NCBI GenBank assembly: GCA_947165595.1
Contig: CAMVAV010000010.1
Location: 1-49,218 of the forward strand
DNA from: an uncultured Clostridia bacterium
GTDB lineage: Bacteria; Bacillota; Clostridia; Oscillospirales; Oscillospiraceae
Reading direction: 5' to 3'
DNA length: 49,218 bases
Positions 1-49,218 of this stretch are shown piece by piece. The notes beneath the pieces were generated by a model. The model saw only the letters and a list, made by a program, of their open reading frames with translations. It had not been told where the DNA came from and did not search any database. Numbering within the stretch: the stretch's first letter is position 1; the number at the start of each line of letters is the position of its first letter. The translations under genes were made by a program, and so were the position numbers.

Positions 1-1093
1 CGCCCTCGCGCTGGATGTTGATGACCTCGTCGAGCGTGGAGATCAGCTGCTCGTTCGTGTGCTGGAGCGTCTCGATGTCGATGATGCTCCGCTCCGCCTC
101 CCTCGCGGTGGCGATGGTGCCCATCTTGAGCATGTCCGCGTTCTTCTTCAGCAGGTCGTTCGTCGCCTCCGTGACGGCGTTCTGCGCCGCCGTCGCCTGA
201 CGGGAGTGCTCCATGCCGAGGGCGAGCACCATCTGGCTCTTCCACAGCGGGATGGTGTTGACGAGGGAGGACTGGATCTTCTCGACCATGAGGGTGTCGT
301 TGTTTTGCAGCATACGCGTCTGCGGGCCCATCTGCAGCGAGACCATGCGCGTCAGCTCCAGATCGTGCAGCTTCTTCTCGAAGCGGTTGCAGAGACTGAC
401 CATGTCGTTGTACTTCTGCGCGTCCTCGGCAAGTCCGCTCTGCTCCGCCTTTTTGCGCAGCTCCTCGACCTCGCCGCCGCGCAGCTCCTCCAGGCGCTTC
501 TTGCCGGCAATGATGTACATGGTAAGCTCCTTGTAATATTTGAGGTTGAGCTCATACATCTGGTCGAACATCGCGATATCCTTGAGCAGGACGACCTGAT
601 GGTTCTCCAGTTCCTTCGTGATGCGGTCGACGCTCGCCTCCGCCTTGCTGTACTGCTCCTTCATGAGCATAAGCTTGTCCTTCTGCTTCTGCGCGAAGCC
701 GAAGATGCCCTTCTTCTCCTCCTTGCCGAAGCCCTTGACCTCGACCACGAGCTTGGAGAGCGTCTCGCCCACCTCGCCGAGGTCCTTGTTGCGCACGCTG
801 GCAAGCGCGTTCTCCGAGAAGGAGGCAACGCTCTTCTGCGCCGCGGCGCCGTAGTTGAGCACGAGGTTGGAATCGGTGATGTCGATCTTCTTGGCAAAAT
901 CGGCGACCGCCTTCTTCTCCTCCTCGGTGAGCATGCTCTCGTCGAGCTGGACGGGCTCAGCCTGCTTCTTCTCGGGCTCGACCGCCGGGGTGGCGGGCGT
1001 GGGGACGCTGTCCAGCGACAGCTCGGGTACGGGCTCCGCGACCGCGGCCGCGGTGGGGTCCAGTGTCAGTTCGGGCATCGAATTGTCAGCCAT
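1..1093 (-). CDS. telA: TelA-family toxic anion resistance protein (3' part cut by window edge)
   Basis: The visible N-terminal 364 residues are acidic at the start and then almost entirely long amphipathic helix, as in TelA/KlaA proteins, which are linked to tellurite, cell-envelope stress and lantibiotic tolerance. Recognisable stretches are FGFAQKQKDKL, YIIAGKKRLEEL and the family-typical TIPLWKSQMVLALG. The ATG at 1091-1093 follows an AGGAGG box about 6 nt upstream, which fixes the start. The gene runs off the left edge, so the C-terminus is unseen. It lies 45 nt downstream of the xpaC-like gene on the same strand, the usual TelA/XpaC arrangement, and probably shares its promoter at 1955-1983. 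The molecular activity of the family is not established; the name rests on sequence pattern and gene pairing. Confidence 0.88.
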   Translation of the reverse strand, partial: MADNSMPELTLDPTAAAVAEPVPELSLDSVPTPATPAVEPEKKQAEPVQLDESMLTEEEKKAVADFAKKIDITDSNLVLNYGAAAQKSVASFSENALASVRNKDLGEVGETLSKLVVEVKGFGKEEKKGIFGFAQKQKDKLMLMKEQYSKAEASVDRITKELENHQVVLLKDIAMFDQMYELNLKYYKELTMYIIAGKKRLEELRGGEVEELRKKAEQSGLAEDAQKYNDMVSLCNRFEKKLHDLELTRMVSLQMGPQTRMLQNNDTLMVEKIQSSLVNTIPLWKSQMVLALGMEHSRQATAAQNAVTEATNDLLKKNADMLKMGTIATAREAERSIIDIETLQHTNEQLISTLDEVINIQREG

Positions 1094-1138
1094 GTTTTTC
1101 TCCTCCTGTCTATTTGTAAACCATAGTTATGCGCCGTT

Positions 1139-1876
1139 TTACAGTTGCAGTCTGATATCGCCGGGGTCCGTCGCCGCCGCGGCGCCGCCGGACGCGTCGG
1201 AGACGTTGTCGTTCACCGTGTCCGTGACCGCCTCGTGCAGCTCGTCCGTCACCAGCCCCTCGCGCTGCATCAGGTTCTCCAGCACCGTGATATCGGTGGA
1301 GATGTCCATCGCTTCCGCGCCGAAGAGCGCGTCGAGCTGCTTCTCGAACGCCGTGACGACGGTGCCCATGATCTTCTCCACGCGCTGCATCGTGCCGTCG
1401 ATATTCTCGCCGCTGACGCCCTGCGCGCCCATGCGGTCGTAGGAGTTGAGCAGCTTGAGCGTCGTGGGCAGGTAGTAGTCCATGAACTTGCGGATCTGCG
1501 GCAGACGCGAGGGATCCGCCTTGACCTGCGCGAAGATCTTGCCGCACACGTCCTCCAGCCGCTCGATGTCGGCGTTGAGCCTGGGGTCGCTGATGGAGGC
1601 GTTCAGGCGCTTCATCTCGTTCAGCGCGAGGTTGCCGTCCTTGATCATGCGGTCCAGCTCCGGGTTGCCGGTGGGCTTTTCCTCCTTCGGCTTCTCAACG
1701 ACCTGCTCCTCCACGTCCGGGCAGATGAGCCGCATGATGCCGAACGCCAGCGCGGAGACCGCCGCGACAAGAATAAACTGCCACGGCTTATAGAGCGGGA
1801 AAAGCGCCGCGTAGAGCACCCACACGCCGCCGCAGACGTAGTAGGGCACGGTGGACTTCCGCTTGACCATCGCCAT
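1139..1876 (-). CDS. XpaC-like 5-bromo-4-chloroindolyl phosphate hydrolysis family protein
   Basis: A 245-residue protein with two N-terminal membrane helices (VPYYVCGGVWVLYAALF and FILVAAVSALAFGIMRLI), a charged linker with EKPKEEKP, and a helical cytoplasmic domain carrying the family-like segment KFMDYYLPTTLKLLNSYDRM. XpaC proteins typically sit next to TelA, as here. Their hydrolytic name is historical and the real function is uncertain. An in-frame upstream start exists at 1930, but the ATG at 1874-1876 has an AGGAGG box 7 nt upstream and is preferred. First gene of a probable xpaC-telA operon with a clear promoter. Confidence 0.85.
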   Translation of the reverse strand: MAMVKRKSTVPYYVCGGVWVLYAALFPLYKPWQFILVAAVSALAFGIMRLICPDVEEQVVEKPKEEKPTGNPELDRMIKDGNLALNEMKRLNASISDPRLNADIERLEDVCGKIFAQVKADPSRLPQIRKFMDYYLPTTLKLLNSYDRMGAQGVSGENIDGTMQRVEKIMGTVVTAFEKQLDALFGAEAMDISTDITVLENLMQREGLVTDELHEAVTDTVNDNVSDASGGAAAATDPGDIRLQL

Positions 1877-1954
1877 GACGCGCCTCCTGATCCTATTCTC
1901 AAGCGTTTTATGGGGGACTGGTAAGAGCACATACTGCTTACATTACAACAATTT

Positions 1955-1983
1955 ATTATAGCCGTCTTTTCCCCGGCGGTCAA
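1955..1983 (-). promoter_or_regulatory. Promoter of the xpaC-telA operon
   Basis: Reading the minus strand, -35 TTGACC (1978-1983) and -10 TATAAT (1955-1960) are separated by exactly 17 nt. The predicted start is about 70 nt upstream of the xpaC start codon. Confidence 0.8.
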
Positions 1984-2005
1984 GAGAATTCGATCGGTCG
2001 CCGCG

Positions 2006-2548
2006 TCATTTCGGAATGCCGTACTGTCCGCTGCGCGGGTCGCGGAAGAGCGGCAGGCGCGGCGGACGGTAGGTAAACAGCAAAAAGGCAAACGCCAGCG
2101 CCCAGAGAACGACAAAGCCCGCGAGCTGGAACGGCGTCCCCCGCAGGGCGTTCGAGGCAAGCAGCACATAGCTCACGACGTACATCGCCGCGGCGGAGAC
2201 AAAGAAGATCGCGATGTTGAGCCATGCCGGCGGCTCGCCGAACATGCCGCCGATGGTGTAGAACAGCAGCGGGATCAGCAGCAGTCCCGCGAGCCCCGCC
2301 GCCGCCTTCGCCGCGAAAAAGTTGCGAAACGGCTCCGCAAACGGCGCGAATTCCGCCATCGTGAAGACGAAGTACGGCAGATAGAGCATCTTCATATGCT
2401 CCCAGGTCGACTCGTTCACAGCCGAAAAGGCGGCGGCGAAGCGGTTTTCGCCCGTCCAGGCAAACAGAAATTGCAGCAGCGTCCCCACCGCGCAGACCGT
2501 CAGAAATCCGGCGATCTCCCAATGCCGCAGACTCCTTCGCACCGTCAT
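2006..2548 (-). CDS. DUF6512 family integral membrane protein
   Basis: A 180-residue, very hydrophobic protein with about five membrane segments. The N-terminal half has the family signature RHWEIAGF followed by AFSAVNESTWEHMKMLYLP, a conserved acidic and histidine-bearing motif near the first membrane helices. The function of the family is unknown. The ATG at 2546-2548 has AAGGGGAG 7 nt upstream. It follows the hydrolase gene on the same strand after 117 nt and could be the last gene of that transcript. Family assignment is from memory of the WEI...NES.WEH pattern. Confidence 0.75.
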   Translation of the reverse strand: MTVRRSLRHWEIAGFLTVCAVGTLLQFLFAWTGENRFAAAFSAVNESTWEHMKMLYLPYFVFTMAEFAPFAEPFRNFFAAKAAAGLAGLLLIPLLFYTIGGMFGEPPAWLNIAIFFVSAAAMYVVSYVLLASNALRGTPFQLAGFVVLWALAFAFLLFTYRPPRLPLFRDPRSGQYGIPK

Positions 2549-2665
2549 GTCATCGCTCCCCTTCCGCGTTTTCGCCGCCGCGCGGCGTTCTCCTTATTCT
2601 ACGCGGAATCGGGCGCGCTTATACGAAAAGGGCCGCGCGCGTGCGCTGCCCCTTTCGAGCGAAGC

Positions 2666-3277
2666 TTATTTTCCGTACGCCGGCACCACGACGCCCGAGG
2701 GCGACGCTGCCGTGAGCGTGAAGCGGCTGCCCGTCTCGCGGTGCACCTGCGCCGCCGGGAACAGGCTGACGAACGCGTCCAGCGTGCCGACCTCGCGCAG
2801 TCCGAAGCTGCCGTGGCGGTAGTGCATCGGCACGATCACGCGCGGCGCGGCGACGTCGCAGATCTTCTTTGCCGTCGCGGCGTCGATGGTGTAATAGCCG
2901 CCCACGGGGATCAGCAGCGCGTCCGCGCCCCGGATGGCGGCGAGCTGCTCCGGCGTCGGATAATGGCCCAGATCGCCGCAGTGCACGACGGTCAGCCCCT
3001 CCGCGCGCAGGATGTGCATGGTGTTTCCGCCGCGCAGCGCGCCGCCCTTCTCGTCGTGGAAGGTGGCGACCTTTTCCACGGTAAACGGGCTTTGCTTGCC
3101 GGTTGACAGCTCCACAGCCTCCACATAGTTGTGATCGTGGTGTCCGTGCGAGCAGTACACCGCGTCGGCATGGGTGTGCAGGGGCGGGTAACCGTCCATC
3201 GTGTAGGGGTCGAGCACGACGCGATAGCCGCCGCTCTCGAGCGCGAAGCAGGCGTGACCTAGCCAGGTGATCTCCAT
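2666..3277 (-). CDS. MBL-fold metal-dependent hydrolase
   Basis: A 203-residue metallo-beta-lactamase-fold protein close to the UPF0173/UlaG-like group. The opening MEITWLGHACF is typical, and residues 44-49 give the metal ligand motif HGHHDH. Further ligands are expected at the histidine and aspartate of VVHCGDLGH and the histidine of VIVPMHYRHG. The substrate is unknown; relatives act on phosphoester or lactone bonds. The ATG at 3275-3277 is preceded by GGAGG. It starts 18 nt after the stop of the DUF4349 lipoprotein gene and is probably co-transcribed with it. Confidence 0.85.
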   Translation of the reverse strand: MEITWLGHACFALESGGYRVVLDPYTMDGYPPLHTHADAVYCSHGHHDHNYVEAVELSTGKQSPFTVEKVATFHDEKGGALRGGNTMHILRAEGLTVVHCGDLGHYPTPEQLAAIRGADALLIPVGGYYTIDAATAKKICDVAAPRVIVPMHYRHGSFGLREVGTLDAFVSLFPAAQVHRETGSRFTLTAASPSGVVVPAYGK

Positions 3278-3295
3278 AGGGCGTACCTCCGTTAT

Positions 3296-4318
3296 TTATT
3301 GTTCGCTGTGGTTCTCCGGCGCGTCGGACGCCGGGGCGTTCTTGTTCTTCCTGCGGAACCATCCGCGCTTTTCCCTCTTCTCGCCGGTATTCCGCTTCGC
3401 GCGCCCGCGCCGGATCAGCTTCACGACGACCACGACCACCGCCGCGATCACCACCAGCGTCAGCCAGCTGTAGGCGAGCCACTCCAGGAAGTCCTCCATC
3501 GACTCGCCGAAGTCGCGCAGGCCCTCGCGGAACGAAGCGGCCAGGCGCTGTCCGAAGGTCAAAGGCGCGGTCTCGGGCTCCGTGACGCGGTAGACCTCGC
3601 TGAGCGAGACCTCGATGGTCGAGTAGCCGATCAGCGCGTCGTAGTGGCGCAGCTCGCCGGAGAGCGACTCGATCTGATATTCGGCCTCGGAGATCGCGTC
3701 CTCGAGCGTGATGATGTCCTCCATCTCCTCCGCCCTGGAGAGAAGCTCCTGCAGGCGGTCGAGCTTGATCTTTGCCGTCTCGAGCCGGGACTCCATATCG
3801 TAATAGCGCTCGCTCACGTCCTCCGCGCTCTGAGTCTGGCGCACGACGTTGCACACGCTCCCGATCTGCGTGAGGAACTCCTCGAAGCGCGCCGCCGGCA
3901 CGCGGACGGTGTAGCTCGCGTTGCGGTAGCCGCCGGAGCGGGTGTAGCTGCTCTGCGACTCGAAATAGCCGCCGAGACTCTTGGTCAGCGCCTTGATCTG
4001 CGCGTCCGCCTGCTCGAACTCGTTGGTCTCCAGCTCGAGGCCGGCGCGGTAGATCATCTTGACGCCCTCGGGCAGGCCGGAATCGCCGGAGGGTTCCTCC
4101 TGCTCTTCCGGCGCGTCGGACCAGTATCTCCCCATTCCCGCCGTGCTGCCGTCCTCCATTCCCGCCGGCATCTCCGACGGAGCCACGGCCGATTCGGCGG
4201 TCACGCTCGCCGCCTGGTCGTAGGAAGTGCCGCCGCTGTACTTTGCCCCTCCGCCGCAGGCGGCGAGCGCCAGCACGAGCGTCAGGGAAAGCAGGATCGC
4301 AAGAAACCTTTTTTTCAT
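3296..4318 (-). CDS. DUF4349 domain-containing lipoprotein
   Basis: A 340-residue lipoprotein. It begins with a type II signal peptide ending in LALAAC-GGG (lipobox LAAC), then a low-complexity linker, then the DUF4349 domain: YRAGLELETNEFEQADAQI, a coiled-coil segment around the repeated MESRLETAKIKLDRLQELL, and SLSEVYRV. A C-terminal membrane helix (LTLVVIAAVVVVVVKLI) and a basic tail follow, so the protein would be tethered at both ends on the outer face of the membrane. The role is unknown. A GTG at 4327 is in frame, but the ATG at 4318 has the better-placed GAGGTGGAG box. Confidence 0.85.
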   Translation of the reverse strand: MKKRFLAILLSLTLVLALAACGGGAKYSGGTSYDQAASVTAESAVAPSEMPAGMEDGSTAGMGRYWSDAPEEQEEPSGDSGLPEGVKMIYRAGLELETNEFEQADAQIKALTKSLGGYFESQSSYTRSGGYRNASYTVRVPAARFEEFLTQIGSVCNVVRQTQSAEDVSERYYDMESRLETAKIKLDRLQELLSRAEEMEDIITLEDAISEAEYQIESLSGELRHYDALIGYSTIEVSLSEVYRVTEPETAPLTFGQRLAASFREGLRDFGESMEDFLEWLAYSWLTLVVIAAVVVVVVKLIRRGRAKRNTGEKREKRGWFRRKNKNAPASDAPENHSEQ

Positions 4319-4394
4319 CTTCTCCACCTCAATTCTCCTTTTTTGGGGAACTCTGTACCGTTGGACGAAGAAAACGGCAAAAGGTTCCGCCCTC

Positions 4395-4970
4395 TCACTC
4401 CAATTCGTCCAGCGTCATCGAAAAGCTGTCCATGCAGTGCTCCATGAACCAGTCCAGCTCCGGCATGCGCATCTCCTCCAGCGCCGCGCGGGTCTGCTCG
4501 GCGGCGCGCTTGAACTCCATGTTGCCCGCCTTGATCTCCTCGAGGCATTTGATGTGCGCCGAGAGCTTGTCCGCCGCCTTGACGATGCGATGGATCTCCG
4601 CGTCGTTCTCGCGCAGGATCGGGCGGTAGCTCGCGCGCAGCTCATGGGGAAGCAGGGAGAGCAGCTTGTCGGCGGCGACGCTCTCCACCTTGCGGTAGGA
4701 CGCCTTGATCTCGGGATTGTAATATTTAATGGGTGTCGGCATGTCGCCGGTGATGATCTCCGTCGCGTCGTGATAGAGCGCGTAGACCGCCACCTGCCCC
4801 GCGTCGACCTCCCCGCCGAAGACCTGATTGCGGATGACCGCCAGCGCGTGGGCGAGGACCGCGACCATGTGGCTGTGCTCCTGCACGTTCTCGGAAAAGG
4901 TGTTGCGCATGAGCGCCCAGCGCGGGATGTAGCGCATCCGGCTGATATAGGCAAAAAAGTGGCTCTTCAT
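4395..4970 (-). CDS. yfbR: 5'-deoxynucleotidase of the YfbR HD-domain family
   Basis: A 191-residue HD-superfamily phosphohydrolase that removes phosphate from deoxyribonucleoside 5'-monophosphates. The order of conserved pieces matches YfbR: IPRWALMRNT (substrate-binding arginine and tryptophan), SENVQEHSHMVA with metal-binding His34, LYHDATE with the HD pair at 67-68, GDMPTPIKYYNPEI, and the C-terminal KAADKLSAHIKCLEE. The length is typical. Its start overlaps the stop of mtaB by 4 nt (ATGA), so the two are translationally coupled. Confidence 0.9.
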   Translation of the reverse strand: MKSHFFAYISRMRYIPRWALMRNTFSENVQEHSHMVAVLAHALAVIRNQVFGGEVDAGQVAVYALYHDATEIITGDMPTPIKYYNPEIKASYRKVESVAADKLLSLLPHELRASYRPILRENDAEIHRIVKAADKLSAHIKCLEEIKAGNMEFKRAAEQTRAALEEMRMPELDWFMEHCMDSFSMTLDELE

Positions 4971-6259
4971 CCTCGGTCCTCCAGTTCTCCGTACAGGCGC
5001 TGCCCGTCGCTCCGCAGGACGCGGACGGGGCGCAGCTCATTTTGTAAACCCTTGTTTTCGACGCAAACCTCCGTGTAGTTCGGCGCGTGTCCCGCGCTCA
5101 GGCGCGTCTCCGAGCCCTCGAAGAGCACGGGAAAGGTCTTGCCGACGCAGCGGGCAAGGTATTCCGCCTTCATTTCGGCGGCAAGCTCCGCGGCGCGGGC
5201 GGCCCGCTCCTCCTTGACGCGCTTTTCGACCTGCGCCAGCTCCGCCGCCTTCGTGCCGGGACGGATCGAGTAGGGGAAGATATGCATACCGGCAAAGGCG
5301 CACTCCCGGATAAAGGCGAGCGTCGCGGCGAATTCCTCCTCCGTCTCCTCCGGAAAGCCGGTGATGAGGTCGGTCGTGAGGGCGGGGTCGTCGAAATACT
5401 CCCGCAGCAGCGCGCAGGACTCGCGGTAACGCGCCGTGTCGTAGCGTCGGTTCATGCGCCGGAGCGTCGCGTCGCAGCCCGATTGAAGCGAGAGATGGAA
5501 GTGCGGGCAGAGGTTGACAAGCTTCGACGCGCGTTCACAGAAGTCCCGCGTGATCGTGCGCGGCTCCAGCGAGCCCAGTCGGAAACGCAGGGACGGCGCT
5601 TCGCGGCAAAGCCGCTCCAGCAGGTCGATCAATTCAATATGTTCCGTAATGTCCTGCCCGTATGAGGATATTTCAATACCTGTCAGTACAACCTCGCGAT
5701 ATCCGTCGTCAACCAGCTTCTTCACTTGTAAACTCGCCTCGTCCGGGGGCAGCGAGCGCACGCTGCCGCGGGCGAAGGGGATGATGCAGTAGGAGCAGAA
5801 GTTGACGCAGCCGTCCTCGATCTTGAGCATGGCGCGGGTGCGCGCGGCGAGCCCGCCGGCGGGCAGCACCTCGAATTCCCTGCGCCGCAGCGCGTCGTCC
5901 AGGCAGACGATGCGCCGCCGCTCCCGCGCCGCCCGCTCGACGAGGTCGAGAAAGCCGGCGCGGTCGTTGGTGCCCGCCAGCACGTCGACGCCGAGCGCGG
6001 AGACGTCGTCGGGATGGGTCTGCGCGTAACAGCCGCACGCCGCGATGACCGCCGACGGGTTGCGCGCGCGCGCGCGGCGGAGCATCTGGCGCGATTTCCT
6101 GTCGCTGATCGCGGTGACGGAGCAGGTGTTGACGATGTAGGCGTCCGCCTCCTCCTCGAAATCGACCGGCGTGTGCCCCCGGCGCAGCAGCTCGCGCTCG
6201 ATGGCCTGCGATTCATATTGGTTCACCTTGCAGCCCAAGGTACATATGGCGATCCTCAT
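4967..6259 (-). CDS. mtaB: tRNA t6A37 methylthiotransferase MtaB
   Basis: A 430-residue radical-SAM methylthiotransferase that converts t6A37 to ms2t6A37 in tRNAs reading ANN codons. The UPF0004 domain carries Cys10, Cys46 and Cys77 (CTLGCKVNQYES, NTCSVT, CGCYAQ) for the auxiliary cluster. The radical-SAM motif CxxxCxxC is at Cys151, Cys155 and Cys158 (DGCVNFCSYC), and a TRAM-like domain ends the protein. The opening CTLGCKVNQYES is diagnostic of MtaB against MiaB or RimO. A longer frame exists upstream, but the ATG at 6257-6259 with a GAGG box is the family start. Driven by the promoter at 6298-6326; yfbR follows with a 4-nt overlap. Confidence 0.95.
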   Translation of the reverse strand: MRIAICTLGCKVNQYESQAIERELLRRGHTPVDFEEEADAYIVNTCSVTAISDRKSRQMLRRARARNPSAVIAACGCYAQTHPDDVSALGVDVLAGTNDRAGFLDLVERAARERRRIVCLDDALRRREFEVLPAGGLAARTRAMLKIEDGCVNFCSYCIIPFARGSVRSLPPDEASLQVKKLVDDGYREVVLTGIEISSYGQDITEHIELIDLLERLCREAPSLRFRLGSLEPRTITRDFCERASKLVNLCPHFHLSLQSGCDATLRRMNRRYDTARYRESCALLREYFDDPALTTDLITGFPEETEEEFAATLAFIRECAFAGMHIFPYSIRPGTKAAELAQVEKRVKEERAARAAELAAEMKAEYLARCVGKTFPVLFEGSETRLSAGHAPNYTEVCVENKGLQNELRPVRVLRSDGQRLYGELEDRG

Positions 6260-6270
6260 GGGGTTCCCTC

Positions 6271-6299
6271 TTGCTATTTGAGTGGTGTATCTATATAAT
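6271..6299 (+). promoter_or_regulatory. Promoter of the Sel1-protein/cysteine desulfurase pair
   Basis: TTGCTA (6271-6276), a 17-nt spacer, then TATAAT (6294-6299). It is divergent from and overlapping with the mtaB promoter. Confidence 0.7.
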
Positions 6300-6326
6300 T
6301 GTAGCGTTATTCTCACCGATATGCAA
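6298..6326 (-). promoter_or_regulatory. Promoter of the mtaB-yfbR operon
   Basis: On the minus strand, TTGCAT (6321-6326) and TACAAT (6298-6303) are 17 nt apart. The -10 box overlaps the -10 box of the divergent Sel1-protein promoter by two bases. Confidence 0.7.
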
Positions 6327-6349
6327 GCACAAAAAGAGAGGACGATACC

Positions 6350-7009
6350 ATGCCGGAGCTTGAAACCGACTATCTGGAGGGCCTGCGGCTCTTCTATCTG
6401 CAGCGCTACGGCGAAGCGCTCGCCCTGCTGGAGCAGACGGCGGAGGCGGGCGGCGCGAAGGCGCAGCACTTTCTCGCGATGATGTACGAAAACGGAAACG
6501 GCGTCGAGCGTGACCTGACGCGCGCCGCGTATTGGTACGGGCACTGCGCCGCGCAGGGCGACCGGGAGGCGCAGCTCACCTACGCGATGCTCCGCGCCCT
6601 GGGCAAGGGGATCGAGCCCGATCTCGCCGACGCCTGTCACTGGGCGACGCGCGCGCTGCATCAGGGCAGCCGCAACGCCGCGCAGACCGTGCAGATCCTC
6701 CGCGCGCAGGCGAAGCAGGACGCCGACGCCGCGATCGAGGCGTTTCGGGCGGCGCATCTCGCGCACGACGACGCGGAGGCGGCGGCACAGCTCACCCGCG
6801 CGGCGGAGTGCGGCAGCGCGGACGCGCAGTTCGCCCTCGCCCGGGCGCTCCGCGAGGGGAAGGGCGTGGCGGAGGACGCCGCCGAGGCGCTGCTGTGGCT
6901 GCGCGAGGCCGCCGAACAGGGCCACGCGGAGGCGCAGGCGCTGCTCCGCGAGTGGACGGCGGCGGACGACGCGGACGCGGCCCCGGCGGAAAGCGAGGCG
7001 GCTGGATGA
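6350..7009 (+). CDS. Sel1-repeat (TPR-like) protein
   Basis: A 219-residue soluble protein built of Sel1-like helical repeats. Clear units are AGGAKAQHFLAMMYENGNGV, DLTRAAYWYGHCAAQGDREA, GSADAQFALARALREGKGV and DAAEALLWLREAAEQGHAEA. Such repeats are scaffolds for protein-protein contact and show no enzymatic motif here. There is no signal peptide. GAGAGGA precedes the ATG. The stop overlaps the ATG of the downstream cysteine desulfurase by 4 nt (ATGA), so the two proteins are made together. Whether this one serves the desulfurase, for example as an adaptor, is an inference from coupling only. Confidence 0.85.
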   Translation: MPELETDYLEGLRLFYLQRYGEALALLEQTAEAGGAKAQHFLAMMYENGNGVERDLTRAAYWYGHCAAQGDREAQLTYAMLRALGKGIEPDLADACHWATRALHQGSRNAAQTVQILRAQAKQDADAAIEAFRAAHLAHDDAEAAAQLTRAAECGSADAQFALARALREGKGVAEDAAEALLWLREAAEQGHAEAQALLREWTAADDADAAPAESEAAG

Positions 7010-8139
7010 TCTACCTCGACCACGCCGCCACGACGCCCGTGCCGCCCGAGGTCGCGGACGCCGTGCGCGAGGCGCTTGTCAACCAGTACGGCAATCCCAG
7101 CTCGCAGTATCCGCTCGGGCGGGAGGCGAGAGACCTTGTCGCCCGCTGCCGCGAGACGGTCGCGCGCGCGCTCGGCTGTGAGGCGGAGCGGCTTGTCTTC
7201 ACCTCCTGCGGCACGGAGAGCGACAACTGGGCGCTCCGCCTCGCCGTATGGCAGGGGCGGCACGCGGGGCGGCACATCGTCACCACCGCCGTCGAGCACA
7301 GCGCGGTGCTGGAGACCTGCCGCCAGCTCGAGCAGGAGGGCTGCGCCGTCACCTATCTCAAGCCCGGACGCGACGGGAGCGTCACCGTCGAACAGGTGGC
7401 GGACGCGCTGCGCGAGGACACGGTGCTGGTGTCCGTCATGCTGGTGAACAACGAAACGGGCTGCGTCTTTCCCGTGCGCGAGATCGCGGAGCTGCTGAAA
7501 GCGCGCGGCTCGAAGGCGCTTTTGCACACGGACGCCGTGCAGGGCTTTTTAAAGGTACCGTTTTGTACCGGTACATTGGGGGCCGACCTCATTTCGATCA
7601 GCGCGCACAAGCTCGGCGCGCCCAAGGGCGTCGGGGCGCTGTACCTCGGCGAGCGCGTCAAAAACCCGCGTCCCCTGCTCGCCGGAGGCGGTCAGGAGGG
7701 CGGCCTTCGCTCCGGCACGGAGGCGACCGCGCAGCTCGCCGGCTTCGCGAAGGCGGTGGAGCTGCGGCTCGCCGCGCTGGATGAAACGCTCGCCCACATG
7801 GCGTCGGTCAAGGCGTACGCGCTCGAAAGACTGCTCGCCATCGAGGGCGTGGAGCGCGTCGGAAACGGGGACGCGCCGCACATTCTCGCGATCTCGCTGG
7901 CGGGCTATCCCTCGGCGAACATCGTGGAGGAGCTCGCCGCGCGGGGCATCTGCGTCAGCGCGGGCAGCGCCTGCCACCGCGGGCGCGCCAGCCACGTCTA
8001 CGAGGCGATGGGGCTCCCCAAGCGCGTCAAGGCGGGCGTCGTGCGCGTCAGCTTCGGTCCCGAAACGCGGACGGACGACATCGACGCGCTCGCCGACGCG
8101 CTCCGCGCGCATCGGGACGCGCGCTTCCCCATGCTGTGA
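7006..8139 (+). CDS. Cysteine desulfurase (NifS/IscS-like, class V aminotransferase)
   Basis: A 377-residue PLP enzyme that moves sulfur from cysteine to its own active-site cysteine for Fe-S clusters or thionucleosides. It starts with the family signature MIYLDHAATTP. His98 lies in AVEHSAV, the PLP lysine is Lys202 in SISAHKLGAPKG, and the persulfide cysteine is Cys323 in SAGSACHRG. No scaffold (IscU) or tRNA sulfur carrier (MnmA) gene is adjacent, so the sulfur acceptor cannot be told. It follows the Sel1 gene with an ATGA overlap and ends before a hairpin terminator at 8174-8212. Confidence 0.93.
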   Translation: MIYLDHAATTPVPPEVADAVREALVNQYGNPSSQYPLGREARDLVARCRETVARALGCEAERLVFTSCGTESDNWALRLAVWQGRHAGRHIVTTAVEHSAVLETCRQLEQEGCAVTYLKPGRDGSVTVEQVADALREDTVLVSVMLVNNETGCVFPVREIAELLKARGSKALLHTDAVQGFLKVPFCTGTLGADLISISAHKLGAPKGVGALYLGERVKNPRPLLAGGGQEGGLRSGTEATAQLAGFAKAVELRLAALDETLAHMASVKAYALERLLAIEGVERVGNGDAPHILAISLAGYPSANIVEELAARGICVSAGSACHRGRASHVYEAMGLPKRVKAGVVRVSFGPETRTDDIDALADALRAHRDARFPML

Positions 8140-8173
8140 AAATTTACCCCCATTTCATTGTAAACCCCCTTTT

Positions 8174-8212
8174 CCGGGATGCGCCCGTTTGCGGCGCGTC
8201 CCGGCGTTTTTT
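8174..8212 (+). terminator. Rho-independent terminator of the cysteine desulfurase gene
   Basis: A 12-bp stem (8174-8185 with 8193-8204, one G-T pair), a 7-nt loop and a T6 tract at 8207-8212. Confidence 0.85.
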
Positions 8213-8846
8213 GCCCGTTCCGCGCCTGCTAGGGCCTGTGCCGAGCGGCTTTTCCGACGCCCGCGCCGCGGTCGGTTTTTCGACGATCTATCAGAAAATA
8301 TTTTGTCGGTCTGCCGCTGTTTTAGGGTAATAATGTTGCAATTTCTTGTTTTTTGCCGATTTGACCCCGATTTTTCCGATCGCCGGAACGATTTTTAAAA
8401 GACTTTGCGTTTTCTTCTTTTCGGTTTGGTCTATTGTTTTCCGCAAACCCGCATGATTTCGGCAATTTTTGACCGTATCCTTTTGCGGAGCCTCCGCGCG
8501 CGAAAAATCGTCTGATACCGTCTGAGGCTCTCCGGGCGATTTTTCCCCGTCTGTTCGGCAAAATTATGATAGATTATGCCTATATCGGTCTATTTTGACG
8601 TCGTGATTTTGTTTCATCCTGTTTTTTGCCTCCCGACGGGCAAAACGCCTTGCCGGACCGCCGTTTTTCCTATCTGCGGCGCGGCGCGGGCGCTTTCTCT
8701 CTGCCGTGGGTATGGCAGGGGAATTTGGTTTACTACTCGCCTGTTTTCCTTCTGTTTTCCCCTTTGCCCTGCCGCCGGAAAACGCCGTCCCGACAAGCTT
8801 TTTCCTTGCGCCGCGCCGGCTCCCGGCGTATGCGCGCATAGATTTC
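8213..8846. other. Long T-rich intergenic stretch without a supported gene
   Basis: About 630 bp between the desulfurase terminator and the hairpin behind the symporter gene. The plus strand is rich in T runs and has no frame with a ribosome-binding site and convincing protein-like composition. Short frames on both strands are low-complexity. No tRNA or riboswitch core was recognised. Confidence 0.5.
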
Positions 8847-8874
8847 GGGGGAGGCGCCTGGCGGCGCCTCCCCC
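8847..8874 (-). terminator. Perfect 12-bp hairpin behind the symporter gene
   Basis: Arms 8847-8858 and 8863-8874 are perfectly complementary around a 4-nt loop, 27 nt after the symporter stop codon. There is no T tract, so termination is inferred from position and stability. Confidence 0.5.
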
Positions 8875-8900
8875 GTGGGTCGTATGTCTTTTCTTTTCGC

Positions 8901-10133
8901 TTACGCGTGGGGCTGGATCTTGCCGCCCTCCCACTTGGTGACGCACAGCGAGCAGCTGATGTCGCCGGTGACGTTGAGGCAGGTGCGGCCCATGTCGAAC
9001 AGACGGTCGACGCCGTAGATGATCATGATCATATTGACGTCGATGCCCATGGCGGTGAGGACCATGGCGAGCATGATCATGCCCGCGCCCGGCGTGCCCG
9101 CCGTGCCGATGGAAGCGAGCGTCGCGGTGACGACGATGATGACCATCTGGCCGATGGTGAGGTGGATGCCCGCGCAGGAGGCGAGGAAGATGGTCGCCAC
9201 ACACTGATAGATCGCGGTGCCGTCCATGTTGATCGTCGCGCCGAGCGGCAGGACGAAGGAGGAGATGTCGTTCTCCGCGCCCAGCATATCCGCGCACTCC
9301 TTGGAGACCGGCAGCGTCGCGGCGGAGGAGGTCGAGGTGAACGCGAAGATCATCGCGGGACCCGCGCCCTTGAAGAACGTGATTGGGTTGACGCCGGCGA
9401 ACGCCTTGGCGGAGAAGGAGTAGATGAGGATCGCGTGGAGCGCGTAGCCGATGTAGGCGCACAGCAGCACCAGCGCGAGGGAGCCGAGGATGTTGGGCCC
9501 CTGCGTGGCGACGACCCAGGTCATCATGGCGAACACGCCGATGGGGCTGAGGCTGATGATGAAGGTCATGACCTTGTCGATCACGGCGTAGAAGCTGCCG
9601 ACGATGTCCTTGGCGAGCTTCGCCTTCTCGCCCGCGGCGAGGATACCGCCGCCGAGCAGCAGGGCGATGATGATGACCTGGAGCATGTCGGCGTTGGTGA
9701 ACGCCGCCCACATATTGCTCGGGAACATGGCGACCAGGGTGTCCATGAAGGGCTGGCTGGTCTTGCCGGTCCACTCCGCGCCCTCGGCGTTTTGCAGGAC
9801 CGGGAACAGTCCCGCGCCGTCAAAGATGTTGGCGAGCACGAGCCCGATCACGCAGGCGATGGCGGTCGTGGCAAGGAAGTAGACAACCGTCTTCCAGCCG
9901 ACGGAGCCGACCTTCTTCATGTCGCCCATGGAGATGATGCCGTCGATCATCGACAGCAGCACCACGGGCACGACCAGGAACTTGAGCAGGTTGACGAAGA
10001 TCGTACCGAAGGGCTTGAGGTAGCTCGCCGTGAAGTCGGCAAGCCCCGCAAAGTAACAGATCAGGCCCAGTACGACGCCGACCACCAATGCGACCACGAT
10101 CTGCATCGGCAGACTCATTTTTTTCTTTTCCAT
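8901..10133 (-). CDS. Dicarboxylate/amino acid:cation symporter (DAACS family)
   Basis: A 410-residue membrane transporter of the GltP/GltT/DctA family, coupling uptake of an acidic amino acid or C4-dicarboxylate to Na+ or H+. Family motifs are present in order: LKFLVVPVVLLSMIDGI in the first half, the serine-rich hairpin TSTSSAATLPVS, the NMDGTAIYQ motif and GTPGAGMIMLAMVL in hairpin 2. Length and about eight helices plus two re-entrant loops are typical. Substrate choice cannot be read confidently. A monocistronic unit with its own promoter (10187-10215) and a trailing hairpin; GGGAG precedes the ATG. Confidence 0.92.
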   Translation of the reverse strand: MEKKKMSLPMQIVVALVVGVVLGLICYFAGLADFTASYLKPFGTIFVNLLKFLVVPVVLLSMIDGIISMGDMKKVGSVGWKTVVYFLATTAIACVIGLVLANIFDGAGLFPVLQNAEGAEWTGKTSQPFMDTLVAMFPSNMWAAFTNADMLQVIIIALLLGGGILAAGEKAKLAKDIVGSFYAVIDKVMTFIISLSPIGVFAMMTWVVATQGPNILGSLALVLLCAYIGYALHAILIYSFSAKAFAGVNPITFFKGAGPAMIFAFTSTSSAATLPVSKECADMLGAENDISSFVLPLGATINMDGTAIYQCVATIFLASCAGIHLTIGQMVIIVVTATLASIGTAGTPGAGMIMLAMVLTAMGIDVNMIMIIYGVDRLFDMGRTCLNVTGDISCSLCVTKWEGGKIQPHA

Positions 10134-10186
10134 GTACTCACACTCCCATTTTTAGTCCCGGCGACACACGACACCGAGCTGTTTAT

Positions 10187-10215
10187 ACTATACCATTTTA
10201 TGTCACCGTTTGCAA
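10187..10215 (-). promoter_or_regulatory. Promoter of the symporter gene
   Basis: On the minus strand, TTGCAA (10210-10215), a 17-nt spacer, TATAGT (10187-10192), about 55 nt upstream of the start codon. Confidence 0.7.
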
Positions 10216-10308
10216 CGAAGGCGCGCGCTTTTGTGCTTTTTCGGCATTTTGACTATTCTGCCCAGTTTGCGGCGCCGCGGCCGGCACATTCTTGGTGAAG
10301 CTGCCGTC

Positions 10309-10337
10309 TTGCATTTTGGGTCCCTATCCGCTAATCT
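10309..10337 (+). promoter_or_regulatory. Candidate promoter of the uracil permease leader
   Basis: TTGCAT (10309-10314), a 17-nt spacer, TAATCT (10332-10337). The -10 box is imperfect, but it sits at the right distance from the leader reading frame. Confidence 0.45.
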
Positions 10338-10372
10338 ATGTAATTGAAAATTCCAGCAGGGAGGACACCGCG

Positions 10373-10465
10373 ATGACGCTTCGGGCAGTGAACCGTAAAA
10401 TGGCTCCCGCCGCAGGCGTTTTTATTCCCTTCCTTGCTGTTTTTATTGGTTCGTTTCGTCGGTAG
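10373..10465 (+). CDS. Putative 30-residue leader peptide of the uracil permease gene
   Basis: An ATG at 10373 with a GGGAGG box 8 nt upstream opens a 30-codon frame (MTLRAVNRKMAPAAG then a hydrophobic FIPFLAVFIG and SFRR). The codons from 10419 onward run through a very U-rich stretch. The TAG stop (10463-10465) lies inside the left arm of a terminator hairpin (10457-10478). This geometry matches translation-coupled attenuators such as the E. coli pyrBI leader. The peptide itself has no recognised function; it could alternatively be a small membrane protein. Confidence 0.55.
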   Translation: MTLRAVNRKMAPAAGVFIPFLAVFIGSFRR

Positions 10466-10488
10466 ATTTCTGCCGGCGTTATTTTTTT
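10408..10488 (+). promoter_or_regulatory. Putative pyrimidine-responsive transcription attenuator
   Basis: In order: a small GC hairpin at 10408-10418 (arms CGCC and GGCG) directly followed by T5, a T-rich tract to about 10456, then a terminator with a 9-10-bp stem (10457-10466 and 10469-10478, G-T pairs included) and TTATTTTTTT at 10479-10488. The permease start codon is 40 nt further on. A pause hairpin with a U tract, a coupled leader frame and a terminator is the layout of UTP-sensing attenuation. No PyrR-binding consensus was recognised. Confidence 0.55.
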
Positions 10489-10528
10489 GCACCGATCCGC
10501 AAACCAGAGAAAGTGAAGGAGAGAAGCG

Positions 10529-11866
10529 ATGAAAAAAGAACTCGGTCAGGAACCCATCTACGACGCGCGCGAGCTTGGGACTCCGCGCATGCTCGTGCTC
10601 GGACTCCAGCACCTGTGCGCCATGTTCGGCGCGACGGTGGTGGTCCCCATCATCATCAGCGGCGCCTACGGCCTGCCGATGACGGTGCAGACCACGCTGC
10701 TGATGGCGGGCCTCGGCACGCTGCTGTTCCACGTCCTCACAAAGTTCAAGGTGCCCGCCTTCCTCGGCTCGTCCTTCGCCTACCTCGGCGGCTTCGGCAT
10801 CATCGGCAGCCTGGACGCCGGCAAGTACGCCACGATGTCGCCGGACGACAAGCTCGCCTACGCCCTCGGCGGCGTGGTGGTCGCGGGACTTCTGTATCTG
10901 GTGCTCGCGCTGCTCTTTAAGCTCATCGGCGTGCAGAAGGTCATGCGCTTCTTCCCGCCCATCGTCACCGGCCCGATCATCATTCTCGTCGGACTGCACC
11001 TCGCCGGCTCCGCGGTGGACAACGCCAGCCAGAACTGGGGCATCGCGCTCGTCTCGATCGTCATCGTCATCGCGGTCAACATCTGGGGCAAGGGCATGAT
11101 CAAGATCATCCCGATCCTGCTCGGCGTCCTCGGCGGCTGCATCGTCGCGGCGATCACGGGCAACATGAGTTTCGAGGCGGTGCACACCGCCAGCTTCGTC
11201 GGCCTTCAGAAGTTCACCCTCGCGAAGTTCGACCTCACCGCCATCCTCGTCATGGCGCCCATCGCGATTGCCGCGATGATGGAGCACATCGGCGACGTGT
11301 CCGCCATCTCCTCCACCACCGGCTCCAACTTCATCGAGGATCCGGGTCTGCACCGCACCCTGATGGGCGACGGCCTCGCCACGGCGCTCGCCGGCTTCTT
11401 CGGCGGCCCCCCGAACACGACCTACGGCGAAAACACCGGCGTTCTGGTGCTCTCCAAGGTCTACGACCCGCGCGTCGTGCGCCTCGCCGCCTACTTTGCG
11501 ATCATTCTCTCCTTCTCCCCCAAGTTTGACGCACTCGTCACCTCCGTCCCGGCGGCGGTCATCGGCGGCGTGAGCTTCATCCTCTACGGCATGATCGCGG
11601 CGGTCGGCGTGCGCAACGTCGTCGAGAACCGCGTGGACCTGACCAAGTCCCGCAACCTGATCATCGCGGCGGTCATCTTCGTCAGCGGTCTCGGCATCAG
11701 CGGCATCACCTTCACGCTCGGCGGCGCGGACGTCACGATCACCGGCATGGCGATCGCCGCCCTCGCGGGCGTCCTGCTCAACGCGATCCTGCCCGGCAAC
11801 GACTACGAGTTCGGCTCCAGCGTCGCGGGCGACAAGGCCGCCGACCTCGGCAGCTACGGCGCGTAA
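10529..11866 (+). CDS. Uracil permease (NCS2 family, UraA/PyrP-like)
   Basis: A 445-residue nucleobase:cation symporter with 12-14 membrane segments. Signatures: LGLQHLCAMFGATVVVP in TM1, the proton-coupling acidic residue in AMMEHIGDVSAISSTTG, and GGPPNTTYGENTGVLVLSKV, which is typical of uracil rather than xanthine/urate permeases. Length is normal. The ATG at 10529 has AAGGAGAG 6 nt upstream. Expression probably depends on read-through of the terminator at 10457-10488. The gene is followed by its own terminator at 11890-11924. Confidence 0.93.
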   Translation: MKKELGQEPIYDARELGTPRMLVLGLQHLCAMFGATVVVPIIISGAYGLPMTVQTTLLMAGLGTLLFHVLTKFKVPAFLGSSFAYLGGFGIIGSLDAGKYATMSPDDKLAYALGGVVVAGLLYLVLALLFKLIGVQKVMRFFPPIVTGPIIILVGLHLAGSAVDNASQNWGIALVSIVIVIAVNIWGKGMIKIIPILLGVLGGCIVAAITGNMSFEAVHTASFVGLQKFTLAKFDLTAILVMAPIAIAAMMEHIGDVSAISSTTGSNFIEDPGLHRTLMGDGLATALAGFFGGPPNTTYGENTGVLVLSKVYDPRVVRLAAYFAIILSFSPKFDALVTSVPAAVIGGVSFILYGMIAAVGVRNVVENRVDLTKSRNLIIAAVIFVSGLGISGITFTLGGADVTITGMAIAALAGVLLNAILPGNDYEFGSSVAGDKAADLGSYGA

Positions 11867-11889
11867 TACAAAGCATCCGGCCACCCACA

Positions 11890-11924
11890 GGGGGAGGGGC
11901 GATACGCCTCTCCCCCTTGATTTT
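11890..11924 (+). terminator. Terminator of the uracil permease gene
   Basis: An 11-bp stem (11890-11900 with 11906-11916, one G-T pair), a 5-nt loop and the T-rich tail TTGATTTT. Confidence 0.8.
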
Positions 11925-11927
11925 ACC

Positions 11928-11956
11928 TTGCAAAAGCGCCCCATCGATGATAAAGT
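11928..11956 (+). promoter_or_regulatory. Promoter of the GPH transporter gene
   Basis: TTGCAA (11928-11933), a 17-nt spacer, TAAAGT (11951-11956), about 48 nt before the start codon. Confidence 0.6.
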
Positions 11957-12003
11957 ATTCATACCATACGGCATACATGACCGTTCGGAAGGGAGAGGCG
12001 CGC

Positions 12004-13497
12004 ATGGACGAGCAAAGGATCATCAAAAAGAACCTCATCATGTTCCCCCTTGGGACGATCGGACGGGACATGATGTACAACCTCGTGACGAGCTATCTGC
12101 TGACCTTCGTGCTCTTCACGCACAAGCTGACCGCGGCGCAGCTGTCCGCGATCACGGCGATCATGGTCGCCGCCCGCGTGTTCGACGCGCTCAACGACCC
12201 CATCATGGGCAACATCATCGAGCGCACGCGCACCAAATGGGGCAAGTTCAAGCCCTGGCTGACCGTCGGCATCCTCTCGACCTCGGTGGTGGTCTACCTC
12301 GCGTTCAACGTACAGCTCCAGGGCTGGACGTTCGTCTGGTTCTTCGGGCTGATGTACTTCCTCTACAGCATCACCTACACCATGCACGACATCTCCTACT
12401 GGGGCATGGTCCCGGCGCTGAGCTCCGACGCCGACACCCGCAACCAGTACACCTCCCGCGCGACGCTGTGCGCGGGCATCGGCGGCGTGCTGGCGGCGTC
12501 GTTCATCCCGATGTTCACCGCGGGCGGCAACACCATCGGCGGCAACGCCGTGACCGCCTATGGGCGCGTGGCGCTTGTCATCGCGCTCCTGGGCCCCGCG
12601 TTCCTCGCCTTCACGATCTTCGGCGTCACCGAGCAGCGCGATTATAACGCCGATCCCGTGCCCCCCGTCAGCTTCAAGAAGATCGTCGGCACGATCACGG
12701 GGAACGATCAGCTGCTGTGGATCGCGCTGATCTTCCTGCTGCAGCAGATCGGCAACGGCATCGTCATGGCGGGCGTGGGTCAGACCTACATCTACGTCGA
12801 ATTCGGCTACGAGGGCGGCTTCTTCACCGTGTTCCAGATGCTCGGCATGATGGTGACGGCATTTTTGATGATCTTCTACCCCGCTATCTCCCGCAAGACG
12901 CCGCGCAAGAAGCTCATGCACATCCTGATGCTGATCTCCACCGTCGGCTACGCCGTCATGTTCCTGCCCGCGCTCGTGCTCCAAACCGGCGCGGCGCGGC
13001 TCGCGGGCTTCGACGTCAAGTTCCTCATCATCACGCTGGGCTACATGCTGGCGAATTTCGGCCAATACGGCTTCTACCTCATCATGATGATCTCCATCAT
13101 GAACACGGTGGAGTACAACGAGTACAAGCACGGCACGCGCGACGAGGGCATCGTCTCCTCCCTGCGCCCGTTCCTGACGAAGCTGGCGTCGGCGCTGACG
13201 GTCGCCATCGCGAACGCCGCCTACATCGCCTTCAACATCATCCAGTACACCAACGGCATCGCCGGGCTCGAACAGGACGCGAACGCCGGCACGATCACCG
13301 CCGAGCAGAAGGCGGAGCAGATCACGGCGCTGCTGCAGCAGGTGCAGCCGGGCCAGTCCTTCGGGCTGCTGGTGGTGATGACCGCGCTGCCCTTCGTGCT
13401 GATGCTGCTGTCGTATCTTCTCTACCAGCGCCGCTACAAGCTGGACGAGGAGGAGTACGCGCGCATCTGCAAAGAGCTGGAGGCGCGCAAGGCGTGA
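12004..13497 (+). CDS. GPH-family sugar:cation symporter (MelB-like MFS transporter)
   Basis: A 497-residue, 12-helix transporter of the glycoside-pentoside-hexuronide family. Diagnostic parts are the N-terminal FPLGTIGRDMMYNLVTSYL, RVFDALNDPIMG followed by RTRTKWGKFKPW between TM2 and TM3, and SYWGMVPALSSDADTRNQYTS. The MFS signature of the second half includes AISRKTPRKKLM. The ATG at 12004 follows GGGAGAGG; an earlier in-frame start has no such box. The GH2/glycosyltransferase-like genes just downstream on the other strand suggest a glycoside as substrate, but that is context only. Confidence 0.9.
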   Translation: MDEQRIIKKNLIMFPLGTIGRDMMYNLVTSYLLTFVLFTHKLTAAQLSAITAIMVAARVFDALNDPIMGNIIERTRTKWGKFKPWLTVGILSTSVVVYLAFNVQLQGWTFVWFFGLMYFLYSITYTMHDISYWGMVPALSSDADTRNQYTSRATLCAGIGGVLAASFIPMFTAGGNTIGGNAVTAYGRVALVIALLGPAFLAFTIFGVTEQRDYNADPVPPVSFKKIVGTITGNDQLLWIALIFLLQQIGNGIVMAGVGQTYIYVEFGYEGGFFTVFQMLGMMVTAFLMIFYPAISRKTPRKKLMHILMLISTVGYAVMFLPALVLQTGAARLAGFDVKFLIITLGYMLANFGQYGFYLIMMISIMNTVEYNEYKHGTRDEGIVSSLRPFLTKLASALTVAIANAAYIAFNIIQYTNGIAGLEQDANAGTITAEQKAEQITALLQQVQPGQSFGLLVVMTALPFVLMLLSYLLYQRRYKLDEEEYARICKELEARKA

Positions 13498-13521
13498 TCC
13501 CCTTTCATACATATAATACTA

Positions 13522-13660
13522 CTTTCAAATTAAAAGATTTAATTTGAAAGGCGCGTGCTGCGCACGCTGGTTTTGCGCCAAAGGCGCAAAACACGTCTCA
13601 TGCGAAATTTAACGCCGCTGCGCGGCTATAAAACGATTTTCAATCGTTTTAATAAATTTC
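13522..13660. repeat. Cluster of five short-loop hairpins nested in an intergenic region
   Basis: Between the convergent transporter and glycosyltransferase-like genes. Perfect inverted repeats, each with a 3-nt loop: 13522-13534/13538-13550 (13 bp), 13553-13558/13562-13567 (6 bp), 13571-13579/13583-13591 (9 bp), 13614-13618/13622-13626 (5 bp) and 13630-13638/13642-13650 (9 bp). The last two are enclosed by an outer 8-bp stem, 13604-13611 with 13653-13660, giving a cloverleaf-like fold. A terminator hairpin follows at once. Confidence 0.8.
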
Positions 13661-13665
13661 AGTAT

Positions 13666-13699
13666 AAAGCCCGCGGTTCGCGGAACCGCGGGCTTTTTT
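13666..13699. terminator. Bidirectional terminator between convergent genes
   Basis: A 14-bp perfect stem (13666-13679 with 13683-13696), a 3-nt loop and T6 on the plus strand (13694-13699); the mirrored A/T flank also serves the minus-strand gene ending at 13722. Confidence 0.85.
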
Positions 13700-13721
13700 C
13701 GTCACGTTTCTATACTATTTG

Positions 13722-15215
13722 TTATTTATTCGACAAATTATCCTTTTTGTCACCGTTTTTCAGCCCCATCGCCAGCTTAACCACATTGTACGCGCCGTCG
13801 TAAACCCCCGCCGCCTTGTTGGTGAGGATCGACTGCACCATCCCGGCGAAGAGCGTTTCCTCATCGAGCAGGAGGTCGAGCATCTGGAGCGTGTGGGGGA
13901 TATCCTCACACTCGAGCGTGCCGTCGCCCAGCTCGGCGGAGTGGATGGCGCCCCAGCGCTCGTGTCCGCCGATGCGCTTGAGAAAAAGCTTCGGCACGGG
14001 ATAGAACGCCAGCTCGCTCGGCTTGGTCGCCAGCACGTCGCACGAGCGCATCAGGAGGTTGGTGCAGTAGACCGCCTCGAAAATGTCATGGTGATAAAAG
14101 GCGTGAACCCCTTCCACTTTACCCTCCGCCGCGTCAGCGGCAAAGCGGGTGGTCTCCGCCCAGTCGTCGAAGTGCTCCGCCGAGAGCGCGGCAAGGCCGT
14201 CCACCGTCTGCGTCAGCTCGTCCCAGACCTTGCGGTAGTCGCCCACGTTGACGTAGAGCGCCGCGCGTCCCGCCCGCACGGCGGGCAGCAGATGCGAGAT
14301 GACGGCTGCGAACAACTCCCGCTGCGCTCCCGCGCCGCCGATGGTCAGCAGGAAGCGGAGCGGCTCGCCGTTCCTTTTCCGTGCCAGCCGCGCGGCGCAG
14401 TCCTTTTCCAGATTCGCCACGAGCTCATGGTCGACGTAGTGCCCCGTGTAGACGAGGCTGTCCGCCGGCATGGGCCGCAGCACCTCCTTCCCGCGCATCC
14501 CGTTGAGGATGCGGTAGCCCATATAGGACTGGTGCGTCTGGATGGTATGGACGCTCCCCTCGGCGAGGTGCAGCGCCATGGGCCAGTTGTCCGGGATGGC
14601 ATTGACGACATACTTCATTCCCGCGTGCAGCGCCGCCTGCGCGGGCCAGACGTGCGTGCCGATGAGCGGGATATCCTTCGGCACGTTGGCGAACACCGCC
14701 GCCATCAGCTCCGCGTTCTTCTGGTCGGAGGCGTTGTAGCTCAGCTTCCGGAAGCCCTCGTAGTTGACCGGCTCCCAGACGAGCTTGTTGAAGAGCCAAA
14801 ACCTCTGCGACAGGCGCGAGCCGAGGGAATAGAGCTCGTTCTGCGCGCCGATGACCTTGGTGCAGGTCGTCTCGGGATAGCTGTTGAGGTCCATCCAGTA
14901 CGGGGTATAGCCCAGCGCGTGCGCCGCCGACGCCATCGCGATCGAGATGCGGTAATGTCCGAAGCCCATGCGGATGTTGCCGACGATGACGCCCTTCTCG
15001 CGGTCGAAGGCGCCGTCGCCCGTGCCCTCCGCCACGCGGATGTCGCGCACACCCAGCGGCGCGTAAAGACAGGCGTTGTCAACCAGCTTTGCCGGGTAGT
15101 TTGCAGCTGTGTCGTCCCCGTATTTGCGGGCGTATTTCGCCTTTGACCGGAGCGCCTTTTCATACTCCTTCGGCGAGATCTCGTTGCCGAAGATCCTTCT
15201 TGCTCTGTCCTCCAT
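13722..15215 (-). CDS. Glycosyltransferase-like protein (GT-B fold suspected), function unknown
   Basis: A 497-residue soluble protein with no signal peptide. Two features resemble GT-B enzymes such as MGDG synthase/MurG: an N-terminal glycine motif followed by a helix, GNIRMGFGHYRISIAMASAA, and a C-terminal donor-site-like segment LATKPSELAFYPVPKLF before an acidic stretch. The middle holds VNAIPDNWPMALHLAEGSVH and RFLLTIGGAGAQRELF, the latter reminiscent of the GGxxG loop between Rossmann domains. Neither donor nor acceptor can be read. The start overlaps the stop of the GH2 gene by one base (TGATG), so glycosidase and this protein are coupled and probably act in one pathway. Confidence 0.65.
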   Translation of the reverse strand: MEDRARRIFGNEISPKEYEKALRSKAKYARKYGDDTAANYPAKLVDNACLYAPLGVRDIRVAEGTGDGAFDREKGVIVGNIRMGFGHYRISIAMASAAHALGYTPYWMDLNSYPETTCTKVIGAQNELYSLGSRLSQRFWLFNKLVWEPVNYEGFRKLSYNASDQKNAELMAAVFANVPKDIPLIGTHVWPAQAALHAGMKYVVNAIPDNWPMALHLAEGSVHTIQTHQSYMGYRILNGMRGKEVLRPMPADSLVYTGHYVDHELVANLEKDCAARLARKRNGEPLRFLLTIGGAGAQRELFAAVISHLLPAVRAGRAALYVNVGDYRKVWDELTQTVDGLAALSAEHFDDWAETTRFAADAAEGKVEGVHAFYHHDIFEAVYCTNLLMRSCDVLATKPSELAFYPVPKLFLKRIGGHERWGAIHSAELGDGTLECEDIPHTLQMLDLLLDEETLFAGMVQSILTNKAAGVYDGAYNVVKLAMGLKNGDKKDNLSNK

Positions 15216-17566
15216 CAGTCTGTTCCCCCCTTTTGAACGGTAAATTCGACGCGCAGCGGCTCCGTGCCCTCCAGCGTGAGGGACAGCGCCGCCTTCCCTG
15301 TCAAGCCGATCGTCTTTACATAGGTCCCGCCGAGCCCGCCGCGCAGCATCGCCTGCCTCGGGCCGAGCAGGGCGATCGGTCCCTCCGTCTCCAGCGTCAC
15401 CGGCTCCTGCGCGAAGGACTGCACGCAGCCGTTTTGATCGACCAGCGCGAGGCGGACCGAGGCGACGTCATAGGTCGCGCCCTCGACCAGCTCCGTGTGC
15501 GAGACCGTCGCGCGCAGCCGCCGCTCCGCCGCGCAGGAGCGAACGACGGTTTTGACCACCCTGCCGTCCTTCACCGCCTCGAAGCGGAACTCGCCCGCCG
15601 CGTCGCCCCAGTTGTTGACGTACTTCCCATAGAGCCGGTAGGCGTCGGCAAAGCTCATCCCGAAACGCGCCATCAGGACGCCCGCCTTTGCCAGAATGTC
15701 CGGCGGCAGGTGATCCATACCGAACCGCGCAGCGTAGTTGAGCAGCTCCTTCGTATAGCGCGCCTGCGTTGGTGTAAAGTGTTCCTCCTTTTCGATCCGT
15801 TCGCCGATGAAGTCGTCGATCTCGATGGGCGGGTGCGTCAAATGGCGGTAGGGGCTGCCTGAGTGGGTGTAGGCGCGGATGAAGACGCCGTTGTGGTACA
15901 TCCGCACCTCGTCCGCGTTGGTAAACACGAACACGCGCCCGCGGCTGCCCGCCGGGTTCTCCCCGATCTGGAAGGAGGAGCTGACCTCCAGCACCGGCGT
16001 TTCGTCCTGCCGCGCGGCATAGACCGCGGCGGCGAGCTTGGGATTGCGGTACATGTCCAGCACGCCGTGGTAGCAGATGCGGTCGCCGCTGCCGAAGTCG
16101 CGGTGAGTGTTGTAGTCGAACATACACCAGCCGAAGCTGCCCGCGATGTCGTCCTCCGCCGCGACGGCGTCCAGCACGTTCGCGTGGCGCAGCGCGTGCT
16201 CCAGCCGGTGCGCCTCGCTGTCGAACGCCTTGGTCGGGTACATGTGCCCGTTGTACTCGCTGACAAGATACGCCTTTCCCGGATCGGACGTGACGTCCTT
16301 CTTTTTCTCGCAGCCCTTGTTCGCGCCGCTGTGAACAAAGTCGTTGTAGGTGTATACATCCTCCAGCAGATGACTTTTTTTGAGATAGCGCACGCCGCCC
16401 GTCGCCCGCGTGGGGTCCAGCTCGCGCGCGGCGGCGTTCGTCCTCTCGTAGAGCGCGTCGTCGTCCCGCGACTCGTTGATGCGCACGCCCCAGAGGACGA
16501 CCGAGGGATGATTGCGGTACTGCGCGACCATCTCGCGCACGTTTTCGACCGCCTGCTCCCGCCACGCCTCGCTTTCGCCGATGTGCTGCCAGCCAGGAAT
16601 CTCGGTGAAGACCAGTAAACCCAGCTCATCGCACCGGTCGACAAAGTGCTGCGACTGGGGATAGTGCGAGGTGCGCACGGCGTTGCAGCCCAGCTCGCGG
16701 CGCAGGATGTCCGCGTCGTATCGCTGCATGGACCGCGGCATGGCATAGCCGACACAGGGGAAGCTCTGGTGCCGGTTGAGGCCGACGAGCTTCAATTTTC
16801 GCCCGTTGAGATAGAAGCCGTCCGCGCGCCACACCGCCTCGCGGAAGCCAAAGCGCGTTTCCGCGCGGTCGAGCAGCGTCTCTCCCTCCCACAGCTCGGC
16901 GGAGAGGGTGTAAAGGTTCGGCTCGTCCACGTCCCAGCGCTTCGCGTCCGGCAGATAGAGCGAAAACTCCGTCCGCTCCCGCGCCGAGACACGCTTTTCG
17001 ACGCCGTTGACGCGGGAGCGAAGCGTCATCCCCCCGCGCAGTGCGCCGGAGAGCGTCACCGTTGCGGAGAGCACGCCGTTCGCGCCGGCGCGCACGAACA
17101 CGTCCCCGATGCGCGTTTGCTCCGTGACCTCCAGCCAGACCTCGCGGTAGAGCCCGCCGTAGGTCATGTAGTCGACCACATAGCCGAACGGCGGGACGTC
17201 CGACGTCTCGCGGGAATCGACGCGCAGCGCAAGCTCCGCCTCCTTTCCGGGCGTCAGGCGGTCCGTCAGCTCCGCGCGGAACGCCGTGTAGCCGCAGCGG
17301 TGCTCGCAGAGCTTTTTTCCGTCGACAAAGACCTCCGCGACGTGCCCCGCCGCGCCGACGCAGAGAAACACGCGCCTGCCCGCCCACTCCGCGGGAACGG
17401 CGAGCCGCTTGCGATAGCCGCAGACCATCTGGTAAACGCTCTCGTCGAAGCAGTTGTAGGGCGTCTCGCGGCAGGTATGCGGCAGCGAGACGGTCACGGC
17501 GCGGCTGAAATCGTCAAAATCCTCCGTGAATTCCCAGTCCCGGTTCCAGTCGATCCTCTCTCTCAT
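15215..17566 (-). CDS. Glycoside hydrolase family 2 protein
   Basis: A 783-residue cytoplasmic GH2 enzyme (beta-galactosidase/glucuronidase/mannosidase superfamily). The N-terminal sugar-binding jelly roll (about 1-150) is followed by an Ig-like domain and a TIM barrel from about 250. GLNRHQSFPCVGYAM is the barrel entry motif. Glu365 in VRINES is the expected acid/base after NHPSVVLWG, and Glu437 in LVSEYNGHMYPTK is the likely nucleophile. An extra C-terminal beta domain follows. The VSEYNGHMYPT variant differs from LacZ, so specificity is open. An upstream start at 17635 is possible, but the ATG at 17564-17566 has GGGGAGG 6 nt before it, lying at the trmO stop. Confidence 0.88.
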   Translation of the reverse strand: MRERIDWNRDWEFTEDFDDFSRAVTVSLPHTCRETPYNCFDESVYQMVCGYRKRLAVPAEWAGRRVFLCVGAAGHVAEVFVDGKKLCEHRCGYTAFRAELTDRLTPGKEAELALRVDSRETSDVPPFGYVVDYMTYGGLYREVWLEVTEQTRIGDVFVRAGANGVLSATVTLSGALRGGMTLRSRVNGVEKRVSARERTEFSLYLPDAKRWDVDEPNLYTLSAELWEGETLLDRAETRFGFREAVWRADGFYLNGRKLKLVGLNRHQSFPCVGYAMPRSMQRYDADILRRELGCNAVRTSHYPQSQHFVDRCDELGLLVFTEIPGWQHIGESEAWREQAVENVREMVAQYRNHPSVVLWGVRINESRDDDALYERTNAAARELDPTRATGGVRYLKKSHLLEDVYTYNDFVHSGANKGCEKKKDVTSDPGKAYLVSEYNGHMYPTKAFDSEAHRLEHALRHANVLDAVAAEDDIAGSFGWCMFDYNTHRDFGSGDRICYHGVLDMYRNPKLAAAVYAARQDETPVLEVSSSFQIGENPAGSRGRVFVFTNADEVRMYHNGVFIRAYTHSGSPYRHLTHPPIEIDDFIGERIEKEEHFTPTQARYTKELLNYAARFGMDHLPPDILAKAGVLMARFGMSFADAYRLYGKYVNNWGDAAGEFRFEAVKDGRVVKTVVRSCAAERRLRATVSHTELVEGATYDVASVRLALVDQNGCVQSFAQEPVTLETEGPIALLGPRQAMLRGGLGGTYVKTIGLTGKAALSLTLEGTEPLRVEFTVQKGGTD

Positions 17567-17579
17567 ATCCGCCTCCCCG

Positions 17580-18257
17580 TCATTCGACCGCGACGACGGT
17601 GATTCTGCCGTCCGCGGCGCGGAATTTGATCTCATGCCCGCCGAACGCCATGCCGTACACGCGTTCCGGGTCGTCCTGATAGCTCGGCCTCGGATCGTGC
17701 GCCAGCACGCCGAGCAGCGCGGCGCGCTTGTCCTCCTCCACGCGCGCGAGCAGCTCCGGCGGGAAATCCACCGGCACGACGTCCGGCCTCGTGTTGGCGA
17801 AGCCGCCGCGCGCGTCGGGAAACGCGTCCGCGTAGGGCGCGTAGGGCTTGACGTCGTAGATGGGCGTGCCGTCCATCAGGTCCGCCCCCGACACCAGCAG
17901 CGCCGGCCCGTCCGGCGCGTGCCATTCGACCGCCTCCAGCACCACGCAGGACAGCCCCAGCGGGTTCGGACGGAAGGGCGAGCGCGTGGCGAACACGCCC
18001 ATGCGCGTGTTGCCGCCGAGGCGCGGCGGGCGCACGGTCGGGCGCCACTCGTCCAAAACGGACTCCGAAAACTGCCAGATCAGCCACAGGCGCGAAAAGC
18101 CATCGATCCCGCGAAACGCCGCCGGATCGCGGTACTCCGGCTCGAACACGACCCGCGCGCGCAGCTCCGGCACCAGACCGCTCTGTCGCGGAATGCCGAA
18201 TTTGGCGGGAAAATCGCTTTGGATACGCGCGATGACCTTGACACTGTGCCGCTCCAT
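17580..18257 (-). CDS. trmO: tRNA t6A37 N6-methyltransferase TrmO (TsaA/YaeB)
   Basis: A 225-residue protein of the TsaA-like beta-barrel family that methylates t6A37 to m6t6A37 in threonine tRNA using SAM. Family pieces: IARIQSDFPAKFGIPRQSGL, VFEPEYRDPAAFRGIDGFS, MGVFATRSPFRPNPLGLS and DLMDGTPIYDVKPYAPYAD. The C-terminal extension DPERVYGMAFGGHEIKFR is the usual second domain. AAGGAGG 6 nt before the ATG sets the start. The next gene (GH2) begins 14 nt after the stop. Confidence 0.92.
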   Translation of the reverse strand: MERHSVKVIARIQSDFPAKFGIPRQSGLVPELRARVVFEPEYRDPAAFRGIDGFSRLWLIWQFSESVLDEWRPTVRPPRLGGNTRMGVFATRSPFRPNPLGLSCVVLEAVEWHAPDGPALLVSGADLMDGTPIYDVKPYAPYADAFPDARGGFANTRPDVVPVDFPPELLARVEEDKRAALLGVLAHDPRPSYQDDPERVYGMAFGGHEIKFRAADGRITVVAVE

Positions 18258-18273
18258 GCCGCCTCCTTGACAA

Positions 18274-18298
18274 AGAAAGCGGCATGAAGCCGCTTTCT
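18274..18298 (-). terminator. 10-bp hairpin between yitT-like gene and trmO
   Basis: Arms 18274-18283 and 18289-18298, perfect, with a 5-nt loop. It lies directly after the yitT-like stop and ends near the trmO ribosome-binding site. Only a short T run follows, so read-through or attenuation is possible. Confidence 0.5.
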
Positions 18299-18306
18299 GT
18301 CCTGTT

Positions 18307-19188
18307 TCAGCCGATCTTGCGCAGAAAATGCCCCTCGATGCGCACGCCCTCCTGCACGATGAAGAACGCGTTGGGGTCCAGCTCCCGCACGATGCCGCGC
18401 AGGTCGTCCACCTCGAACTTCGACACGCAGACGCACAGGATGCGCATATCCGCGCCCGTATAGGCGCCCTTGCCCTCCCAGTAGGTCACGCCGCGACCCA
18501 GGCGCTGCATGATGTTCTGGGGCAGCTCGGGGTCCTCGTCTCGGGTGAAGATCAGCACCTGGTCGCTGATGCCCTGCTGGTGCGCGCGGTCCATGAACAG
18601 CGAGCTGAACACGTTGTAGATGATCGAATACAGCGCGGTCTGCACGTCGAAGAGGATGGCGCAGATCCCATAGAGCACGGCGTTGAAGCCGAGCGAAAAG
18701 CGCCCGACGGTGAAGCGGCTGCCCCGCTTGTTGAGCCAGAGCCCGATGATGTCCAGCCCACCGCTGGAGCTGCCGCAGGTCAGCGTCAGACCGAGCCCGA
18801 GGCCGCAGAGGATGCCGCCGACCAGGCAGGAGGCAAGCCGCTCCTCCAGAATGGGCGCGGCGGGCGCGGTCAGAACGCTCAGGAACAGGGACGAGCTGAA
18901 CGTGCAGATCAGCGTGCGCACGGCGAAGCCGTGGCCCAGCGAGCGCCACGCCAGCACCAGGATCGGGATATTGACGATCAGATACAGGATACCGGCGAAA
19001 TCGACGCCCGCGGGCAGCTCGATCACGCGCGAGAGCAGGGTGCGGATCAGCTGGCAGACGCCCGTGACGCCGCCGCCGTAGAGCTGCATCGGCACGATAA
19101 AGAAATTCATGCCGAAGCTGTTGATAAAGGTGCCGAGGACAGCGAGCGCAAGCCTTGTCCAGCGGTTATGCATCGCCTTGTGCAGCAT
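18307..19188 (-). CDS. YitT family membrane protein (DUF161 + DUF2179)
   Basis: A 293-residue protein with about six N-terminal membrane helices; NSFGMNFFIVPMQLYGGGVT, the glycine-rich GGILCGLGLGLTLTCGSSSG and GLDIIGLWLNKRG are family hallmarks. A C-terminal cytoplasmic DUF2179 domain (about 215-290) contains ILCVCVSKFEVDDLRGIVRE. Family function is unknown; a transport or sensing role is often guessed. AGGAGG lies 7 nt upstream of the ATG. It may start the yitT-trmO-GH2-glycosyltransferase-like string; no separate promoter was found for the later genes. Confidence 0.88.
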   Translation of the reverse strand: MLHKAMHNRWTRLALAVLGTFINSFGMNFFIVPMQLYGGGVTGVCQLIRTLLSRVIELPAGVDFAGILYLIVNIPILVLAWRSLGHGFAVRTLICTFSSSLFLSVLTAPAAPILEERLASCLVGGILCGLGLGLTLTCGSSSGGLDIIGLWLNKRGSRFTVGRFSLGFNAVLYGICAILFDVQTALYSIIYNVFSSLFMDRAHQQGISDQVLIFTRDEDPELPQNIMQRLGRGVTYWEGKGAYTGADMRILCVCVSKFEVDDLRGIVRELDPNAFFIVQEGVRIEGHFLRKIG

Positions 19189-19208
19189 ACGTCCGCCTCC
19201 TGATAATC

Positions 19209-19232
19209 CGGCGGCTCCGCGCGGAGCCGCCG
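19209..19232 (-). terminator. Perfect 24-bp palindrome closing the pilin operon
   Basis: A GC-rich perfect palindrome immediately after the stop of the last pilin-like gene and about 20 nt before the YitT start. As RNA it gives a stable hairpin. It has no T tract, so full termination is uncertain. Confidence 0.5.
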
Positions 19233-19235
19233 CTG

Positions 19236-19871
19236 TTACTCAATTACGGGTTCGTTGAGCGGCAGCACGTTGAACGTGCTCTCCACCAGCTCGCCTCCCG
19301 CTTTGTCATAGATCCGCAGCTCGACCGTAAACATGTTCAGCCCCTGCGAGTACCAGACTTCCACGTTCGCGCGCAGATCATACTTGGTATAGGACGACTT
19401 GCTGAGGATCAGATTGCCCCTGCCGCTGGGCAGGCCAAGGATCAGCTTGCCTCCGCCGAGCAGCGCCGGCGAGGGCGTATAGCTCCCGTCCTCGTCGATG
19501 TCCACGGGAACAAAGGCGCACAGATCGTCTTTGATGCCAAAGTTGGGGCTGTAAAACGCGTCGACCCTCGCCCCGCGGCCCGGGTCCGACTCGGCCGACA
19601 ATCGCACGGTGCTCGTGCCGCTCAGCTCGCCGCGGATCACGGTCTTGAGCGTGGAGCACAGCACCTTGCCCTCCGAGAGGATCATGGAGTTGTTATACTG
19701 CTCCATGCCGTAGGCGACGCCGCGCGCGAGGCCGCCGCTGACCAGCAGCAGGATGATCACCGCGACGAGCGTTTCAATGATGGTAAAGCCCCCGCCGCCG
19801 CGCGCGCGGCGCACGGCGCTCTCACGATCCAGTATCGAGCTTGTCATAATAGTAATACCCGTTTCCCTCAT
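19236..19871 (-). CDS. Type IV prepilin-like protein (minor pilin, PilW/GspJ-like)
   Basis: A 211-residue protein with a prepilin peptidase site: a basic leader ending ARGGGG, then FTIIETLVAVIILLLVSGG with Glu at +5 and a long hydrophobic helix. The mature part (about 180 residues) is a globular pilin domain without recognised motifs. Two starts are possible, 19871 and 19847; both give acceptable leaders (28 or 20 residues) and both overlap the preceding pilin gene. Fourth and last gene of the pilin operon; size and order fit a GspJ/PilW-type minor pilin, an inference from position. Confidence 0.8.
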   Translation of the reverse strand: MRETGITIMTSSILDRESAVRRARGGGGFTIIETLVAVIILLLVSGGLARGVAYGMEQYNNSMILSEGKVLCSTLKTVIRGELSGTSTVRLSAESDPGRGARVDAFYSPNFGIKDDLCAFVPVDIDEDGSYTPSPALLGGGKLILGLPSGRGNLILSKSSYTKYDLRANVEVWYSQGLNMFTVELRIYDKAGGELVESTFNVLPLNEPVIE

Positions 19872-20106
19872 ACAGCCTGACGTCCTCCACGGTCACTCCG
19901 TTGACGCTTACCTTAAAATCCGCGTACCTGTCGGTGACATCGTCGCCGGTGTGAAATTCGGAGTATGAGTTTTTCAGCTTGTCGTTGACACGAGCGGCGG
20001 ACACGACCGCGCCTGTGAGGAACAAAAACGTCAGCACGACGAGCAGCATCGACACCAGAACCTCCGGGATCGACTCGCCGCGCCGCGAGCGAAGCTTTTT
20101 CATCAT
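19822..20106 (-). CDS. Small type IV prepilin-like protein (minor pilin)
   Basis: A 94-residue protein. The leader MMKKLRSRRG is followed by ESIPEVLVSMLLVVLTFLFL with Glu at +5, then only about 60 residues rich in tyrosine at the end (NGYYYYDK). The ATGATG at 20101-20106 overlaps the stop of the upstream gene and has GGAGGAG just before it. The small size suggests a GspI/PilV-like minor pilin of a tip complex. Adjacent coding regions overlap, indicating coordinated stoichiometry. Confidence 0.78.
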   Translation of the reverse strand: MMKKLRSRRGESIPEVLVSMLLVVLTFLFLTGAVVSAARVNDKLKNSYSEFHTGDDVTDRYADFKVSVNGVTVEDVRLYEGNGYYYYDKLDTGS

Positions 20107-20927
20107 GCTCCTCCCCCTCCCGTCACGGGCGCCTTCATGCTCATGCGAACCGTCCACTCCAGCGTGGTCGTGACATCCGTGGTCGTCGTGACCCGCTTGT
20201 GCTCGATGATATTGCCGTCCTTGTCCTTGCGCTCCGGCTCCTCTGTTACCCTGGTTTCGCTTTTCACCTGCACAACGGGCACCCATGCCGTCACATAGAT
20301 CTTCTGCTCCTCGCCGGGGAAGGTCAGCACGCCGTCGATGCCGTAGTTGGCGGCAAGACTGATCCCCGACCCGGACTTGGCCAGCGTCATGGTATAATCC
20401 ATCACCGCTTGCTCTTTGAGCGCCTCCACTCCGTCGACCCTGACACGGATCCCGCCGCCCGACGGCGTTTTGAGGGTGGACGTTGCCTCGTTAAACGCAT
20501 CCCCGTGATCCGACAGCTTTTTCAGGATCGTTCCAAGACAGTACGCTTTGTGGTCGAAGGAGAGCGCCATGCCGTTCAGCGTGTCCACCTGATTCAGCAG
20601 GTAGTCGCCCAGCGGCCCCTCCGTTCCCGTGTTGCCAACGAGTTCATATGTTGTTTCGAAGTCGATGGTATCGTCCAGCACCACCTTGGTCGTCCGTTCG
20701 TGGATGACCACCTTCGACGACTCGATGCTCTCCTTCAGGACGCGCGCCGCCGAGGCGATCGCAAGGTAGTTCTGCTCCTGAATGCGATCATCCCGGATGC
20801 GGCGCACCGCCGTGACCGAGGCGCTGATGATGATCACCGAGACCATGCTCGCCACCAGGAACAGCAGCAGCGCGAAGAGGATGGAGACGCCGCTTCGGCT
20901 TTTCAGTTTTTCTTGGACACGCCTCAC
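20103..20927 (-). CDS. PilX/GspK-like minor pilin or pilus assembly protein
   Basis: A 274-residue protein with the short leader MRRVQEKLKSRSG, then VSILFALLLFLVASMVSVI. The +5 residue is Phe rather than Glu, as in GspK/PilX-type tip pilins. The mature part contains a large soluble domain and a repetitive threonine-rich C-terminus (TTTTDVTTTLEWT, then TGGGGA). A TTG at 20984 is in frame, but the GTG at 20925-20927 has a strong AGGAAGGGGGG box 7 nt upstream and avoids overlap with the giant gene, so it is chosen here. Second gene in the operon. Confidence 0.72.
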   Translation of the reverse strand: MRRVQEKLKSRSGVSILFALLLFLVASMVSVIIISASVTAVRRIRDDRIQEQNYLAIASAARVLKESIESSKVVIHERTTKVVLDDTIDFETTYELVGNTGTEGPLGDYLLNQVDTLNGMALSFDHKAYCLGTILKKLSDHGDAFNEATSTLKTPSGGGIRVRVDGVEALKEQAVMDYTMTLAKSGSGISLAANYGIDGVLTFPGEEQKIYVTAWVPVVQVKSETRVTEEPERKDKDGNIIEHKRVTTTTDVTTTLEWTVRMSMKAPVTGGGGA

Positions 20928-20961
20928 ACGGCGTCCCCCCCTTCCTGTTTGTTGCGTTTTG

Positions 20962-23900
20962 TCATGGCTGCGTATCGTTTTCAAAGAAGCTCAAGCTGCT
21001 GAGGATGTAGGGGATAATTCTGTTTTTCACGTCGCTTTCCTTATAGTTATTGATAGATTCATCCCATTCCAGCCCCTTCTTCGCGCTCTCCAGCCCTCTG
21101 GCGCACAGCCAGTTTTCTCCCGTGTCGAATCTCCACTGCTTATCCGCGTCACCAACCGCGTTCTTTCGATGATACACGATTGCGTATCTAATACCATTAA
21201 TGCCCGTCGTTCCGAAGATGGAGCCGTAATCGTCATGCGGTATTATCAGGTAATACATGTTATTGGCGCTCGTTTTCGCTGCCCCCCAAACACATCTCGC
21301 GTCCACCACGGACGGCAGAATGATGCGCGTGCCATCCGGAAGGCTGCCGGAGAAGACGGTCATACGAACGGGGTCATACTTTCCATTGTTGCTTCCGTCA
21401 AACGACTCAGGCTCGGCGACGGCATAGAGGGTATCACCCGCGTCCTCGACCAGGATATAGCTCCCGCCATCCTTGAAGTTCTCCGCCGCGGACACATATG
21501 CGTTCAGCGTCCAGCGAGCATAAAGTTTGTGTGTTCCCGGAGGATTCGTCGGATCGAAGACGAGCGCCCCCGTGCTGTCCTTCTTCGTATAGCCGGTCAC
21601 GACGCTGCAGATGCTGCCGTCCGCGTTGAGCACCTTCTTGCCGTCCTTCTTCAGGTTGTACCAGCCCTCCAGCGTCCAGGTGCTGCCGTCCTCCGCCTGC
21701 ATCGTATAGCTTGGCGGATTCGACGGATTCTCGGGATCAATCCAGTAATCAGCGTAGTACCTGGACTCGCTGTCGCTTCCGAGCGAGGGCAGATTCTCGA
21801 AGATCGTGAACTGAATCTCCCCACCCTGGAATTTCTTGCTCAGCAGATACAGTGTCCTCGTGGTCTTCCACTGCGCGTAGAGCGTGATCGTACCGTCGGC
21901 GGACGGCTTGAGATCCCCAGTCCCCGTACCGATGCGAACCTGGTTGCCCTCGCCGGCCAGATACAGCTTTCCGCTGCCGTCCGACTCCGTGGACCAGCCG
22001 GCGAAGACACGGCCGCTGTCCTCCGTCGCCAGCCGGAATCCAAGCTCCTCCGCGGAGGCAAGCGCGAACGCCTCGCCGATCCTGTGCGCGGTATCATCCG
22101 TGATGCTCTTTTCGCCGCCGGGTGTCTCCGTGCCGTTGCCGTCGTAGACCACGGTATAGCCCACGGGCTCCCAGACGGCCGTGAAGACGACCTCCTGCGT
22201 CTCGCTCGGCGGCGGAACGATTTTCACATTCCCCGTATCGGCGTAGATCAGCTCCGTCGTGCCGAGCCGCTCGTTGAGCTCAACCGAGGCTTCATCCAGC
22301 TTCGCGTTCTCCGGCGCGGTCAGCTTCCACGCAAGGAAGCTGTAGCCCGTGCGCTCGAAGGTGCACGCCGGCAGCCTCAGCCTGCCGTCGTCACGGATAC
22401 CGACGGGATTCACGCTGCCCGTCGCGTCGTCCGCCCCTTTCTCGAACCTCGCCTTGCCCTTGGGCACCGAGTCGAGCGTCAGCGCAAGCTGATACTTCTC
22501 CGTATGCGTCCTCGTTTCGCCCGCGGCGTTGACCGTGGAGACGTCGTAGTGCGCCTCGACCTCAACCACAACCTCGCCGCTGATCCCGTTGCCGGTCAGC
22601 GTGAAGCCGCGATAATCATAGAGCTCGCTGTCGTCGCGCGCGGCGGAGCCCGCCGTGCCGAGGGTAAAGAACTCTTCCGTTCCCTCTCTGACAAGGTCAT
22701 TGCCCCTGAATGTGTTGCTCTTCCCCGGCTCATCGACGGACCTCACCGTGATCGAATCGATCACAAGCTGAGCAAGGCCGCAATTCCCCGAATAGAGGCT
22801 GTCGGTATGCGTCCCAAAGAGGTAGAACTCCGCGCTGTCCATCGGCTGAGGCGCGCGAACCTCCCTGTTTTCGCCGCCGGTCGTAAAGTACGTGGGAACG
22901 ACCGCCAGCGCGCCGCCCTTGCCGCCCGTTTCGCTGCGGTACGCGGCGCAGACATTGTTCCAATCCTCGCCACTGACGCGCGCGTCCGCAATGCCAAGGA
23001 TGCCGAGCGTATGACTCGGGACCAGCCCGACCGGCTGAGTCTCCGGGACCGGGTTGGAATGGTAGTCAAGGGTATAATTCGCCTTGAGCATCTGATCGCC
23101 GGCCACGCCGCTGTAGACCTTGAAGCGAACGGTATTGTCGGCATCCCCGGCCTGCTTGTCGGCGCGCGCGAGGCTGTAGGGAACGCTCGCGCCGTCCCCG
23201 TTGTCCCGCTGTTCGTACGAAACGAAATTGTCCGGGATATCCGCGGTGAGTGTCAGCGCGCCGTTTCTCGCAAGCTCCGCGAGGTATGCGTTGCGGCGAA
23301 CGTACGAATCATGCTCTTCCTGTGTCGTCCCCGGTGCCGTCGGCTCCTCGCCCGCCGTAAGGGTCAGCGCCAGATTGCCGGGCGCCGACGTATCCGGCGT
23401 GTTGTCATACACGGTGTAGAGCAGGAGCGTCTGCGGATCGGGCTTAATCGAAAGACCGCTTGCCGTCACGTTGAGCACGAATTCCGCCGTGCTTTCGCTC
23501 CCCTGCACGCGAAGGCGTGTCGTGCCCTCGCGCAGTGCGCGCAGCGTTACGCTGTACTTGCCGTTATCAACCTCGCTCTTGTCCTCGTCTATGATCTCCG
23601 CGACGCTGACGGGATTCCCCTCTTCGTCCTCAGAGAGCGGGTCGATCGTGATGCTGCCCGTGCCGATGCCGCCTAAATTCTTATGCCCTTCCGTATCGTC
23701 ATGCAGCACGAAGGTCTTCTCCGCCCAAACCTCGACGTCCGCGTTCTCCCCGCCGGGATTCCAGCTCTCGGGAACCGCGAGGTCGCTGAAGATGTCCATC
23801 TCCGCGCGGCCCTCTTCCCAGTAGAAGTCGACGGGCCATTCGCCATAGTGGACATTGACGGTCTTGTTGAACACCGGCTCCTCCTGCGTGACGACCGTCG

Positions 23901-26900
23901 GATAGGGGTAGTTCTTGCCGATCAGCTCCGAATGGTTGCCCGGGAAGGTGTACTTGCCGCTGACGTCCACGTCGGTGTCGGGCTCCTTCACATCGACCCA
24001 AGCCCACACGTTGTCCTGATTCAGCGCATCCAGGATATGCTTTCCTTCCTTATCCCCCAGCCCTTCCAGAGTACCGGATCTTTCACCGGCTTTGTTCTCA
24101 TTATATCTGGTCTCGCAGGTCTCGAATTCCTCCGTCTCATACCTGTTATGCACGCACTCGCCCGCGGTCAGCACACTGCCGTCCATCAACTGATCGGACG
24201 TCACGCCGTAAAGCTCGACGTCGACCTTGACCGAGGTGCTGTCCTTGTTAATGATATAGTAGTTGACGTAGGTGTCGCCCAGAAGGATGGACTCCCATTC
24301 CTTCTCGGAAAGCCCATGATCCTTCTTCGCTCCATTGCTGAAGTAATACGGCGCGGGCCTTGTCCCCGGATACGCAAGCGCGTCCCTAACGCTCCGCAGG
24401 TAATAGCAGTTTTCAATGGTCAGCGACGCGTTAAGGCGGCCATAGCGGTCCGCGACGGTCGCGATCAGGGAGACGCCGCGAATCGTGCCCTCCATCTGCG
24501 GGAGCTTCACATAGCTGTAGCAGTTCCTGAACACGGGCGTGCCGTCTTCCGCCCCGTCGAAGTTGGCGTACGTCAGCGAATACAGGCCGCCGCTCAGACC
24601 GCCGACATAGATGTGCGGATTCTTGTTGCGATCCGTGGTAAAGATGTTGTTTTCGGGACGGTTCTTTAAGGCCTCGTAAGTCTCCGTGACCGGTTTGCCC
24701 TCCTTGTCATAGACCTCTTCGATCGTTTGCCGGGCCACCTTGATCTCGCCGCCGGCATAGCAGTTTTCGACGCGATACTTCGCCACGCCGGTCAGGCCGC
24801 CCGAGTGGACATAGCAGCCGAACACGTGGCCGCCATTGTCATGCGTGCAGTTGATCTCAATGTCCGTCACCGCCGAGCAGCGGTTGAGGTTCACGTAGGA
24901 AAGCCCGATCAGTCCGCCGACGCTCCCGTGGCCGCGCCCCTGCCGGTTCGAGCTGTTGTCGATGATCGTATAGCCCGCGATGGCGCAGTTTTCGATCGTG
25001 TTGTCGCTCGTTCCGCCGTCTCTCAGATAGTAGTCGTAGGCGACGGCGATCAGTCCGCCGATGGCATAGTAGCCCGTTGACTCCTTCTCGGTGCCGGCGC
25101 CCGGCGTACTGCGCGAGATCACGTTGCCCTGATCGCTGTAGACGATGATGTTTTTCATATGCGCGCCGACGGTGACGCCGAACAGACCCACCGTGAAGAG
25201 CGTCTTGTCATTGCTTCTGATATTGTAGTTTTGCAGCTTGTAGCTCTGCCCGTCGTAATAGCTGCCGAACCACGCGTACAGCCTGCCGTTGCTGTTGCTG
25301 CTCGTTTGCGAGCCGACGCAGGAGCCGGCGATCGGAGTAAAGTTCGCGACCCTGGTGCCATCGACGTCGTGCGTCTGGAGCCAATGGAAGTTCGCAAGGG
25401 CCGGATGTCCGACGTTGTCCAAATTCACCGTGCTGTTGTTCTTGGCAAACATCAGATACGGGAACTGTGTATAGTTGTCCGCCCCGCCGTATTCCCTGGT
25501 CTGAATCAGCGTGGTGCAGTTGAGGTTATTTTCGTTCCAGTTGATGTACTGAAGCTGCTCCGCGGCGCGAATCTCAAGGGGATTGCCCTCTTTTTTGTTT
25601 ATCTCGTCCGCTCCGCTGCCAAGCGGCATATGATAGTCCGTCAGCTTGCCGTCCGTTCCCTTCGACAGGACCGGCTTGTCGTACGCGACGCCGCCGATCT
25701 GGTCGATCTGAATGGCGTTGGCAAAGAAGGGCGCGATATGATAGGTGTACTCCCTCTCGCCGTCGCTCAGCGTCCAGGTTCCGAAGGTATTATCCGCCTT
25801 CCCCTTTGCATCCAGGCAAACAAAGTCATAGCCCTCCGCCGGCTCGGACTCAGTCGGCTTCGGCCTTGTGGTGACGGGGAAGAAGTAATAGGACTCGAGC
25901 AGCTTCTCCATCTCCGTCTTGACCTCGCCGTTGAGCTGCGACTCGGGCAGGATCACGCTTCCGTCCGCCATTCCCGGATTATTCTCGGGCGCGATGCTGA
26001 CGCTGATCCCCTCGCTCGACTTGAGCATGGTGCTCGTATACAGGTCCTTGCGGGCATACCAGCCGTAGCCGAAGCTCTGAATGCTTCCGCCGTCATCATG
26101 CGCGGTGCACAGCGTCGTACCCGCCAGCGCCGTTGTTCCCTCGGTTCCGACGTAGGTGAAGTGACAGCCGCTGTTGGCGCCGCCATCCTCCATCTCCCAA
26201 TAGAAGACGCCCAGCTCGCCCAGCTCGGCCCTGAGCACCCACTCGCCGTAATGGACATATTCTCCCGCCGCGTTCCTCACCACGGCGCGGAAGGGATACT
26301 GACCGGCCTCGTTCCCGGTCGTCATCTTGTGGTTGTAGCAGCGGTTCTGCCTTGCCGTCCGGCTGCCCGCGGCCGACTTCATATTCTCGTACGTGGTCGG
26401 GTCGCCGACCTTGCCGCCCTCGTTGACGTCGAAGTCGAAGGGATAGAGCCGCTTTACAAAGGTAAACGACCCCTCGTTCAGATAGCTGCACCCTCTGACG
26501 ATGCCGCCCTCGGGCGCAAAGGCATATGTCTTGTCAAAGCCGGCTCCCGAAAGCGCGGTGGCGCAATAGCTGTCGCTGATGCTGCCCTGGTTGCGCCCGG
26601 CAAAGCCGCTGACGCTGACGTCGCTGTCCTTGGCGAAGGCGGCGTTCACATAGCCGAGCGCATAGCTGTTGCTGATGCTGCCGCCGGTTTGGTTCCTTCC
26701 GACCAGGCCGCCCGCGCCGACGTGGGCATAAAGCGCGGAAAGGCGGATCTCCGGGTTGTCGGCGAAGCAGCCGCTGATCGAGCCGTTGTTGCTGCCGACC
26801 AGACCGCCCACATACACCCAGCTGTCGGTGTTGGCAATGATGGTGTTGCTGTCCGCGACGTTGTAGCCCGCCACGGCGCAATTGCTGATGACGCCGTTGT

Positions 26901-29900
26901 TCTGTCCGGCGAGCACGCCCATGTGAACGTGGTCGTTTGCCGTCATTTCGCCCGTGCGCTGGAAATAATACGCGTTTGCCGATTTTTCGGGATCAAAGTC
27001 CGCCGTGACCACAATATTTTCCAGCCTGCCCGTGTTGCGGCCGAACAGGCCGACGTAATTGCCCTTGTTGGTGACAAAATTGACGCCGGTGATCGTATAG
27101 CACCCGCCATTATAGCGGCCGGCAAAGGCATGCTCCTCGCCGCCGATCGCGCCCTGACGGTTTTTAATGCCGTCATCGCTGATATTTTTGATCTGCTCGC
27201 TGTTGCAGTATCCGCTCCAGTTATATGTATTGTAGTCGATGTTGCGCCCCTGATCGAAGATGTTGCGAATTTCCTCGCCCTGCAGGCGCGCAAACGTCTC
27301 AAAGTAATAGCTCAGTCCCTTGAGCTGGCGCGGCGAACGAACCTTGAGCCCATCGTCGGCCTTCAGCTCCTCTCCGCTGGAAAATGCCGCGGCAAGATAG
27401 GGGTTATAATAGAATACATCGCCGTTCGACACCTCAAGCTTCTGATAGAACGACTTCGCGTTGCGAAGATCGGGGTTGACAAACGATCCGACCAGCGGGA
27501 ACACGTAATACTCGGGCGCTGTGTCGCCCTCCTTCTCCGTCTTGCCCTTTGCCGTGAACGGTGTGATATCCGGGTTGATCAGATAGACCAGCTCGCCGCC
27601 GTTCAGGCTTCCCCTGAGCTCCTTCGCCTCGGCGATGGACTCCTCGGTCGCCGCAAAGACGAGGCCGTAACCGTCGCCGTCGAGGGTCCCGCCCGGAATC
27701 AGCGTGCTCTTTACGCCCTTGCCCTCGAAGCCGACCTGGAAGCCCTCCTGGTAAATCTCATAGTAGACCAGGCTGCCGGGCACAAAGTCTGCCTGCCAGT
27801 CGCCGTAGTGTATGTTGGCCGCAAGGCGCGGATAGGGATAGAGTATGAGCGTCTGCCCCCGCAGATTGTAGGCGTGCGTATCGCCGGGGTCCTCCTGAAA
27901 CGCGTCGCTCAGCTTCTCAAGCATGCCCTTGCACGTCATGCCGCCGATCATCAGCGTATCGTCGATATTCGCGCCGCGACCGGAGGCGGCCAGACTGTAG
28001 AACACGCCTGAGGCCAGTTTTTTGATCTCCTGCGCGGTGCTGTAATAATTCCCTTTGATCTCTCCGGCGTCCTCGTCCGCGGCGATAATGGTGTAGCTGT
28101 TCCCCATTTCGCCGACGCCGCCGTTCACCAGACCCGCCGCCGTCTTGGCGTCCGCTTTGATAAAGCCCGCGGCGTAGCAATTCTCCACATTTTTGACGCT
28201 TCCGCCGCCGACCAGACCGCCCACGTTCGAGCCGGCGAGATAGCTGTCCGCGTAGGAGGCGGAAATGCTGACACGCGCGGCCGACGCCGCCGTGCCGATC
28301 AGGCCGCCGCAGGCGTCCTTTCCGTCCGCCACGGGCTCCTCCGCGGGCTCCGGCGTCCCGGCGGGCGTATTCGCGACGATCTTGTACGCGCCGCTGTGGA
28401 TCACCGTGGAGGCAAGGCTGTTCTTGATTTCCACCTTGCCGCTTTCGACAACGCCGACAAGACCACCGGCATCCCTGCCGCTGATCCTCGGGTTGTCCGC
28501 GTCCTTGCCGGACTCGGATTCAAATTCTCTGTTCGACTTATCCAGATAGACGCGGCAGGTATCGACCGTGAGCGTGCCGCCCGCGCCCTCGCCCGCGTCG
28601 CCCGTGATGCTCGCGCCCTTCACGCTGCCGACAAGCGCGGCGGCGGGGCCCGCGGCGTTGTCGACCCTCGCGCCGGTCAGCGAGATGTTTTTCAGCGCCA
28701 CGCTCTTTGCCGTGACGTTGACCTGCGCGAACAGGCCGGCGCTCCCGCTCTTTACCTGCGCGTTCAGGTTCGCGATACGATACGGGATCGCCTTGAAGGA
28801 GCCGTCGTAGGACACCAGATTGTCGTTCTCGATGGGCTTGAAGTTCGCGGTCGAGTTGTAAAGGCCGTTGAAATACTGCGTGCTGTAAAGCCTGTGCCAG
28901 CTCCGCTCCGGCCCGGAATCGGCAAACAGGATGTTCGCCGTCTGAATCGCGTTCTTGATGCCGCTGTTCACGCCGGAGCTCTTGTCCAGATTTTGCAGAT
29001 GCCGCCCATAGGCGATATAGGCCGTGTCCGGGGTGCTCTCGTCCGCGAAGAGGCTGTTCGTGGTCGCGCTGCACCAGGCGCTGGGCTCGAAGCGCGCGTC
29101 CGAGCTGACCACGCGCATCCGAATCGTCAGCTCCGTGCCGGGTGTCAGACTGCTGTACTTCTGGGAGAAGCGGGTTGCCGCGCTGGAAAGGTCGTCCAGC
29201 ACCAGATTCGCATAGCAGCTGGTCGTAAACCGATCCGGTATAATGACATCGGTGACGGTTGAGCCGCTGGCGTCGCTGATCTCATATTCGAACACCAGCG
29301 TCGACGTATCGACGCCCTCCGGCACAACGCAGTGCATGACGGCGTAGAGCTTTTCCTCGTTATACACCTCGATCATGTTCTGGAAGATCGAGCTGACGTT
29401 GAAGATGGAGGCGATATCGCCGCCGTAATAACCGACGTTCGCCGCGCGGACGCTCCCCGTGCCATGCAGCCGATTGTCGAACACGCGCAGCGCGTCATAG
29501 GTGGACCACTCGGCCTGATAGCCGCTCGGCACGTTCACCGTCTCGCTGTAGAACACGGCGAACACACTGCCGGAGGCCGGATCGAACTCGATGACCCAGC
29601 TGTTGGCGACCAGCTCGCGATCCGCCGTCTCGACGGTCATCACCGCCGTTGCCGCGCTGTCGCCGGGTATCATGTAATACAGCTGTACGGACACGGGGCC
29701 GTCGGGGCCGTAATGCGCCACAAAGTCCCTCGGCAGATTCGTCATCAGATGCGCGTCCTGATACTTGTCCGCGTTGCCGCTGACGCGCAGCTTGGCCATC
29801 GCGTTCTGCGCCGCGATATAAACAAGCTCCGCCTTGTCGTCCAGCTCGCGCTGGCGAAGGTTTCTGCGGGTGATGATCAGATTCGGCGCGACGAGCGCGA

Positions 29901-30000
29901 TCAAAATGATGAGAATCGCGACGACCGCCAGCAGCTCCAGCATGGAGAACCCGCGGCTGCGTCTCGCCTTCTTCCATTCAGCAATTTCTTTGTGTTTCAC
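20962..30000 (-). CDS. Giant prepilin-headed surface protein with GLUG-like and InlB-like repeats
   Basis: A 3012-residue protein. Residues 1-17 form a basic leader ending in RSRG, followed by FSMLELLAVVAILIILIALV with Glu at +5, a textbook type IV prepilin start; pilin-like helix continues to about residue 70. The remainder would be extracellular. It has GLUG-like beta-helix units (GGLVG, GGLIG, GLFGRNTG, GGLVGSNNG) in blocks near 510-680, 980-1180 and 1620-1810, and a spaced motif HYG[DE]W near 730, 1250 and 2050. A Big-like segment lies near 2170, and two or three InlB/Flg_new-type repeats near 2610-2840 end in LYAQW or LYARW. There is no LPXTG or other wall anchor. The start is a GTG with AAGGTGGGG upstream. 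It heads a four-gene minor-pilin operon, so a pilus-tip adhesin is the best guess. Confidence 0.85.
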   Translation of the reverse strand: MKHKEIAEWKKARRSRGFSMLELLAVVAILIILIALVAPNLIITRRNLRQRELDDKAELVYIAAQNAMAKLRVSGNADKYQDAHLMTNLPRDFVAHYGPDGPVSVQLYYMIPGDSAATAVMTVETADRELVANSWVIEFDPASGSVFAVFYSETVNVPSGYQAEWSTYDALRVFDNRLHGTGSVRAANVGYYGGDIASIFNVSSIFQNMIEVYNEEKLYAVMHCVVPEGVDTSTLVFEYEISDASGSTVTDVIIPDRFTTSCYANLVLDDLSSAATRFSQKYSSLTPGTELTIRMRVVSSDARFEPSAWCSATTNSLFADESTPDTAYIAYGRHLQNLDKSSGVNSGIKNAIQTANILFADSGPERSWHRLYSTQYFNGLYNSTANFKPIENDNLVSYDGSFKAIPYRIANLNAQVKSGSAGLFAQVNVTAKSVALKNISLTGARVDNAAGPAAALVGSVKGASITGDAGEGAGGTLTVDTCRVYLDKSNREFESESGKDADNPRISGRDAGGLVGVVESGKVEIKNSLASTVIHSGAYKIVANTPAGTPEPAEEPVADGKDACGGLIGTAASAARVSISASYADSYLAGSNVGGLVGGGSVKNVENCYAAGFIKADAKTAAGLVNGGVGEMGNSYTIIAADEDAGEIKGNYYSTAQEIKKLASGVFYSLAASGRGANIDDTLMIGGMTCKGMLEKLSDAFQEDPGDTHAYNLRGQTLILYPYPRLAANIHYGDWQADFVPGSLVYYEIYQEGFQVGFEGKGVKSTLIPGGTLDGDGYGLVFAATEESIAEAKELRGSLNGGELVYLINPDITPFTAKGKTEKEGDTAPEYYVFPLVGSFVNPDLRNAKSFYQKLEVSNGDVFYYNPYLAAAFSSGEELKADDGLKVRSPRQLKGLSYYFETFARLQGEEIRNIFDQGRNIDYNTYNWSGYCNSEQIKNISDDGIKNRQGAIGGEEHAFAGRYNGGCYTITGVNFVTNKGNYVGLFGRNTGRLENIVVTADFDPEKSANAYYFQRTGEMTANDHVHMGVLAGQNNGVISNCAVAGYNVADSNTIIANTDSWVYVGGLVGSNNGSISGCFADNPEIRLSALYAHVGAGGLVGRNQTGGSISNSYALGYVNAAFAKDSDVSVSGFAGRNQGSISDSYCATALSGAGFDKTYAFAPEGGIVRGCSYLNEGSFTFVKRLYPFDFDVNEGGKVGDPTTYENMKSAAGSRTARQNRCYNHKMTTGNEAGQYPFRAVVRNAAGEYVHYGEWVLRAELGELGVFYWEMEDGGANSGCHFTYVGTEGTTALAGTTLCTAHDDGGSIQSFGYGWYARKDLYTSTMLKSSEGISVSIAPENNPGMADGSVILPESQLNGEVKTEMEKLLESYYFFPVTTRPKPTESEPAEGYDFVCLDAKGKADNTFGTWTLSDGEREYTYHIAPFFANAIQIDQIGGVAYDKPVLSKGTDGKLTDYHMPLGSGADEINKKEGNPLEIRAAEQLQYINWNENNLNCTTLIQTREYGGADNYTQFPYLMFAKNNSTVNLDNVGHPALANFHWLQTHDVDGTRVANFTPIAGSCVGSQTSSNSNGRLYAWFGSYYDGQSYKLQNYNIRSNDKTLFTVGLFGVTVGAHMKNIIVYSDQGNVISRSTPGAGTEKESTGYYAIGGLIAVAYDYYLRDGGTSDNTIENCAIAGYTIIDNSSNRQGRGHGSVGGLIGLSYVNLNRCSAVTDIEINCTHDNGGHVFGCYVHSGGLTGVAKYRVENCYAGGEIKVARQTIEEVYDKEGKPVTETYEALKNRPENNIFTTDRNKNPHIYVGGLSGGLYSLTYANFDGAEDGTPVFRNCYSYVKLPQMEGTIRGVSLIATVADRYGRLNASLTIENCYYLRSVRDALAYPGTRPAPYYFSNGAKKDHGLSEKEWESILLGDTYVNYYIINKDSTSVKVDVELYGVTSDQLMDGSVLTAGECVHNRYETEEFETCETRYNENKAGERSGTLEGLGDKEGKHILDALNQDNVWAWVDVKEPDTDVDVSGKYTFPGNHSELIGKNYPYPTVVTQEEPVFNKTVNVHYGEWPVDFYWEEGRAEMDIFSDLAVPESWNPGGENADVEVWAEKTFVLHDDTEGHKNLGGIGTGSITIDPLSEDEEGNPVSVAEIIDEDKSEVDNGKYSVTLRALREGTTRLRVQGSESTAEFVLNVTASGLSIKPDPQTLLLYTVYDNTPDTSAPGNLALTLTAGEEPTAPGTTQEEHDSYVRRNAYLAELARNGALTLTADIPDNFVSYEQRDNGDGASVPYSLARADKQAGDADNTVRFKVYSGVAGDQMLKANYTLDYHSNPVPETQPVGLVPSHTLGILGIADARVSGEDWNNVCAAYRSETGGKGGALAVVPTYFTTGGENREVRAPQPMDSAEFYLFGTHTDSLYSGNCGLAQLVIDSITVRSVDEPGKSNTFRGNDLVREGTEEFFTLGTAGSAARDDSELYDYRGFTLTGNGISGEVVVEVEAHYDVSTVNAAGETRTHTEKYQLALTLDSVPKGKARFEKGADDATGSVNPVGIRDDGRLRLPACTFERTGYSFLAWKLTAPENAKLDEASVELNERLGTTELIYADTGNVKIVPPPSETQEVVFTAVWEPVGYTVVYDGNGTETPGGEKSITDDTAHRIGEAFALASAEELGFRLATEDSGRVFAGWSTESDGSGKLYLAGEGNQVRIGTGTGDLKPSADGTITLYAQWKTTRTLYLLSKKFQGGEIQFTIFENLPSLGSDSESRYYADYWIDPENPSNPPSYTMQAEDGSTWTLEGWYNLKKDGKKVLNADGSICSVVTGYTKKDSTGALVFDPTNPPGTHKLYARWTLNAYVSAAENFKDGGSYILVEDAGDTLYAVAEPESFDGSNNGKYDPVRMTVFSGSLPDGTRIILPSVVDARCVWGAAKTSANNMYYLIIPHDDYGSIFGTTGINGIRYAIVYHRKNAVGDADKQWRFDTGENWLCARGLESAKKGLEWDESINNYKESDVKNRIIPYILSSLSFFENDTQP

Positions 30001-30051
30001 TTGCTACCCCCACCTTAAAGAGCGCAGAATACTTCTTCATTGTATCGTATG

Positions 30052-30080
30052 ATTATAGCATCCTTTTTTTTCACTGTAAA
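30052..30080 (-). promoter_or_regulatory. Promoter of the giant prepilin operon
   Basis: On the minus strand, TTTACA (30075-30080), a 17-nt spacer, TATAAT (30052-30057), about 50 nt before the GTG start. Confidence 0.75.
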
Positions 30081-30168
30081 GAACTGTGTTCCATTTTTCC
30101 GCGTTTTTCTTGGTTTTCGGCGTTTTGCCCTGCCTTCGGGCGGCTCCGAAAACGTTTTCCGCCCTCCG

Positions 30169-31980
30169 TCAGCGCGCCGCGCCGTCCACGCGGAAGCTCT
30201 CCAGCGCCGCCGCGGTCGCGGCGCGGTCCGCCGCGTAACGGTCGAGCAGGGAGTCGAGATAATTCGACACCGACTGCGTCAGCGCCGGATTGGTAAACAC
30301 AAACGCCGCGTAGGGCTCGCGGCAGCGCAGCACGGCGACCGCGTCGCGCAGGGTGATGAGCTGGCTGTCGCGGAACGGCGCGTCGGGCAGCAGCGTCAGG
30401 TGGAAGTTGCGCTCGTTTTCCACCAGAGCGCGCACCGCCGCGATGTGCGCGGCATACTCCTCCGGCGTGTAATCCGCGGACAGGTCCGTCAGGTCGAGCG
30501 AGAAGTTGACGCGCCGCGCCATATCCCTGTCCGGCTGGCAGAGCAGCAGGTTGACCTCTTCGGTTTTCAGCGTCTCCAGAAAGCGCCGGCGCAGCGCGCG
30601 GTATTCGGACAGCAGCTCCGAGCGGCGCTCCGCCGCCGGCACGATGCGTCCGAGGATGCGCTCCTGCAATTCCTCCGGCATGGTGAACACGGGCAGCCCC
30701 GCGAGCAGGTAGTCGCGCTTCCCGCCGCGCTCGAGCCGCAGCGTGCGGAACCGCGCCCCCATCGACGCGGGATAGGTGCGCAGGAACGGCGACGCGGAGG
30801 CGAGCATCGAGCGATATTCCGCCTCCAGCGCGTCCAGCCGCTCCGCGTCCGTGATATAGTCGTACCAGCGGCGCTCGCCCGACCCGGACGGGAACATCCC
30901 CAGCACGCAGGCGGCGCCCGTACGCAAAAAGCCCGTGTAGCAAAAGCGGTCGCTGCGCTCGCGGTCGAGGACGTAGGGCTCGATCATGCCCGAGATATAG
31001 AACGGGAACCACCCGCTGATCGCCGCGACCATCTCCTTGCCGTCGCGGTCGAGGTTGTGAATGATCCGGATGCGCACGCCGTTTTGCACGCACCTCGCCA
31101 TCAGCGACGCCCACAGCGCGAAATAGGACCGGTCCGCCGTCATCCAGTCCATCGGCTCGTCGGAGTAAAGCAGCAGCTCGCCCCCCTCGCGCGCCGCGTC
31201 GCCGAGGAAGCGGACGACGGCGTTTCGCAGCCCCTCCGTGCCCCAGTAGCGCTCCGCCGCCGCCACCTCCGGCACGTCCGGCGCGGCCGGAAGCGCCCGG
31301 TCCGGAGAGAAATCGTCCAGCGAGCGCAGCAGCATCTGCGCAAGGGCGGAGGGATCCTCCACCGGCAGCTCGAACAGCCAGCGGAACACCGCTCCGTCGT
31401 CCGGCGGCTCCGTCCCGCACAGCGCCGCAAGCTCCGCGGTGCGTCCGTTCTTCCTCGCCAGCGACAGCAGCACGCCGCACAGCCGCTCGGACAGCCGCTC
31501 GTTGCCGTGGGGCGAGTAGACCCCGCTGCGCCAGCGGCTGACAAGGGAGTTGTCGATATTCAGCAGCGCGGCAAGCTGGGCGTTCGTCAGCTCCAGCGCC
31601 GTCATGGCGCGGTCCAGCCGCTCGCCGAAGCTCCTGCGGCGCAGGTCCTTCGCGCGCTTGCTCTTCGGCACGGCGGCGTGCGGTGGCAGACTGACCGCGT
31701 CCGTCTCGTAGAGCCAGGCGATCAGCGCGGGGATCAGCGTCTCGCGCGAAATGTCCTCCGCGCCGCACAGCTCGCGCAGGGCGTCCAGCACGTTCTCGTA
31801 ATCCGCGTAGCTGTACACGCCGTTCGCAAACAGTGCAATGGTGTGGCTGCGCGGCTTCGGCACGCGATAACCGCTTTTGAGGCGGGAGATATTGCCCGAC
31901 GAACAGTGCGCATAGCGCGCGATGTCGGTGTTGTTGCACTGCAGCAGCGCGTAGAGCGTCGTGATCCGATCAGAGAGCAT
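30169..31980 (-). CDS. Large double-HTH regulator of unknown type
   Basis: A 603-residue soluble protein with two helix-turn-helix regions: residues about 14-37 (NNTDIARYAHCSSGNISRLK) and about 128-153 (TNAQLAALLNIDNSLVSRWR), the second Xre-like. The C-terminal 400 residues include FFALWASLMARCVQNGVRIR-like alpha/beta sequence (here beginning YFALWAS) and no motif I can name. Such proteins with an XRE head and a long unknown body occur in Oscillospiraceae, but I cannot assign a ligand. A palindrome over its own -10 box suggests autoregulation. It sits directly upstream of, and codirectional with, the giant prepilin operon, making it a candidate regulator of that operon. Confidence 0.65.
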   Translation of the reverse strand: MLSDRITTLYALLQCNNTDIARYAHCSSGNISRLKSGYRVPKPRSHTIALFANGVYSYADYENVLDALRELCGAEDISRETLIPALIAWLYETDAVSLPPHAAVPKSKRAKDLRRRSFGERLDRAMTALELTNAQLAALLNIDNSLVSRWRSGVYSPHGNERLSERLCGVLLSLARKNGRTAELAALCGTEPPDDGAVFRWLFELPVEDPSALAQMLLRSLDDFSPDRALPAAPDVPEVAAAERYWGTEGLRNAVVRFLGDAAREGGELLLYSDEPMDWMTADRSYFALWASLMARCVQNGVRIRIIHNLDRDGKEMVAAISGWFPFYISGMIEPYVLDRERSDRFCYTGFLRTGAACVLGMFPSGSGERRWYDYITDAERLDALEAEYRSMLASASPFLRTYPASMGARFRTLRLERGGKRDYLLAGLPVFTMPEELQERILGRIVPAAERRSELLSEYRALRRRFLETLKTEEVNLLLCQPDRDMARRVNFSLDLTDLSADYTPEEYAAHIAAVRALVENERNFHLTLLPDAPFRDSQLITLRDAVAVLRCREPYAAFVFTNPALTQSVSNYLDSLLDRYAADRAATAAALESFRVDGAAR

Positions 31981-32006
31981 GTCTGCCTGGTTCCTTTCCG
32001 CAATAG

Positions 32007-32042
32007 TTGATATATTATATCAAATGGATAACTTTTCTGCAA
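32007..32042 (-). promoter_or_regulatory. Promoter and palindromic operator of the double-HTH regulator
   Basis: On the minus strand, TTGCAG (32037-32042), a 17-nt spacer, TATAAT (32014-32019). The palindrome TTGATAT-ATT-ATATCAA (32007-32023) covers the -10 box exactly, a position where a bound repressor blocks initiation. Confidence 0.65.
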
Positions 32043-32254
32043 TGAGAAAATGTTAGCCAATCTTGCAGTGCGGCGCGCGCCTCTCTACCATATGTAGTAA
32101 GGTAATTGTGCAACACGCACGCCGCGGCCGATTTGCGGCGCGGAGGATCGCGGAACGAACCGAAAGGGAGAACCTGCCCGGGGTTTTCTCCGAGACGCGA
32201 AAACCGGGTCCGGAATTTCGTCGGGGCGGATTTCGTCGAGGCGAAAAAATGTGC
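32043..32254. other. Intergenic stretch between regulator and tRNA-Ser
   Basis: About 210 bp, part of a 328-bp gap. Apart from the two flanking promoters and a short imperfect repeat of GATTTCGTCG near 32215-32240, nothing was recognised; small frames here lack ribosome-binding sites. Confidence 0.4.
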
Positions 32255-32283
32255 TTGACTTTGCCGGATTTATCACATATAAT
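32255..32283 (+). promoter_or_regulatory. Promoter of tRNA-Ser
   Basis: TTGACT (32255-32260), a 17-nt spacer, TATAAT (32278-32283), 25 nt upstream of the mature tRNA end. Confidence 0.85.
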
Positions 32284-32308
32284 GACCGATGCTGTTGAGC
32301 GCGGATAC

Positions 32309-32400
32309 GCAGTGGTATCGAAGTGGTCATAACGAGCACGACTGGAAATCGTGTGATCGCCAAAAGCGGTCCGAGGGTTCGAATCCCTCCCACTGCGCCA
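32309..32400 (+). tRNA. tRNA-Ser (anticodon GGA)
   Basis: A 92-nt cloverleaf with encoded CCA. The acceptor arms are GCAGTGG (32309-32315) and CCACTGC (32390-32396), the discriminator is G. The anticodon stem is CACGA/TCGTG around the loop CTGGAAA, giving GGA. A long variable arm (GATCGC-CAAAA-GCGGTC) is typical of serine tRNAs, and the T arm is GAGGG-TTCGAAT-CCCTC. The gene is intact although a mobile element begins at its 3' end. Confidence 0.97.
32376..32400. other. Probable attachment site (att) at the tRNA-Ser 3' end
   Basis: The T arm and acceptor 3' end of tRNA-Ser lie next to an inward-facing tyrosine integrase, the usual arrangement for tRNA-targeted elements. No second copy of this segment was found up to 49218, so the other junction is outside and the exact core is unknown. 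Confidence 0.45.
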
Positions 32401-32447
32401 AAATCAAGAGGGAATTTGCCTGTTTTGGTAAATTCCCTCTTGATTTT
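32400..32447 (+). terminator. 18-bp stem terminator behind tRNA-Ser
   Basis: Arms 32400-32417 and 32430-32447 are perfectly complementary around a 12-nt loop. It starts at the last base of the tRNA and ends in T4. The motif GAGGGAATTT occurs in each arm and once more at about 32457-32466, so the region may also hold integrase binding sites. Confidence 0.75.
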
Positions 32448-32606
32448 ATAACTTCTGAGGGAATTTCCACGACTCTGGTTTTCCGGCGGCTCATTCTCGG
32501 ATAGTTTCGATTATGCATTATATTATAGTGATTTTGCAATTATTGTGCCGCAATCAAAACACCAATGCGTAGAAAAACCGTAGAAGGGTGTATACAATCA
32601 GTAATA

Positions 32607-33830
32607 TCAAGTGCCGGCTTCCTCCGGTTTTGTGTACAGGCTCGCCGCGACCATTCCGGTCTCCTGCTGTGTGGAGACGTCGAGATGGGCGTAGATGTCC
32701 GCCGTCGTGCTGAAGGTCGCGTGGCCCAGCCAGATCTGGATCTGCTTCATCGACACACCGTTTGCCAGCAGCAGCGAGGCCGCGGTATGACGAAGATCGT
32801 GGAAGCGGATCTTTCGCAGGCCGTACTTCTCCAGCAGGTACGTGAAGTGCTCCGTCACGAAGTTCGGGCGGATCAGCACACCCATCTGGTCAACGCAGAC
32901 GTAGTCGAGGTAGTCCGTGCAGTACGACGAGCGGAACAGGGTGCGGTACGTCTCCTGCTGTGCCTTCCGACGCAGGAGCAGGTCTTCGATCACGGGCAGG
33001 AGCGGCAGGGTGCGGACGCTGGACTTGGTCTTGAGCACGTCCTCCCCGCGGATCAGGCACTTGCCGCCCTCCGTCGTCTCGATGACCTTGTGCCGCACGG
33101 AGATGGTCTTGCCCTTGAAGTCGACGGCGTCCCATTTGAGCCCCAGCACCTCGCTGCGCCGCAGGCCGTAGTAGGCGGCGAGCGTGATCGGCGTTTCCAG
33201 CGAGTCGCCTTTCGCGGCGGCGAACAGCAGGCGCATCTCCGCCTCCGAATAGTGCCCCGGCTCAAAGTGGTTTTTCTTCGGCTTGTCCACGCGGTCGGCG
33301 GGGTTGCGCGCGATGATGTCCTTCTTCACGGCGTTCAGCAGCGCGCGGTGCAGGACCGCGTGGTAGTGGATGACCGTGTTCGTCTTGCAGCCGTCGTCCA
33401 GGATCTTCTGGTAGAAGTCCTGCAAGTGCGTCGGCGTCAGCTCGCCGAGCGTCACGCCCAGCGCGCGGAAGTACGGGTCGATCCGCGCGTTGACCATGTT
33501 GCGGTAGCTGTGGTGCGTCGCCGTGGAGACGGTGGATTTGATCATCTTGAGCCACGAGCGCACATAGTCCGCGAACAGGGCGTCCGCCTCGTTGGGCTTG
33601 GGCGCTTCGGTAAGCAGCTCGCCTTTTTTGCTCAGCGTGGGATAGAACTTTCCCTCGCCGTGCGATTCGTATTCGATGATCAGATGGTTGAGCAGGGACT
33701 CCGCCTCGCGCTTGTTGCCGCGCTCCGGCAGACCGAGGGGTATCCATTTGGGTTTCCGTTTGCCGTTCACCTTGAGGTTGAGAACGGCGTAATATTTTCC
33801 GTTTTTGATTTGCAGGCTGCCGGTCAGCAT
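32607..33830 (-). CDS. int: Tyrosine recombinase (integrase) of the mobile element
   Basis: A 407-residue phage-type integrase. It has an N-terminal AP2-like arm-binding part (GKYYAVLNLKVNGKRKPKWI), an SAM-like core-binding domain (about 85-170) and a catalytic domain with Arg224 (YYGLRRSEV), Lys269, His344/Arg347 (HDLRH), His370 (GHATFST) and Tyr380 (TADIYAHL). All catalytic residues are present, so the enzyme should be active. It reads toward the tRNA-Ser at 32.4 kb. AAAGGAG precedes the ATG at a slightly long distance. Confidence 0.95.
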   Translation of the reverse strand: MLTGSLQIKNGKYYAVLNLKVNGKRKPKWIPLGLPERGNKREAESLLNHLIIEYESHGEGKFYPTLSKKGELLTEAPKPNEADALFADYVRSWLKMIKSTVSTATHHSYRNMVNARIDPYFRALGVTLGELTPTHLQDFYQKILDDGCKTNTVIHYHAVLHRALLNAVKKDIIARNPADRVDKPKKNHFEPGHYSEAEMRLLFAAAKGDSLETPITLAAYYGLRRSEVLGLKWDAVDFKGKTISVRHKVIETTEGGKCLIRGEDVLKTKSSVRTLPLLPVIEDLLLRRKAQQETYRTLFRSSYCTDYLDYVCVDQMGVLIRPNFVTEHFTYLLEKYGLRKIRFHDLRHTAASLLLANGVSMKQIQIWLGHATFSTTADIYAHLDVSTQQETGMVAASLYTKPEEAGT

Positions 33831-33969
33831 TGCCTGTCACTCTCCTTTCCTTGCTGCGGCCGCCCGCCATTGACGGTCACACAGTATCACATTCGTGCGT
33901 TGATATCCATATCGAAAGCGAAGAAAACCCAATACGATTTTTCTACGCTTTCGGCAGGCTTTTCCCACA

Positions 33970-34179
33970 TTATGCAGCGTCGGCGTCTGTGCCGGTCAGG
34001 TATTCGATGACGCAGAGCTTGGGGATGCGGTAGCTCCGCCCGATGCGGACACAGCGCAGCTCGCCTGACGCGAGCAGGCGGTACGCGAGTTTTCGGCTGA
34101 TGCCGCCGAGCATTTTGCGGAGCTGCTCCACGTCGACCACGTCGGGATACTCCGCAAACATATCGTGTTTCTCTTGCAT
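33970..34179 (-). CDS. Excisionase-like HTH protein
   Basis: A 69-residue protein with a winged MerR/HTH_17-type domain: VVDVEQLRKMLGGISRKLAY, then RLLASGELRCVRIGRSYRIP, and EYLTGTDADAA at the end. Such proteins next to an integrase act as recombination directionality factors. The ATG at 34177-34179 with AGGAGG 6 nt before it fixes the start; longer in-frame extensions upstream are not supported. It lies 139 nt upstream of int on the same strand. Confidence 0.82.
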   Translation of the reverse strand: MQEKHDMFAEYPDVVDVEQLRKMLGGISRKLAYRLLASGELRCVRIGRSYRIPKLCVIEYLTGTDADAA

Positions 34180-34200
34180 GATGATCCTCCTGAAAAGCAG

Positions 34201-34251
34201 AAGAAGGACGCGGGGCGATGATATGACTGTCATCGCATCCACGTCCTTCTT
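34201..34251 (-). promoter_or_regulatory. Two-tier hairpin in the leader of the excisionase gene
   Basis: The outer 10-bp stem pairs 34201-34210 with 34242-34251; the inner 7-bp stem pairs 34215-34221 with 34230-34236. It ends about 12 nt before the Shine-Dalgarno box of the excisionase gene and could modulate its expression. Confidence 0.45.
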
Positions 34252-34327
34252 GTTGTGTTGGTTGTTGTATTTTGGGTACGTCAGGGCATAGCCACCCCTT
34301 GTATGGTGAAAATTTTGCAAAAAATAA

Positions 34328-34447
34328 GAGGATGCGTTCCGGCGCTGGAAAAACGAGGCAACGCAAAAGCGCGACCGCTGCAAGGCGGGCGAGCTCAGCG
34401 CGAAGGAGTTCCTCGCGTGGCTTGACGGGACGAGCAGGAGACGGTAA
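34328..34447 (+). pseudogene. C-terminal gene remnant (DUF6076-like tail)
   Basis: An open stretch with a stop just in front of it and TAA at 34445 encodes RRWKNEATQKRDRCKAGELS followed by AKEFLAWLDGTSRRR. This is well-formed, charged helical sequence that resembles the tail of DUF6076-type proteins of mobile elements (memory-based, tentative). No start codon or upstream domain is present, so it reads as the last 35-40 codons of a deleted gene. Confidence 0.5.
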
Positions 34448-34479
34448 GGGAGAGATTTTTGGCTTATTATTGTTTGATG

Positions 34480-34508
34480 TTGCACATGGAATGATTGTGT
34501 TGTATTAT
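34480..34508 (+). promoter_or_regulatory. Promoter of the type III restriction-modification operon
   Basis: TTGCAC (34480-34485), a 17-nt spacer, TATTAT (34503-34508). A second possible pair, TTGTGT (34495) and TAGAAT (34517), is 16 nt apart. Both precede the DUF6680 gene. Confidence 0.6.
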
Positions 34509-34603
34509 ATTTTTGGTAGAATATAGGGGTTTTTAGGAGATATAACCCGCAACACCAGAGGAACCGGCATCACACACGAATCAAAAGAAAGCGAGAAGTT
34601 GAA

Positions 34604-35119
34604 ATGTGCATCAGAGATTGGCTTAACCTGATTGCTATCATCGTGGCGCCTATCGCCGCTGTGTTGATTGGTCAATGGCTTCAGGACAGGAGCGAAAGAC
34701 GCAAGGACAAAATGCAGATTTTCAAGGTATTAATGACTTCAAGAGGCTATAGTTGGACTCTCGATAGCGTTCACGCCCTAAACACCATTGACATTGTTTT
34801 TGCGGATGACAAGAAAGTCAGAGACGCATGGAAGGACTTGCTTGATAAATACCGCGTTGTTGCTCCGGATGAGATGCAACTTGATAAAATAAAGCAAGCA
34901 CAGTTTAAGCTTCTGGAAATGATTGCCGCTTCGCTTGGGTATAAGCGCCAAATAACGTGGGAAACGATTCAGAACCCTTACATCCCACAGGGCATGGCTG
35001 ACCAGATGGCCAGTTTATCCCGCTCTCAGAAAGCATACTCCGAACTGCTGTTAAACGCGAACAAAGCATTCCTGCAGCAACCCACGCATAAGGAGGACAA
35101 GCCGGATGCCGACGCTTGA
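34604..35119 (+). CDS. DUF6680 family protein, N-terminally membrane-anchored
   Basis: A 171-residue protein: one N-terminal helix LNLIAIIVAPIAAVLIGQWL, a positively charged turn, then a conserved cytoplasmic domain (DKMQIFKVLMTSRGYSWTLD, VHALNTIDIVFADDKKVRDA, SLGYKRQITWETIQNPYIPQ). I recognise this as DUF6680, of unknown function. The ribosome-binding site is weak (GAGAAG). The gene overlaps the start of mod by 14 nt, so it is part of the restriction-modification operon rather than an independent passenger. A role in sensing or membrane localisation is conceivable but unproven. Confidence 0.72.
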   Translation: MCIRDWLNLIAIIVAPIAAVLIGQWLQDRSERRKDKMQIFKVLMTSRGYSWTLDSVHALNTIDIVFADDKKVRDAWKDLLDKYRVVAPDEMQLDKIKQAQFKLLEMIAASLGYKRQITWETIQNPYIPQGMADQMASLSRSQKAYSELLLNANKAFLQQPTHKEDKPDADA

Positions 35120-36665
35120 ATGGATCGGAAAAGATAAGGTCATCAGCCACCACCAGCAGGTTCCTTACCGGGTGCTGGAGGAGAAATACACATACAACGC
35201 CGAGAAGAGCGAGAACATGATCATTCGCGGTGACAATCTGGAGGCGCTCAAGGCACTGCTGCCCAAGTATGAGGGCAAGGTCAAGTGCATCTATATCGAT
35301 CCGCCATATAACACCGGCAACGAGGGCTGGGTGTATAACGATAACGTCAACGACCCCAGGATCAAGAAGTGGCTGGGCGAGGTGGTCGGCAAAGAGGGCG
35401 AAGATCTGAGCCGCCATGACAAATGGCTTTGCATGATGTATCCGAGGCTGAAAATACTCCGAAGGCTTCTTTCTAAAGATGGCTTCATCTTTATCAGCAT
35501 TGATGTATTTGAATTTGCTAATTTGCGTTATCTTCTTGATGAGATATTTGGAAGTCAGAATTTTCGAAATTGCATTGCCGTGAGACGCGGAATAAAGAAT
35601 GTGCAAGCCCAGTTTGAAGAAGTTCAGGCGCTTTCGCTGGGGCATGAGTATATTTACCTATATTCAAAATCGCCGCAAGCAAAGTTGCCAAAGCTATCAA
35701 AGAATTTTGAAATTGAAAAAGCCGGGAAATGGGACACATTCTGGCGGGGGACGGATCGTCCTACAATGCGATACGAAATATTTGGGGTTAAGCCTGATAA
35801 CGGTCAATGGAGATGGGAAGTTGGCAGGGCTTCAAAAGCACAAAGAAACTATGAAAAATATCTTGCAGAATACGCAAAAACAATGTCCATAGATGATTAC
35901 TATATTGAAACCTTAATGGCAACGAATGAGAAATTGGACTTTGTACGAAAAAATGAGGCGGGAACGATTCAGTATTATGTTCCGCCGCAAACAGGAAAAC
36001 TGTTGAGCGACAACTGGATGGATATACTTCTTTCGGGGTCATATGCGGGATTTGACACAGAAAAGAATGTTCTGTTATTAGAACGAATTGTTGGCTGGAT
36101 AGCAGGTGGAAACGATGTTGTCCTCGATTCCTTCGCCGGTTCCGGCACGACCGCCCATGCGGTTCTGAACATGAACAAAGAGGATGGCGGACATCGAAAG
36201 TTTATTCTTGTCGAGATGATGGACTACGCCGAGAGCATTACCGCCGAGCGCGTGAAGCGCGTTATCGACGGCTGCGGTGAAGGCAAAAACGCCGTGGAAG
36301 GCACAGGCGGCGACTTTACGTTCTACGACTTGGGACCTGCCTTGCTCCTGCCGGACGGCAATCTCAACGAGGCGGTTGGCACAGAGAAGATTCGGGAATA
36401 TGTATGGTATATGGAGACGAAAACGCCGCTCGAACAGGCGGGCGGCGACAACCATTACTATCTCGGCAGAAGCCGCGAAACGGACTATTACTTCTACTAT
36501 GAGCGGGATTGCCTGACGACGCTGAACTATTCCTTCCTCGCCACGATCAAGGCGCGTGCGGAGAGCTATCTTATCTACGCCGACCTCTGCACGATCCCCG
36601 ACGAGGAATTGAAGCAGTACAATATTACGTTCAAGAAGATACCGAGGGATATTGCAAAGCTGTGA
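35106..36665 (+). CDS. mod: Type III restriction-modification DNA methyltransferase (Mod)
   Basis: A 519-residue beta-class N6-adenine methyltransferase. Catalytic motif IV DPPY is at 65-68 (YIDPPYNTGNEGWVY). The SAM-binding motif FAGSG is near 341-346 (DSFAGSGTTAHAVL). The target-recognition region lies between them, the order expected for Mod. It modifies one strand of an asymmetric site and specifies the site for Res. AGGAGG 9 nt upstream supports the start. Codons from about 35450 to 36115 are clearly AT-richer than both ends, suggesting an exchanged target-recognition domain. Confidence 0.92.
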   Translation: MPTLEWIGKDKVISHHQQVPYRVLEEKYTYNAEKSENMIIRGDNLEALKALLPKYEGKVKCIYIDPPYNTGNEGWVYNDNVNDPRIKKWLGEVVGKEGEDLSRHDKWLCMMYPRLKILRRLLSKDGFIFISIDVFEFANLRYLLDEIFGSQNFRNCIAVRRGIKNVQAQFEEVQALSLGHEYIYLYSKSPQAKLPKLSKNFEIEKAGKWDTFWRGTDRPTMRYEIFGVKPDNGQWRWEVGRASKAQRNYEKYLAEYAKTMSIDDYYIETLMATNEKLDFVRKNEAGTIQYYVPPQTGKLLSDNWMDILLSGSYAGFDTEKNVLLLERIVGWIAGGNDVVLDSFAGSGTTAHAVLNMNKEDGGHRKFILVEMMDYAESITAERVKRVIDGCGEGKNAVEGTGGDFTFYDLGPALLLPDGNLNEAVGTEKIREYVWYMETKTPLEQAGGDNHYYLGRSRETDYYFYYERDCLTTLNYSFLATIKARAESYLIYADLCTIPDEELKQYNITFKKIPRDIAKL

Positions 36666-36677
36666 GGGAGATCGACG

Positions 36678-37319
36678 ATGGCACAATCTAAACTTAGCGT
36701 TTTTGTGAGGAGCTATTGGGATTATTACCTCGAGCTTGAAAACGAGTTTTTAACGACACAGAAATATGTTGCTTTTGATGTGTATAATAAAAACGCTTAT
36801 TCTCTTGAGTTTTTAAAGCTGATGCAAGCGGTATGTAGCGAGGTTGATGTTGTTTCAAAGGAAATTGCGAGTGCATTGGATTCGACCTTTAAGATTGACA
36901 GTTCAACAAACATTCAGAAATGGGGATATATTCTTCAAAACAAGCTACCCAAAATATTATCTGCTGAAGTTATTTTCAACCATAGTATTCGGGTCAAACC
37001 TTGGGATAACTGGGCGTATGCACAATATAGAAACAAGAAAAACGCCCTCAGATACAAGTTGGTTCCAGGCACCAAAACTCCTGCGTGGTGGGTTGCTTAT
37101 AATAGTGTTAAGCATCAACGGACACAAATTACGGAGAATGGTTATACAAATTACGCAAAAGCCAATTTGATAAATCTAATCCACTGCTTCGCTGCTTTGT
37201 ATATACTTGAATCAGAGTATTTAGCTACTCTAAACGGCGAGCAAGAACCTGTGGATGGAGTTAGCCAGAGTCGGTTGTTTCAATACTATTATGCACAGTT
37301 CGATGATTTGATCTATTAA
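36678..37319 (+). CDS. Unrecognised AT-rich protein between mod and res
   Basis: A 213-residue soluble, aromatic-rich and mainly helical protein. No family is certain. The most distinctive segment is PAWWVAYNSVKHQRTQ; a W..YN.[VIL]KH.R pattern recalls helical HEPN-like proteins seen near defence genes, where the polar residues form an RNase site, but the RxxxxH signature is not evident. Its GC content is well below that of mod ends and res, indicating separate acquisition. GAGGGAG precedes the ATG; spacing is 12 nt from mod and 16 nt to res, so it is embedded in the operon. Confidence 0.6.
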   Translation: MAQSKLSVFVRSYWDYYLELENEFLTTQKYVAFDVYNKNAYSLEFLKLMQAVCSEVDVVSKEIASALDSTFKIDSSTNIQKWGYILQNKLPKILSAEVIFNHSIRVKPWDNWAYAQYRNKKNALRYKLVPGTKTPAWWVAYNSVKHQRTQITENGYTNYAKANLINLIHCFAALYILESEYLATLNGEQEPVDGVSQSRLFQYYYAQFDDLIY

Positions 37320-37335
37320 GGCTGAGGGACTACAT

Positions 37336-39957
37336 ATGGAACTTAAGACCTATCAAAAGAACGTCATCGCCGATTTGTCCCGTTATCTTGCCCTGCTGAC
37401 GGAAACCGGCAGCGCGAGCAAGGCGTATAATGCCCTTTGGAATGAGAAAAGCGTCAACGTCGGAATCAACGGGCTGCCGAACTACCGCTACAACCTTTCG
37501 GGCCATGTGCCGGACGTCTGCCTGAAGATTCCAACAGGAGGCGGCAAGACTTTGGTCGCTGCAAGCTCCGTTAAACCGATTTATGATGCGATGCCGACGG
37601 TCACCGCCAAAGCGGTCGTGTGGCTTGTCCCGTCCGACGCCATTCTGACGCAGACTTACGCCGCGTTGAGCAATCCGGATCATCCCTATCGCCAGCGGCT
37701 CGACGTGGATTTTGGCGGACGTGTGGAGGTCTACTCCAAGGCGCAGTTGCTGAACGGGCAAAACTTCAATCCCACGGCGGTCGCGGAGCAGCTCTCCGTC
37801 TTTGTGCTGAGCTACGATTCGTTCCGCGCCAGCAAGAAAGAAGGCCGCAAGGCGTTTCAGGAGAACGGCAACCTTGCGACATTCCCGAAGATGATGCAGG
37901 ACAAGTCCGTCCTCTTGCCAGAAACGGACGAGACAGCGCTGATTCAGGTTATCCGCTCTCTGAACCCTGTTGTGATCGTGGACGAGAGTCATCACGCGAC
38001 CTCCCCGCTCAGCGTGGAGATGCTGGAAAACTTCAATCCCTGCTTTGTGCTCGACCTGACGGCGACGCCGAAAAAGGACAGCAATGTCATTTCCTTTGTC
38101 GACGCGGCACAGCTCAAAAAGGCGAACATGGTCAAGCTGCCGGTCATCGTCTACAATCGCAAATCGCAGGATGATGTTTATGCCGACGCCATCAACATTC
38201 GCCGCAAGCTGGAAATGCAGGCGGAGAACGAGCGGCAGACGACGGGACGCTATATTCGCCCCATCGTGCTGTTCCAGGCGCAGCCGAAGAACAACGCGGA
38301 CAGCACGACATACGACAAAATCAAGGAAACGCTGATTGAGGCAGGCATTCCAAAGGAACAGATCGCCATCAAAACGGGCGATAAGGATGAACTGAAAAAT
38401 GTTAACTTGCTTTCGCCCGATTGCCCTATTCGGTACATTATCACGGTCAACGCTCTGAAGGAAGGCTGGGACTGTCCGTTTGCCTATGTGTTGGCGACGG
38501 TGGCAAACCGCACCTCTGCGGTGGACGTGGAGCAAATATTGGGGAGAGTTCTTCGCTTGCCGTATACACAGAAGAACGCAAGCAATGTGCTGAACATCTC
38601 CTATGTTATTACCTCTTCGGCGGATTTCGGAAAGACGCTGGACAAGGTTGTCAGCGGTTTGAACGACGCAGGATTCAGCAACAAGGATTACCGTGCGAAG
38701 GACGTTGAGTCGGAAACGGAGCCGCCGCATCAACCAGAACTTGAGCAGATGGGATTCGTTATCGAGGAGGAGCCGGATATTCCTGCCGTCGATACGGGCT
38801 CGCTACGCGAGCGGATCGAATCGTCCGTGCAGCCGCGGGCGACGGAAACGCAGGCTGCCATCGAATCGGACGAGCTGCTTGCAGAGGCCCTTGCGCAGAA
38901 CGACGAATACGAGGAACAGGCGAACAGCAACACGGGAACGGCAATCGACATGGCTCCGGCGGAGGTGCGCGAGAAGATGAATACATTCAAGATGCACGAC
39001 GCTTTTGCAGAGGAAGCGGCGGCACTGCGCTTCCCGCAGTTCATGCTGGAAGTAGGGCCGAGCTTCTTCTCGGAAAATGATCGCGTTCCGCTCGAACTGG
39101 AGCATCTCTCGGAGGGTTTTACTCTGCGGGATAAAGACGTGCAGATCGACTTCAGCACGATCGAGGCAGAGATGGCGCGTGTGGATACCGACGACGCAAC
39201 CGACGCCGCGCCGCGTGCGTGGCAGCTTCAAGGCACGGACAGCACCTATTATAAAGAATGGTTCAACGCACAGCCGTCCAATATCAGACTGGCGCACTGC
39301 AAGGGGCTTATCAAAGCGAAGATCGCAAAGCTGAACTGCATCAATGATAAGGAGCTACAGGAGTATATCGACCGCGTGGTCGATACGCTGACGGAGGATC
39401 AGCTCAGCGATATGGAGCAGTCCACCTATCCGTACATCGTCAAGGTCGAGCAAAAGGTCAAGGCGCTGCTGGCGACGCATCGAATGAATGTGTTCGACCT
39501 TTGGCTGGAACAGGGCAAGATCGTTTGCGAACCCAATTATGCACTCAAGCCGATCATTTCACCCACAAGCTTTACCTCGACCTATCCGAAATCGCTCTAT
39601 ACCAGCGAGGAGGAGATGAACGACTACGAGCGCAAAACTGTGTGGACGCTGTCGGCGATGGATAACATCAAGTGGTGGCATCGAAATATCTCCCGTCTCG
39701 GTTTCCAGATCAACGGTGCCATCCACGCCTACCCTGACATTATCGCCATGACTGCCACAGGCAAGGTGCTGATGATCGAAACGAAGGGCGACCATCTGGA
39801 TAATGACGAGTCCAAGGCAAAAGCCAAGATCGGACGCCAGTGGGACAATCTTGCAGGGCCGATGTATCGGTATTTCATGGTATTCCAAAGCAAATCGCCA
39901 GACTATCCCGGCGCGTATTCCTATGATCGGTTCATGGAGATTGTGAAGGGGCTGTAA
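37336..39957 (+). CDS. res: Type III restriction endonuclease helicase-nuclease subunit (Res)
   Basis: An 873-residue superfamily-2 helicase with nuclease. Walker A is PTGGGKT at 66-72 and Walker B is DESHH from 216. DLTATPKK follows as motif III, NALKEGWDCP and EQILGRVLRLP are the C-terminal helicase motifs. A PD-(D/E)xK nuclease is at the end: PDIIAM near 800, then IETKGD with Glu815 and Lys817. All catalytic elements are present. It needs Mod for recognition and cuts about 25 bp from the site in known systems. GAGGG precedes the ATG at 37336. Confidence 0.93.
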   Translation: MELKTYQKNVIADLSRYLALLTETGSASKAYNALWNEKSVNVGINGLPNYRYNLSGHVPDVCLKIPTGGGKTLVAASSVKPIYDAMPTVTAKAVVWLVPSDAILTQTYAALSNPDHPYRQRLDVDFGGRVEVYSKAQLLNGQNFNPTAVAEQLSVFVLSYDSFRASKKEGRKAFQENGNLATFPKMMQDKSVLLPETDETALIQVIRSLNPVVIVDESHHATSPLSVEMLENFNPCFVLDLTATPKKDSNVISFVDAAQLKKANMVKLPVIVYNRKSQDDVYADAINIRRKLEMQAENERQTTGRYIRPIVLFQAQPKNNADSTTYDKIKETLIEAGIPKEQIAIKTGDKDELKNVNLLSPDCPIRYIITVNALKEGWDCPFAYVLATVANRTSAVDVEQILGRVLRLPYTQKNASNVLNISYVITSSADFGKTLDKVVSGLNDAGFSNKDYRAKDVESETEPPHQPELEQMGFVIEEEPDIPAVDTGSLRERIESSVQPRATETQAAIESDELLAEALAQNDEYEEQANSNTGTAIDMAPAEVREKMNTFKMHDAFAEEAAALRFPQFMLEVGPSFFSENDRVPLELEHLSEGFTLRDKDVQIDFSTIEAEMARVDTDDATDAAPRAWQLQGTDSTYYKEWFNAQPSNIRLAHCKGLIKAKIAKLNCINDKELQEYIDRVVDTLTEDQLSDMEQSTYPYIVKVEQKVKALLATHRMNVFDLWLEQGKIVCEPNYALKPIISPTSFTSTYPKSLYTSEEEMNDYERKTVWTLSAMDNIKWWHRNISRLGFQINGAIHAYPDIIAMTATGKVLMIETKGDHLDNDESKAKAKIGRQWDNLAGPMYRYFMVFQSKSPDYPGAYSYDRFMEIVKGL

Positions 39958-40003
39958 CAATAATCAGTTTACACAAGAATGAACAAAAAGGTGGGACTAT
40001 TTG

Positions 40004-40102
40004 ATGTTTAAGTCTCTTAACTGGAATCAATTTCTTGATATCCTTGATAGTATTATCATCCCGCCACATACCGTTTCGCCTTGCCCCTGCCGATCACGGT
40101 GA
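40004..40102 (+). pseudogene. Truncated gene start behind res
   Basis: GGTGGG and an ATG at 40004 open a frame MFKSLNWNQFLDILDSIIIP that looks like a real amphipathic protein start, then runs into the antiparallel end of the Schlafen-like gene at about 40055 and stops at 40100. It is probably the first 18-20 codons of a fifth operon gene whose rest was replaced when the neighbouring DNA arrived. A chance frame is not excluded. Confidence 0.35.
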
Positions 40103-41369
40103 TCATGCCTTCGTCGCGCATTTGCTTGGCAAGCGTGAACGCGCGCGTCTTTTTCAGGCCGAGCAGGCTTTGTATCTCGGCATCGGTGATTTGCCCGTTT
40201 TTGCGGATAAACTCCATGACCTTGGCCTTTTGCGCTTCCGTGATCGGCAGCGTGCGCTCTGCGCTCGTTCCGGCGTCGCTTGTTCCGGCGGCATTTTGAT
40301 TCGGCAGCACTATTTTGAACGTGTTTGCCGTCACCTCGATGCGCGGTTTTTCGGGGCAGTTTTCATACAGATGGTATATCCTGCGGATACCCGTGCCGTA
40401 GGACTCGATCAGCCGCAGGCGATGAAAGACTTCTGCAAGAGCATGGTTTCGCGGTTGAGAGATGCCGCTTCTGATATCCTCGGGGGAAAGGCCCGGCAAA
40501 AGGCCGCCGATGGATACGAATTCCATTTCGCTTTCGTTCACGTTGATGATGATGCTGCCGCTGAAGCTGTAGTCCCGATGCACCAGCGCGTTCAGCAGAG
40601 CTTCGCGGACAGCCGCTTCCGGGTAATCGGGATGCTCGATCCGTTCCAGACCCTTGAACACGGCGGAGGTTTTATTGCAGAGGGAAAGATAGTCGAACGC
40701 ATCCTCCAACTGCTTGAAAACAGAGCCGCCGAACTCCTTGCTGTCCTTAAACTCGGTGTTGGCATCATCCCCGAACACGGCGATCTTCGTCGTGTGCCGG
40801 CATTGGTCTGAGAGGAGGAGCGCGAGATTCGTGAAGAGCGTACCGCCCGGCAGCACCATTCCGAGCGCAAGATACTTTTCCGCTCCGAAATCCGCGCCGT
40901 ATTTTTGAAACGCTGCCGCCGCGGCGTGAAAGGTCAGCTCCTGCTCCAGCGAGCGCATGGCTTCAAAGGTATCGCCGTCGCTGTCCTTGATCATCTGCCG
41001 TATCTGCTCCGGCGAGGCAGGCACGCTGGAGGCGCCCTGCCTGACGAATACGCCATTCGGCTTCAACCCTTTTACGCGCAGATAATACGGCTTGTTCGTT
41101 CCTTCGCTGACGGTGATGCGAACGACCTTGTTCTCCTGTATGCTGTAGCGCACAAACATCGTGACGTCCGGCTGGATGGCGTCCCGGATGCCGTTTGTTA
41201 TGCGGGTGTACTCCTGATCCACATTGTCCAGCCCCACGGCGTTGCCCTCGTTATCAATGCCGATGTAGAGGATACCGCCGTCCGTATTGGCGAACGCGAT
41301 CACTTCCTTGTAGATCTCCTCGGTAAACTGCGACTTGAATTCGATGCTTTCCGTTTCAAACGAAGCCAT
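40056..41369 (-). CDS. Schlafen-like AlbA_2/ATP-binding protein with winged-helix tail
   Basis: A 437-residue protein. The N-terminal AlbA_2 (Schlafen-like) domain shows ESIEFKSQF and EVIAFANTDGGILYIGIDNE. The centre holds a divergent GHKL-type ATPase part with EALLNALVHRDYSFSGSI and GTGIRRIYHLYENC. The C-terminal 65 residues form a winged helix (ITDAEIQSLLGLKKTRAFTL). These proteins occur in mobile elements and defence clusters as putative nucleic-acid-binding regulators or RNases. AAGGAGG precedes the ATG. It converges on res and has its own promoter with two palindromic boxes upstream. Confidence 0.85.
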   Translation of the reverse strand: MASFETESIEFKSQFTEEIYKEVIAFANTDGGILYIGIDNEGNAVGLDNVDQEYTRITNGIRDAIQPDVTMFVRYSIQENKVVRITVSEGTNKPYYLRVKGLKPNGVFVRQGASSVPASPEQIRQMIKDSDGDTFEAMRSLEQELTFHAAAAAFQKYGADFGAEKYLALGMVLPGGTLFTNLALLLSDQCRHTTKIAVFGDDANTEFKDSKEFGGSVFKQLEDAFDYLSLCNKTSAVFKGLERIEHPDYPEAAVREALLNALVHRDYSFSGSIIINVNESEMEFVSIGGLLPGLSPEDIRSGISQPRNHALAEVFHRLRLIESYGTGIRRIYHLYENCPEKPRIEVTANTFKIVLPNQNAAGTSDAGTSAERTLPITEAQKAKVMEFIRKNGQITDAEIQSLLGLKKTRAFTLAKQMRDEGMITVIGRGKAKRYVAG

Positions 41370-41401
41370 AAGCGAACCTCCTTCGCTGTCTGTTCACCTC
41401 T

Positions 41402-41429
41402 ATTATATCCAATTCGTTCGCTCTGTCAA
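41402..41429 (-). promoter_or_regulatory. Promoter of the Schlafen-like gene
   Basis: On the minus strand, TTGACA (41424-41429), a 16-nt spacer, TATAAT (41402-41407), about 35 nt before the ATG. Confidence 0.8.
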
Positions 41430-41437
41430 CCGAAAAA

Positions 41438-41470
41438 ACGAATATTCGCTTTTTCGGGCGAATATTCGCT
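41438..41470. promoter_or_regulatory. Paired palindromic operator CGAATATTCG
   Basis: Two identical 10-bp palindromes, 41439-41448 and 41459-41468, both followed by CT on the plus strand. Their centres are 20 bp apart, two DNA turns, directly upstream of the -35 box. The winged helix of the downstream protein is a possible binder. Confidence 0.65.
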
Positions 41471-41476
41471 CCGTGC

Positions 41477-41740
41477 TTATCCGACGACCTCCATGATGAG
41501 GCGCGCGCCGAGGATGAAGCCCTCGCGGAAGCTGTCGTAGGCCATCGTGCCAACCAGCTCGTCGTGGATGTTGATGAGCTCCAGCAGGTGTTCCTTCGCC
41601 TTGCCGTCGAGCAGCTCCGCGAGCCACTTCTCATTCTGTCGGAACGATTCGAGCAGGATGCCCGTGTCGGAGCCGTCGGGATAGTCACGCTCGTTCGGGC
41701 GCAGCTCGCCGTGGTAGAGGTCGGAGAGAATGCTGTTCAT
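41477..41740 (-). CDS. Small DUF6809-like protein
   Basis: An 87-residue helical protein: MNSILSDLYHGELRPNERDY at the start, KWLAELLDGKAKEHLLELIN in the middle and GFILGARLIMEVVG at the end. The pattern matches the small DUF6809 proteins common in clostridial mobile elements; their function is unknown. GGGAGG lies 7 nt before the ATG, and the gene starts 14 nt after the stalk-protein stop, so the two are co-transcribed. Confidence 0.7.
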   Translation of the reverse strand: MNSILSDLYHGELRPNERDYPDGSDTGILLESFRQNEKWLAELLDGKAKEHLLELINIHDELVGTMAYDSFREGFILGARLIMEVVG

Positions 41741-41754
41741 ACGCTTGCCTCCCC

Positions 41755-42564
41755 TCAGCCGATGAAGACGTAGTACTGCGTCTGCAAAAAGGTGTGGTTG
41801 TGGTAAAAATCCCAAGCCTCGACACGGAAGTGGAAGCGTGGGAAGACCCTGATATGCTTGAGTAATTCTTCCTCCCGCCAGGGCCAGAAATATTTGGTGT
41901 ACGGTTCGTCCGCAGGGTCGATGGTGAGTGAGACCTTGGTGAGCGGCTTGCCGTCGCGCCACGCCTCCGGCTCGTTTCGGACCGCCTCGTAGATCGTATA
42001 CGCCATACGAAGCGTCTCGTGCAGATTGCGGACATACAGGTCATCGCCGTACTCGCTTTGGAAGCGCCGGCAATCAACTGGTGGAAGCTCCAAGGCAGGG
42101 AATACGCTCCAATCGTAGCTCGGCGTCGGCAGCTCCGGCAGCGGTCCGGGGGCGAAGCAGTTGTTCTCGAAGCGCAACGTATCCTTGACCTCATAGAACG
42201 TCCCGTCGCCGCAGGGGATCAGGTCGCCGACCTGTGGGATGTACTTGCTGCCGTCCGAGGGCAGCGTGACGACCCTGCCGCTTGTCGGTTCCTCCGCGTA
42301 TGGCTCGTCTGTGGCGATGCGGACGGTGTTCGTCTGCGGTTCGTAGGTCACGCCGAAATTTGCCGCCCTGCCGACGTCGCGCAGTCTGACGTAGTTGTTT
42401 CCGCCGATGCTGTACGCCTCGATCTGCACAGGCTTGCCGTCGACGACAAACCTCTGATCGGACAGCTGCGCGGTCAGCGCGGCGGTCGCCGCCGGAGCCG
42501 CGAGCGCCGCGCCGAGCAGAACGCCCGACGTGACCAGCGCGAGTTCTCTTTTCATGTCTTTCAT
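41755..42564 (-). CDS. Secreted stalk-domain (copper amine oxidase N-like) protein
   Basis: A 269-residue protein with an N-terminal signal peptide (LALVTSGVLLGAALAAPAAT) and one stalk domain: QRFVVDGKPVQIEAYSIGGN then NYVRLRDVGRAANFGVTYEP and NTVRIATD. The rest contains aromatic-rich sequence (RFHFRVEAWDFYHNHTFL) with no known motif. Such proteins are frequent passengers in Oscillospiraceae conjugative elements, probably on the cell surface. The ATG at 42562-42564 has AAGGAGG 8 nt upstream; a second ATG at 42555 is too far from it. Confidence 0.78.
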   Translation of the reverse strand: MKDMKRELALVTSGVLLGAALAAPAATAALTAQLSDQRFVVDGKPVQIEAYSIGGNNYVRLRDVGRAANFGVTYEPQTNTVRIATDEPYAEEPTSGRVVTLPSDGSKYIPQVGDLIPCGDGTFYEVKDTLRFENNCFAPGPLPELPTPSYDWSVFPALELPPVDCRRFQSEYGDDLYVRNLHETLRMAYTIYEAVRNEPEAWRDGKPLTKVSLTIDPADEPYTKYFWPWREEELLKHIRVFPRFHFRVEAWDFYHNHTFLQTQYYVFIG

Positions 42565-42664
42565 CGTGTGCGCCTCCTTTCGATTTGGTAAGCAAACCAT
42601 ATCGAAAGCACGGGCGAAAGTCTACTGAAATCGCTTCGACGAAACGGAGAAAAACACGGAGGTC

Positions 42665-43612
42665 TTACGCCGCCCGCGCACGGTATCCCGCGCCGCCCTC
42701 GTCGCGGGCGATCTTCGCCGCGTAGCAGCCCTCCATCGTCTCCGGCGCGCGATACAGCGCTGTGAGCAGGTAGCCGCGTATGTTGCGGATGCTGGGGCGG
42801 CTTTCCTCCAGACAGTCGAAAATGTACTCGATGTGGAAACGATCCAGCGCACGGAGGCGTTCCAGCACCTCTGCCCGCGGCACATCCTCCTTGCCGATGC
42901 GCAGACTCGGCGCGGTGGAACGCTCCGCCTCGGCGATCAGGCGCACCATGCAGTCGAGAGTGTCGGCGGGGCAGCGCTTGGCAAGAGTTTCGTATTCGAT
43001 CTGCTCTCTGATCTCATCCTCCATCATCGGCTCCGGGGAGGATCGATAGATTTTACTGAACTCAGTTTTATTCTTCTCAGTCTTATTCGGGTCGGATTTT
43101 CCGACCTCCGGCGGTCTGCTTTTCCGACCGCTCGGGGTTGGTTTTTCTGACTCTGGGGAGTTGCCGGTGGTTCGATTTTCCGACCGCTTACCATCGAAAG
43201 CGTCCTGCTTTTCTGACCGCTCTCCGGCACAAGTGTCCTGTTTCGCAGACCGCTCACAGCTTTTTTCCACAGTCTCGAAACGGCGCAGATAAATGCGGTC
43301 CGGTTTTCCGCGCCCCTGCGGACGGCGCTCGATCAGGCGGGCGTTCTCCAGCTCGCGCATCAGCTTGCAGGCTTTCTCCTTGCAGCAGTCCAGCGCCTCG
43401 CGCACCGCGGCGACGGAGTAGTAGAGATATGCGCTGCCCTGCTCGTCCTGCCAGCCGCTGTGCAGCGAGAGGCTCAGGCGATCCAGCAGCAGGGCGTAGA
43501 GCAGCTTCGCGTCGGTGGAAACGCCGCGGTACTGTGGATCGTCGATCAGCGCCTTGGGGGTGCGGTAAAAGGTGAATTCGCCCGTGTTCTGTTCTGAAAT
43601 ATACGGATTCAT
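42665..43612 (-). CDS. repA: Replication initiator protein A (RepA_N, DUF6017 C-terminus)
   Basis: A 315-residue initiator of the type found in clostridial integrative elements and plasmids. The N-terminal RepA_N winged helix includes FTFYRTPKALIDDPQYRGVS and SAYLYYSVAAVREALDCCKE. A charged repetitive linker with SE(K/N)-type repeats follows, and the C-terminal DUF6017 domain has VLERLRALDRFHIEYIFDCL and IRNIRGYLLTALYRAPE. It would let the excised circle replicate. An AGGAAG box precedes the ATG. The palindrome set at 43644-43866 lies directly upstream. Confidence 0.88.
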   Translation of the reverse strand: MNPYISEQNTGEFTFYRTPKALIDDPQYRGVSTDAKLLYALLLDRLSLSLHSGWQDEQGSAYLYYSVAAVREALDCCKEKACKLMRELENARLIERRPQGRGKPDRIYLRRFETVEKSCERSAKQDTCAGERSEKQDAFDGKRSENRTTGNSPESEKPTPSGRKSRPPEVGKSDPNKTEKNKTEFSKIYRSSPEPMMEDEIREQIEYETLAKRCPADTLDCMVRLIAEAERSTAPSLRIGKEDVPRAEVLERLRALDRFHIEYIFDCLEESRPSIRNIRGYLLTALYRAPETMEGCYAAKIARDEGGAGYRARAA

Positions 43613-43643
43613 GGTTCACTTCCTTTCTTTTCACCACTCATAT

Positions 43644-43866
43644 CGGTTTTGGCAATATTGCCAAAACCGGTTTGTCTTAATTCGGACAAAGCGCTTTCGG
43701 ATTCAAATGCACTGTCTGACGAGCGCTTTGGACAATATTGTCCAGACCGCTTTGGCGGATCGGGTTGTCTGATTTCCGACAACCCGCTTTAGGGTGAATC
43801 GGGTCTGGCAACATTGCCGAACCCGATACCGCCCCGCGAGCGGTTCTGACAACATTGTCAGAACCG
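43644..43866. repeat. Palindrome array between relaxase and repA
   Basis: At least six inverted repeats in 223 bp. 43644-43669 is a perfect 26-bp palindrome with core GGCAATATTGCC. 43671-43676 pairs with 43685-43690 (TTTGTC/GACAAA). 43730-43743 is GGACAATATTGTCC. 43761-43769 pairs with 43778-43786 (GTTGTC/GACAAC core). 43800-43825 is imperfect with core GGCAACATTGCC. 43841-43866 has 12-bp perfect arms with core GACAACATTGTC and overlaps the relaxase stop. The last four centres are 37-41 bp apart. No T tract follows any of them. Confidence 0.85.
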
Positions 43867-45264
43867 GCCCTGCTCCGCTTTCCGCTCGGTCCGCCTTGAC
43901 TTTTCGCCCTCGACGCACGCCAGCTCCCGCTCGATCCGCGGCGCTTCTCCCGTGATTTCCGCGCACAGTCTCAGCGTCTTCCGCTCCGCGCGGATGGCGC
44001 GGTTCACCTCGGCAAGCTCCTCGTAGAGCGCCGCCTTTTCCGCCGCCAGCCGCTCTCGGGGGATGCCGCAGGCTTCCAGCGTTTCCACCGCCTCCGTATA
44101 GCGGGCGTATTCGTCCTCCAACCCGGTCATGCCGCTCTCGCAGCACTCCCACGCGGGGGCGAGCGCCTCGGCGTCCGCCAGCGCCGTGTACAGCGCCTGT
44201 CGCTTCTTTTTCCGCACATTGAGGATCGCCCGCTGCTTCGTGAGCGCCGCGAGGCGCTCCTCGGTTCTCGCGGCGAAAGCGTCCAGCCCACCCTGCGTGG
44301 TGACGCCGTTTTCCCGCAGGAACGCGAACTGCTCGCGATACCGCTCAAAGCGCATGAGGCTCGAGCGGAGCCGCGGCGTCATGCGCGGCGGATACTCCCG
44401 TTTTTCGATCTTCCCCAGCACATAGAGGTAGTGGACGTACAGCGCCAGAAAACCGCTGTATTTACGGTTCTTGGGGTAGGGGCGGTAACGGGGCCGCTCT
44501 GCGAGGATCGGGCGCTGTCCTGCTTCTATCGCCGCGAGATTGCCGTTTATGGCGTCGTGGATGGCATCCTCGCTGAAAAGCGGGTCTTTGCGCTCCGGCA
44601 CGATGTACCACTCCTGTCCGCGCAGGCGGTAGGCGAGGCGCGCGCCGTGCTTGATCTCCCAGCCCCTGTGCTCCATCAGCAGGAAAAAATGCCCGAGGTC
44701 GTTGGCGTCCTCGATGGACTCCCGCAGGTCGGCTTCCAGCAGGGCGCGGAAGGTCGGCTGTCCCCTGGACCGCCGCAGCCATTCGGCGTAGCTCACGGCT
44801 TTGCCCCTGCCTGCCGGGAGGACGGACAGGCCATGCGCGCGGCACAATTCGTCCGAGAGCGCGCGCACCTGATAATAGCTCTTGGCATTGCTGTGGTATT
44901 TCGCGCCGGTCATCACGCTGACGGAGTTCCAGAGGATGTGCGAGTGGATGTGCCGCTTATCGACGTGGGTGCCGATGACCACCTCATAATCGGACAGATG
45001 CCGCCGCGCAAACTCCCGCGCGATTTCCAGCGCCAGCTCCGGCGTGACCTCGCCCGGCGCAAAGGACTGGATCATGTGGTAATACTGAACACCGTCTTCT
45101 TTTCCCAGCTCGCGCTTGGTTTCCATCATCTGCCGCGCCTCGCGTCCGGGGTCGCAGTTGATGGAATCGGTCAGGATACGGTCTTCCGTTTTATCGCCGT
45201 TGAGGACGTAGCTGACGCCCGCGTCCAGCCGTCCCTTTCGGGCGAGGATCTTCGTGACCGCCAT
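43858..45264 (-). CDS. MOBP-type relaxase/mobilisation nuclease
   Basis: A 468-residue relaxase. The N-terminal nicking domain contains GVSYVLNGDKT with candidate catalytic Tyr19 and the three-histidine motif HVDKRHIHSHILWNSV (His105, His107, His109) that binds the metal. LSDELCRAHGLSVLP is another family segment. The C-terminal 200 residues are coiled coil (EERLAALTKQRAI, ERKTLRLCAEI). It nicks oriT and leads the strand into the recipient. The ATG at 45264 overlaps the mobC stop (TGATG) and has GGAGG 7 nt upstream. Confidence 0.9.
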   Translation of the reverse strand: MAVTKILARKGRLDAGVSYVLNGDKTEDRILTDSINCDPGREARQMMETKRELGKEDGVQYYHMIQSFAPGEVTPELALEIAREFARRHLSDYEVVIGTHVDKRHIHSHILWNSVSVMTGAKYHSNAKSYYQVRALSDELCRAHGLSVLPAGRGKAVSYAEWLRRSRGQPTFRALLEADLRESIEDANDLGHFFLLMEHRGWEIKHGARLAYRLRGQEWYIVPERKDPLFSEDAIHDAINGNLAAIEAGQRPILAERPRYRPYPKNRKYSGFLALYVHYLYVLGKIEKREYPPRMTPRLRSSLMRFERYREQFAFLRENGVTTQGGLDAFAARTEERLAALTKQRAILNVRKKKRQALYTALADAEALAPAWECCESGMTGLEDEYARYTEAVETLEACGIPRERLAAEKAALYEELAEVNRAIRAERKTLRLCAEITGEAPRIERELACVEGEKSRRTERKAEQGRF

Positions 45265-45581
45265 CAGGCTGCCTCCGCGCCGCGCAGCAGCTCGTAGACC
45301 TTGTCCAGCAGGTACAGGGCGCGCTTCGCGTCCTCGGGGCGGGCGATCCCGGCGTTGACGCTGCGGGCGATCTGGTTGATATTCACGCCGATGTAGTGAA
45401 CTTCTAACCGCAGCTTTTGCAGCTCCTCCGAGGGACGGGCGCGGAGCTTCGCGCCCTCGATACAGCGGATGAGGAACGCCCGCTTGCTCAAGCCGCACAG
45501 CTTCGCTTTCTCACACAGCGCGCGGTACTGCTCCGGCGTCAGCTCGAAGTGCATATGGTGGGTATCGTGGTTTTTGCTCAA
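45264..45581 (-). CDS. mobC: MobC relaxosome accessory protein
   Basis: A 105-residue protein with an N-terminal ribbon-helix-helix-like part (FELTPEQYRALCEKAKLCGL, SKRAFLIRCIEG) and the family motif LHYIGVNINQIARSVNAG (here beginning VHYIGVN). It helps the relaxase melt and nick oriT. The start is a TTG at 45579-45581 with AAAGGAG 7 nt upstream; no ATG or GTG fits. Coupled to the relaxase gene by a one-base overlap. Confidence 0.88.
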   Translation of the reverse strand: MSKNHDTHHMHFELTPEQYRALCEKAKLCGLSKRAFLIRCIEGAKLRARPSEELQKLRLEVHYIGVNINQIARSVNAGIARPEDAKRALYLLDKVYELLRGAEAA

Positions 45582-45620
45582 GATGATCTCCTTTCCGCGG
45601 CGCGCGGCCGCTTGATCTTC

Positions 45621-45714
45621 CGCCCGCGGGCGGCATCGGGGTCAGGGGTATCCCCTGCAAGCGGCGGAAATGTACATTTCCGCTATGCTTGCGCAGACGC
45701 CGCCGAGGGCGGCG
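45621..45714. other. Candidate origin of transfer upstream of mobC
   Basis: Directly in front of mobC stand four compact inverted repeats: 45621-45632 (12-bp palindrome), 45643-45657 (CAGGGG-TAT-CCCCTG), 45664-45683 (perfect 20-bp palindrome with core TGTACA) and 45698-45714 (7-bp arms, 3-nt loop). Position beside mobC-relaxase and hairpins near a possible nick are usual for oriT; no nick consensus was identified. Confidence 0.4.
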
Positions 45715-45836
45715 GGAACGGTTCTGTTCGGTATCGTTGATCATGACACCTGCGGGGGCTGCTCTCAAAAGAAAACCAGCCGCGCGGTATCCGATCCAAT
45801 CGGATAAATCAGCGCTTCCCAAACAGCTTTTCCGGC

Positions 45837-46442
45837 GTAGTCGACTATATAGTCGACTACGGAATTCAAAACCAGCGCGGGCGGCACAGCGTAGTCGACT
45901 AATTAGTCGACTAGCGCGACAGTTCCCTAGCCGAACAAGGGTGTCACAGTTGACACCTTGTTTTGCGCTTTTGCCTGAATTTTCCGATACAAGGGTGTCC
46001 AATGTAACACCCTGCTTTCGCGCCGTACCCGTTGCCTGTGCGTCATAGGTGCTACATGCAGCACCTTCGGTTTCGCTGATTCCCGAAAATTGGGCGCCAC
46101 AGGTGCTACATTTAGCACCTATAGCCTCGCGGAGAATCCGGGTCGCGGCACAGGCGTCTATAGCAGCGCCTGTCATATCCCACTGAGCTGACCGTAGGCG
46201 CCTAATGCAGCGTCTATGCTGACCAGCTTCGCCGAAAAAACTTTGCCATAGGCGCCTTATGTAGCGCCTATACCGTTTTGCTTCACCGGGATTTCTCAAT
46301 CACAGGCGTCTAATGTAGCGCCTGTGCGCCGTTTCGCGTACCAACAACGTGATACGAACCTTCCGGCAATCTTGCCGAAAGGTCACGCCGGGCTTGCCGG
46401 CGTCAGACTGTTGTGGACCTTTGGCAATGTTGCCGAAGATCC
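45837..46442. repeat. Array of twelve palindromes at about 54-bp spacing
   Basis: Inverted repeats centred at 45848.5, 45902.5, 45948.5, 46002.5, 46056.5, 46110.5, 46161.5, 46205.5, 46259.5, 46313.5, 46370.5 and 46428.5; spacings are 54, 46, 54, 54, 54, 51, 44, 54, 54, 57 and 58. Neighbours fall into five arm families: TAGTCGACTA (2), GGGTGT/ACACC (2), AGGTGCT/AGCACCT (2), AGGCG/CGCCT (4) and GGCAA/TTGCC (2). Arms change together, keeping complementarity. The roughly 30-nt spacers share a loose TTCGC...GG.ATTC pattern. No frame stays open with plausible coding sequence across the array. Confidence 0.88.
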
Positions 46443-46459
46443 ACCTTCAATGTGCCGTT

Positions 46460-46540
46460 ACTTGCTTTTTCGTGCGGATTCGACGTTTCTAAACTTGCTT
46501 TTTCGTGACAAATCAGGCTAGCTGTACTTGCATTTTCGTG
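46460..46540 (+). repeat. Three direct repeats with 33-bp period upstream of the ATPase promoter
   Basis: ACTTGCTTTTTCGTG at 46460-46474 and 46493-46507, and ACTTGCATTTTCGTG at 46526-46540. Starts are exactly 33 bp apart, about three helical turns, and the last copy overlaps the -35 box of the downstream gene. Confidence 0.85.
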
Positions 46541-46556
46541 ATATTTGTTCTATAAT
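46528..46556 (+). promoter_or_regulatory. Promoter of the DUF4143 ATPase gene
   Basis: TTGCAT (46528-46533), a 17-nt spacer, TATAAT (46551-46556), 33 nt before the ATG. Confidence 0.85.
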
Positions 46557-46588
46557 ACGATTCAGATTTGGGAGTGGAGGCTTTTCCT

Positions 46589-47929
46589 ATGCTGAAACGG
46601 AAGATTTATGACGAGCTTCTTGCCTGGAAACAGAGAAGCAGCGGACAAACCGCGCTGCTGATCGACGGCGCACGCCGCGTGGGAAAGAGCTATATCGCCG
46701 AGCTGTTCGCAAGGCAGGAGTATAAAAGCCACATCATCATTGATTTCGGCAACGCGCCGAAGGATATTCTGGAGCTCATCGAAAACGAGAGCGCGGACCT
46801 CGACCTGTTCTTTGCGAAGCTTGGAGCCTTCTATTCCACGGCGCTGCACAAGCGCGAGTCGCTGATCGTGTTTGACGAGGTGCAGCAGTTCCCGCGGGCG
46901 CGCCAGCTCGTCAAGTATCTTGTTGCGGATGGGCGCTATGATTTTCTGGAAACAGGCTCTTTGATCCGGTTGAAAAAGAACACGGAAAACATCATCATCC
47001 CATCGGAAGAGGAACACATTGAAATGTTCCCGCTTGATTTTGAAGAATTTCTCTGGGCGATGGGCGACGAGGCGACTGCGCCGCTGATCCGGCAGTGCTT
47101 CGCGTCCAGAAAACCGCTGGGACAGGCGCTCCACAGGAAGGTTATGAACGATTTCCGGCAGTATGTGCTGGTCGGCGGGATGCCGCAGTCGGTGCTGGCA
47201 TATCTCGACGGGAAGAACTTTGAAGCGTCGGACGAGGCAAAGCGCCGCATTCTCCGGCTGTACCGGGACGACGTTTCCAAGTTCGCCGCGGGGTACGAGG
47301 AAAAAGTCTATGCCGTTTTCGACAATATACCGGGACAGCTTGCCAAGAAGGAAAAGAAGTACACGCTTGCCGCCATTGACAAGAATGCCCGTTTCCGCGC
47401 TTATGAGGACTCCTTCATCTGGCTGAACGAGGCGATGGTGGTCAACGCCTGCTTCAACGCGACCGATCCCGGCACCGCACTTGCCCTCAGCGCCGATCAC
47501 GCCACGCAGAAATGCTATATGGCCGATACGGGCCTGCTGGTCACGCAAGCCTTTATGGACAGGGCGTTTGCGGACAACGAGCTCTACAGGGCGGTCCTTT
47601 TCGACAAGCTCGATATCAATGAGGGGATGCTCATGGAAAATATCGTGGCGCAGATGCTGCGGCGCAACGGACACAAGCTGTACTTCTATTCGCGTTCGGA
47701 CGTGGAGCACCGTGAAAACCACATGGAGATCGACTTCCTGATCCCGGAGAAGAAAAAGCTCGCGCCGATCGAGGTGAAATCCGCCAATTATCGTTCTCAC
47801 TCCTCGCTGGACAAGTTCCGAAAAAAGTTCTCGCACACGATAGGAACGCCCTACATTCTTTATCCCAAGGACGTGATGGAGAAGGACGGCATCTGGCATC
47901 TGCCGCTGTATATGACAATGTGCCTGTAG
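46589..47929 (+). CDS. AAA+ ATPase with DUF4143 and nuclease-like C-terminus
   Basis: A 446-residue protein. Walker A is GARRVGKS (27-34), Walker B LIVFDEVQQF (92-101), and sensor-like ETGSLIRLKKN follows. The DUF4143 part has GGMPQSVLAYLDG and KCYMADTGLLVTQAF, and the end EIDFLIPEKKKLAPIEVKSA matches a PD-(D/E)xK-like core. The family is widespread, with unclear function. GGAGG 8 nt upstream sets the ATG at 46589. Promoter and triple direct repeats precede it; the small antitoxin-like gene follows after 22 nt. Confidence 0.88.
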   Translation: MLKRKIYDELLAWKQRSSGQTALLIDGARRVGKSYIAELFARQEYKSHIIIDFGNAPKDILELIENESADLDLFFAKLGAFYSTALHKRESLIVFDEVQQFPRARQLVKYLVADGRYDFLETGSLIRLKKNTENIIIPSEEEHIEMFPLDFEEFLWAMGDEATAPLIRQCFASRKPLGQALHRKVMNDFRQYVLVGGMPQSVLAYLDGKNFEASDEAKRRILRLYRDDVSKFAAGYEEKVYAVFDNIPGQLAKKEKKYTLAAIDKNARFRAYEDSFIWLNEAMVVNACFNATDPGTALALSADHATQKCYMADTGLLVTQAFMDRAFADNELYRAVLFDKLDINEGMLMENIVAQMLRRNGHKLYFYSRSDVEHRENHMEIDFLIPEKKKLAPIEVKSANYRSHSSLDKFRKKFSHTIGTPYILYPKDVMEKDGIWHLPLYMTMCL

Positions 47930-47951
47930 GCGGGCGATAGGAGGTTCATCC

Positions 47952-48116
47952 ATGATTGATCAGGAATATCATCCGTACCGACAGCTGACAGCCGAAACAA
48001 AACTTCTGGAAATGCTGAGCGAAGCGGAGAGCGATGCCCGTAATGGCCGCGTTGCCCCGATGCAAAGCACCTTTGACGCGCTCCGCGACGAACTGCAAAA
48101 GGGGAAGCGGCGATAA
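47952..48116 (+). CDS. Small antitoxin-like protein (Phd/YefM tail type)
   Basis: A 54-residue protein beginning MIDQEYHPYR and containing KLLEMLSEAESDARNGRVAP followed by a short helix FDALRDELQKGKRR. The LLE.L.EAE.D...GRV.P pattern is that of the C-terminal toxin-binding tail of Phd/YefM antitoxins, but the N-terminal DNA-binding part is missing. AGGAGG lies 7 nt before the ATG. No toxin gene follows. It may be a free-standing tail or a product of gene decay; co-transcribed with the ATPase gene. Confidence 0.55.
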   Translation: MIDQEYHPYRQLTAETKLLEMLSEAESDARNGRVAPMQSTFDALRDELQKGKRR

Positions 48117-48119
48117 TAT

Positions 48120-48680
48120 TCAGGATAATTGGACGGGCCGCTCTTTATTCGCTCCCTCCAGCAGCTCCCGATGCCGCGCGGAGAGGTACTGCGGCTCATG
48201 CTCGCTCATGATCGCCAGCCGCTCGATCAGCGAGAGCTTCGAGATCCGGTAGCGCGAGAAATACCACACCGCCGCGAGCTTTCCCGCCTTGATCCAGCGC
48301 CCGACGGTGCAGGGGCTGTAACCGGACAGCTCCGCCGTACGCTGAACGGTCAACGCGTCCGGCTCCTCGCGCCAGAGGGCGGTCAGGCGGGCGCGCGCCT
48401 CGTCCTCGGTGCAGAGTGGCAGACGGACACGCGGCTTGGGACAGGTGATGGAGCACTTCGGCGGCGCGGACGCCTTCTTTCCTTTTTTGAGATAGTCGAC
48501 GGCGTCCTCCAATCGGATGCGGTAGCGCCGTGTTTTCCCGCCCGTGTCCTCGCAGGGGATGACTCCGTTTTCCAGCAGCCATTTCGCCTTGCGCTTGCTG
48601 ATATGGCAGACGCGGCAGAGCTGGTCGCCGCTGATGATCGACGGGTAGGTTTCCAGAAGCAGATCGTAGTTCGATTCCAT
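48120..48680 (-). CDS. Protein with two excisionase/MerR-like HTH domains
   Basis: A 186-residue probable DNA-binding protein. The first domain is SIISGDQLCRVCHISKRKAK followed by WLLENGVIPCEDTGGKTRRY; the second is LTVQRTAELSGYSPCTVGRW and IKAGKLAAVWYFSRYRISKL. A basic linker (PPKCSITCPKPRVRL) joins them. Such twin-HTH proteins are common in Tn1549-like elements and may regulate transfer genes. AAAGGAGGG 7 nt upstream fixes the ATG at 48680; an earlier frame extension is not needed. It converges with the ATPase/antitoxin-like pair, only 3 nt apart. Confidence 0.75.
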   Translation of the reverse strand: MESNYDLLLETYPSIISGDQLCRVCHISKRKAKWLLENGVIPCEDTGGKTRRYRIRLEDAVDYLKKGKKASAPPKCSITCPKPRVRLPLCTEDEARARLTALWREEPDALTVQRTAELSGYSPCTVGRWIKAGKLAAVWYFSRYRISKLSLIERLAIMSEHEPQYLSARHRELLEGANKERPVQLS

Positions 48681-48766
48681 GGCAAAGCCCTCCTTTGACA
48701 GACCATTTTCCGAGATGGTTTTTGTCAATGGAGGGCGTGCGCGTTGAAAAAATGTTCTCCGAATTT

Positions 48767-48928
48767 CTACGCTTTTTCTACGCTTTGTCTGCGAACGTGC
48801 ATTTGGGGCTGAAACTCTTTTGCGCGTTCATCTGCAGATTTGCCCCCAAACAATACCTGCGCCCTCCGACGATAGAAACCTCCGTCTACAAGTATCGCTG
48901 TTGTGGTTGTCCTAGTGGCCGTTCCCAT
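48767..48928 (-). pseudogene. Truncated NYN-domain gene
   Basis: From an ATG at 48928 with GGGAGGG upstream, the frame reads TTTTAILVDGGFYRRRAQVL then FGGKSADERAKEF, the characteristic start of NYN (LabA/PIN-like RNase) proteins with the catalytic aspartate in LVDGG. After about 40 residues the similarity ends abruptly and the frame stops at codon 54. The nuclease would lack most of its fold, so this is a broken gene left behind an intact promoter and leader. Confidence 0.65.
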
Positions 48929-48953
48929 GATATCCCTCCCGTGAATAAAATAA

Positions 48954-49010
48954 AAAGCCCTTGGGTTCGGCACTTCCCCTATGCGGAGAGGCTTACTGCC
49001 AAGGGCGTAT
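48954..49010 (-). ncRNA. Structured leader RNA with terminator-like end
   Basis: On the minus strand, GCCCTTGG (49006-48999) pairs with CCAAGGGC (48964-48957) around a branched interior containing GGCA/TGCC and a CTCTCC/GGGGAAG arm, and the stem is followed by a T run. It precedes the truncated NYN gene by about 30 nt. It could be an attenuator, a riboswitch-like leader or a small RNA; no known class was recognised. Confidence 0.5.
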
Positions 49011-49044
49011 TAGTGTGTTGTCTTCCAAGAAGAACACTATCATA

Positions 49045-49073
49045 ATATGCCCTTGGATCCGAAAAGTCAATCA
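49045..49073 (-). promoter_or_regulatory. Promoter of the structured leader/NYN remnant
   Basis: On the minus strand, TTGACT followed after 17 nt by TATTAT (-10 at about 49045-49050, -35 at about 49068-49073). A GTGTT...AACAC hairpin follows near the predicted transcript start. Confidence 0.75.
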
Positions 49074-49117
49074 AAAAATGCAAATACCAATATTAGGAAA
49101 ATTGATAGTTCGCGCTG

Positions 49118-49173
49118 GGTGTCCAAACCCGACACCGAATTCGCATTTCAAATCCGCAAACGCTTGCGGATTT
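49118..49173. repeat. Two more palindromes near the right edge
   Basis: GGTGTC (49118-49123) pairs with GACACC (49131-49136); 49150-49159 pairs with 49164-49173 (10 bp, 4-nt loop). The first resembles the GGGTGT/ACACC family of the array before mobC. The window ends 45 nt later and no gene is visible in 49074-49218. Confidence 0.6.
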
Positions 49174-49218
49174 CATATCAGAACAAGGATTGCCGTCCCG
49201 TAGAGAGGCGGCTTTTTG

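Follow-up and report, generated by a model that had tools for sequence, protein, structure and literature searches.

Same-core palindrome pairs form a regular array beside an oriT-like region in an Oscillospiraceae mobile element

Introduction

Accessory-protein arrays at origins of transfer, such as the TraM and TraY sites of F and the TraK sites of RP4, are served by known proteins, with one motif each. The nearest published description that we found for the locus reported here is that of EGeRS1 in pLS20-family conjugative plasmids, where establishment operons are preceded by stretches of about 400–750 bp that contain multiple inverted repeats; their mechanism is given as unknown (PMC8708921). 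EGeRS1 is conserved in several copies upstream of operons, has a GC content of 51.4 vs 37.7% for its plasmid, and is considered by the authors unlikely to be a single-strand promoter (PMC8708921). The Frpo/ssi single-strand promoters of F-like plasmids contain -35/-10 promoter hexamers in a folded single strand (PMC11541004), and multiple terminators are known in conjugation operons (PMC8955417). The open-access literature, searched by title and abstract (most subscription journals lie outside its scope), yielded no description of palindrome pairs of the kind analyzed below.

We analyzed a window of 49,218 nucleotides (the whole stretch of DNA under study; contig CAMVAV010000010.1) from an uncultured Clostridia bacterium of the family Oscillospiraceae, in which twelve dyads, P1–P12, span 45836–46444 (609 bp) on a transfer element. 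The array resembles EGeRS1 in combining such a size with multiple inverted repeats, in belonging to a transfer element and in lying beside presumed early genes; unlike EGeRS1, it is GC-poorer than its window (54 vs 60%), regularly spaced and located at oriT, and the likeness is one of description. EGeRS1 stands just upstream of the ribosome binding site of establishment operons; the array ends 145 bp before the ATG of an AAA_14 gene, with three direct repeats in between. Frpo/ssi elements also have inverted repeats within or close to the leading region (a presumed position for the array) but carry -35/-10 hexamers, which a simple sigma-70 consensus scan did not find here, and form one structured promoter, not many short dyads. 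The stem and T-run of conjugation-operon terminators are seen in the corresponding hairpins of related elements; the array differs in lacking T-runs and in having regular spacing and several cores. The TraM/TraY and TraK arrays likewise place multiple sites beside nic, but the present array has five cores, and no binding protein was found for it.

Results and discussion

The palindromes, listed without strand, fall into five core families stacked as 2+2+2+4+2 sites. P1 (45836..45861), a perfect 26-bp palindrome (CGTAGTCGACTAT/ATAGTCGACTACG), shares the core TAGTCGACTA with P2 (45892..45913; TAGTCGACTAA/TTAGTCGACTA), 54 bp away. The core GGTGT(C) unites P3 (45935..45961; ACAAGGGTGTCA-cagt-TGACACCTTGT, with a one-base bulge and the core GGTGTC) and P4 (45991..46014; core GGTGT), about 54 bp further on. 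P5 (46047..46066; AGGTGCTACA/TGCAGCACCT) and P6 (46101..46120; AGGTGCTA-catt-TAGCACCT), also 54 bp apart, have AGGTGCTA in common. AGGCGYY is the core of P7 (46150..46173; ACAGGCG..CGCCTGT), P8 (46195..46216; TAGGCGC..GCGTCTA), P9 (46248..46271; ATAGGCGC..GCGCCTAT) and P10 (46301..46326; CACAGGCG..CGCCTGTG), and GGCAA-nn-TTGCC that of P11 (46358..46383; ACCTTCCGGCAA-tc-TTGCCGAAAGGT) and P12 (46413..46444; GTGGACCTTTGGCAA-tg-TTGCCGAAGATCCAC), 58 bp apart. Dyad quality is uneven, from the perfect 26-mer of P1 to the bulged P3 and the arms of just 7–8 bp in P7, P8 and P10. The initial annotation had described five unrelated arm sequences; three of the families (AGGGTGTC, AGGTGCTA and AGGCGYY) are separated by transitions alone and can be read as a single series, AGGYGYY, to which the TAGTCGACTA and GGCAA-nn-TTGCC families are unrelated. 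Its observation that the arms vary while symmetry is retained holds. The basic unit looks like a pair of palindromes with a common core.

Centre-to-centre intervals from P1 to P12 are 54, 46, 54, 54, 54, 51, 44, 54, 54, 57 and 58 bp, exactly 54 in six of eleven, which bears out the regular, mostly 54-bp arrangement of twelve inverted repeats seen at first. Centres came from a palindrome scan for P1–P6, P9, P11 and P12 and from hand-set arms for P7, P8 and P10, which are too imperfect for the scan; centring P3 on its bulged outer arms changes two intervals to 45.5 and 54.5. At threshold 7, the scan found 11 palindromes in 45780–46450 (the nine members above and hairpins at 45788–45806 and 46385–46403), a large excess over 200 dinucleotide shuffles (mean 0.51, maximum 2). 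The two adjoining 600-bp bins over the array contain 10 palindromes (oriT-type hairpins included), the maximum for the window, and 4; the highest count in any other bin is 5. Predicted folding is strong for RNA (z -8.7 and -8.3 on the two strands) and DNA (z -8.0), and some same-core palindromes join one another as long stems in the predicted folds; because palindromes force folding, these scores are not taken as evidence for RNA or single-stranded DNA.

The array lies between an oriT-like hairpin cluster (about 45620–45714), which adjoins mobC, and an AAA_14/DUF4143 ATPase gene on the plus strand (46589..47929; ATG at 46589, frame listed from TTG 46568). Its placement next to mobC and the relaxase gene stands. 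The cluster contains a hairpin at 45664..45683 (GCGGAAATGT/ACATTTCCGC), presumably part of the transfer origin, and, between it and mobC, an inverted repeat at 45643..45657 (CAGGGGTATCCCCTG) with longer versions in many relatives; neither is assigned a strand. Upstream of mobC in 29 relative loci, a hairpin with the same ATGTACAT centre occurs in 16 and one with a AGATATCT centre in 2. On the minus strand follow a MobC/NikA-like accessory mobilisation protein (45264..45581; PF21983, PF05713), a MobA/VirD2-like relaxase (43858..45498; PF03432), whose listed ORF start overlaps mobC and whose gene may start later, and a RepA_N replication initiator-like protein with DUF6017 (42665..43612; Pfam scan). 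On the other side, three direct repeats, TACTTGC(T/A)TTTTCGTG, lie 33 bp apart at 46459–46540, just before a TATAAT (46551–46556) upstream of the AAA_14 gene; they look like an operator set. Compared with Rfam at gathering scores, the window gave a single tRNA and no match in the array. Elsewhere in the window, at 13522–13696, four strong hairpins stand 45, 59 and 41 bp apart; their sequence is unlike the array and has no Rfam match at gathering score.

A second cluster of five palindromes, also without strand, occupies 43644..43866 between the relaxase stop and the repA start. Its core, GGCAATATTGCC / GACAAnnTTGTC, is of the GGCAA/GACAA type; the core of P11–P12 recurs there, and the outer arms vary yet stay self-complementary.

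Another species of the same genus (G003) carries the array region at 92% identity over query bases 1–941. Within the array, palindromes including loops (293 positions, 237 stem and 56 loop) show one substitution against G003, and spacers 22 in 316 positions (Fisher p 5e-6). The single palindrome substitution falls in P12 and the other imperfect positions are kept; loops alone show 0/56 (p 0.057). A spacer of G003 has one extra base after 46143. This comparison suggests that purifying selection acts on whole dyads. The initial annotation had proposed, as one option, selection for cruciform or hairpin structure, but the exact sequence is kept and loops are unchanged, which implies that more than base pairing is required. 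Hairpin-templated mutation could be an alternative source of concerted arm change. In the second cluster, G003 has an additional unit and seven palindromes vs five in the window, and a paired change, TGGCA..TGCC to TGACA..TGTC, separates the two.

MobC homologues were present in 17/400 family genomes (E up to 1e-15) and 10/394 order genomes (E up to 1e-12; overlapping the family set), the window's own genome included in both. A named genome collection gave at least 182 relatives, of which the best 80 were kept; a plasmid collection searched with MobC gave no match. The 29 loci scanned upstream comprise 25 of the 80 (the nearest ones that have sequence upstream) and four viral-contig loci; the scan reached at most 1300 bases, less in L060, L064, L071 and L074, and L068 and L072 were left out because they have almost no upstream sequence. 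The interpretation offered by the initial annotation is supported in part. In related elements palindromes do stand at the corresponding position, farther from mobC than the oriT hairpins, and they are fewer. Elements carry one (L005), two (L004/L048), four (L049) or, in the window, twelve copies; L005, which belongs to G004, is similar to the array flank and has neither oriT hairpins nor a MobC match. The initial annotation had taken homologues without palindromes as a case that would count against it. Homologues with few exist (one in L005, two in L004/L048), which shows that copy number is not essential, not that the sites are idle.

A same-core pair, defined as two palindromes with a common 7-base core stretch, was found in 12/29 near MobC loci, five of which (L054, L057, L065, L066, L128) carry one identical pair; the remaining loci have one such hairpin, or none was found. 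Of the 136 sources covered by the pair search, many of which overlap, 37 gave rows; some of these seem to have no relation to the array (for example L105, L106, L117, L118, L124, L130, the 26-bp rows of L026/L147 and window 8121–8189). Same-core pairs beside oriT come from about ten to twelve distinct relatives (L048, L049, L050/L052, L053, the L054 group, L070, L071, L146, L149/L036, G012, G303 and a second place in G365), with one core per element: TAGTCGAC in L048, AGGCGYY in L049, GGGTGTC in L050, L070 and L149, GGGGGTT in L053, GGGTGTT in the L054 group and L146, and GGCGTCC in L071. In G012, G303 and the second place in G365, pairs of the GGGTGT type are 34 bp apart. The pattern GGGTGTn7ACACCC occurred in 4/12 genomes, against a reversed control pattern found once each in 5/12; its places are beside mobC in G012 and G303, two sites in G365, one next to mobC and the other next to oriT-type hairpins (L145), and the L005 remnant of G004. 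Six stretches of viral contigs carry a GGGTGT-type hairpin (one on L136, the same contig as L129; the other five were palindrome-scanned only), and the TAGTCGACTA pair was not found in viral contigs. The stretch in L145 (9722–10475) is a remnant with oriT-type hairpins, the GGGTGT pair and several GGCAA-type palindromes, alongside a gene that is serine recombinase-like by eye; no MobC match was found in the stretch examined. Neither the same-core pairs, nor the 1, 2 or 4 sites of related elements, nor the frequent appearance of the relatives' long hairpin as an ordinary intrinsic terminator had been noticed at the outset.

Loops are inverted between close relatives at two sites: ACATTA in L022 vs TAATGT in L067 (95% identical over 1740 bases) and L060 (87%), and ATCAA in L026 and L129 vs TTGAT in L006 (95.7% over 231 bases to L026 and 88% over 335 bases to L129, around the site). 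Such inversion indicates that dyad orientation matters little.

Same-core pair centres in relatives are 33–35.5, 53–55.5 or 64 bp apart, and 44 bp separates both P7 from P8 and the two hairpins of L022, which differ in core. The TAGTCGACTA pairs of L048 and the window are both spaced by 54 bp, and the intervening sequences have no evident similarity. In simulations, seven distinct pair distances, chosen after inspection, showed a 10–11 bp period (p 0.003–0.004 vs a uniform null); adding the window's 46, 51, 57 and 58 gave p 0.07, and adding a further 32, 39, 46 and 51 from the distant loci L090, L105, L106 and L109 gave p 0.27. The window's eleven intervals alone gave p 0.046; one spacing test used 12 values that include L016, which has no same-core pair by the 7-mer criterion. 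Spacing near 34, 44, 54 or 64 bp suggests helical phasing, a signal that fades when all intervals are counted, and the 54-bp intervals may descend from one ancestral pair or from a duplicated 54-bp unit.

Several known classes do not fit the array, in agreement with the initial annotation on the first three. Its repeats are not near-identical, as those of a CRISPR array would be: there are several arm families, the dyads differ among themselves, and a Pfam scan found no cas genes among the 8 proteins of 37336–48728. An iteron array is rejected since same-core families have just 2–4 copies, with no single conserved direct repeat. A series of intrinsic terminators is rejected because no terminator-like site lies within the array (one match in the scanned stretch lies outside; shuffles mean 1.1) and, among the ten window hairpins listed (nine of them members of P1–P12, with P7, P8 and P10 unlisted), P3 alone, in plus-strand sense, is followed by a T-run (at least 5 T in 9 bases). 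Nor is it a REP/BIME or other genome-wide palindrome: the array query matched only itself in its own genome (78% complete), and searches for the cores TAGTCGACTA (at most 1 mismatch) and AGGYGCTAnnnnTAGCRCCT found each of them in 1/400 family genomes, the window's own; the sample did not include G003 and G014, both known to carry such sites. REP sequences and the palindromic elements of Rickettsia are alike in being short palindromes, some second-cluster-like ones lying in reading frames (L158, L161), but unlike in that the array is single in its genome and these two cores are absent from the 399 other family genomes. The second-cluster core is wider, a loose pattern (up to 1 mismatch) matching 10/119 relatives, in some cases within genes. 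Second-cluster-like palindromes lie in reading frames at L158 1497–1528 and L140 4008–4033 (both ParB-like by eye) and at L161 1500–1584 (replication-protein-like by eye).

We tentatively favour the reading that the same-core pairs are mainly double-stranded DNA binding sites for one or more dimeric proteins, forming a cis-acting control region beside oriT; it is the leading candidate, though less probable than not. Several dimers would be held at regular distance in a nucleoprotein block, possibly at a fixed helical phase, which would insulate oriT from transcription of neighbouring genes and/or regulate the mobC side and the far gene. The ancestral state may have been one terminator hairpin, or a terminator with a short same-core partner, beside oriT. 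From one or two hairpins of the kind that other elements carry at the same place, the array would have grown by duplication, the unit multiplying with its T-tails missing. Dyad conservation, same-core pairs, a wobble pattern without strand bias and the finding that the two cores searched are not general host repeats argue for protein sites, and loops in both orientations among close relatives suit symmetric sites. Against them stand the weak phase signal, the RNA-like signals of relatives and a copy number that is not conserved. No binding protein for the array sites was found; MobC is a poor candidate because its N-terminal HHxHxxLT is invariant in 16 aligned homologues while the cores vary. 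Should the pairs prove to be protein sites whose cores are specific to each element, they would offer a readable specificity code beside oriT in a group of Oscillospiraceae mobile elements, and the five-core stack would be one element answering to several proteins.

The relatives point partly to a role at the RNA level, in which terminators, insulators or RNA-stabilising hairpins between operons were inherited from the upstream-gene terminator of relatives and multiplied here. A hairpin followed by at least 5 T in 9 bases in the mobC sense occurs in 10/22 relative sources (L015, L016, L019, L022, L025, L034, L067, L070, L144, L147), about six distinct hairpins, as well as in two other L145 hairpins, and the long pair member in relatives often looks like an intrinsic terminator. 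The shorter partner stands just before the next gene's Shine-Dalgarno in L050, L053, L066, L070, L146 and L149. G·U wobbles in relatives other than L049 favour the mobC-sense strand in 8/8 cases (p 0.008), a split made after seeing the data and including some homologous cases. Wobbles and T-runs point to RNA for the relatives' copies, and the multiple terminators known in conjugation operons (PMC8955417) provide a parallel. The window's own array behaves differently: besides lacking terminator-like sites, it shows no strand preference in G·T mismatches (both clusters and L049 together, 6 vs 8, p 0.79; P3 left out owing to its bulge), and over all 45 palindromes the wobble-strand test is not significant (14 vs 8, p 0.29). 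It is hard to see what a regular spacing of 54 bp would mean for RNA, and no minus-strand gene like the relatives' upstream gene ends at the array. We regard an RNA role here as a possibility, though a doubtful one.

Mob genes usually enter last in transfer. If this rule applies, the array would be part of the leading region and would reach the recipient early as single-stranded DNA, where its hairpins could initiate synthesis of the complementary strand, promote early transcription or protect the incoming strand. Its position beside the oriT-like hairpins, away from mobC and the relaxase gene and before the plus-strand AAA_14 gene, accords with such a role, as do the strong predicted DNA folding and EGeRS1 upstream of pLS20 establishment operons (PMC8708921). 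However, any palindromes would fold in this way, so that the folding adds no independent support; no sigma-70-like promoter was found in the array by simple consensus scan (one weak match lies outside, at 45740–45768); and exact loop conservation would be unexpected. In L048 and L049, moreover, the neighbouring gene runs towards the array, placing it at the gene's 3' end, not upstream. We consider hairpins of the entering strand unlikely, although, were they confirmed, they would constitute a compact system for studying the establishment of gut-anaerobe elements.

Functionless, self-perfecting palindromes, with a hairpin duplicated by slippage and its symmetry kept by quasipalindrome mutation and gene conversion, would account for a copy number ranging from 1 to 12, and the loop inversions and the paired change in the second cluster are also expected from template switching. 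This neutral origin is improbable: spacers diverge and palindromes do not, and among the positions kept are imperfect ones that template switching would be likely to repair (for example in P5, P8 and P12). A more speculative proposal, to which we give slightly less credence than to neutrality, is that every same-core pair serves a different member of a family of regulators or relaxosome accessory proteins from other elements, so that the element could sense, borrow or titrate proteins of co-resident elements. Some stacked cores are indeed the sole core of a related element (TAGTCGACTA in L048, AGGCGYY in L049, GGGTGTC in several), and several oriT mimics are said to occur together on some plasmids, a parallel for such a stack. 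A decayed coding repeat, raised by the initial annotation as a refuting alternative, is very improbable: frames of 262 codons on the minus strand and 119 codons on the plus strand overlap parts of the array and 54 is a multiple of 3, but the intervals of 44 and 46 and the one-base G003 insertion break a repeat frame, and substitutions follow the palindrome limits.

Genes that end just before the palindromes in related elements (L048, L049, L016, L149, L070, L066, L050) encode proteins with a similar basic tail, often with KK or RK shortly before a final ER. Some of these proteins are apparently unrelated by eye, and the tail is possibly a shared C-terminal transfer or interaction signal.
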